A stretch of 34,450 bases of DNA from Candidatus Gastranaerophilales bacterium (GTDB lineage: Bacteria; Cyanobacteriota; Vampirovibrionia; Gastranaerophilales; Gastranaerophilaceae), in contig CALUPM010000015.1 in assembly GCA_944322665.1 (NCBI GenBank), forward strand, positions 1-34,450. The letters are read 5' to 3'. The stretch's first letter is position 1, and each line of letters opens with the position of its first letter. The position numbers were made by a program, and so were the translations under genes. Below, piece by piece: positions 1 through 34,450 of this stretch. Below the pieces are notes generated by a model that searched no databases, was not told the DNA's origin, and saw only the letters and a list, made by a program, of their open reading frames with translations.

Positions 1-204
1 ATATTGATTATAACACAAAAACTAAAAGTTTTTGCGGGATGCGCTACCCCTCTCGAAAAACAACACTCAGTTGTTTTTCTCGGCAGAGTGCTAATCGCCC
101 ATATATTGATTATAACACAAAAACTAAAAGTTTTTGCGGGATGCGCTACCCCTCTCGAAAAACAACACTCAGTTGTTTTCCCGGCAGAGTGCTTTTCACC
201 CGTA
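1..204. repeat. Tandem 102-bp repeat, two copies visible
   Basis: Two head-to-tail copies start at 1 and 103. The first 77 bases of each are identical; after that they differ by one indel and a few substitutions. Each copy holds two inverted repeats. In copy 1 these are AAAAACT/AGTTTTT (17-23 and 27-33) and GAAAAACAAC/GTTGTTTTTC (55-64 and 70-79, loop of 5). The second hairpin has one mismatch in copy 2 (157-181). The array touches the left edge, so more copies may lie outside. The open frames across it simply translate the repeat and are not believed to be genes. Confidence 0.85.
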
Positions 205-214
205 TATTAAATTG

Positions 215-442
215 TCAAACTTTCTTCTTGCTGAAGTGGGACATCAGTTTGCCAAATCCGTTTCGCATTTTTATGAAAGGATTTGATGCCGCTTTCTTTT
301 CTTTACTTACAAATTTGTCCGCTCCGGTTATGTGTTTTTTACTAATCTCTGTAACAGGAGTTTCAAATTTGAATATTTGTGTTTTTAAGGAGTTCCCTAT
401 CGTAGAAACCGGATTATCACATATACCGAATATTTTGCCCAC
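215..442 (-). CDS. Small basic hypothetical protein
   Basis: A 75-residue protein of unknown function, rich in lysine, without signal peptide or membrane segment and ending HFSKKKV. I recognise no family. It starts with GTG at 442, preceded by an AAGAAAGG ribosome binding site, and an in-frame TAA sits just upstream at 458-460, so no longer form is possible. It looks real despite its size because a near-consensus promoter (TTGACA, 17 bp, TATTAT) ends about 28 bp upstream. It is therefore a separate transcription unit downstream of the TPM gene on the same strand. The 102-bp repeats begin right after its stop and their hairpins may end its transcript. A longer frame on the opposite strand has no ribosome binding site and runs through the repeat, so it is less likely. 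Confidence 0.65.
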   Translation of the reverse strand: MGKIFGICDNPVSTIGNSLKTQIFKFETPVTEISKKHITGADKFVSKEKKAASNPFIKMRNGFGKLMSHFSKKKV

Positions 443-470
443 TTCTGAACCTTTCTTTTAATATGTGCTT

Positions 471-499
471 ATAATACGAAATAGATAACTTTGTGTCAA
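471..499 (-). promoter_or_regulatory. Sigma70-type promoter of the small basic protein gene
   Basis: On the minus strand: -35 TTGACA (494-499), 17-bp spacer, -10 TATTAT (471-476). The -35 overlaps the stop codon of the upstream TPM gene. The expected transcript start near 464 gives a leader of about 20 nt containing AAGAAAGG before the GTG start. Confidence 0.75.
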
Positions 500-1140
500 G
501 AATTTTGTTCTTTATTCTTTCTGGAGTCTTCAACCTTGACAATAATTACTGCAATTACTGCAACTAAAGGTATTAAAAGCAGCCAGAGCCAATTTTTGTT
601 AAAAGGCTTTTTGATTTGAATATTATCCGGAACCACTCCGAAATGTTCAACTTTCTTTCCGTCAATATCCGCTACCATATCTGCCATCAAATAAGTTCCG
701 CGCAAAACTCCGTTTTCATATTGACCGGCTTCAAAATAAGGCAACACATTTTTATCAATTATATTCTCCAGCGTTTTCGGTTCAATTGAGTCTACAAGCC
801 CGTCACCGAGTATTACCTGAAGCTGTCTTTCTCCAATCGAAATTAAAAATACAAGTCCGTTGTCCTTTTTCTCATCTCCAATTTTGTACTCGCCCATAAT
901 ATCGCTTGCCATTTTTTCAATTTTTTCACCTTTCAATGTGCTTACCGTAACAAGCGCAATTGTGGCCGTCGTCTTTTTATTTAAATCATGCAATGTATAA
1001 TTCAAATTTTCTTTTGACTCCGGAGAAAGAAGATTTGCCTGATCGGCTATATATCCGTCAAAAGTTAAGTCTACAGCAAAAGCGGATCCTGTAAAAAGAC
1101 CTATTATCATTAAAGTCAAAAACAAAACTTTTTTAATCAT
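496..1140 (-). CDS. TPM-domain (YgcG-like) membrane-anchored envelope protein
   Basis: A 214-residue protein. Residues 1-22 form a signal peptide ending SAFA. A TPM domain (about 26-160) follows, with the typical opening GYIADQANLLS and a central run with DNGLVFLISI, then a membrane segment at about 184-201 and a short charged tail. TPM-domain proteins are envelope-associated; some relatives act in photosystem II repair or as phosphatases, and the role of the YgcG branch is unclear. The start at 1140 is chosen because AAGGGG lies 7 nt upstream and the signal peptide then begins properly. The frame stays open further upstream only because it runs back into the tRNA gene. The gene begins 33 nt after tRNA-Cys with no terminator between, so it may share that transcript. 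Confidence 0.85.
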   Translation of the reverse strand: MIKKVLFLTLMIIGLFTGSAFAVDLTFDGYIADQANLLSPESKENLNYTLHDLNKKTTATIALVTVSTLKGEKIEKMASDIMGEYKIGDEKKDNGLVFLISIGERQLQVILGDGLVDSIEPKTLENIIDKNVLPYFEAGQYENGVLRGTYLMADMVADIDGKKVEHFGVVPDNIQIKKPFNKNWLWLLLIPLVAVIAVIIVKVEDSRKNKEQNS

Positions 1141-1173
1141 ACATTTCCCCTTCATAAATTTTAAATTTAAAAA

Positions 1174-1244
1174 AGGCGACACCCGGATTCGAACCGGGGG
1201 TAAAAGCTTTGCAGGCTTCTGCCTTACCACTTGGCCATGTCGCC
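1174..1244 (-). tRNA. tRNA-Cys (anticodon GCA)
   Basis: The minus strand folds as a 71-nt tRNA. The acceptor stem is GGCGACA/TGTCGCC with discriminator U73 (complement of 1174). The anticodon arm is GAAGC-CTGCAAA-GCTTT with anticodon GCA, and the T arm carries GGTTCGAATCC. U73 and GCA together are characteristic of cysteine tRNA. The 3' CCA is not encoded; the transcript continues with TTTTT. It has its own promoter and lies directly upstream of the TPM gene. Confidence 0.97.
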
Positions 1245-1259
1245 GTCCCCTGTTACTTT

Positions 1260-1288
1260 ATAATATGAAACACATAAGAAAAAGTCAA
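1260..1288 (-). promoter_or_regulatory. Promoter of tRNA-Cys
   Basis: On the minus strand: -35 TTGACT (1283-1288), 17-bp spacer, -10 TATTAT (1260-1265). The transcript would start a few bases before the tRNA 5' end at 1244, as expected for a tRNA gene. Confidence 0.75.
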
Positions 1289-1312
1289 GATTAAAATCTT
1301 TTCACCCGTAAA

Positions 1313-1531
1313 CTATCCAAAATCAAACACCTCTTTTATGTCTATCCCGAGTGCATTAGCAAGTTTTAAAATTGTTTTAATTCCGGGCTTATTTATACAA
1401 ACCTCAATTTTCCCGAGATAATCAAGGTTTATTCCGGCTTTTTCCGCAAGTTTTTCCTGCGTCAGCCTGCTCTTTTCTCGTAATAATTTTATACGTCGTC
1501 CAAGACTTCTATAAAATTCATCTTCTGTCAT
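1313..1531 (-). CDS. XRE-family HTH transcriptional regulator
   Basis: A 72-residue protein made almost wholly of one Cro/C1-type helix-turn-helix domain. Residues about 10-65 contain IKLLREKSRLTQEKLAEKAG as helices 1-2, then the recognition helix around NLDYLGKIE, and LKLANALGIDIKEVF at the end. Single-domain XRE proteins usually act as dimeric repressors and often control themselves and a neighbour. Here the neighbour is the divergent prepilin-like gene. The 62-bp gap between the two starts carries a perfect 10-bp inverted repeat and a third copy of its half-site, which probably is this protein's operator. There is no clear ribosome binding site before the ATG at 1531. Confidence 0.85.
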   Translation of the reverse strand: MTEDEFYRSLGRRIKLLREKSRLTQEKLAEKAGINLDYLGKIEVCINKPGIKTILKLANALGIDIKEVFDFG

Positions 1532-1540
1532 TTGACAATC

Positions 1541-1583
1541 TTACTGGATATAGTAACAAATATTACTGGATAATATCCAGTAA
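1541..1583. promoter_or_regulatory. Probable XRE operator between divergent genes
   Basis: TTACTGGATA occurs at 1541-1550 and again at 1563-1572, 22 bp apart (two helical turns). The second copy is followed after one base by its exact complement TATCCAGTAA (1574-1583), giving a perfect 10-bp inverted repeat. It ends at the ribosome binding site AAAGGAG of the prepilin gene and lies 32 bp upstream of the XRE start. A bound dimer would cover both promoters. A TTGACA at 1532-1537 has no good -10 partner. Confidence 0.7.
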
Positions 1584-1593
1584 AGGAGATAAA

Positions 1594-2262
1594 ATGAAAC
1601 CCGCTTTTACCATGGCTGAAGTGCTTATTACTCTCGGAATTCTAGGTGTTGTTATTGCGACGACTCTGCCGTTAATCGTGTCTAAATATAAACGTCTTGT
1701 ATTTGAAGTCGCTTTTAAGAAACAATATTCCGTTATTCAAAATACAATTAATTATATTACTGCAACAAACGGCTATTACAATTGTTACGTCACACACCCA
1801 AACAACTCTGAATCTTATGTATCAAAGTTAGATGACTGCGAAACATTGAAAGCTGATCTTATCGAAAAATTAAATCTGAAAAAGCTTGATGACAGCATAC
1901 TTGATGAATATGCAACTTCTGACGCAGTTAAAGCTCAGGGCGGAGTAGTTGTTAATCAGAATTGTAATGTTAAAACAATATACTCGGAACCATATATTAC
2001 AAACGACGGAACTCTGATATATATAGGAATAAAAGGCATGCTCCCGGGAATTATTCTGGATGTCAACGGCGAGAAAAAACCTAACAAATGGGGATACGAT
2101 GTTTTCTGGCTTAACTTTAGCAACAGATTTGAGGACAAAAACATCACTAACATCCTTCTCACCGATGAATATTGCTCGCTTGCCGAAAAAGGCGGGCGGC
2201 TGCCGAGAACTATTCTCGGAAATATGTCTAAAAATCAAGACAATATAAAATGGGAATGGTAA
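1594..2262 (+). CDS. Type IV prepilin-like protein (N-terminal methylation motif)
   Basis: A 222-residue protein opening with a prepilin leader and helix: MKPA, then FTMAEVLITLG and a hydrophobic stretch to about residue 29. Prepilin peptidase would cut before F5 and leave a mature protein with glutamate at position 5. The usual glycine at -1 is replaced by alanine, which is a tolerated variant. Near residue 155 the sequence has DVNGEKKPNKWGYDVF, like the D-x-N-G...G-x-D loop of pseudopilins that can bind calcium. There are several cysteines. It is a minor pilin or pseudopilin rather than proven major pilin. The ribosome binding site AAAGGAG is optimal and overlaps the edge of the XRE operator, so expression is probably under the divergent regulator. 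The gene stands alone, followed by a bidirectional terminator. Confidence 0.85.
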   Translation: MKPAFTMAEVLITLGILGVVIATTLPLIVSKYKRLVFEVAFKKQYSVIQNTINYITATNGYYNCYVTHPNNSESYVSKLDDCETLKADLIEKLNLKKLDDSILDEYATSDAVKAQGGVVVNQNCNVKTIYSEPYITNDGTLIYIGIKGMLPGIILDVNGEKKPNKWGYDVFWLNFSNRFEDKNITNILLTDEYCSLAEKGGRLPRTILGNMSKNQDNIKWEW

Positions 2263-2319
2263 ATTGTTATAATTGCCGTCTTTTCAACGTTGCATAATTT
2301 TTGAATATTATTTTTGCTA

Positions 2320-2354
2320 AAAAAGGACTGTTAAAAATTTTAACAGTCCTTTTT
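2320..2354. terminator. Bidirectional intrinsic terminator between prepilin gene and adhE
   Basis: A 17-bp perfect stem (2320-2336 with 2338-2354) carries an A run on one side and a T run on the other, so it works in both directions. It serves the convergent ends of the prepilin gene and adhE. Confidence 0.9.
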
Positions 2355-2377
2355 AATTATTTTACTATTTGCATCGA

Positions 2378-5050
2378 CTATTTAGCCGGATTGTAATCTC
2401 TTACAACACCGTTAAATGCGTCTTTGTAAATAGCTTTGATGTCTTCCATCAACGGATAAGCAGGGTTAGCGCCCGTGCACTGGTCGTCAAATGCAAGTTC
2501 AACCATTTCGTCTAACTTAGCGTTGAAGTCAGCTTCTGTTACGCCGAAATCTTTGATTGAATTCGGAAGATTTACAGCCTTCATCAACTTGTCGATTGCG
2601 TCGATTAACAATTGAACTTTTTCATCGTCGTTCTTTCCGCCCAATCCTAATTCATCAGCAATTTGAGCATATTTTGCTTTTGCATTCGGGAATTTGTACT
2701 GCGGGAAGATACACTGTTTTTTCGGGCAGTCTGTTGAGTTGTATTTGATTACCTGTCTGATTAACAATGCGTTTGCAACACCGTGAGGGACGTTGAACAT
2801 TGCACCGAGTTTGTGAGCCATTGAGTGGCACAAGCCTAAGAATGCGTTTGCAAATGCCATACCGGCGATTGTTGCTGCGTAGTGCATTTTTTCTCTTGCT
2901 ACAGGATCGTTTGCTCCTTCTTTCCATGATCTTTCAAGATATTTGAATACAAGTTTTGTAGCTTCAAGAGCGTTTGAATTTGTGAAGTTTGTAGCCATTG
3001 CAGATACATAAGCTTCAATTGAGTGAACAAGAGCGTCAATACCTGAAGCAGCTGTCAGGCCTTTCGGCATACCGTCAACAAAGTTCGGGTCAATGATTGC
3101 CATGTTAGGAGTCAATGCGTAATCTGCGATTGCATATTTTACGTGGGTTTCGTCGTCTGTAATAATTGCAAACGGTGTTACTTCCGAACCTGTACCTGAA
3201 GTTGTCGGGATTGCAACCATTGTTGCTTTCTTGCCGAGCTCAGGGATTCTGCAGATTCTCTTTCTGATATCCATAAATCTCATTGAGATATCTTCAAATA
3301 CCGTGTCAGGCTGTTCGTACATTAACCACATAATTTTAGCAGCATCCATCGGAGATCCGCCGCCGAGAGATATGATTACGTCCGGCTCGTAAGGTCTTAT
3401 GATATCCATTGCCTGATTGATTGTTGATAATGTCGGATCCGGTTTTACATCAAAGAAGATTTGATGGTCAATACCGATTTCATCCAGTACGTTTACGATA
3501 CTGTTTACCGCACCTGAGTTGAAAAGGAATCTGTCAGTTACGATGAAAGCACGTTTTTTGCCTTGAAGTTCACGAAGAGCCAGATCTACTGCGCCTCTTT
3601 TGAAGTAAACTTTCGGCGGAACTTTAAACCAGAGCATATTTTCTCTCCTTTCAGCAACTGTTTTGTAGTTCAACAAATTTTCAACTCCGATGTTACCGGA
3701 GATTGCGTTTTTACCCCATGAGCCGCAGCCGAGTGAAAGCGACGGTTCAAGTTTGAAGTTGTACAAATCCCCGATACCGCCCTGTGCAGAAGGTGAGTTG
3801 ATTAATACACGGCAAGCCGGCATTTTTTCTGCAAATTTGTCAACTCTTTCCTGATGACGTGTATCTGTGTAAAGGTCTGCAGAGTGACCTGCGCCGCCTT
3901 TTGATACAAGTTCGTAAGCCATTTCTGTTGCTTCTTCAAAGTCTTTGGCTTTATACATTGTCAAAATCGGAGATAATTTTTCTCTTGAGAACGGATCTTC
4001 CCAATCTACTGACGGTCTTTCAGCAAGAAGAACCTTTGTATTTGCCGGAACTTCAAAGCCTGAAAGTTCTGCAATCTTGCGTGCCGGCTGACCTACAATG
4101 TCAGGATGAGCTGTGCCGCGTTTCGGGTCGATGAACGGCAATGCAATCATTTTCTTTTCGTCAGCGGCGCTCAAAAGATAAGAACCTCTGTAGATGAATT
4201 CTTTTTTAACTTCTTCGTAAACTTTGTCAACAACGATTACTGACTGTTCAGAAGCACAAATCATACCGTTGTCGAAAGTTTTTGACATAATGATTGAAGA
4301 AACTGCCATTTTGATATCAGCTGTTTCGTCAATAACTGCTGCAGCGTTTCCGGGGCCGACACCCAATGCAGGGTTGCCTGAAGAATATGCGGCTTTAACC
4401 ATTCCCGGGCCGCCTGTTGCAAGTATGCAGGAGATTGATTCGTGTTTCATCAACTGATTTGACAAATCAATTGAAGGAACATCAATCCATCCGATAATAT
4501 CTTCCGGAGCACCTGCTTTAACAGCGGCTTCAAGAACAACTTTTGCTGCCTCGATTGTGCATTTTGTAGCCCTCGGGTGCGGTGAGAAGATAATTGCGTT
4601 TCTTGTTTTCAAAGCTATCAAAGATTTGAAAATAGCTGTTGAAGTCGGGTTTGTTGTCGGAACGATACCTGCAATTACACCTAAAGGTTCAGCAACAACT
4701 TTAATACCGTTAGCTTTGTCTTCTTTGATAATTCCGCAGGTCTTTGCATTTTTATGTTTGTTGTAGATGTATTCTGATGCAAAGTGGTTTTTGATGATTT
4801 TATCTTCTAAAACACCCATTCCTGTTTCTTCATAAGCCATTCTTGCTAAAGGAATACGTGCTTTGTCAGCGGCTGTTGCGGCTGCTTTGAAGATTGCATC
4901 AACCTGTTCCTGGGTAAAGTTTGAATAAATTTTCTGAGCTTTCTTAACTCTTTCAATAAGCAATTCCAATTGCTCTGCGTTGTCAACCAGAGTAGACTTA
5001 TTCAAAGTCTTTTCAAGGTTTTCAACTGTTTTTTTGCTTTTTGTTGTCAT
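2378..5050 (-). CDS. adhE: Bifunctional acetaldehyde-CoA / alcohol dehydrogenase AdhE
   Basis: An 890-residue fusion enzyme that reduces acetyl-CoA to acetaldehyde and then ethanol, using two NADH, in the cytoplasm, often as helical spirosomes. Residues 1 to about 450 are the CoA-acylating aldehyde dehydrogenase, with catalytic C265 in NGMICASEQS. Residues about 480-880 are the iron-dependent alcohol dehydrogenase, with GGGSPMDA at 563-570. The iron ligands are D672, H676, H742 and H756, spaced exactly as in the E. coli enzyme. Length matches the family and nothing is missing. The ATG at 5050 follows AAGGAG. The gene is monocistronic, between terminator 2320-2354 and a strong promoter at 5156-5184. 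A Rex-like operator overlapping the transcript start suggests repression at low NADH, as in many fermenters. Confidence 0.97.
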   Translation of the reverse strand: MTTKSKKTVENLEKTLNKSTLVDNAEQLELLIERVKKAQKIYSNFTQEQVDAIFKAAATAADKARIPLARMAYEETGMGVLEDKIIKNHFASEYIYNKHKNAKTCGIIKEDKANGIKVVAEPLGVIAGIVPTTNPTSTAIFKSLIALKTRNAIIFSPHPRATKCTIEAAKVVLEAAVKAGAPEDIIGWIDVPSIDLSNQLMKHESISCILATGGPGMVKAAYSSGNPALGVGPGNAAAVIDETADIKMAVSSIIMSKTFDNGMICASEQSVIVVDKVYEEVKKEFIYRGSYLLSAADEKKMIALPFIDPKRGTAHPDIVGQPARKIAELSGFEVPANTKVLLAERPSVDWEDPFSREKLSPILTMYKAKDFEEATEMAYELVSKGGAGHSADLYTDTRHQERVDKFAEKMPACRVLINSPSAQGGIGDLYNFKLEPSLSLGCGSWGKNAISGNIGVENLLNYKTVAERRENMLWFKVPPKVYFKRGAVDLALRELQGKKRAFIVTDRFLFNSGAVNSIVNVLDEIGIDHQIFFDVKPDPTLSTINQAMDIIRPYEPDVIISLGGGSPMDAAKIMWLMYEQPDTVFEDISMRFMDIRKRICRIPELGKKATMVAIPTTSGTGSEVTPFAIITDDETHVKYAIADYALTPNMAIIDPNFVDGMPKGLTAASGIDALVHSIEAYVSAMATNFTNSNALEATKLVFKYLERSWKEGANDPVAREKMHYAATIAGMAFANAFLGLCHSMAHKLGAMFNVPHGVANALLIRQVIKYNSTDCPKKQCIFPQYKFPNAKAKYAQIADELGLGGKNDDEKVQLLIDAIDKLMKAVNLPNSIKDFGVTEADFNAKLDEMVELAFDDQCTGANPAYPLMEDIKAIYKDAFNGVVRDYNPAK

Positions 5051-5133
5051 AATTATTTTCTCCTTAATTAAATTGACAATTGCTATTTTTATTCCGTATG
5101 ATAATTTTAACAGGATAATATCAAAATTTCAAT

Positions 5134-5151
5134 TCGTGAATTATTTCACAA
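5134..5151. promoter_or_regulatory. Candidate Rex operator at the adhE transcription start
   Basis: Read on the minus strand the site is TTGTGAA, ATAA, TTCACGA. The Rex consensus is TTGTGAA, four bases, TTCACAA, so 13 of 14 arm bases agree. It begins 4 bp after the adhE -10 box and covers the expected start near 5149, a position where a bound repressor would block transcription. Rex senses the NADH/NAD+ ratio and commonly controls adhE. No rex gene is in this window. Confidence 0.7.
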
Positions 5152-5155
5152 TTGC

Positions 5156-5184
5156 ATTATAAAATAAAGACTTCAAAAAAGCAA
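5156..5184 (-). promoter_or_regulatory. adhE promoter
   Basis: On the minus strand: -35 TTGCTT (5179-5184), 17-bp spacer, -10 TATAAT (5156-5161). The leader to the ATG at 5050 is about 100 nt. Confidence 0.75.
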
Positions 5185-5240
5185 GTGTATTTTTTACAAT
5201 CTTTATACAAATTTAATATTCTTATCCGGTAAAATTAAGG

Positions 5241-6839
5241 TTATACACCTCTGGAACCAAAATATGCCGCCAGTTCAGCTTCTTCACGGCGTCTGTTTTT
5301 CTCCGCAAATTCCTGATCTACCTGTCCGACGCCGGATTCGTCAGCAGGCGGTCTTGATGCTGTATTTGCATTCGAGGATGAAGGTCTTGCGCCGGAAGAT
5401 GTCCCTGAATTTGCTGAGGCTCTACGCGGAGAACCTGAACTATTATATTTTGAATAATCATCATTTATTAATGAAATGCCGCCATCCATACCGCTTTCTT
5501 CATGCGCTTTTGCATTATTATATTCATTCAGGAATGTTTGTGAATCGACTTCCTGACCGTCTACCATATATTTACCCTCTGATACGGTAAATGTTTTGGG
5601 CTCATCAACACCATCCATATATACATCACAGGTAGAACCAGGGCTGAAACCTGCATCTACAACATTCTGATCCATAGATTGTGCTGCATTATACATATCT
5701 TCATCTACCTGATAACCATTCACATAATAGTGACCATCATTTGATTGAATATTTTGAGATTGTCCTTCCGGAGCAGCAGTCTGGGCTCCGCCTTCAGTGC
5801 TTTCCATCTGCTGGAGGCGCTGTTCGCCTTCCTGAATTCCAGAATCTATCTTGGTTCCGTCCTGCTTTGCGCTCTTAACTTCCTGCTGCGAAGTTTGAAC
5901 TTCCTGTCCGGCGGCTGTTACATCTTTTTTAGCCTGATCTGCTTCTGTTTCCGAAGTCTGAACCTGTTCGGTTGAGGCATCTACCGCATTCTCAGCTTCT
6001 GTCTGTCCCTGTTTTGCTTTTTCAAGCTCCTGTTTTGCGGCGGCTTCCTCGTCTTTTGCAGTCTTGAGTTCCTGCTCTGCACGCTGGATTGCTTCCGTAT
6101 TAGGATTATCTTTTGTTGCTGCACTTTTTGCTGCCGCTAGATTTTTTTCTGCCTGAGCTACGCCCTGTGTCGCATTATTTAATCTCGTTTCCGCATCCGT
6201 AACACTCTGGTCTGCCTGAGTTTTTGTATTTTTATCCTGTTCAAGCTGCTGATTGTTCGTATCTACCTGCTGGTCAGCCTGTTCGGATTTCTTTTCCGCT
6301 TTTGCTTCCTGAGTTTCGGCCTGTTTTTCAGCTTTATTGGCTGCCTGTTCTTTTTTTACGTTTTCGGACTTTTCGTTTTTAGCCCCGTCAAGCGCCTGAT
6401 TTAATGTTTCTTTATCCTGCGCGTTTTTAAGGTTGTCAAGTGTTTTATCTACATTATTGCCTGCCCCTTCGGCTCCTTTCTTGCCGAATAATTTGCCTAT
6501 TTTACCCATCAAGCCTTCTACTGCATCGCCTATTTTATTGAATATCTCCACAATCGCTTCTCTAAATGAACTTTTTCCGCTCTTTTGTTCTTTTCCCACA
6601 GAATTGAGCATGTCAAAAGCATTGTCATACTCTTTGCCGCCAAAGCTGTATTTTTTAGAAGCACTTGTATCAAAAATATTCTGCGTGCCTATCTTACTGT
6701 TAAAATCAAACACGCTGGAGTCCATCGAACGGATATTTGCATTTGCAAAGCTGCCGCCGCGGACAGTTGAACCGAAACCTGCCTTTAATTGCTGATAATT
6801 CTTTACGTTATATCCGAATTGAGAGTTAAAATCAACCAT
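5241..6839 (-). CDS. Large coiled-coil protein of unknown function
   Basis: A 532-residue protein of no family I recognise. Residues 1 to about 90 are mixed sequence with KYSFGGKEYD. A short helical segment (about 90-120, GLMGKIGKLFGKKG) follows. Residues about 145-345 form a long Ala/Glu/Gln/Lys-rich coiled coil with repeated AE-K, QAE and DAE heptads. Residues about 370-440 look like a small folded domain (HYYVNGYQVDEDMY and YMVDGQEVDSQTF are two similar hairpins). The C-terminus is Ser/Asn/Pro-rich and disordered, ending AAYFGSRGV. There is no signal peptide and no membrane segment. The ATG at 6839 follows GGGAGGT. The gene stands alone. The coiled coil suggests a structural or scaffolding role, but this is inference. 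Confidence 0.85.
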   Translation of the reverse strand: MVDFNSQFGYNVKNYQQLKAGFGSTVRGGSFANANIRSMDSSVFDFNSKIGTQNIFDTSASKKYSFGGKEYDNAFDMLNSVGKEQKSGKSSFREAIVEIFNKIGDAVEGLMGKIGKLFGKKGAEGAGNNVDKTLDNLKNAQDKETLNQALDGAKNEKSENVKKEQAANKAEKQAETQEAKAEKKSEQADQQVDTNNQQLEQDKNTKTQADQSVTDAETRLNNATQGVAQAEKNLAAAKSAATKDNPNTEAIQRAEQELKTAKDEEAAAKQELEKAKQGQTEAENAVDASTEQVQTSETEADQAKKDVTAAGQEVQTSQQEVKSAKQDGTKIDSGIQEGEQRLQQMESTEGGAQTAAPEGQSQNIQSNDGHYYVNGYQVDEDMYNAAQSMDQNVVDAGFSPGSTCDVYMDGVDEPKTFTVSEGKYMVDGQEVDSQTFLNEYNNAKAHEESGMDGGISLINDDYSKYNSSGSPRRASANSGTSSGARPSSSNANTASRPPADESGVGQVDQEFAEKNRRREEAELAAYFGSRGV

Positions 6840-7066
6840 AATAAACTACCTCCCTCAATTCATTTGAGAAGATTTTAAGTTTAGATTGATTAAATTTCCG
6901 GATAAATATAGTCATGACTTCTCTCTTCAATTAATAAGCTTATGTATATATAAAGTTTTTTTGAAACCGAAAATTGACCTTTATTTATTTTTAATTCACA
7001 TAACTTAACATAATTTACGTTACACGGAGGAAAACTTTTTCAAAAAAATAAATTATACTGAATTCT

Positions 7067-7771
7067 ATGAATATATTTAAACGTTTTATTTATTTTATAC
7101 TTAAACTGCAGGAAAAACAGCTTGTCAAACGGCTTGACAAACATCTGCAGACAAGCACGGCAAATAAAACCTCCAAAACTATTCTCTCATCTAATATTAC
7201 GGTTACATTAAACGCCGAAACCGAAAAGAATAAAGAACTCGTCTTAAACACCGTAAAAGAAATAGTTTCAGGCACAAAAAACAACCCGAATTTACTTCTT
7301 GAATACATTAAATCCCGCGGCACAAAGGTTGTAAAACTTAACAATGCCGACAAAATACTTGCCCTGATCTGTGAAGATGAAGGGCTTGTGTGCGAGCTTA
7401 ATGGTCTGGAAGCTTTGTTTATCAATATTATGACAGACAGCGGCTTTTCATTCAAAAGCAAGCCGATGTTTATTTTACGGGATGGTGAAATTGAGCCGTA
7501 TTATATGCTTCACCAGTTTTACAAATGGTTTTCGCTATACAAAGGGCTGCCGGGGTTTGACATTGAGTCACAGAAGCTTTTTAAAATGTATCTGAATTCA
7601 AATGACCTGAAAAGCATGGAAAACCTCACACTCGACCAGATGACAGGACTGAAAGAAGCGATTGCGCGGGACAATGAGGCGATTGATTTTACGGTAAATT
7701 ACGCCAAATCAACTGACGGCAGCAAAAATGTTCTGAACAAAATCAAAAAAGACGGCGGAGCGAATGTGTAG
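7067..7771 (+). CDS. Hypothetical protein, possibly leaderless transcript
   Basis: A 234-residue protein without a recognisable domain. The N-terminal 20 residues are hydrophobic and basic (MNIFKRFIYFILKLQEKQ), resembling an amphipathic helix more than a signal peptide. The rest is a mixed soluble protein, with a compact region at about 85-180 (VVKLNNADKILALICEDEG to GLPGFDIESQ). It is divergent from the coiled-coil gene, 227 bp away. There is no ribosome binding site next to the ATG; a GGAGG lies about 37 nt upstream, too far to act. A TATACT -10-like box ends 7 nt before the ATG, so the mRNA may begin at or near the start codon. Downstream the DNA turns directly into the repeat cluster. Confidence 0.75.
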   Translation: MNIFKRFIYFILKLQEKQLVKRLDKHLQTSTANKTSKTILSSNITVTLNAETEKNKELVLNTVKEIVSGTKNNPNLLLEYIKSRGTKVVKLNNADKILALICEDEGLVCELNGLEALFINIMTDSGFSFKSKPMFILRDGEIEPYYMLHQFYKWFSLYKGLPGFDIESQKLFKMYLNSNDLKSMENLTLDQMTGLKEAIARDNEAIDFTVNYAKSTDGSKNVLNKIKKDGGANV

Positions 7772-7782
7772 GGCGTTACAAA

Positions 7783-7840
7783 GTGAAGGGTGAAGTGTGA
7801 AGGGTGAAGTGAGTTGAAGGGTTGAAAAGTTGAAGGGTTT
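7783..7840. repeat. Short tandem GTGAAGGGT-type repeat
   Basis: Degenerate copies of GTGAAGGGT and TTGAAGGGT run directly after the stop at 7771. Similar runs occur at 7982-8020 and 31675-31720, always at the edge of the larger repeat mosaic. No coding potential. Confidence 0.8.
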
Positions 7841-7850
7841 GTTTCTGAAA

Positions 7851-7900
7851 AAGACGAAAAGACGTTAGGACGTTAAGACGAAAAGTTCGTTACGTAAAAT
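7851..7900 (+). repeat. 50-bp dispersed repeat, copy 1 (inverted partner at 32437)
   Basis: These 50 bases are the exact reverse complement of 32437-32486. The repeat is built of AAGACG/GACGTTA-type subunits and ends in GTTACGTAAAAT. Immediately outside both copies lie CTCTCCC/GGGAGAG hairpins (7907-7925 here, 32551-32573 there) and GTGAAGG-type runs, so the copies belong to one composite. Confidence 0.95.
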
Positions 7901-8057
7901 ATTTCACTCTCCCCTTGTGGGAGAGGGAAGAATTTCTTAATAAGCGCAGCGAATTTAGAAATTCGGGTGAGGGGTCTGATAAGTGAAGGGTGAAGGGTGA
8001 AGGGTGAGGAGAGTTGAGGAAGGTGATAAGAAATCGCCCCGTTTTGTCTAAGTCATG

Positions 8058-8186
8058 TCATTCTGAGGGAGTGAAACGACCGAAGAATCTTCTTGCGTTT
8101 CCAGAAGATCCTTCGGCTTTTCGCACTCGCAGTAAACGGGTACGGCTAACGCCTTTCACCCTCTGCTCGTGCGCCTCAGGATGACG
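8058..8186 (-). repeat. TCATCCTGAGG-type foldback repeat, copy A
   Basis: The unit begins TCATTCTGAGG and ends CCTCAGGATGACG, so its ends pair, and the inner ACCGAAGAATCT and AGATCCTTCGG also pair. The part 8107-8186 is nearly the reverse complement of 31731-31808 and 31916-31992. A more degraded relative follows at about 8191-8302. No frame of note lies inside. It resembles the dispersed REP/MITE-like intergenic repeats of many bacterial genomes. The 7772-8533 gap holds nothing else but a hairpin at 8410-8450. Confidence 0.85.
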
Positions 8187-8409
8187 TAGAGATACTGAAA
8201 CTATCCTGGATTATTCGGGGTGCGTGCGGAGTAACGTCCGACCAGCACCTTACGGGTTCCGCTTTGCTTCACCCTACCGAAAATCCGCAAACTCAGGATG
8301 ACAAAATGGGGCGAAAGTGAAGTGTAAATGGGATTGAAAATTTATAGTTACATTTCGTTACAAAATAAAAAACTGTGCCTTCTTGTGACACAGCTGCTTT
8401 TATTTTCCT

Positions 8410-8450
8410 TTGCGGCAGGTTATCAGGAGTAACGGTCAAACCCGCCGCAA
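8410..8450. other. Hairpin of unknown role downstream of the 99-residue gene
   Basis: A 12-bp stem with one mismatch pairs TTGCGGCAGGTT (8410-8421) with AACCCGCCGCAA (8439-8450). It lies 84 bp past the stop of the minus-strand gene at 8534. There is no T run on either side, so it is not a standard terminator, though it may protect the 3' end. Confidence 0.5.
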
Positions 8451-8533
8451 GAAAGTATTCGGTTAGTGGGGTAAAAATAATTTAGTAAGATGGGTAAATG
8501 TCTATTATAACTCTTGTCTGGTTTTGCTTAAAT

Positions 8534-8833
8534 TTAAGCAGTGTAACTTATGTGATTGTAAATATCAGGGTTGATATTTGATTCGTTAGCATTCGGAGAG
8601 GTTCTTCTGAATTCGCTTACTGCACGTCTGACTTTGTTTACGAAAGCTGTGACGAAGTTAGGGTTTTGAACCATATCCGATTGGCTTGAACGTTTAAGGT
8701 CGTTTTCAAAATTAATTTTAGCGTTCGGATTCTGGAGAGCCAAAATGGCAACGCTGGGTGTTATATTATTCATATTACCTTCGCCGAAGGAAATATATTT
8801 TCTGCTGTTTAATCCTATTCTGTCTACTTTCAT
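8534..8833 (-). CDS. Small hypothetical protein (99 residues)
   Basis: No family recognised. It starts MKVDRIGLNSRKYISFGEG; the middle has ILALQNPNAKINFENDL, and the C-terminal half is basic and helical (FVNKVRRAVSEFRRTSPN). There is no signal peptide or membrane segment. The ATG at 8833 is chosen over one 15 codons upstream because AGAGGAGG sits 7 nt before it. The upstream ATG (8878) would place the start inside a palindrome. A near-consensus promoter at 8896-8924 drives it, and the leader holds a 7-bp inverted repeat that matches others nearby, so it is probably tightly regulated. The short SFG/FEG stretch after the N-terminus also appears in the proteins starting at 6839 and 28843. Confidence 0.75.
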   Translation of the reverse strand: MKVDRIGLNSRKYISFGEGNMNNITPSVAILALQNPNAKINFENDLKRSSQSDMVQNPNFVTAFVNKVRRAVSEFRRTSPNANESNINPDIYNHISYTA

Positions 8834-8861
8834 TGTAATCCTCCTCTCTTGAGGTTTTATT

Positions 8862-8880
8862 AAGTGTTTGTTTAACACTT
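8862..8880. promoter_or_regulatory. Palindrome AAGTGTT/AACACTT in the leader of the 99-residue gene
   Basis: A perfect 7-bp inverted repeat with 5-bp spacer (TGTTT) lies about 10 bp downstream of the expected transcript start. The same half-sites recur at 8986-9004 and 9011-9031. That pattern suggests a repressor operator more than a simple hairpin. The regulator is unknown. Confidence 0.55.
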
Positions 8881-8895
8881 CATCCTTACATTTTC

Positions 8896-8924
8896 ACTAT
8901 AAACTATAAAAAACCATTTGTCAA
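8896..8924 (-). promoter_or_regulatory. Promoter of the 99-residue gene
   Basis: On the minus strand: perfect -35 TTGACA (8919-8924), 17-bp spacer, -10 TATAGT (8896-8901). Confidence 0.8.
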
Positions 8925-8985
8925 CCCTTGTTGTGAACTTTTATTAAGTCCGCTAAAGTGCCGGTATTATGAGCATTCCGGTATA

Positions 8986-9031
8986 AAGTGGCAAATTTAC
9001 ACTTATTTTTAAAGTGTTTTGTTTACACTTT
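8986..9031. promoter_or_regulatory. Two further AAGTG...CACTT palindromes
   Basis: AAGTG (8986-8990) pairs with CACTT (9000-9004), and AAAGTGT (9011-9017) with ACACTTT (9025-9031). They lie 60-110 bp upstream of the promoter at 8896-8924 and share half-sites with the palindrome at 8862-8880. Confidence 0.5.
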
Positions 9032-9098
9032 TCTCAAAAATCACCCATGCTTCTACATTTTTTATTGTCTCAAAGTGCTATTTTTTATCTTTAAAATA

Positions 9099-9213
9099 CC
9101 CGATAACTGGAGAATTGTTTGAATTCCGGTGTTCGGGTTAAATATAATTAAATCTTTTTCATACTTCCAGCTATTCTTAATTCCAACGGGAGCAATTCAG
9201 CTCCCTTTTTTTT
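9099..9213 (+). ncRNA. Candidate small RNA or leader ending in an intrinsic terminator
   Basis: No coding gene lies on the plus strand between 7771 and 9290, yet a strong plus-strand terminator stands at 9188-9213. Upstream of it, 9099-9137 folds as a two-part hairpin: CCCGA/TCGGG outside, ACTGG/CCGGT and AATT/AATT inside, loop GTTTG. A stable 5' hairpin plus a terminator fits a small RNA of about 115 nt. I find no convincing promoter just upstream (a weak TTGTCT lies at 9065), and it matches no RNA family I know. It could instead be read-through insulation for nadK. Confidence 0.35.
9188..9213 (+). terminator. Intrinsic terminator upstream of nadK
   Basis: GGGAGC (9188-9193), loop AATTCA, GCTCCC (9200-9205), then eight T residues (9206-9213). 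It is a textbook plus-strand terminator 76 bp upstream of the nadK start. Confidence 0.9.
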
Positions 9214-9252
9214 GCACGCACGAAATTTTTTCCGCACAAATTCCGGAATACC

Positions 9253-9281
9253 TTGCGTATTTGCGCTTTATATGATATATT
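9253..9281 (+). promoter_or_regulatory. nadK promoter, probably giving a leaderless mRNA
   Basis: -35 TTGCGT (9253-9258), 17-bp spacer, -10 TATATT (9276-9281). The -10 ends 8 nt before the ATG, so transcription would start at or next to the start codon. Confidence 0.6.
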
Positions 9282-9289
9282 TACAAATT

Positions 9290-10090
9290 ATGAAGACAAA
9301 AAAATTTGCCATTTGCTGCAATAATAAAATACAAAACTCAGTTGAAGTCAGAGATTTATTAGAAAAAATCCTTTCCGGTAAAAAAATAGATTTTGAATCG
9401 TTTGACATTGATAACTTAAAATACGGCTGCGATTTTGCATTTGTAATAGGCGGGGATGGTACAATCTTAAAATCGGCACGCTTTTTTGCGAAATCAGAAA
9501 CTCCTGTTTTCGGAATTAATCTCGGAAGGCTCGGGTTTCTGTCACAGGCGCCGCGCGGTGAACTTTTTGAAGCTGTTGAAAAAATTCTTGAAGAAAAGTT
9601 TTATATTGATGAAAGAATTATGCTTCAAAGCGGTGAAAATCTTGCGCTTAATGACTTTGTGATAAAAGGGAACTCTCACGGACGCACGGCAAGGCTTTCT
9701 CTCAAAATAAACGGGAAAGCTGTATGTGATTATCTGGCAGACGGGCTTATCATCTCAACCCCGACCGGATCAACGGCTTACGGGCTTTCTGCAGGCGGGC
9801 CGGTGCTTGCTCCTAATCTTAATGCCTTTGCTATTGTTCCTATTTGTCCGCATACGCTTACAGCCAGACCGCTTGTAATTCCGGATACGGAAACCGTTAC
9901 TGTGTCAATGAGTGAATGCGAAAACGGTTTTGTTGTATCAACCGACGGGCAGAATTTTTATGAATGCAAATCTGATATTGACATAAAAAAAGCTTCCTGC
10001 AGCGCGAAACTTGCATTACTTGAGGATTCGGACTTTTACACTATCCTGCGCGGGAAACTCCACTGGGGAATGTCGCCGGCAAAGATTTAA
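9290..10090 (+). CDS. nadK: NAD kinase
   Basis: A 266-residue NAD kinase, which phosphorylates NAD to NADP in the cytoplasm and is the only route to NADP. The signature GGDGT is at 54-58 (VIGGDGTILKSARFF), followed by GINLGRLGFL (about 75-84). LND (about 120-122) stands for the usual NE/D motif, and STPTGSTAYGLSAGGP lies at about 156-171. Length and motif order match the short bacterial form. The ATG at 9290 is preferred over an in-frame ATG at 9212, which lies in the T run of the upstream terminator. There is no ribosome binding site, and a promoter ends 8 nt before the ATG, suggesting a leaderless transcript. The gene is monocistronic and convergent with lysC. Confidence 0.93.
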   Translation: MKTKKFAICCNNKIQNSVEVRDLLEKILSGKKIDFESFDIDNLKYGCDFAFVIGGDGTILKSARFFAKSETPVFGINLGRLGFLSQAPRGELFEAVEKILEEKFYIDERIMLQSGENLALNDFVIKGNSHGRTARLSLKINGKAVCDYLADGLIISTPTGSTAYGLSAGGPVLAPNLNAFAIVPICPHTLTARPLVIPDTETVTVSMSECENGFVVSTDGQNFYECKSDIDIKKASCSAKLALLEDSDFYTILRGKLHWGMSPAKI

Positions 10091-10210
10091 TAACTTGCAT
10101 CTAAAAGTCCATGAAATTGACTACAATCCTGCACTTGACGGTTGATCTGCAGTGTAATATCTTCGTACAGCAGCCTTGATTGAAAAATAAGTACGGAATG
10201 CAACAATTTA

Positions 10211-10254
10211 GTGTATTACGTACACCATTATACACATCCGGTGCTGTGTATAAT
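10211..10254. other. Inverted repeats between convergent nadK and lysC
   Basis: GTGTA/TACAC (10211-10215 and 10221-10225, loop of 5) is followed by a perfect 9-bp stem ATTATACAC/GTGTATAAT (10227-10235 and 10246-10254, loop of 10). It lies 21 bp past the lysC stop and may help end either transcript, but T runs are weak. Confidence 0.45.
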
Positions 10255-10274
10255 GCTATATTTTCCAGATAAGT

Positions 10275-11540
10275 CTACACATCCGGAAGGTCGCCTTTGA
10301 CTACTGCGGTTTCGGTTCCTTCCAGCTCAAATACTTTATGAAGAGCTTTCAATGCTTTATTAGCGTCATCTTTATCGACAAGACAGCTTATCTTAATTTC
10401 GCTGGTAGAAATCATTTTGATGTTTACGCCTAAATCCGCAAGCGTCTGGAACATTGTAGAGGCAATACCAGGACGGTCAATCATGCCGGCGCCGACAATT
10501 GAAACTTTTGCAATGTTGTCGTTAATCTGTATATCGCCGCAATTCAGGTCTTTTTTCATTGCATTAAGAGTTTTAATTGTTTTATCTAAATCAGAACTGT
10601 CTATTGTGAAGGCAATATCGTTTGTATTTGAAACTTTTCTTGCATAAGACTGGATAATCATATCGACTGAAATGTGTTCTTTTGCAAGGTTTCCGAACAA
10701 TTTAGCCGCCTGCCCGGGGGTATCCGGAACATCGCAAACTACTATTCTTGCCTGTGACAAATCTGCTGCCACACCTGCTACGGGTTTATAAATTTCCATT
10801 TTGTCAACTCCTAATATTAAAGTACCTAAATTGTCCGTTTTAAAACTGCTTCTGACCCTGAGCGGAACATTGAAAAGCTTTGCTGTTTCAACGCTTCTGG
10901 GATGAAGGACGTTTGCACCGGCATGCGCCAGTTCAAGCATTTCTTCATAGGAAATTTCCTTTAATCTTGTAGCTTTGGGAACTATGCGCGGGTCTGTCGT
11001 GTAGACACCTTCAACATCTGTATAAATATCGCATCTTTCAGCATTCAGGGCTGCGGCAAGCGCTACAGCAGAAGTATCAGAGCCTCCGCGCCCGAGGGTT
11101 GTAATCTCGCCCTCCTCGGTTACACCCTGAAATCCTGCAACTACTATGATTTTTCCTTCTTTTAAGTTCTTTTTCAATTTTTCGGTTTTGATATCTATTA
11201 TGCGGGCTTTTGAATGGACGTTCTCTGTCATAATCCCGATTTGCATGGCGTTGAAACTTACCGCATCATACCCCTGCGCCTGAATTGCCATCGCAAGAAG
11301 CGCTATTGAAACCCCTTCACCTGTCGAAAGAAGCATGTCCATTTCGCGGCTTGAAGGATCTGGCATTATGTCTTTTGCCATTTTAACCAGATAATCCGTT
11401 GTGTGCCCCATTGCCGAAACTACTACTACAACGTCATTTCCGTTCTCTTTTTCTTTTATTACAGTTTTTGCAACATTTTTTATCTTTTCAGTATCAGCGA
11501 CCGAGGTTCCGCCGAATTTTTGTACAATTATCTTTCTCAA
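10275..11540 (-). CDS. lysC: Aspartate kinase
   Basis: A 421-residue monofunctional aspartokinase that phosphorylates aspartate, the first step to lysine, threonine, methionine and, in many bacteria, diaminopimelate. The N-terminal kinase domain has KFGGTS at 8-13, VVVVSAMG at about 36-43 and a TTLGRGGSDTSAVALAAAL substrate/ATP region near 150. Two ACT domains (about 265-415) provide feedback control; SEIKISCLVDKDDANKAL is typical of the second. The start is TTG at 11540: it overlaps the stop of the upstream TPR gene by 4 bases (TTGA) and follows AAGGA. The overlap indicates translational coupling. It is the last gene of the kdsC-like/TPR/lysC unit. No residue looks wrong. Confidence 0.95.
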   Translation of the reverse strand: MRKIIVQKFGGTSVADTEKIKNVAKTVIKEKENGNDVVVVVSAMGHTTDYLVKMAKDIMPDPSSREMDMLLSTGEGVSIALLAMAIQAQGYDAVSFNAMQIGIMTENVHSKARIIDIKTEKLKKNLKEGKIIVVAGFQGVTEEGEITTLGRGGSDTSAVALAAALNAERCDIYTDVEGVYTTDPRIVPKATRLKEISYEEMLELAHAGANVLHPRSVETAKLFNVPLRVRSSFKTDNLGTLILGVDKMEIYKPVAGVAADLSQARIVVCDVPDTPGQAAKLFGNLAKEHISVDMIIQSYARKVSNTNDIAFTIDSSDLDKTIKTLNAMKKDLNCGDIQINDNIAKVSIVGAGMIDRPGIASTMFQTLADLGVNIKMISTSEIKISCLVDKDDANKALKALHKVFELEGTETAVVKGDLPDV

Positions 11541-13048
11541 TTCTTTTCCTTTTCGTGAAGTTTGTTTAACATTTCAGCAAGTTCTGCCGATTTGTCAGGG
11601 TATTTAAATCCGTTTTCATCTATGTTTTTAATCTTTTTTTCAATCTCCAGTGTTTCTTTTATATTATATTCACAAATGTTTTCCATGACAAGTATGTAAC
11701 CTGTAAAAAACAACATGTTCAAAATTTCAAGGTTGTTTTTCGCATATTTTAGGGATTTGCGGAGCTTTCTTGAGGCTTCGGCTATTTCATTTTCTGAAAT
11801 CAGGAATTTGGCGTAATCCGTATAAGTTTTTATGCGTTTTGGATTTTCTTTGATTGCGTTTTCAAAATATTCTCTGGCATTTGAACTATCGCCGAGGTGC
11901 ATGTAAGCTTTTGCGATATAGTAATAGTTGACGGAATCCGGCAAATCTGCCTGCAATGCGGATTTAAAACAATGAATGCCTTCTGTGTAATCTTCCTGAA
12001 CACAATACACAAGTCCGAGTCCTGTGAGGGCAAAGGATTTTGTTTCGTTGACAGGTATTGCATTCTCAAAAATTTCACGGCAGCCTTCTATTTTTCCGCT
12101 CACAGTGTCAAGATATGCTTTAATAAGTTTTACTTCTTCATTATTACTGTCAAGTTCTTCCGCTTTATGTATTCTTTCGTGCGCTTCGTTGTATTTTTCA
12201 AATCTTATAAGCGAAAACGCCCATTCAATAAAAAGATTCGGCGCAATCAAAGAAAGCTCTTCAGCTTTCTTGTAATTAGCCAGAGAATTTTCTTCGTCAT
12301 ATCTTAATCTGTAAATTTCGCCCTTCAAAAGATACGCAGGAAGCATGTTTTTGTTAAAATCAAGCGCCTTATCCGCATAAAACAGCGCATCATCATAATT
12401 GTTTTTCAAAAACATAAGTTTTGCATACTCGTAAGAATTTCCTTCATTCGGCGCGACATGCGCTAAGAATTGAAGTTTACCCTCCGCATCATCATACATT
12501 TTCAGCTTAATTTCCATAACAGCTGCAAGGAATAAAGCGTTTAAATTGTATTTGTTGGCTTTAGAAGCTTCGACAAATTTTTCGCGGGCTTCGGCGTCTT
12601 TTTTCTGTTTCATCAGTGCCATGCCCCAGCCTGTAAGGACTTCGGAGTGTGCAGGTGTAAGTTTGTCTGCATTTTCAAAAGCTTCAACCGCTTCATCGTA
12701 AATTCCGGTATTCAAAAGCGCAAACCCGAGAAACTTCCAGATTGTTTTATCGTTGCGGTTAAGATTTGCCGACTTTTTATAAGCCTTCACAGAATCCACG
12801 AACCTGAAAAGCTTGTCATAAACAATTCCTTCATACTTATAAACAAGCGCATCTTCCTGCGGCAGACTTTCGGCTTCCGTCAGAATGTCAAGTGCATCTT
12901 TAAGTCTGCCCTCCTCAAGACATTTTTTTGCCCTGTTTACGTAAGCAACAGACGGCAGCGACTGGATTACTGTATCTTCTTTATAACTGTCAATTTTTGC
13001 ACTTATTGATTGTATTTTTTCTATAATTTTTTCAAACCAATCAGACAC
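11537..13048 (-). CDS. TPR-repeat protein
   Basis: A 503-residue cytoplasmic-looking protein without signal peptide or membrane segment, built from about ten tetratricopeptide repeats (about 35-440). Typical pieces are AYKKSANLNRNDKTIWKFLG, AVEAFENADKLTPAHSEVL and AREYFENAIKENPKRIKTY. TPR domains bind other proteins; the partner is unknown. It sits between the HAD phosphatase and lysC, overlapping the first by 28 bases and the second by 4, so all three are likely co-translated. The start is GTG at 13048 behind AGAGAGG. The metabolic link to lysC is not obvious; the order may reflect growth-related co-expression only. Confidence 0.88.
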   Translation of the reverse strand: MSDWFEKIIEKIQSISAKIDSYKEDTVIQSLPSVAYVNRAKKCLEEGRLKDALDILTEAESLPQEDALVYKYEGIVYDKLFRFVDSVKAYKKSANLNRNDKTIWKFLGFALLNTGIYDEAVEAFENADKLTPAHSEVLTGWGMALMKQKKDAEAREKFVEASKANKYNLNALFLAAVMEIKLKMYDDAEGKLQFLAHVAPNEGNSYEYAKLMFLKNNYDDALFYADKALDFNKNMLPAYLLKGEIYRLRYDEENSLANYKKAEELSLIAPNLFIEWAFSLIRFEKYNEAHERIHKAEELDSNNEEVKLIKAYLDTVSGKIEGCREIFENAIPVNETKSFALTGLGLVYCVQEDYTEGIHCFKSALQADLPDSVNYYYIAKAYMHLGDSSNAREYFENAIKENPKRIKTYTDYAKFLISENEIAEASRKLRKSLKYAKNNLEILNMLFFTGYILVMENICEYNIKETLEIEKKIKNIDENGFKYPDKSAELAEMLNKLHEKEKN

Positions 13049-13527
13049 TCCGCCACCTCTCTGAAGGCTCCTTCTCCTCCGTCCCTGTTCGTAATCTGTA
13101 TTCCGTCAAGTTCTTTCAACTCTGACGGCGCATGAGGAACAGTAAGTTTATATTTTGCAAACCTTAGACTTTCAAAATCGTTCACATCGTCGCCTATATA
13201 CAAATATTCATCCTCTTTCAGCGAATATTTTTCAACTATTGAGCGCAAAACGTCAATTTTTTTGCGGATATTTGTATGGACTTCTTTTATCTCAAACTTT
13301 TTTGCAAGAATTTCAATCGCGCTGTTTTCCTCTCCTGAAATTATAGCAATTTCAAATCCGTTCTTTTTCAGCCTTGAAAACCCCATAACATCTGCAAAAT
13401 TCAACCTTCTTGAAATATCTCCGCTGTCAGAAATATAAACGCAATTGTCCGTCACAACTCCGTCAAAATCCGTTATTACCATTTTTATTGTATCCGGAAG
13501 CCTTAACTCTGACATAAAATCCAACAA
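13021..13527 (-). CDS. kdsC: KdsC-like HAD phosphatase (KDO 8-phosphate phosphatase family)
   Basis: A 168-residue HAD-superfamily phosphatase of the KdsC/YrbI type, which removes phosphate from 3-deoxy-manno-octulosonate 8-phosphate during LPS core synthesis. Motif I is DFDGVVTDN with D20 and D22, motif II is the serine in IISGEENSA, and motif IV is GDDVNDFESL. The GVVTDN...YISDSG arrangement and the short, capless length are typical of the family. Some relatives act on neuraminate 9-phosphate or other sugar acids, so substrate is inferred. The start is uncertain: TTG at 13527 has GAGG 4 nt upstream, while the ATG at 13515 has it 16 nt away. It is the first gene of the operon with the TPR gene and lysC, and diverges from the histidine kinase. 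Confidence 0.8.
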   Translation of the reverse strand: MLDFMSELRLPDTIKMVITDFDGVVTDNCVYISDSGDISRRLNFADVMGFSRLKKNGFEIAIISGEENSAIEILAKKFEIKEVHTNIRKKIDVLRSIVEKYSLKEDEYLYIGDDVNDFESLRFAKYKLTVPHAPSELKELDGIQITNRDGGEGAFREVAECLIGLKKL

Positions 13528-13543
13528 TCCTCATTTTACATTA

Positions 13544-13572
13544 TTAACACTTACACTGTTATCTGCTATAAT
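13544..13572 (+). promoter_or_regulatory. Promoter of the histidine kinase gene
   Basis: -35 TTAACA (13544-13549), 17-bp spacer, -10 TATAAT (13567-13572). The leader is about 45 nt with AAAAGG at 13607-13612. Confidence 0.7.
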
Positions 13573-13624
13573 AAATTATATCATAAAAGGTTACTGCAAA
13601 AAACTAAAAGGTTAAAAAAATTAA

Positions 13625-14896
13625 ATGCTCTGGTATGTAATTAATATTTCAATAATTGTTGTTTTTATAGCTCTGTTTTTAATAACCAGACAGATGAACA
13701 AAAGATGGTCAAAGATTAACGATTATTTAGGCATGGTCACGAATACCGTCAACTCTGTACGTTACGGGAACCTCTCCACCAAAATCGAAAAAATCGAGCA
13801 TCCGACATACCAGAACGTCACGGACAGTATAAACCGCATGGTCGAAACTCTTAATGACCGCGAAAAAATGATTGTTGAATATCAGGCAGAACTTATCCGC
13901 CAGAACAAACTGCTTGAAAGTGTTATCAACTCGCTTTCGGACGGAATTTTAATCGTAAACGAACAGGGCAATATATTAAGAGCCACCCCGAAAATTATAA
14001 AATGGTTCGGAGTCAAAGGAAATGATATTTTAGGCAAAAATGTTTACGACTACATCGAAATTGCAGACGGAAACACAATCGAAAAACTTTCAGACACGGA
14101 CGTTTACATAAAAAATACTCCGACGAATAATTTTATTATAAATTCCGTCAGGCTTTCACTTGACGACAAAAAACGCTATGTTCTTCTGATAAAAGACGTC
14201 ACAACGCAAAGAGAAATTGAAACATTGAAAGAAGATTTTGTTGCAACACTCACGCACGACCTTAAAGTTCCGATTGTTGCGGAAGCTAATATTCTGAACT
14301 TTCTGATTGACGGCAAATTCGGAGAAATCAACGAAAAACAGAGAGTCGCTCTGTTAAATATGAAATCTTCCAACGAAGAACTGATTGATCTTGTGCAGAT
14401 AGTTCTTGAAACATACAAGGTAAAGGAAACAGGCATTCCGCTTTTAAAAGAAAACATAAAAGTAAACGAATTTTTGACGGAGATAGTCGAAGAAGTCCAG
14501 CCGATTGCGGCAAACGCAGGGCTTGTTATAAACTTCACGCCATCCGAGAAGAATATAACCGTATCTGCAGATGTTATGCAGCTTAAGCGTGTTGTAAAAA
14601 ACCTTATTTCAAATGCGATTTCACACAGCAACACCAAAAAAGATATTGATATTAAAGCCGGAGAAATCACCGGATTTGTGACGATTTCTGTAATAGATTA
14701 CGGACAGGGGCTTCCGCCTGAAGAATTGAAGCTGATTTTCAACAAATATTATTCTGCGGCAAAGAAATTCCGCAAAATAGGAACCGGTTTAGGGTTGTAT
14801 CTTTCGCAGCAGATTGCGAAATCCCACGGCGGCGAGATTACCGTTGAAAGCGAAGAGAATGTCAGAACCGAGTTCTGCATAAAACTTCCTGATTAA
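13625..14896 (+). CDS. Orphan membrane-anchored sensor histidine kinase
   Basis: A 423-residue kinase. One membrane helix (about 3-21) is followed at once by a HAMP-like linker and coiled coil (22-100), with no extracellular sensor. A PAS-type domain (about 97-195) starts ESVINSLSDGILIVNEQG. The HisKA domain has phospho-acceptor H211 in TLTHDLKVP. The ATPase domain has an N box (KNLISNAISHS, about 325-335), a G1 box with DYGQGL (about 358-363) and GTGLGLYLS (386-394). All catalytic elements are present. Signal sensing is probably cytoplasmic through the PAS domain. The neighbours contain no response regulator, so the partner must be encoded elsewhere. The ATG at 13625 follows AAAAGG at a long spacing. 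The foldback element starts 12 bp after the stop. Confidence 0.92.
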   Translation: MLWYVINISIIVVFIALFLITRQMNKRWSKINDYLGMVTNTVNSVRYGNLSTKIEKIEHPTYQNVTDSINRMVETLNDREKMIVEYQAELIRQNKLLESVINSLSDGILIVNEQGNILRATPKIIKWFGVKGNDILGKNVYDYIEIADGNTIEKLSDTDVYIKNTPTNNFIINSVRLSLDDKKRYVLLIKDVTTQREIETLKEDFVATLTHDLKVPIVAEANILNFLIDGKFGEINEKQRVALLNMKSSNEELIDLVQIVLETYKVKETGIPLLKENIKVNEFLTEIVEEVQPIAANAGLVINFTPSEKNITVSADVMQLKRVVKNLISNAISHSNTKKDIDIKAGEITGFVTISVIDYGQGLPPEELKLIFNKYYSAAKKFRKIGTGLGLYLSQQIAKSHGGEITVESEENVRTEFCIKLPD

Positions 14897-14908
14897 TATT
14901 TTTTATTT

Positions 14909-15700
14909 CATAAAATATGTTATTTTAATATATTTTTCATTTAAATTTTATAGTATTTTGATTTGTAAATATTTTTTTATTATGTTCATTCTTTTCTTTT
15001 GTTGCAGTGCAAAAGAAAAAACAATTTTGTCCTGCGCGGACAGCGGCCGCTTTTGGTGGCAAAAGCGGCGGAAAACCAGCCACACGCTTCGTTCACTAAT
15101 AATTTGCAAAGGCTCGGCATAAAGGCGGGTAAACTCGCTACGCTCAAACAATACCCGCCTTTGATATTTACCTCGCCTGCAATTATTGCTCACTCCGCTA
15201 TCGTGGCAAAAATTTCTTTTGTTTATGTCAAAATCTTCCTTGACTATTTGGAATGAAGTAATTTAAAATATTCCAAATCCGACCTTTGCGGAATGAGCAA
15301 TCAATGTTCTGTTTCTCATTGTCAGAGCAAGCTTTGTTTGAGTGCAAAGCACGAGTCAGCTTGCTTTTTGAGAAACAGTTACAATTGATTAGCGAATGAA
15401 GCTCAGGTCGCGGTTTGCGTCGCTTTTCCGTAAAAGCGACCGCCGTCTGCGCAAGACCCGCCGGAGGCTTTATTTAAACTGCTAAGTTGTAAATAAGGGG
15501 CGGAGCAGTCAAGGCAGTGAACCTTACCGCGCAGACCCGCATAACGCGAGCAACCAAGCAAGTGCCCCCGTCCGCAGGACAAAATTGTTTTTTCTTTTGC
15601 ACTGCAACAAAAGAAAAGAATGAACATAATAAAAAAATATTTACAAATCAAAATACTATAAAATTTAAATGAAAAATATATTAAAATAACATATTTTATG
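14909..15700. mobile_element. 792-bp non-coding foldback element with 128-bp perfect terminal inverted repeats
   Basis: The left arm 14909-15036 is the exact reverse complement of the right arm 15573-15700, 128 of 128 bases, after which similarity stops. The outer arm parts are AT-rich, and each arm holds TTTTCTTTTG/CAAAAGAAAA. The 536-bp core is richer in G+C and full of further hairpins: 15046-15069, 15121-15162, 15246-15278, 15299-15390 and 15419-15440. No frame in it looks like a transposase or any protein. TTTTATT occurs at 15701-15707 and at 14901-14907, one base away from the left end, so a target duplication is possible but not secure in such AT-rich DNA. It fits a non-autonomous transposon or MITE-like repeat, probably moved by a transposase coded elsewhere. 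It separates the kinase gene from comF. Confidence 0.85.
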
Positions 15701-15719
15701 TTTTATTAAAAGTTTATTA

Positions 15720-15725
15720 TATAAT
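15720..15725 (+). promoter_or_regulatory. -10 box just before comF
   Basis: TATAAT ends 6 nt before the comF ATG at 15732, with no ribosome binding site between. A leaderless transcript is likely. A -35 at the usual distance would fall on the last bases of the foldback element (about 15697-15702) and is not consensus. Confidence 0.5.
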
Positions 15726-15731
15726 TTATTT

Positions 15732-16379
15732 ATGAAAGATTTTTTAATAGGGCTTTTAGACTGGATTTACAAGAAAAAATGCTACTTCTGCAAACGCTCG
15801 GATGAGTGCGTCAGAATGTGTTCAAAATGTTATGACACCCTTGAACATCTAACCCCGGTTCCTAACAGAGTCGTCCGCGGAAAAGCCGTCTACTGCGCCG
15901 GCGTCTATGACAAAAACCTTCAGAAACTTATCCGCGGGCTTAAATACCACAATCAAAAAGAACTCGCCCGCTATCTTGCAAAATTTATGTATGAATACTG
16001 GCTCAAAATCAACGGCAAAAACAACTTTCAGGTGGTTCCCGTTCCAATTTTCAAAACCCGCGAAAAGAAACGTAAATACAACCACATGAACCTCGTTGCA
16101 GAAGAATTCTGCAATCTTTCCGGCTGCACCCTTAACTGTGATTTGATTAAACGTGTAAAAGATACTAAACCACAATATAAACTTAAAAAACCGGAACGCG
16201 AATTAAACCTTAAAAATGCTTTTGAAGTAAACGAAAATAACCTTCTTCCTATGAAAATTCTGTTACTTGACGACATCTGCACAACCGGTTCAACTTTTGA
16301 AGAAATGATAAAAGAGTTTGAAAACTATAATATTTTTGATATAACATGTTTTGCCGCCACAACCCCGTTTGAGGAATAA
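15732..16379 (+). CDS. comF: ComF-family phosphoribosyltransferase-like protein
   Basis: A 215-residue protein of the ComF/GntX family, cytoplasmic and needed for natural transformation in several bacteria, probably acting on incoming single-stranded DNA with ComFA or PriA. The N-terminus has a zinc ribbon (C17, C20, C30, C33). The C-terminal phosphoribosyltransferase fold has VVPVPIFKTREKKRKYNH (about 101-118) and the PRPP-binding motif ILLLDDICTTGSTFEEM (about 174-190). Length is usual. The ATG at 15732 has no ribosome binding site and a TATAAT 6 nt before it. The next gene begins on the base after its stop, so the two form an operon. The foldback element ends 31 bp upstream and may have changed its control. 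Confidence 0.92.
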   Translation: MKDFLIGLLDWIYKKKCYFCKRSDECVRMCSKCYDTLEHLTPVPNRVVRGKAVYCAGVYDKNLQKLIRGLKYHNQKELARYLAKFMYEYWLKINGKNNFQVVPVPIFKTREKKRKYNHMNLVAEEFCNLSGCTLNCDLIKRVKDTKPQYKLKKPERELNLKNAFEVNENNLLPMKILLLDDICTTGSTFEEMIKEFENYNIFDITCFAATTPFEE

Positions 16380-16694
16380 ATGATACTCAGAGAATTTGCT
16401 TCTTATATTCAAAACCGAAAAGATGACATTCTATCAGGCAAATCAACAGCCCTGAAAATACTCTGCGACTGGATACGGCTTGTAATCCGCAAAAACCCGA
16501 AAAACCACGTCGATAAAATCGTTCAGACAGAAATTTTACTCGCTGAAAACAAATACGGTGAATTTTTTATAACAGCAAAATCCGAAAGCGGCAGAACTCT
16601 TGTGAATGCTCTCTATAACTTCGCTCTCAGTTATGAGCATTATATTATGCAAAAATGGCTAGATGACAAAAATCCAGAAGATTTTAAAAAGTAG
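16380..16694 (+). CDS. Hypothetical protein in operon with comF
   Basis: A 104-residue soluble, helical, basic protein of no known family. It starts MILREFASYIQNRKDDILSG and ends KWLDDKNPEDFKK. The ATG at 16380 directly follows the comF TAA, and no ribosome binding site of its own is needed if ribosomes re-initiate. The tight coupling suggests a role together with ComF, or at least equal expression. There are no cysteines beyond one and no nucleotide-binding motif. Confidence 0.75.
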   Translation: MILREFASYIQNRKDDILSGKSTALKILCDWIRLVIRKNPKNHVDKIVQTEILLAENKYGEFFITAKSESGRTLVNALYNFALSYEHYIMQKWLDDKNPEDFKK

Positions 16695-16719
16695 CACTCT
16701 GAATACCCTGCTGTCGGAT

Positions 16720-16780
16720 TTTATTTCTCCTTTAAAATCTAAAATATTTATAAATCAGAGATTTTAAACGGAGAAATAAA
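16720..16780 (+). promoter_or_regulatory. Long hairpin hiding the ribosome binding site of the radical SAM gene
   Basis: 16720-16740 pairs with 16759-16780 over 21 bp, interrupted only by the unpaired C at 16769. The loop is 18 nt and AT-rich. The 3' arm contains GGAG (16770-16773), the ribosome binding site for the ATG at 16783. No T run follows, so it is not a terminator. Folded, it would block translation, so it is likely a translational control element (thermosensor, protein or small-RNA target, or ligand-sensing leader). Confidence 0.7.
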
Positions 16781-16782
16781 TT

Positions 16783-17634
16783 ATGAACAATCTTTATCAA
16801 TCACAAATATGCCGGCTTAAAGCATTGAACAATTTATTCATAGAGCTAACCGCAAAAAACTGCAATCTGCGTTGCAAAAATTGCTATATAGATTTTCCGA
16901 TTTCTAAAAATGTTAAAGATTTTATTGACGAAAATGTTATTAAAGAAGCTCTTGAAGATACAAAAGAAGAAAATATTCAATGTATTTATCTTACCGGCGC
17001 AGAACCCATGACTCATCCGGATTTCAACAGTATCCTGCGGCTTTGCCTCAAACGCACGAATGTGTGCATCTGCACAAACGGAAGCTTTATCAACGAAAAA
17101 AAAGCACGCTTTTTAAAACGGGTTGAAGATGAAAGCAATTTTGAAATTATTTTTCAACTGAGCATTGATCATTACAATGAAATTAAAAATGATGATATAA
17201 GGGGAAGAGGAACGTACCGCCAAACGCTTCTTGCGATAAAAAGCCTTATTAAATATGACTTTAATCCAATCTTATGCGTAACGGATTTCTACGGGGAAGG
17301 CAAGGAAAAACTTCTTGCCGGATTTAAAGAAGTCTGCAGCAAAATTGGATTTGGCGCAGAAAAATCAAACTTTAAGATTAACACGCCGTATAAAAAAGAT
17401 CTGAATGAAGAAGTTTTATCAGAACACAGACAGAGTCTTGACTGTGAATACGGCAGAATATTAACCGCAAAAGGCGTTTATACATGCCCGTTTCTTGCGA
17501 ACGATCACCGCGGACGCTCCGGCAGCAATTTTAAAGATTACTCGAATAAAAGCATACTCGAAACCGGTTTCTGCGCCGCGTGCATTAAAAACAAAACTCA
17601 GATGTTCACAATCAATTTTGGCAATTTCTGCTGA
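16783..17634 (+). CDS. Radical SAM enzyme
   Basis: A 283-residue radical S-adenosylmethionine protein. The cluster motif is C27, C31, C34 in CNLRCKNC (spacing CX3CX2C). YLTGAEPMTHPDF (about 69-81) stands for the GGE motif, with A for the second G. NGSFINEKKA and FQLSIDHYN mark strands of the partial TIM barrel. The C-terminal third has more cysteines, in SLDCEYG, VYTCPF, GFCAACIK and the final GNFC, which could bind an auxiliary iron-sulfur cluster as in SPASM/twitch enzymes. The substrate is unknown; peptide or cofactor maturation are possibilities, but no precursor peptide is evident nearby. Its start lies within a strong hairpin. Its stop TGA (17632-17634) directly abuts the stop of the convergent PilO-like gene. 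Confidence 0.88.
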   Translation: MNNLYQSQICRLKALNNLFIELTAKNCNLRCKNCYIDFPISKNVKDFIDENVIKEALEDTKEENIQCIYLTGAEPMTHPDFNSILRLCLKRTNVCICTNGSFINEKKARFLKRVEDESNFEIIFQLSIDHYNEIKNDDIRGRGTYRQTLLAIKSLIKYDFNPILCVTDFYGEGKEKLLAGFKEVCSKIGFGAEKSNFKINTPYKKDLNEEVLSEHRQSLDCEYGRILTAKGVYTCPFLANDHRGRSGSNFKDYSNKSILETGFCAACIKNKTQMFTINFGNFC

Positions 17635-18219
17635 TTATTTTTTTGCATAAAGTTTCATAGCAAACTTAATCATCAAAATCGACTTATTTTTTTCATAAGG
17701 CTCGACTTCTACCTTGCAAATATCAAGGAAATGCTTATGCTGATATAATGCTCTTAAGAAATTCTCGAAATTTTTATAATTAGAAATCAGTTCCATATCA
17801 AGAAGTGCAACATTGTACTTGCCCGGAACACCCTGAACAAATTTATCATCTGCAGGATCGTAAGTATAATTAATAGACAACATTTTTATTGTATTTGTCT
17901 GAATAATTTCAAGTATTTCAGCAAACTCACCGGCAATAATACCTTCTGCGTCAAGCCCCGGTTCATCAGAAACAAAAAAGTCTTTTTCAATACCGGACAT
18001 ATCGTCCTGTTTTTTAGCTGCAGCCTTCAGCTCGTCACGTTCTTTCTGTTTTTCTGCAAGAACAATAGTCTGCGCAGCATACTGCTCATTCATATCCTTA
18101 ATACTCTGAACAATCGGAACAAGATTCGTTACAATATATATAATCACAAGAAGGGCTACAACCAATATTGCAACCGAATACTTCAATTTTATTAAAATTT
18201 CTTTTATTTCTTCTGGCAT
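17635..18219 (-). CDS. pilO: PilO-like type IV pilus assembly protein
   Basis: A 194-residue protein with a short cytoplasmic start, one membrane helix (about 13-35) and a periplasmic coiled coil (about 38-70, NEQYAAQTIVLAEKQKERDELKAA split by few polar residues). A small ferredoxin-like domain follows to the end (LDMELISNYKNFENFLRALYQ). This layout is that of PilO, which with PilN and PilP aligns the inner-membrane part of the pilus machine. It follows the PilM-PilN fusion by 21 bp, as pilN-pilO do elsewhere. The call rests on topology and position more than on strict motifs. No ATPase, PilP or secretin gene follows in the window. Confidence 0.75.
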   Translation of the reverse strand: MPEEIKEILIKLKYSVAILVVALLVIIYIVTNLVPIVQSIKDMNEQYAAQTIVLAEKQKERDELKAAAKKQDDMSGIEKDFFVSDEPGLDAEGIIAGEFAEILEIIQTNTIKMLSINYTYDPADDKFVQGVPGKYNVALLDMELISNYKNFENFLRALYQHKHFLDICKVEVEPYEKNKSILMIKFAMKLYAKK

Positions 18220-18240
18220 AATTTATAAAAATTCTCCGTA

Positions 18241-19941
18241 TTAATTTATTGGTGTGTCGCTAAGCAATTTTTTTTCAGGCGGCAGATTTACAGCTTTGCC
18301 TGTAGTTTTACCTGACTTAGCCGTATTTTTTCCGCCTTTTGAATTATCTTCCGTTGCAGCCGGCGGCGGAGCAGACATATTAGAAATTTCAAAATCGTAA
18401 GTTACCGGAAGATTTGACATGAACTCATCAACATCATCTGACACCATTTCAAGCTTCTGGAGTTTCAAATCACTTGAAACAAGATACTCTTTCAAATTTT
18501 TATAGAAAGTATATACATCTTCAACAGTGCTGGCACCGCCTTTAATAGAGATTTTACCGCTGCCTTCTGTCATAAAATAAGAAAGCCACAGCTGTGACGG
18601 AACAGATTCACCTATCGCAGAATATGCCATAAGCTTGACACGGTTGTCCTGAAGAGTTTTATTGATTTCATTTTTTACACTGAATTTGCCTGACATCTGC
18701 TGGGCTTCTTTCAACTCTTTAATTTCTTTTTCGATTTGCTGAATACTTGCATTCAACTCATCAAGTTCTGCCTGTTTACTTGCCTGAAGCTTAGGTAATA
18801 GCAAAAAAGCAATTCCGAAAGGAACAAGAAAAAGAACCGATATAATAACAGACAGAACCATAGCCATTGTTGGCGTTGTCTGGAACCCGTTTTCGCCTAT
18901 CGGCAAAGTTATAATTTCTTCAGCTTTAGCAATTTCTCCGCTTGTGGCAGAAAGGAAATTGCACTTTACCGGATAGTCAAAAGACTTTGTAACAGCAATA
19001 CCGATAGCCTGAAGTGAAATTTTCAATATATTATCCGGAAGAACATCCAAACTTACCGGCAAAAATTCTTTACGTTTAAATTTATTATTTTCTATATATT
19101 CAATAGTGCCGTCAACATTAAGCGATTTTGCCAGAACTTCTGCGCTGACAGAGTTGGTATCCGAAAGCACGAGAAGATAATTTGCAGGATAACTCATCAG
19201 CGTGATTTGTGCGGACGAACTTATCACATTATATATTTCATCACCCTCATAAGATTTAATCGCAATCGGCTCTTCGTAATAATCAACAACATTTTTGCCA
19301 ACCATAGATATAAGAGTATAACCGTTAGAGTTTACGGTAAGCAAATTCCAGGTTACACCATCTCTCATTTCTTCAGATGCAAGACCGGTATAATCAAGAG
19401 CACGAAGAGTTGAAATCGCTGACATTTCAAGCCCTACTAAATTTGCACCGACTTCTGCCAGTGCTGCCGATATACCTTCCACAACCAGCTGTTGAACTGC
19501 TGAATAAAAAAGTTTTCTGGTTTCGCCGCTTGTCGAATTTGAATCCCACCATTGAACTATCGGGTCATGCCTTTTAAAAACATAAGACTGTTCAACTTCT
19601 GAAGTAACAGCTCCGGTAATTGCTTCGTCCCCGAGCATCAATGACATTTCAATAGAGCCGAATAATACTGTCGGAATATTAAGTGTAACATTGCATTTAG
19701 GATTAATCTTTAGTTCTTCAAACATTTCAGAAATACCTTTTTTAAATTCATCCATGTTTGAAATTTCTCTAAGTGATTCATTGTATGCAAGAGGTCTTAC
19801 CGCATAATTTTTAATTGTATGATTTGCATCATCAATCTGAATCATTTCAAGACCGACACCCGGAGTAACAGAAAGATAAACATCCGGACGGTTTCCGGCT
19901 GTAAGTTTGTCTATAAAATCATTAATAAAATTTGAGCTCAT
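18241..19941 (-). CDS. PilM-PilN fusion-like protein
   Basis: A 566-residue protein with two halves. Residues 1 to about 345 look like a diverged PilM (actin-like, cytoplasmic), with SVTPGVGLEMIQID, FYSAVQQLVVEGISAALAEV and GLEMSAISTLRAL in family order. Residues 359-382 are a membrane helix, 386-415 a coiled coil, and about 420-515 a PilN-like periplasmic domain (NKTLQDNRVKLMAYSAIGES, WLSYFMTEGSGKISIKG). The tail (about 520-566) is Pro/Lys-rich and disordered. In most bacteria PilM and PilN are separate and PilN's N-terminal peptide docks on PilM; here they are one chain. It is followed by the PilO-like gene. The ATG at 19941 has AGGAAG about 13 nt upstream, and a promoter lies at 19982-20011. 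Confidence 0.75.
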   Translation of the reverse strand: MSSNFINDFIDKLTAGNRPDVYLSVTPGVGLEMIQIDDANHTIKNYAVRPLAYNESLREISNMDEFKKGISEMFEELKINPKCNVTLNIPTVLFGSIEMSLMLGDEAITGAVTSEVEQSYVFKRHDPIVQWWDSNSTSGETRKLFYSAVQQLVVEGISAALAEVGANLVGLEMSAISTLRALDYTGLASEEMRDGVTWNLLTVNSNGYTLISMVGKNVVDYYEEPIAIKSYEGDEIYNVISSSAQITLMSYPANYLLVLSDTNSVSAEVLAKSLNVDGTIEYIENNKFKRKEFLPVSLDVLPDNILKISLQAIGIAVTKSFDYPVKCNFLSATSGEIAKAEEIITLPIGENGFQTTPTMAMVLSVIISVLFLVPFGIAFLLLPKLQASKQAELDELNASIQQIEKEIKELKEAQQMSGKFSVKNEINKTLQDNRVKLMAYSAIGESVPSQLWLSYFMTEGSGKISIKGGASTVEDVYTFYKNLKEYLVSSDLKLQKLEMVSDDVDEFMSNLPVTYDFEISNMSAPPPAATEDNSKGGKNTAKSGKTTGKAVNLPPEKKLLSDTPIN

Positions 19942-19981
19942 TTTTAGTATATTTCTTCCTATGTACTTAATTCTTATTTTT

Positions 19982-20011
19982 ATTATACAATATATTTTAT
20001 AGAGGTTGCAA
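19982..20011 (-). promoter_or_regulatory. Promoter of the PilMN-PilO operon
   Basis: On the minus strand: -35 TTGCAA (20006-20011), 18-bp spacer, -10 TATAAT (19982-19987). TTGCAA is self-complementary and could also serve as a -35 for the divergent nadA gene, although the nearest plus-strand -10 (TATATG at 20031) is 19 bp away. Confidence 0.65.
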
Positions 20012-20052
20012 ATTTAACATAAATTTACACTATATGGAGGACGAGCTCTCAA

Positions 20053-20970
20053 ATGGACTATATAACCGGAATACAAACCCTTAAGAAAGAAAAAAATGCG
20101 GTAGTGCTTGCGCACTGCTACCAGAATGTTGAAATTGACAATATAGCAGATTTTGTCGGAGATTCTCTTTACTTAAGCCGTATGGCCGCAAAAACCGATG
20201 CTGATATTATTATATTTGCAGGGGTTTATTTCATGGCGCAGACCGCAAAAATTTTATGTCCCGATAAAAAAGTTCTCCTCCCGGATTTGAAAGCAGGATG
20301 CGAAATGGCGGATATGATTAATTTGCAGCAATTGAGAAATTTCAAAAGCAAACATCCTGATATTCCGGCTGTATGCTATATAAATTCCACAGCCGAAGTT
20401 AAATCCGAATGCGATATCTGCTGTACAAGCTCTAATGCAGTTCAGATTGTGGAAAGCTTAAACGTTCCGGAAGTATTATTCTTGCCTGACAAAAATTTAG
20501 GCAAATGGGTTGAAAAACAACTTGGAAATGTAAAAGTTATCACTTATGACGGCTGCTGCCCCATTCACCATAACATTACAACTGATGAAGTTTTAAAAGC
20601 AAAAAAACAAAATCCTGAAACAAAACTTCTTGCTCATCCCGAATGTAAAGAAGAAGTTTCTGCCCTCGCCGATTATGTCGGAAGCACGACCGGAATTATG
20701 AACTTTGTCAAAAACAGTTCCGGTGAAAAATTCATAATCGCTACGGAAAAAGGCGTCCTCGACCGTCTTAAACGAGATTATCCGCAAAAAGAATTCTTCA
20801 GCATAAAAGAAAACCTCATCTGCCCGAGCATGAAACTAAACACTCTTGAAGACATTTACAACTCTCTTAACAATGAAACCTTTGAGATTAAAGTTGACTC
20901 TGATATTTCCAAAAAAGCACTCAAATGTATCAACAGAATGCTTGAAGTTTCAACGGCAGGTGTAAAATGA
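20053..20970 (+). CDS. nadA: Quinolinate synthase
   Basis: A 305-residue NadA, which condenses iminoaspartate with dihydroxyacetone phosphate to quinolinate in de novo NAD synthesis. It holds a 4Fe-4S cluster. The three ligands are probably C83 (KAGCEMAD), C168 or C169 (YDGCCPIHH) and C257 (NLICPSM), spaced as in known NadA proteins. HCYQN (21-25), GDSLYLSR and YINSTAEVK are further family marks. Length is that of the short form. The ATG at 20053 follows GGAGG at a 12-nt spacing. It overlaps the next gene by 4 bases (ATGA), so the two are co-translated. nadB and nadC are not in the window. Confidence 0.95.
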   Translation: MDYITGIQTLKKEKNAVVLAHCYQNVEIDNIADFVGDSLYLSRMAAKTDADIIIFAGVYFMAQTAKILCPDKKVLLPDLKAGCEMADMINLQQLRNFKSKHPDIPAVCYINSTAEVKSECDICCTSSNAVQIVESLNVPEVLFLPDKNLGKWVEKQLGNVKVITYDGCCPIHHNITTDEVLKAKKQNPETKLLAHPECKEEVSALADYVGSTTGIMNFVKNSSGEKFIIATEKGVLDRLKRDYPQKEFFSIKENLICPSMKLNTLEDIYNSLNNETFEIKVDSDISKKALKCINRMLEVSTAGVK

Positions 20971-21704
20971 CTGATGATATAATTTTCGGCAAAAATGCAA
21001 TAACAGAAGCACTCCTCAGCGGAAATAGAGAAATTAATAAAATTTTGATTTCCAAAAATATTCACACCGATGCAAAAATCGAAAAAATTAAAGAACTTGC
21101 ACGCCAAAAAGGGATTGTGTTCCAGTTTGTCGCAAAAGAAAAGTTCCAGCCGTATGCGGAGTTCAATCATCAGGGTGTTATTGCTCAAATTTCTCCGCTC
21201 AAATACACGGACTTAGACGAATTTTTAGAAAAAAAACACGAAAACTCTTCTCTTGTAATCCTCGACGGAATTGAAGATCCGCACAACTTCGGCGCAATAA
21301 TCCGCTCCTGTGTCTGCGCAGGCGTTGACGGGATTGTAATCCCTTCCAGACGCAACGTTCAGGTGAATTCAGTCGTCGAAAAAACCAGCGCCGGCGCCAT
21401 TAACCACATCCCGATTATCAAAGTAAACAGCCTTTCTAATGCAATACAGCAGTTAAAAGATTCAGACTGGTGGATAATTGCAACTGATGCTTCAGCAGAC
21501 GATAATTATTATGATATAAAATACAATGATATGAATTTTGCACTAATCATGGGAGCAGAACACGCGGGAGTGTCAAAGACGCTTTTGAAAATGTCAGATT
21601 TCAAAGTTAAAATCCCGATGATGAACAATTTCAACTCACTAAATGTCTCAAACGCTGCTTGCGTAATCATTTTTGAAAGCCTCAGGCAGCGCCTAAAAAA
21701 ATAA
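20967..21704 (+). CDS. rlmB: TrmH/SpoU-family RNA 2'-O-methyltransferase (RlmB-like)
   Basis: A 245-residue SPOUT methyltransferase. The N-terminal substrate-binding domain (about 1-75) starts IIFGKNAITEALLSG, as in RlmB. The knotted catalytic domain has motif 1 DGIEDPHNFGAIIRS (about 95-109), motif 2 IMGAEHAGVSK (about 190-200) and motif 3 with IPMMNNFNSLNVSNAA (about 213-228). RlmB methylates G2251 of 23S rRNA using S-adenosylmethionine; close relatives methylate other rRNA or tRNA sites, so the exact target is inferred. It overlaps nadA by 4 bases and is likely translationally coupled to it. The gene ends 82 bp before the sigma factor. Confidence 0.87.
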   Translation: MTDDIIFGKNAITEALLSGNREINKILISKNIHTDAKIEKIKELARQKGIVFQFVAKEKFQPYAEFNHQGVIAQISPLKYTDLDEFLEKKHENSSLVILDGIEDPHNFGAIIRSCVCAGVDGIVIPSRRNVQVNSVVEKTSAGAINHIPIIKVNSLSNAIQQLKDSDWWIIATDASADDNYYDIKYNDMNFALIMGAEHAGVSKTLLKMSDFKVKIPMMNNFNSLNVSNAACVIIFESLRQRLKK

Positions 21705-21786
21705 CAAATTTTAAGCAACGTTAAAAAATAGTTTTATAAGAAAAATCATATTATAATAATTTTGAAGATGGAGAGTTTTACAATTT

Positions 21787-22788
21787 ATGAAAAAAACAAT
21801 CGAAAAACTTGGACTGTTATCAGATGAAATCTCGGATGAAGACGTAAATTTTCACGAACTTGAACCGATGGACGAAGAAGATGAACTTATTAATTCGGTA
21901 GAAGATCCTAAAGTTCAGGAAAGTTTGGCTTCCGTAAACTCCGATGACAGTGTCAAAATTTATTTGCAGCAAATTGGTAAAATTCCGCTTCTTTCTGCAG
22001 AGCAGGAACTTGATCTTGCTAAAAAAATCTACGAAACTCAGGATGAGTTTTCTAAAAACCTTCTTGTTAATGCAAACCTCAGGCTTGTCGTCAGCATCGC
22101 AAAAAAATATATCGGACGCGGACTTTCTTTTCTTGACCTTATTCAGGAGGGCAACCTCGGGTTAATGAAAGCTGCCGGAAGGTTTGACTACACAAAAGGC
22201 TACAAATTTTCAACTTATGCAACATGGTGGATTCAGCAGTCAATAACCCGTGCCATTGCCGATAAAGCCCGTATCATAAGGCTTCCTATCCACATGATAG
22301 AGTCGCTCGGCAAAATCCGCCGCGCCACAATTGACCTTACGACAGAACTAGGACACACGCCCACAAAACAGGAAATCGCTTACAGGCTTGGAATTTCCGT
22401 AAACAAGCTTACATCAATCATTAAATCCGCCCAGAGTACTATCAGCATGGAAACGCCTGCCAACAGTTCCGAAGACAGCTCTAAAATCGCTGACTTCATT
22501 GTTGACGATTCAACAATTACGCCTGACAGCCGCGTTTCTCAGGAAAATCTTTTTGAAGATATCAGAAGAATGCTTAATCAGTTAAGTCCGAAAGAACGCG
22601 ACGTTTTAATCCTTCGCTACGGGCTTGACAACAGCGGAACAAAGAAAACTCTTGACGAAATCGGTTCGCAATACGGGGTTTCGCGCGAACGTATCCGCCA
22701 GATTGAAAACCGTGCTATCGCAAAACTTAAGAAACTTTGCAAAAACAAACACCTCACAGTCGGGCTTAAAAACTACTTCGGCGAGTAG
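21787..22788 (+). CDS. rpoD: Primary RNA polymerase sigma factor (sigma-70 group 1)
   Basis: A 333-residue housekeeping-type sigma factor (also called sigA). The N-terminal 55 residues are short and acidic, so region 1.1 is reduced. Region 1.2 is [20 protein letters not shown]. Region 2 has [20 protein letters not shown] and the -10 recognition helix with [19 protein letters not shown]. Region 3 has [15 protein letters not shown], and region 4 has [16 protein letters not shown] and [20 protein letters not shown] for the -35. All regions of a group 1 or 2 factor are intact. The TTGACA/TATAAT promoters throughout the window fit this protein. GGAG lies 13 nt upstream of the ATG; a TATAAT at 21752-21757 may be the -10 of its own promoter. 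Confidence 0.93.
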
Positions 22789-22860
22789 CACACAAAGTGT
22801 GCTCTTAACTTGGATAGATATATTTGTTTTTCTTGCATAAATGCTCTTACCTTATCAAAA

Positions 22861-22927
22861 TATAATATTACTTGTCTATATTATTATACTATAATATGTG
22901 ATAAAAAAAAAGCAAGTAGATTATAAT
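22861..22927. promoter_or_regulatory. Promoter and flanking inverted repeat of the second XRE gene
   Basis: TACTTG (22869-22874) and its complement CAAGTA (22913-22918) are each accompanied by TATAAT on the outer side, forming an imperfect inverted repeat about 44 bp apart. Inside lies TATACTATAAT (about 22885-22895). The right-hand TATAAT (22922-22927) ends 6 nt before the ATG at 22934 and pairs with GTGATA (22898-22903) at 18 bp. The layout suggests an operator for self-repression. Confidence 0.45.
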
Positions 22928-22933
22928 AAATCA

Positions 22934-23146
22934 ATGAATGAAAAAGAATTACGAAAGAAAATTGCAGAAAATCTACGCCAAATGAGAGCTAAATACAAAA
23001 TTTCACAAGAAAAACTTGCTGAAAAATCAGGTGTTAGTCAGCAGCATATTTATAAAATTGAAAATGAAAAGGTTAAACCCAGCGTGGAAAAACTCTTAAT
23101 GATTGCAAATGCTCTCGGCGTAACTGTAAATGATTTAATTTATTAA
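22934..23146 (+). CDS. Small XRE-family HTH regulator
   Basis: A 70-residue protein that is one Cro/C1-type domain: RQMRAKYKISQEKLAEKSGV as helices 1-2, SQQHIYKIENEKVKPS as the recognition helix, and LMIANALGVTVNDLIY at the end. It is similar in layout to the regulator at 1313 but not a copy. The ATG at 22934 is preferred to a GTG 12 codons upstream, because the longer form would begin inside an A-rich stretch of the promoter and adds only charged residues. There is no ribosome binding site, and a TATAAT ends 6 nt upstream, so it may be translated from a leaderless mRNA. No obvious target is next to it; the sigma factor gene precedes it by 145 bp. A strong terminator follows. Confidence 0.82.
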   Translation: MNEKELRKKIAENLRQMRAKYKISQEKLAEKSGVSQQHIYKIENEKVKPSVEKLLMIANALGVTVNDLIY

Positions 23147-23151
23147 AACTT

Positions 23152-23183
23152 TGAAGCCGCAGGCCTAAAGGCCTGCGGCTTCA
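23152..23183. terminator. Terminator between XRE gene and rpsA
   Basis: A 14-bp perfect stem pairs 23152-23165 with 23170-23183 around a TAAA loop. It is followed by ATCTTTTCTCTT on the plus strand and by AGTTTTAAT on the minus strand. It serves both convergent genes. Confidence 0.85.
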
Positions 23184-23207
23184 TCATATCTTTTCTCTTA
23201 TTTTTTA

Positions 23208-24284
23208 TTATTCAGCGTCTTTGTTGATGTCTTTTACGCTCAGGGCTATTCTGTGTTCCTGAGGAGTGAATTTCTTAATCAAAACTTCTACACTGTCGCC
23301 GACTTTGTATCTGTTGAACGGATTTACATTTTCTTCAGCCATTTCTGAAACCGGAAGAAGTGCTTCAACGCCGGGGAATATGTTAATAAATGCGCCGAAT
23401 CCGGTTACTTTATTAACAGTACCTGTGATTACCTGACCTTCTTCAAACTGGCCTTCAATCTGCTGCCACGGATCTTCGCCCATTCTCTTCAATGAAAGCG
23501 AAATCCTCTTTAATTCATTATCTATTTTGATAATCTTAACTTCAATAGTTTCGCCAAGAGAAATTACATCTGACGGATGTTTAATTCTTGACCATGAAAT
23601 TTCCGAAATCGGAAGAAGTCCGTCTATTCCGTTGATGTCAACAAATGCGCCGAAATCAGCAATTCTTACAACTTCGCCTTTTACAACCTGTCCTTCTTCA
23701 AGGGTTGAGAGGATGTTGTCTACAACCTGATCGCGCTGTTCTGCAACGGCCTGTCTTTGAGAAAGAATAAGTTTGTTTTTCTTGGGGTCTGCTTCCAGAA
23801 CTTTAACTTCGATTTTTGTATCAATCAAACCGTCAAACGGAGTGCCTGTTCTGAGTTGTGAAGAAGGGATGAAACCTTTCAAATCAGCAACGTCAACAAG
23901 AACGCCGCCTTTAACAATAGATACAACTTTTGCTAAAATTGTATCGCCCTGAATTTTTGCATCATTCAACTGTGCCCATGCTTGCGCAAATGCAAGACGT
24001 TTAAGTGATAAAAGCATGCCTTCATCATCGTTTTCTTCTTTAAGAACGTAAAATTCTTTTACGTCACCTACAGCTACGGAATCAGCACCATCGGAAGCCG
24101 GAATTTCTTTTAATGGAAGAACTGCTTCTGTTTTAGCGCCTTTTACGCTTACAAGAAATCCTTCCTGTTCTTTTTTTATAACCGTACCTTCTACAATGTC
24201 TGCAACCGCGTTGCCTGAGGCTAAAGATTCTTCAAGTAATCTTTCAAATTCATCCTGAGTTGTTTTTTCTAATGTTGTTGTCAT
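23208..24284 (-). CDS. rpsA: Ribosomal protein S1 (four S1 domains)
   Basis: A 358-residue protein with four S1 RNA-binding domains (about 28-97, 114-180, 197-267 and 284-352). The last two are the best conserved: VKGEVVRIADFGAFVDINGI and ITGTVNKVTGFGAFINIFPG. The E. coli protein has six domains; four is usual in cyanobacteria-like and Gram-positive lineages. It helps the 30S subunit bind and unfold mRNA, which matters here because several genes lack a good ribosome binding site. The ATG at 24284 has GAAAGGAAAA upstream. It follows ispH by 43 bp on the same strand and is probably co-transcribed with it. Confidence 0.93.
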   Translation of the reverse strand: MTTTLEKTTQDEFERLLEESLASGNAVADIVEGTVIKKEQEGFLVSVKGAKTEAVLPLKEIPASDGADSVAVGDVKEFYVLKEENDDEGMLLSLKRLAFAQAWAQLNDAKIQGDTILAKVVSIVKGGVLVDVADLKGFIPSSQLRTGTPFDGLIDTKIEVKVLEADPKKNKLILSQRQAVAEQRDQVVDNILSTLEEGQVVKGEVVRIADFGAFVDINGIDGLLPISEISWSRIKHPSDVISLGETIEVKIIKIDNELKRISLSLKRMGEDPWQQIEGQFEEGQVITGTVNKVTGFGAFINIFPGVEALLPVSEMAEENVNPFNRYKVGDSVEVLIKKFTPQEHRIALSVKDINKDAE

Positions 24285-24327
24285 TTTTATTTTTCCTTTC
24301 GTTTTGTTAAGTTGATTTGTTATGTTT

Positions 24328-25194
24328 TTAAAAACTGTTTAATTTTTCGATTACAGCATCTATAATGTTCTGCGGGGTCGAGGCGCCGGCTGTTACTGAA
24401 ATGTCTTCAACGCCTTCTATAAGACTTTTAAAATTATCAAGTTCATCAGCGTTTTCAATATGAATTGTTTTTGTTATATTTTTCAGAATTTCCGCAAGGT
24501 GAGTTGTATTTGCGCTCTTTTTTGAGCCGACAACCACCATAAGCCCGCAATTTTCAGCCAGTTCTTTTGCCTCGCACTGCCGCATTGATGTGCTCGGGCA
24601 GATGGTATTTGCTATATGAATTTCTTTCGCGATTGAAGTCAGGTAATTGACTATTGAATTAAGCGTCGAGAGCATCTGGGTGGTCTGAACGACAACTCCG
24701 ATGCGTTTGTGCGATTTAATTTCATTTTCAAAACTCTTTAGCTGTTCAACATTTGAAGCAACTGCGACTTTGTCAGTCCACAAAAGCGCATTTGCTTTGA
24801 TTGCAACAACTTCCGGGTGTTCGGCTTTTCCTACAATTACGACAAAATAGCCGTCTTTTGCAAGTTCTACGGCTTTTTGCTGAACTTTTTTAACATCAGG
24901 ACAGGTTAAATCAACAGGAGTAAAGCCTGCCTGTTTAATTTTTTCAATAACCTCCGGACTTTCGCCATGGCTTCTGATAACGCATATTCCGTCGCCTTTT
25001 TCCGGCAGTTCATACAGCGTTTTTATGCCATTTGCTTCAAGTTCTTTTATAACATTTGTATTATGAATAAGTTCTCCCAGAACAAATACTTTTTTGTCAG
25101 GGTTTTCTTCTTTTAATTTTTTAGCGGTTTCAACGGCACGTTTAACTCCGTAACAAAAACCCGCATATTTGGCTAATTTTATTTTTTTCGGCAA
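24328..25194 (-). CDS. ispH: 4-hydroxy-3-methylbut-2-enyl diphosphate reductase IspH
   Basis: A 288-residue IspH (LytB), the last enzyme of the MEP isoprenoid pathway, making IPP and DMAPP. It is a 4Fe-4S enzyme. Cluster ligands C14 (AGFCYGVKRA), C98 (LTCPD) and C199 (TICPST) are in place, as are H44, H76, H126 and catalytic E128 (EHPEV). The start is TTG at 25194: the family begins just before the KLAKYAGFCYGV stretch and no ATG is available. Only a weak AGAAAGAAG lies upstream. It precedes rpsA. In some clostridia the two are fused in one protein, so this order is a known association. Confidence 0.95.
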   Translation of the reverse strand: MPKKIKLAKYAGFCYGVKRAVETAKKLKEENPDKKVFVLGELIHNTNVIKELEANGIKTLYELPEKGDGICVIRSHGESPEVIEKIKQAGFTPVDLTCPDVKKVQQKAVELAKDGYFVVIVGKAEHPEVVAIKANALLWTDKVAVASNVEQLKSFENEIKSHKRIGVVVQTTQMLSTLNSIVNYLTSIAKEIHIANTICPSTSMRQCEAKELAENCGLMVVVGSKKSANTTHLAEILKNITKTIHIENADELDNFKSLIEGVEDISVTAGASTPQNIIDAVIEKLNSF

Positions 25195-25292
25195 TTTAAA
25201 ATTGTCTTCTTTCTTATAGACTTGCGGCAGGTTGTACCGCTGTAATTATATTAAATTACAAAAAAAATAAAATGGCAAGGAAAATATTATTC

Positions 25293-25320
25293 AGGCGGCG
25301 GGTTTATAAACCCGCCGCCT
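25293..25320. terminator. GC-rich palindrome, probable terminator of the 898-residue gene
   Basis: A 28-bp perfect palindrome whose arms are AGGCGGCGGGTT and AACCCGCCGCCT around TATA. It lies 31 bp past the stop of the minus-strand gene at 25351; on that strand it is followed by GAATAATATTTT, a weak T tract. It also separates that gene from ispH. Confidence 0.7.
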
Positions 25321-25350
25321 GCTTCAACTACAAACTTTGCACCTGAAAAC

Positions 25351-28047
25351 TTAAGCATTTAAATACATTGTTGAATCATTTTCTTCTAATTTCTTACGGG
25401 TTTGAGGATCAATTGCCGGAGTATAAGCCATCTTGATATCCCGTTGTATTCCTTTTTCAGCTTTTATATTTTCAAATCCGTCATTTCCGGCATATTGCGA
25501 ACCTCCTGAAGTCTGAACTCCGTTTTTATCGGCTTTTGCCTCTTCAAGTTCATCCTTGCTGAAATATTGAGAAAAGCCTGAATCTTGTTTCAAATTTGCC
25601 AGCTGGTCTTTTACCTGAAAACTTGTTGAACGTTTCATTACAGTAATTATCTTATTAACAGCATCGACAGGAAGACCCACCGAAAGCATTGTTTCACCCA
25701 TGCCCTGCTCTACGACACCTGTGAGCATTGTTGTTCTTGCTATCAATGTATAAATAAGACGTTTATTTGCCAGACCCGAAAGCTCTGCAAATTTCATCAG
25801 CATTTCTATTTTTTTAGCCGGCGGTGCACTTTCAAAAAGTTTTGTAAAATATTCACGCCTTTGAGCCGGCGTAAGTTCACGTAATTCACGTGTTGTCAGC
25901 TTTCCGCTGCCAAGGACTTCTTCCAGTTCTGCTGCTGCAGTTTCATTGCTAAGTGCCATTTCTGCAGCAAATCTTACTATCTCCGTTTGCTGCACCGTAG
26001 GAGAAGACAACTTGTGAATTACTTCACTTGCAGCATTGATAGCCTCTGCATTGCCGGACGCATAGACAACATCCATTGCCGCAGACTGTACATCCGGATC
26101 ATAACTTCCGATATTTCCGGCAGTATGGGTCTGGACTTCGCTGTATTTCGACGACATCATTGTGGTGTGCGCCTCAAGCTGGTTATCTTTGTCCAAATCT
26201 TTAATCTGGTCAGACAATATGTTTAACTGTTCAATTGCTTTATCTTTGTCGTCACCAAAAATATCTTCCAAATGTTCTTTCATATAGTTGAAAGCTGCCG
26301 TCTGATTTTCTTTGTCAAACCTTGTTATAACACCTGCCTCGTTTGCTGCGGCAGTTGCCTGTTCGGAATGTTGTGTTAAAATCTGTAAACCTTCCAGCTG
26401 ATAATCAGAGTTCAATTCATCTGCTCTTGCTGCCGTTTCTGCGACAACATCTGTCGATGAATGTTCAACGATAGCTTCAATCATAGCTTGCTGATACGGG
26501 GTTTCTCCCTCAGGCACCGCTAATGCCCGTTCTTTTACCCCGCGCTGGACATTAAGCGACTCATCACCTGCATAATCCTCTGCCAGAATTGCCATCTGTG
26601 CATTTGTTGCATTGTCCGTTGTTTTTAGCTTTAATCTTTCAGCACGCGCTTTATCCTCTTTCTGAATTTCGTTCTGAGCCTTGACAACAGCATTCAAATA
26701 TTCCGGATTATCTTCATACATTTCAATGTTAGCGGCATTCATTTCCGGCATTATACCATCTTTCATGCCGGCAAAAGAACCTTTAAACATCTCATGTAAT
26801 TTGAAAAATGTATTCAACATCTCCATATTTGCAGGGTCGTTAAGCAATTCATCCATTAATTGCGAATAGAATTTAGCCTTTTGTTCTTTACTCAGACCTT
26901 CAGTTGCCGCCTTGGAATAGGCAGTCAACACATTGAGCTTTTGTTCCGGAGTCTGGGCGGCATTATAAGCTTCGCCGAATTTTGAATCCTGCAAACCTTT
27001 CATAACCCCGTAATCAACCTGTTTTGACGGATCCTTGGCTCTTTCTTCCGCTATATCTATAAGCATTTCATTTCTTTTCACAAATTTTTCAAGTTTTTCT
27101 TTTCGTTTTTGTTCTTGTGAAGTCAATTTATCCTGTTTACTGTTCAGGTAATCTAATTCAACCTGTTCTTTGGTCTTTCCGAGTTCCTTTAATTGCGCAC
27201 TCATTTCATCCGGAGTAAGAATTGTCTGAAATTGCTCATTTTTAGCATGGGCAATAGCTTTTGATATGAACTCCTGTGCCTCAAGATATGCCTTCTGACC
27301 GTCGGACAAATTTTCTTCATCCTGATTGAAAATATAATCGTGGTGTAAAGACTTAAATCTCGTATCACCATTTTTGAGACCATCCAAAAAGGTTTCAAAA
27401 CTAAGGTGATTTTCATTTGAAGCCTGTACGATACTCATTAAAAATTCAAATCCGTTTCCTTTTGCATCAAGTTCTGCTAATTTTGAGAATTCACCGGTGA
27501 GGTTGTTTAATTGTTTATTTGCAGTATCCAAAAATTTCTTCTGCTCTTCAGGACTCAAAGCATTCCAGTCTTCAATACTTTTCGGATTTGAAGAATCTGA
27601 ATATAAAAAGATGTTTTTAGCTAATTCCAGAGTCAGAACTTTCTCTTTTTCTTCTTTTGAAAGTTTTGAAAATTCTTTGTGGTTAAAGGGCTTATCTTCT
27701 GCAGGGTGTCCGGTATCAGAAGATTTATTAACATCTTCTGCGTTTGAAGCTGCTTGATTTGCTCCGGTACTGCCTTCAGCTCTCGCCGCACGCTCCGTAC
27801 CAAATTTAGCATTAACAATCTCAAGCTGTTTTTCAAAACTCAAGGTTTCAAAGCCCGGACAATCTTTGCACAACTTTTCAAACTGTTCTTTTGTCACACA
27901 CAGCTTCTTATATAATTCTTTTAATTGTTCGTTTTCTTTTGACTGCCCGACCGGAACATTTGTTGTTGATTTACCTGCAGTATTTGTCTGACTGCTCTGT
28001 ACGTTATTGTCCGTCGGATAACCAGCCTTGTTTACATTAATATCCAT
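25351..28047 (-). CDS. Very large helical protein of unknown function
   Basis: An 898-residue protein of no family I recognise. Residues 1-40 are Asn/Gln/Ser/Thr-rich and disordered. Residues about 40-130 hold a helical segment with two nearby cysteines (KLCVTKEQFEKLCKDCPGF) and a low-complexity stretch. From about 130 to 830 it is nearly all alpha helix, acidic and rich in Ala, Glu, Lys and Gln. Several phrases recall each other, such as LSKEEKEKVL, LSPEEQKKFL and LTPAQRREYF, and there may be alpha-solenoid repeats at about 550-720. The C-terminus is disordered (ENDSTMYLNA). There is no signal peptide, and only a weak hydrophobic patch near 745-780. The ATG at 28047 follows GAGAG. It could be a cytosolic scaffold or a protein exported without a signal peptide; both are guesses. 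Confidence 0.85.
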   Translation of the reverse strand: MDINVNKAGYPTDNNVQSSQTNTAGKSTTNVPVGQSKENEQLKELYKKLCVTKEQFEKLCKDCPGFETLSFEKQLEIVNAKFGTERAARAEGSTGANQAASNAEDVNKSSDTGHPAEDKPFNHKEFSKLSKEEKEKVLTLELAKNIFLYSDSSNPKSIEDWNALSPEEQKKFLDTANKQLNNLTGEFSKLAELDAKGNGFEFLMSIVQASNENHLSFETFLDGLKNGDTRFKSLHHDYIFNQDEENLSDGQKAYLEAQEFISKAIAHAKNEQFQTILTPDEMSAQLKELGKTKEQVELDYLNSKQDKLTSQEQKRKEKLEKFVKRNEMLIDIAEERAKDPSKQVDYGVMKGLQDSKFGEAYNAAQTPEQKLNVLTAYSKAATEGLSKEQKAKFYSQLMDELLNDPANMEMLNTFFKLHEMFKGSFAGMKDGIMPEMNAANIEMYEDNPEYLNAVVKAQNEIQKEDKARAERLKLKTTDNATNAQMAILAEDYAGDESLNVQRGVKERALAVPEGETPYQQAMIEAIVEHSSTDVVAETAARADELNSDYQLEGLQILTQHSEQATAAANEAGVITRFDKENQTAAFNYMKEHLEDIFGDDKDKAIEQLNILSDQIKDLDKDNQLEAHTTMMSSKYSEVQTHTAGNIGSYDPDVQSAAMDVVYASGNAEAINAASEVIHKLSSPTVQQTEIVRFAAEMALSNETAAAELEEVLGSGKLTTRELRELTPAQRREYFTKLFESAPPAKKIEMLMKFAELSGLANKRLIYTLIARTTMLTGVVEQGMGETMLSVGLPVDAVNKIITVMKRSTSFQVKDQLANLKQDSGFSQYFSKDELEEAKADKNGVQTSGGSQYAGNDGFENIKAEKGIQRDIKMAYTPAIDPQTRKKLEENDSTMYLNA

Positions 28048-28150
28048 GATACTCTCTTGGTTGGTAACACCTTAAACATGTAAAAACATGATAGTTTGTA
28101 AAATTTCCTCATGTCTTACATTTCTTTACAAATATTTACATCTATAGGAG

Positions 28151-28843
28151 TTACATACCCGCGGCTATTCCATAAATATTGACATAATCGATATCATTTG
28201 TATTGTAATTTATCTTTTCATCTTTATATTCAACATCTATCCCATCGCCGAAGGCACCAACAATAAATTTATAAAAATTTTCATCTATCTGGGTTTTTTG
28301 ACCTAATATTTTAATTTCAGTCTGCCCGTTTTTTTCAGTGCTGATTTTTTGCCCTGCTTTTATATAATAAATATTTACTTTTTTCCCGTCTTTAAAGTTG
28401 AATCGTCTGACAAGCAGCCCGTCCGTCATATCTACAGTGATTATACGACCCTTTGCAGGCTTGATCAGCAGCGCTTTTTCAGCATTGTTAAGGTTGTCAT
28501 CCGTGCTGTAAAGGCAGATAAATCCACCCCCGAAACGTTTTATATTTTCCGGAACATCAACTGTTGCAACCAGAGTTTCTTTAGGTTTATTCTGCTCATT
28601 ATCAACATACATCTCTGTATTTACTGCATTTACGTCAACATTCATCCCTTTTGATGCACTTGAACTCATAGGACTCATCGCTAAAATTGTTGCTGCAAGA
28701 GGAACTGCAAGCTTTTTAATTTGTCTTGAAGGTTCATTATATATATCTTCATAATCTCTTTTTTCAGAATTTCTTTTACCCTCAAATTTCAATCCTGTGT
28801 AGCTTCTAGCCGGAGAAGCCGCTGTTACTGCACTAATCATCAT
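28151..28843 (-). CDS. Hypothetical protein with internal membrane helix
   Basis: A 230-residue protein without known family. Residues 1-40 hold SYTGLKFEGKRN and a charged stretch; a hydrophobic segment (about 44-60, LAVPLAATILAMSPM) follows a basic KK, like a late signal anchor or signal peptide. The rest (about 75-225) is a beta-rich soluble domain with GGGFICLYSTDDNLNNAEKA and DGKKVNIYYIKAGQKIST. A surface or periplasmic protein is likely. The ATG at 28843 follows GGAG at 8 nt, and a promoter lies at 28967-28995. The 898-residue gene follows on the same strand after 103 bp, with a CATG/CATG palindrome in between; co-transcription is possible. Confidence 0.8.
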   Translation of the reverse strand: MMISAVTAASPARSYTGLKFEGKRNSEKRDYEDIYNEPSRQIKKLAVPLAATILAMSPMSSSASKGMNVDVNAVNTEMYVDNEQNKPKETLVATVDVPENIKRFGGGFICLYSTDDNLNNAEKALLIKPAKGRIITVDMTDGLLVRRFNFKDGKKVNIYYIKAGQKISTEKNGQTEIKILGQKTQIDENFYKFIVGAFGDGIDVEYKDEKINYNTNDIDYVNIYGIAAGM

Positions 28844-28966
28844 AGTTCTTACTCCATTTTTATATTAACCCATCACATATAAAATATTTGTATGTTTGAA
28901 AACAGCAAAAAATAAATTTTTGCCAGCTTTATTCCTTCTTAATTCATTAACTACCCTGTTTTTTGC

Positions 28967-28995
28967 ATTATAATACGCTTTTCGGTGTTTGTAAA
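28967..28995 (-). promoter_or_regulatory. Promoter of the 230-residue protein gene
   Basis: On the minus strand: -35 TTTACA (28990-28995), 17-bp spacer, -10 TATAAT (28967-28972). The leader to 28843 is about 115 nt. Confidence 0.65.
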
Positions 28996-29027
28996 ATTAT
29001 ATATACAAATTTAACATTTCTTAACAC

Positions 29028-29056
29028 TTGCACCTCTTCTTTTTTTGTAGTAATTT
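29028..29056 (+). promoter_or_regulatory. Possible promoter of the aldolase gene
   Basis: -35 TTGCAC (29028-29033), 17-bp spacer, -10 TAATTT (29051-29056). The -10 is weak; TATAAA at about 29065 is an alternative without a good -35. Confidence 0.4.
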
Positions 29057-29096
29057 TCATGGTGTATAAAAAGTTTTTAAAAGAAGGAGAACTCAA

Positions 29097-30056
29097 ATGA
29101 GTGAAAGAAAATTAGTTGGAACAGGCGAAATGTTCAAAAAAGCACTCGCCGGCGGTTATGCTATCGGTGCTTACAACGTAAACAACATGGAAATTCTTCA
29201 GGGTATTGCCGAAGCTGCTGAAGAAACTCAATCACCTATTATTTTGCAGGTTTCTGCAGGCGCAAGAAAATATGCTAACCAAACTTACTTAATCAAACTT
29301 GTTGAAGCTGCATTGGCAACAACTACTGTACCTATTGCCCTGCACCTTGACCACGGCGCAGATTTTGAAATCTGCAAAGCCTGCATCGACGGCGGTTTTT
29401 CATCTGTTATGATTGACGGCTCAAGATTCCCGCTTGAAGAAAACATTAAACTCACTAAACAGGTTGTTGACTACGCTCATCCGCGCGGAGTTTCAGTTGA
29501 AGCTGAACTCGGCAAACTCGCAGGAGTTGAAGATGATGTTAAAGTTCATGCTAAAGATTCAACCTACACCGATCCTGAAGAAGCTGCTAGATTCGTTAAA
29601 GAAACAGGCTGCGATTCTCTTGCTGTTGCTATCGGAACTTCTCACGGCGCTTACAAATTCAAAGGCGAAGCTAAACTTGACTTTGAAAGACTTGCTGAAA
29701 TCAAAAAAGCTGTAAACGACATCGTTGGATATGATTATCCGCTCGTTCTTCACGGCTCTTCTTCAGTTCCGAAAGAATTCGTTGAAAAATGCAACAAATT
29801 CGGCGGCAACCTTCCTGATGCTCAGGGTGTTCCGGAAGATATGCTTAACTACGCTTCTAAACACGGCGTTGCCAAAATTAACATTGATACCGACTTAAGA
29901 CTTGCAATGACTTCAACAATAAGAGAATTCTTTATTGAACATCCGGAAAAATTCGACCCGAGAGAATACATGGGCCCGGGAAGAACTGCCGTTAAAGAAA
30001 TGGTTATACACAAAATGCGCGACGTTCTCGGAACTGCAGGACACGCTCAAGACTAG
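29097..30056 (+). CDS. fba: Class II fructose-bisphosphate aldolase
   Basis: A 319-residue zinc-dependent aldolase that interconverts fructose 1,6-bisphosphate with glyceraldehyde 3-phosphate and dihydroxyacetone phosphate in glycolysis and gluconeogenesis. The active site is intact: catalytic D85 and zinc ligand H86 in LHLDHGADFE, H183 in GTSHGAYKF and H219 in VLHGSSSVP. KINIDTDLRLAMT binds the substrate phosphate. Length and the HGSSSVP version fit the class IIB group of cyanobacteria and Gram-positives. The ATG follows AGAAGGAG, a strong site, and the codons used are regular, as expected for a highly expressed gene. It is monocistronic with its own terminator. Confidence 0.96.
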   Translation: MSERKLVGTGEMFKKALAGGYAIGAYNVNNMEILQGIAEAAEETQSPIILQVSAGARKYANQTYLIKLVEAALATTTVPIALHLDHGADFEICKACIDGGFSSVMIDGSRFPLEENIKLTKQVVDYAHPRGVSVEAELGKLAGVEDDVKVHAKDSTYTDPEEAARFVKETGCDSLAVAIGTSHGAYKFKGEAKLDFERLAEIKKAVNDIVGYDYPLVLHGSSSVPKEFVEKCNKFGGNLPDAQGVPEDMLNYASKHGVAKINIDTDLRLAMTSTIREFFIEHPEKFDPREYMGPGRTAVKEMVIHKMRDVLGTAGHAQD

Positions 30057-30080
30057 TTTCTTTAAGATACGACCAACCTT

Positions 30081-30110
30081 AAAAAGACCGCTTTTACAGG
30101 CGGTCTTTTT
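30081..30110 (+). terminator. Terminator of the aldolase gene
   Basis: An 11-bp perfect stem pairs AAAAAGACCGC (30081-30091) with GCGGTCTTTTT (30100-30110), followed by TT. The 190 bp from here to the ftsZ terminator hold only a weak GTGACC/GGTCAC hairpin at 30213-30239 and no gene I can support. Confidence 0.9.
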
Positions 30111-30300
30111 TAATACTTTGAGCCGGCAGGTTAAAGCGGAATTCAAATTCAACAAGCACCGGAAACTTTTAAATTTATACACAACTCCAAGAGACCAACT
30201 AAAAAACAAAAAGTGACCGTCAAATTTTGAGAGGGTCACCATACTTCCAACTTATATTGTGATTATAAAACTTGTATCAAATAACTTGCAAAATTTTTGA

Positions 30301-30336
30301 AAAACCTGCCGGATAATGTTTAGTCCGACAGGTTTT
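30301..30336 (-). terminator. Terminator of ftsZ
   Basis: AAAACCTGCCGGA (30301-30313) pairs with TCCGACAGGTTTT (30324-30336) with one wobble or mismatch. On the minus strand the stem is followed by TTC and then AAAAATTTT, 5 bp past the ftsZ stop. Confidence 0.8.
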
Positions 30337-30340
30337 AATT

Positions 30341-31519
30341 TTACTTTTTCAAGAAATCAGGGATTTCGATATTAGTGAAACCTGACCCCATTTGCGGCAT
30401 AGATGATCTTCTTGCCTGAGTCGGGGTTGCGCTGTTATTGAAAGCACCCGAGAAAAAGTCTGACGCACTGAGCTGTTTAACATCTTTTTTCGGAGGCTCA
30501 ACGGGCTGATTTTTAAGTTCAAAACCTGTAGCAATAACAGTAACCTGAATTTCACCCTGAATATTTTCGTTAATAGCAGTACCGATAATAACGGTTGCAT
30601 CGTCAAGAACCGCGTCATGGATAATATTAGCCGCATCGGTAACTTCATGAAGCGTCATGTCCGGACCGCCTGTAATGTTGACGATAACGCCGGATGCACC
30701 GTTAATAGAAGTTTCAAGAAGCTGTGAATTGATAGCGATTTCAGCAGCTTTGATAGCACGACCTTCGCCCTGACCTCGGCCGATACCCATAAGAGCGGAA
30801 CCTGAAGCCTGCATAACATTTTTAACATCAGCAAAGTCAACGTTGATAGTTCCGGGAACAGTGATGATATCCGAAATACCCTGAACACCTCTCAACAAGA
30901 CTTCATCAACGATAATGAAGGATTCATTCAGAGAAACTTGACGGTCGACAACCTGAAGCAATTTATCGTTCGGAATAACGATAACCGCATCAACAGCTTC
31001 ACGCAATTTTTCAAGACCTTGAACAGCCTGATTCTGGCGTTTGCGGCCTTCCCAGGAGAAAGGTTTTGTAACAACGGCAATTGTTAAAATACCGAGTTCT
31101 TTGGCGATTTTAGCAACTACAGGAGCAGCACCGGTACCGGTTCCGCCGCCCATACCTGCCGTAATAAACACCATATCGGCGCCGTCAAGGGCCTGAGTAA
31201 TTTCCTGCTGAGCTTCTTCAGCGGCTCTTTCGCCAACTGCCGGATCACCGCCTGCGCCAAGACCTGCTGTTGATTTTGTGCCGAGTTGAATTTTGTTAGG
31301 AGTTTGAGCAAAATTCAACACCTGCAAATCTGTATTCATTAACCAGAACTCAACACCTGAGAGCCCTGCTTTAATCATTCTGTTGACAGCATTACCGCCG
31401 CCGCCGCCGACACCTACGACTTTAATTTTGGTAGGGTTAATTGCGGAAGTAGCAGGCTGAATCTGATTGTTTGTTGGATCTTCTTTCTTTGCGAAGATAT
31501 CTGATACGTAATTTTCCAC
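30341..31519 (-). CDS. ftsZ: Cell division protein FtsZ
   Basis: A 392-residue tubulin-like GTPase that forms the division ring at midcell. Residues 1-30 are a variable tail. [14 protein letters not shown] (about 36-49) binds the nucleotide, the tubulin signature GGGTGTG is at 124-130, and [11 protein letters not shown] is the T7 loop that completes the neighbour's active site. A variable linker (about 345-375) leads to the C-terminal peptide [12 protein letters not shown], the docking site for FtsA, ZipA or SepF. The start is GTG at 31519 behind AGAGGT. It stands alone, without ftsA or the dcw cluster, as in cyanobacteria and some other phyla. Confidence 0.97.
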
Positions 31520-31608
31520 TTTGTTACCTCTTTATAGTTAATATAATAACATAATTCCGGATACACAGCCCGATTAGATTATACCGGACTCCCCAATTAT
31601 ATAATAAC

Positions 31609-31637
31609 ATAGTATTTTAAATAGGAAAAAAGTACAA
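31609..31637 (-). promoter_or_regulatory. ftsZ promoter
   Basis: On the minus strand: -35 TTGTAC (31632-31637), 17-bp spacer, -10 TACTAT (31609-31614). The leader is about 85 nt and contains a second TATAAT and TCCGG/CCGGA, so another start is possible. Confidence 0.55.
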
Positions 31638-31674
31638 GAATTTTGGGCGAATTATGAACAAAAGTTAATAAAAA

Positions 31675-32180
31675 AGTGAAGAGTGAGGCGTGAAGGGTGA
31701 AGAGAGTTGAAGGGGTGAAAAAACTTTATGTCATCCTGAGGCGCACGAGCAGATGATGAAAGGCGTCAGCCGTACCCGTTTATTGCGAGTGCGAAAAGCC
31801 GAAGGATCTCTTGAAAATGCCATGAGATTCTTCAGTCACTTCGTTCCCTCAGAATGACGTTAAGTTGTGCGATAAAATTCTGCGTTTCCTCATAATGACA
31901 TGGGAAAATAGGACGTCATCCTGAGGCGCACGAGCAGAGGGTGAAAGGCGTCAGCCGTACCCGTTTATTGCGAGTGCGAAAGCCGAAGGATCCCCTTAAA
32001 ATCCCAGAAGATTCTTCGGGCTTCGCCCTCAGAATGACGTGGCTCGCAAGAGGATTCTTCGGTCGCAATGCTTCCTCAGAATGACGTGCGAAAAAAGATA
32101 CGTCATCCTGAGGCTTTAGCCGAAGGATCCCCTAAAAACGCGATGAGATTCTTCGGTCGTTACACTTCCTCAGAATGACA
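31675..32180 (+). repeat. Cluster of TCATCCTGAGG-type foldback repeats, copies B, C and D
   Basis: After a GTGAAGGGT-type run (31675-31720) come three units: B 31731-31859, C 31916-32039 and D 32103-32180, plus a half unit at 32053-32086. Each starts TCATCCTGAGG and ends CCTCAGAATGAC, and has CCGAAGGATC and GATTCTTCGG (or close variants) inside, so each can fold on itself. B and C share a long arm with GTCAGCCGTACCCGTTTATT, also found inverted in copy A (8107-8186); D lacks it. No protein frame. These fill the gap between ftsZ and the next gene together with the following entries. Confidence 0.88.
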
Positions 32181-32232
32181 GGAATTTTTTTTCGGATTAA
32201 GTAAATCAGACCGGCTTGCTCTAAAAAGGGAA

Positions 32233-32269
32233 AGGCGCCCGTGTGTAATTACTATAAATTCGGGCGCCT
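32233..32269 (-). terminator. Hairpin, possible distal terminator of the surface protein gene
   Basis: A 9-bp perfect stem AGGCGCCCG/CGGGCGCCT (32233-32241 and 32261-32269) has a 19-nt loop. On the minus strand it is followed by TTCCCTTTTT. It lies 350 bp past the stop at 32621, so it is only a candidate. Confidence 0.45.
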
Positions 32270-32436
32270 ATATTGAGCAAAAAGCTTTGTTATTTTCTAT
32301 TTTTTCTGACATTCTATGCGATGGAAGAATAACCCTACCCCGCCCTTCGGGCACCCTCAGCCGCCTTTGGCGGCAGATAGTCTCGGCTCATTCTTCGCCT
32401 GTTTGAGCTAGCATCCCACAAGGGGCGAGGGGAAAA

Positions 32437-32486
32437 ATTTTACGTAACGAACTTTTCGTCTTAACGTCCTAACGTCTTTTCGTCTT
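32437..32486 (-). repeat. 50-bp dispersed repeat, copy 2
   Basis: Exact reverse complement of 7851-7900. More GTCCTA/GTCTTA-type subunits follow to about 32530, and a CCCTCTCCC/GGGAGAGGG hairpin stands at 32551-32573. The rest of 32270-32620 is a mosaic of short GC-rich palindromes without coding potential. Confidence 0.95.
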
Positions 32487-32620
32487 TATAACATAAACTC
32501 TTATCGTCCTATCGCCTTGCGGTCTTATCTTATATTGACCACTCACCCTGCCCTCTCCCACAGGGGGAGAGGGTTCCGGTAAGGTTTTGTGTCACGCGCA
32601 GCCCGAACTACTGGCTAGTA

Positions 32621-34450
32621 CTATTTTTTATATATATACCAAACTGGTCTATAATAAGTTGGACCACCATGAGTTGTTGTTATTGTTTGATCGTTATTTG
32701 GTGGTGCAGTACTAGGTCTGTAAAAACTTTGATTACAACCGTTTCTATCATAGTTACTGCTACCGCTTAGATATATACTTGCAGAAGCCTGATATGTTCC
32801 ATGCGGAACAGCTTTGGATGTGTTAGTACAACCGCCACTCGACTTGCAGCTTGTAGATAAAGTTATTTGTTCGTTTGTTTTAGTATTTATCAACACTACA
32901 TATATCTGTATACTAGAGATAGAACATCCATAGGTAGCGTGACCGCTGTAATTTATTTGTGGTGATAACGTTATGGTTGCTTGAGCGTCAGATCCACCAC
33001 CATTTTCAGGAGTATACCAGAATATAACCTGAGTATCCTCAGCCGGCATTGTACCGCTTTTGGATTTAGCATCCGGAGTGTACCCGCTCACAGATTTGGC
33101 ATTTACAGTATATTTTTCACCCTGTTTATACTCAAAAGTTTCAGTTGGAGAAACTTTGTTGCCAGCGCTATTTTCTTTCCAGTGCTGTACTCTTAAGGTA
33201 TATTTCTCCTCTTGTTGCGATTTATAATAGAGTTCAACCCTAAGGGGAGCTTTGACATTAGAGACGTTGATAGAGGTAGAGGAGCCAGATTTTTTGGGAG
33301 AAGAGGAAGAGCCTTCAAAGGCTTTCCAATTAGAGAATTTAGCGCCGTTATACTTACTATAACTAGTATTAGCAGTAGTATATTCACTATCAGCATTATA
33401 GGAGAAAGTTTTACCGTTTTCAACGGTCATTTCTTTAGTTTCTACATGCTTGTCATCAACGTAATATAGAATATTAACATTTTGCTTAGCGACAACATTA
33501 CGCACACCGTATTCAATAACGACATTCTGGTCACTGCATACGATAGTACTGTAATCAGTGGGATTTTTAGATTGACCGTTGACAGTAAGGTTTTTGATAT
33601 ATGTCTCCCCGCCATTAGTAGCGCCGCCCGGGTTTTGTAGCGTCAGAGTCCAGGCGGTACCGCCGGAGAATGTACCGGTACCTTCACGGGTCAAAGCAGG
33701 ATTTGAACCCCACCACGGGTTGCCGGCTATTACATTATTCTGACCGTTGTCTAAGAAACAGCCGGGATCATTACATTTTTCCGTTACTTTTATGCTGTAG
33801 TAATTTGACGGGGCACAAGGGTCATTGCCGGCGCTACCGCTGCAATCCCAGAGGAATTCCCCTGTAAGTGTGCTTGAGGTATATTTTCTGGTATCCAGTG
33901 TTACAGTGCCGGTTATATCACTTGCAACACCGCTTGAGCCTGATGCTACTGTACTTCCGTTAAAGGTTATTCCTGCGGGTTTACAGGTTGCTGTCGGGTA
34001 AGATACATTACAATCCTCTGGCTGCTGGCTGAGTGTTATTGTGCCGCATCCATTGACAGTTGCTTTGATTCCGTTTACAGGGTTGTCCCCAAAACTCATG
34101 GTTGTTCCGTTCTGGTCTTTGTACGTTCCATACGCAATGCAATAATTACCCACTTTTGAATGGACACCGGCCTTATCTCTGAAGTACATTGTTATATTAT
34201 ACTTCTTATTCGGGTCACAGGCGGGCTCTTCTTTTTTATCGAAGCCTACGTTGACGGTAAAACCGTTTTCCGGAAGGCTGGATGTACTTTTCGGATTGAT
34301 AGTTATATCATCCGAACTGTCTACTCTGCTGATTGTATAGCTTCCACCGCAAGCCAGACCTGTCCACTGTGCCTTGAAACTGTTTGAACTATCCAGACGC
34401 GCTCTTTTTTCACCGCCGACGCCATTCAGTTTCAAATCAGCCCACTGGCT
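32621..34450 (-). CDS. Cysteine-rich surface protein with MucBP-like repeats (N-terminus beyond window)
   Basis: The C-terminal 609 residues of a protein whose frame is open to the right edge; the true start lies outside. The first half is Thr/Ser/Gly-rich with many paired cysteines (such as CNDPGCFLDNGQNN and WTGLACGGSY), pointing to disulfides and export. From about 320 to 475 two domains, NVNILYYVDDKHVETKEMT and YTLRVQHWKENSAGNKV with EYKQGEKYTVNAKSVSGYTP, resemble MucBP or related surface-adhesin repeats. The C-terminal 110 residues hold more cysteines and end YYRPVWYIYKK. There is no LPXTG motif or final membrane helix. It is probably a secreted or pilus-associated adhesin; its N-terminus could carry a prepilin leader or signal peptide, which cannot be seen here. 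Its use of GC-rich codons is slightly above the neighbours'. Confidence 0.8.
   Translation of the reverse strand, partial: SQWADLKLNGVGGEKRARLDSSNSFKAQWTGLACGGSYTISRVDSSDDITINPKSTSSLPENGFTVNVGFDKKEEPACDPNKKYNITMYFRDKAGVHSKVGNYCIAYGTYKDQNGTTMSFGDNPVNGIKATVNGCGTITLSQQPEDCNVSYPTATCKPAGITFNGSTVASGSSGVASDITGTVTLDTRKYTSSTLTGEFLWDCSGSAGNDPCAPSNYYSIKVTEKCNDPGCFLDNGQNNVIAGNPWWGSNPALTREGTGTFSGGTAWTLTLQNPGGATNGGETYIKNLTVNGQSKNPTDYSTIVCSDQNVVIEYGVRNVVAKQNVNILYYVDDKHVETKEMTVENGKTFSYNADSEYTTANTSYSKYNGAKFSNWKAFEGSSSSPKKSGSSTSINVSNVKAPLRVELYYKSQQEEKYTLRVQHWKENSAGNKVSPTETFEYKQGEKYTVNAKSVSGYTPDAKSKSGTMPAEDTQVIFWYTPENGGGSDAQATITLSPQINYSGHATYGCSISSIQIYVVLINTKTNEQITLSTSCKSSGGCTNTSKAVPHGTYQASASIYLSGSSNYDRNGCNQSFYRPSTAPPNNDQTITTTHGGPTYYRPVWYIYKK

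Follow-up and report, generated by a model that had tools for sequence, protein, structure and literature searches.

How did a 792-bp segment with long, perfect inverted arms come to lie between two genes of Candidatus Gastranaerophilales bacterium, and how have its arms stayed identical? The segment was studied within a window of 34,450 nt, that is, the whole stretch of DNA analysed (contig CALUPM010000015.1), to which all positions below refer. G000 denotes the source genome, and the other G numbers denote its relatives.

13625-14896, plus strand: upstream gene, PAS/HATPase sensor histidine kinase, used as a flank in the empty-site test
14906-14924, plus strand: terminal motif TTTCATAAAATATGTTATT, mirrored at 15685-15703 and common to other copies and other species
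14909-15036, plus strand: left arm of 128 bp, the reverse complement of 15573-15700 without a mismatch
14992-15019: 10-bp hairpin TTTTCTTTTG(ttgcagtg)CAAAAGAAAA within the left arm, mirrored at 15590-15617, a module that recurs in several other copies
15474-15572: GC-rich segment with no counterpart in the orthologous element of G007, partly common to the copy G000:C4
15573-15700, minus strand: right arm, matching the left arm perfectly in inverted orientation
15732-16379, plus strand: downstream gene, ComF-like phosphoribosyltransferase, used as the other flank in the empty-site test

An inverted-repeat search of the assembled contig showed that the two arms are exact reverse complements (128/128) separated by a spacer of 536 bp, and they lie within a wider inverted repeat (14892-15036 and 15573-15717) of 145 nt at 94%, of which the 128-bp part is fully complementary. 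The two arms were likewise 100% identical across 128 bp in a whole-genome BLAST. This pair was the sole inverted repeat of at least 24 nt in the 34-kb window (arms within 3 kb), and a chance origin is excluded because the window holds no other long inverted repeat. The 792-nt strand folded at -245.9 kcal/mol compared to -94 ± 5.8 kcal/mol for its shuffles (z -26), and the 536-nt core folded alone still reached a z of -6.7; the core is therefore structured independently of the arms. The only frame of note, of 85 aa at 14999-15256, had no Pfam match, and no credible protein was found in the element. A preliminary description had reported that the arms match base for base and that no protein is coded, and both points were borne out. 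At the downstream border, TATAAT occurs at 15720-15725, 6 bp ahead of the ComF-like start codon and outside the element, and the G006 locus, which is empty, has it too; owing to the insertion, the place of a -35 region is taken by the right arm.

Perfect arms could in principle be an artefact of short-read assembly, given that the source genome consists of 102 contigs and has several of these repeats at the end of a contig or close to it. However, in other species, whose genomes were assembled independently, the locus has this same architecture and its arms are imperfect, as are the arms of other copies in the assembly of G000. We therefore regard an artefact as extremely improbable.

The core is built from two modules:

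15024-15208, minus strand: unit A, about 185 nt, with a large hairpin H1 and a small hairpin H2 (15046-15069)
15132-15151, minus strand: conserved apical loop of unit A, TTGTTTGAGCGTAGCGAGTT, with closing stem GGCGGGTA/TACCCGCC (15124-15131 and 15152-15159)
15275-15473, plus strand: unit B, with hairpins H1 (loop 15334-15357) and H2 (15420-15439), a diverged inverted relative of unit A

Unit A and the reverse complement of unit B were 57-68% identical in cross-matches, and since they are diverged relatives, the core in turn consists of two inverted ~200-nt two-hairpin units. Read in the orientation of the loop, a unit consists of H1, whose apical loop is TTGTYTGAGCGNAGCGAGTT or a longer version of it (e.g. 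GAGTGCGAAGCACGAG), followed by the smaller H2. The loop is constant and the stems vary by module (GGCGGGTA/TACCCGCC, AGCAAGTG/CACTTGCT, GCGGATT/AATCCGC). The loop centre GCGNAGC would correspond to a very stable DNA mini-hairpin. When 30 units were folded column by column as a consensus, the apical stem and inner loop were recovered and nothing more, probably because of the strong variation of the stems; stem pairing was therefore scored copy by copy.

Whole-genome BLAST found 68 matching pieces of the element in G000, including about 15 full or partial copies of unit A at 82-96% identity; the second recurring module was unit B, as 15275-15410 and the piece to the right of it. All 13 of the same-genus genomes searched also contained matches, and farther relatives mostly had none or weak ones. 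The exact loop is common in the genus of G000 and hardly occurs in the rest of the order, a patchy distribution that fits mobility or loss. Single units, inverted pairs and arrays of units all occur. Copies at unrelated loci are bounded on either side by short terminal inverted repeats, CATAAARTATGTTATT, which most unit copies lack. Like foldback elements, the element has long arms in inverted orientation, is dispersed in many copies with empty sites in relatives, and codes for no protein. The earlier reading of a repeated foldback element without its own transposase is thus supported by many copies in genome and genus, and the outcome named beforehand as speaking against it, a single copy at one locus with no empty site, is contradicted by these copies and by relatives with empty sites.

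The empty-site test compared the spacer between the histidine-kinase gene and the ComF-like gene across the genus, most of which keeps this gene order. The spacer was vacant (9-26 bp) in five congeners (G003, G005, G006, G008 and G009) and filled in G000 (835 bp), G007 (591 bp), G012 (746 bp) and G004 (265 bp, a reduced element). In G013 an element arm lies at a contig end at this locus, G011 has an unrelated sequence of 224 bp in the spacer, and the kinase was not found adjoining ComF in G001, G002 and G010. A second locus gave a similar picture: the interval between yraN and recF is filled with 574-755 bp of element in G000, G007, G004 and G012 and is vacant (3-19 bp) in six species (G001, G002, G003, G008, G009 and G010). 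Empty sites, which the preliminary description had proposed to compare between strains, were thus found in relatives at both loci. Two details of the yraN-recF locus were also noted. The yraN stop codon (TCA TAA) is supplied by the terminal CATAA of the element (G000:C69 / L028), and the G006 junction (L183) carries 17 bp, TAATGTATGTTACGTTA, after TTACA, like one terminal motif, which is possibly the footprint of a lost element.

The flanks of the kinase-ComF element are 77-78% identical between G000 and G007. Shared ends and core support the view that the element at this locus derives from one ancestral insertion; alternatively, the G012 element may have inserted independently. A recent insertion is unlikely, because at least four congeners are already filled and the flanks have diverged by ~22%. 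Across loci, flank identity between G000 and G007 spans 77% to 98.6% (L031 vs L072, L048 vs L051), which suggests patchy recombination between the two species.

If a single ancestral insertion is accepted, independent arms would be expected to diverge like the flanks. Instead, the 128-bp arms of G000 show 0 differences against the ~22% divergence of the flanks at the same site. Over the outermost 100 nt at the kinase locus, the left arm of G000 matches the right arm of G000 at 100/100 positions, whereas it matches the left arm of G007 at 62/100. At a third locus (G000:C2, G004:C5), the arms differ between the species past the first 15-20 nt and the left and right arms agree within each (54/60 for left against right in G004, compared to 41/60 between species). 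At yraN-recF, arm agreement within a copy was no better than between species. The interior of that element has changed orientation: a 292-bp piece comprising an arm and unit A is 98.6% identical between G000 and G007 but oppositely oriented, and its flanks are collinear at 85% and 94% identity. We therefore favour the interpretation that the arms of G000 were rebuilt or corrected after insertion, and of the two causes offered earlier for the perfect arms, recent insertion or correction, the first conflicts with the old occupied site and the second is the one retained.

One published account describes two results of template switching between inverted repeats, homogenised arms and inverted spacers (PMC8604942). 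The homogenised arms and the inverted interior described here match these published outcomes of switching during replication. Replication would expose the element as a single strand, its arms would snap together, and the polymerase could leave one arm and continue with the other as its template. Such a switch would rewrite one arm from the other, giving perfect arms and also lengthening them inward, and it could invert the interior as well; arms that exchange templates in this way would consequently evolve in concert. Other routes are conceivable. Since the inner arm sequence of G000 cannot be aligned with that of G007, both arms were possibly replaced jointly by conversion from another copy, and since the identity of the inverted piece exceeds that of its flanks, the inversion could alternatively stem from a recent inter-species exchange or from conversion by another copy. 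Taken together, these results lead us to regard the element as probably an old non-autonomous foldback repeat, in which the inverted units A and B stand within short terminal inverted repeats and the arms are kept in concert by template switching.

The conserved loop extends beyond the order. In a species collection, the loop pattern occurred in at least 116 records, compared to a chance expectation of ~4 (an estimate that assumes uniform composition), and the hosts include Pseudomonadota, Bacillota, Bacteroidota, Nitrospirota and Desulfobacterota. A perfect stem of at least 6 bp adjoined the loop at 74% of 77 sites versus 2.9% of control positions, and stems of at least 10 bp were found downstream of the loop in 40%, upstream in 10% and at random in 3%. 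Stem positions held 556 Watson-Crick, 3 G-T and 1 A-C pairs in the genus set and 548 Watson-Crick, 9 G-T and 3 A-C pairs in the other-phyla set, counts that are somewhat biased in that the alignment offsets were picked by Watson-Crick count. Because G-T pairs make up about 1%, far below the G-U share expected of a selected RNA, the stems look to be maintained as DNA and not as RNA. Among 80 loci in other phyla there was no common neighbouring enzyme, and spurious repeat translations and ABC transporters were seen. One IMG/VR contig (L190, 12.5 kb; 1460-1487), presumptively viral, carries the unit-A loop with a stem side.

These pair counts bear on the proposal that the element is a structured RNA or a source of double-stranded RNA, transcribed and kept for its function. 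Its strong fold and nested conserved hairpins would suit such a role, as would the numbers of terminator-like sites (3 vs 0.9 expected) and promoter-like sites (5 vs 2.6 expected). However, no Rfam family matches the element, G-T pairs make up about 1% of the stem positions, the same locus holds different modules in different species, and congeners do without it at vacant sites. A functional RNA is accordingly very improbable, and the long double-stranded RNA suggested in the preliminary description finds no support in the Rfam search or in the stems.

How the element spreads was approached through searches for a mover. No Y1_Tnp domain (RAYT, PF01797) was found in G000 or in 8 of the 9 same-genus relatives searched, and no DDE_3/IS630 transposase was found in G000, with one stop-interrupted match in G003 only. 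RAYT/Y1 and IS630/DDE_3 were both rejected as movers on account of their absence from G000. A search of 14 genomes with the end pattern revealed no paired ends at transposon-gene spacing, and hence no candidate in those genomes for a parent transposon with the same ends, and carriage by phages or plasmids was rejected as neither collection contained a match. Movement in trans, as first proposed, is therefore unproven: G000 has no RAYT or DDE_3, and no gene-sized element with the same ends was found.

If the element were an ordinary MITE, it would have arisen from a DDE transposon by deletion and been moved not long ago by a transposase acting in trans, and its perfect arms would reflect that recency. 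Such a MITE would be non-coding and multi-copy and would share a terminal motif among unrelated loci, as this element does. A 2-bp TA, AA or TT is moreover repeated at both ends at several sites. At other sites the ends are mismatched, and no consistent target-site duplication emerged; most unit copies lack the terminal ends, and the results of the transposase and end-pattern searches and the occupied congeners with ~22% diverged flanks also argue against it; we consider a MITE of this kind unlikely. More doubtful still is the reading as an array of the REP/BIME type, in which a RAYT (Y1 transposase) would move the units by acting on their hairpins in single-stranded form. The solo, paired and arrayed units and the DNA-level hairpins with constant loop and changing stems recall such arrays, but Y1_Tnp is missing as described above and the units measure 185-200 nt compared to REPs of 20-40 bp (PMC3733652). 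The combination of a constant loop and changing stems was also what brought integron attC sites, which go with integrase core sites and an IntI gene, into consideration.

Returning to the foldback repeat with concerted arms, the conserved loop sits on variable stems, and for this reason a putative structure-reading enzyme, acting in trans on the single-stranded hairpin, is suggested to spread the element. It is also conceivable, and we put it forward tentatively, that the two-hairpin unit, with its 20-nt TTGTYTGAGCGNAGCGAGTT loop, freely variable but strictly Watson-Crick stems and a following pyrimidine/purine hairpin (e.g. ACTTTCTTTTG...CAAAAGAAAGT), represents a pan-bacterial DNA-hairpin family. 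A putative enzyme able to read the structure of single strands would spread it between phyla, and template switching would keep its stems and arms free of mismatches.

Other repeats accompany the element. Positions 1-195 of the window hold a tandem pair of about 105-bp repeats with a hairpin, GAAAAACAACACTCAGTTGTTTTTC, between CCTCTC and CGGCAGAGTGC, and L033 and L042 show a frame much like it in which the stem has different letters (ACAAAACGATACTTAATCGTTTTGT); this is perhaps another family with a conserved frame and variable stems. Many GTCATTCTGAGGGCGAAGCCCGAAGAATC-type palindromic repeats lie beside or inside elements (L030, L032, L033, L034, L037 and L038, next to unit A) and form a second repeat class nested with the foldback elements.

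The orthologous empty, filled and inverted copies offer a natural record of inverted-repeat correction and flipping over bacterial evolution, and the loop, found again in phyla that are unrelated, suggests a family of repeats that is widespread, has no Rfam entry and spreads by a mechanism open to direct testing. Open-access literature searched by sequence or by the spurious peptides FERSEF and HPERSEG yielded nothing relevant, and the family may be described elsewhere.

Among known systems, the BOX repeats of pneumococcus and other modular repeats share the modular make-up and module turnover, whereas the modules of the present element are inverted relatives of one another. Eukaryotic foldback transposons have long inverted arms and an interior with little or no coding; this element is bacterial, and its interior consists of paired hairpin units. 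Like bacterial MITEs and small non-autonomous repeats (PMC2229807), it is short, non-coding, intergenic and multi-copy with terminal inverted repeats and empty sites, but it differs in its far longer arms kept identical, its interior of two-hairpin units, and the lack of a matching transposase in our searches and of a clear target duplication. It resembles REP/BIME sequences (GTAG/CGTC families, PMC3733652) in forming intergenic hairpins that are solo, paired or mosaic, and differs from them in its ~200-nt units, its conserved 20-nt loop and the absence of a RAYT gene from G000. The homogenised arms and inverted spacers are those of quasipalindrome correction by template switching (PMC7202029, PMC8604942, PMC8794818), a process described for short repeats and here inferred for arms of at least 100 bp in a dispersed element family. 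Modular non-coding palindromic repeats are a well-known general kind (PMC2229807, PMC3733652). The new class raised as a possibility in the preliminary description thus holds for the family, which has no match in the databases searched, and not for the general kind (modular palindromic repeat, MITE or foldback), which is known; the best reading is a non-autonomous foldback mosaic, a family new to those databases within a known kind.
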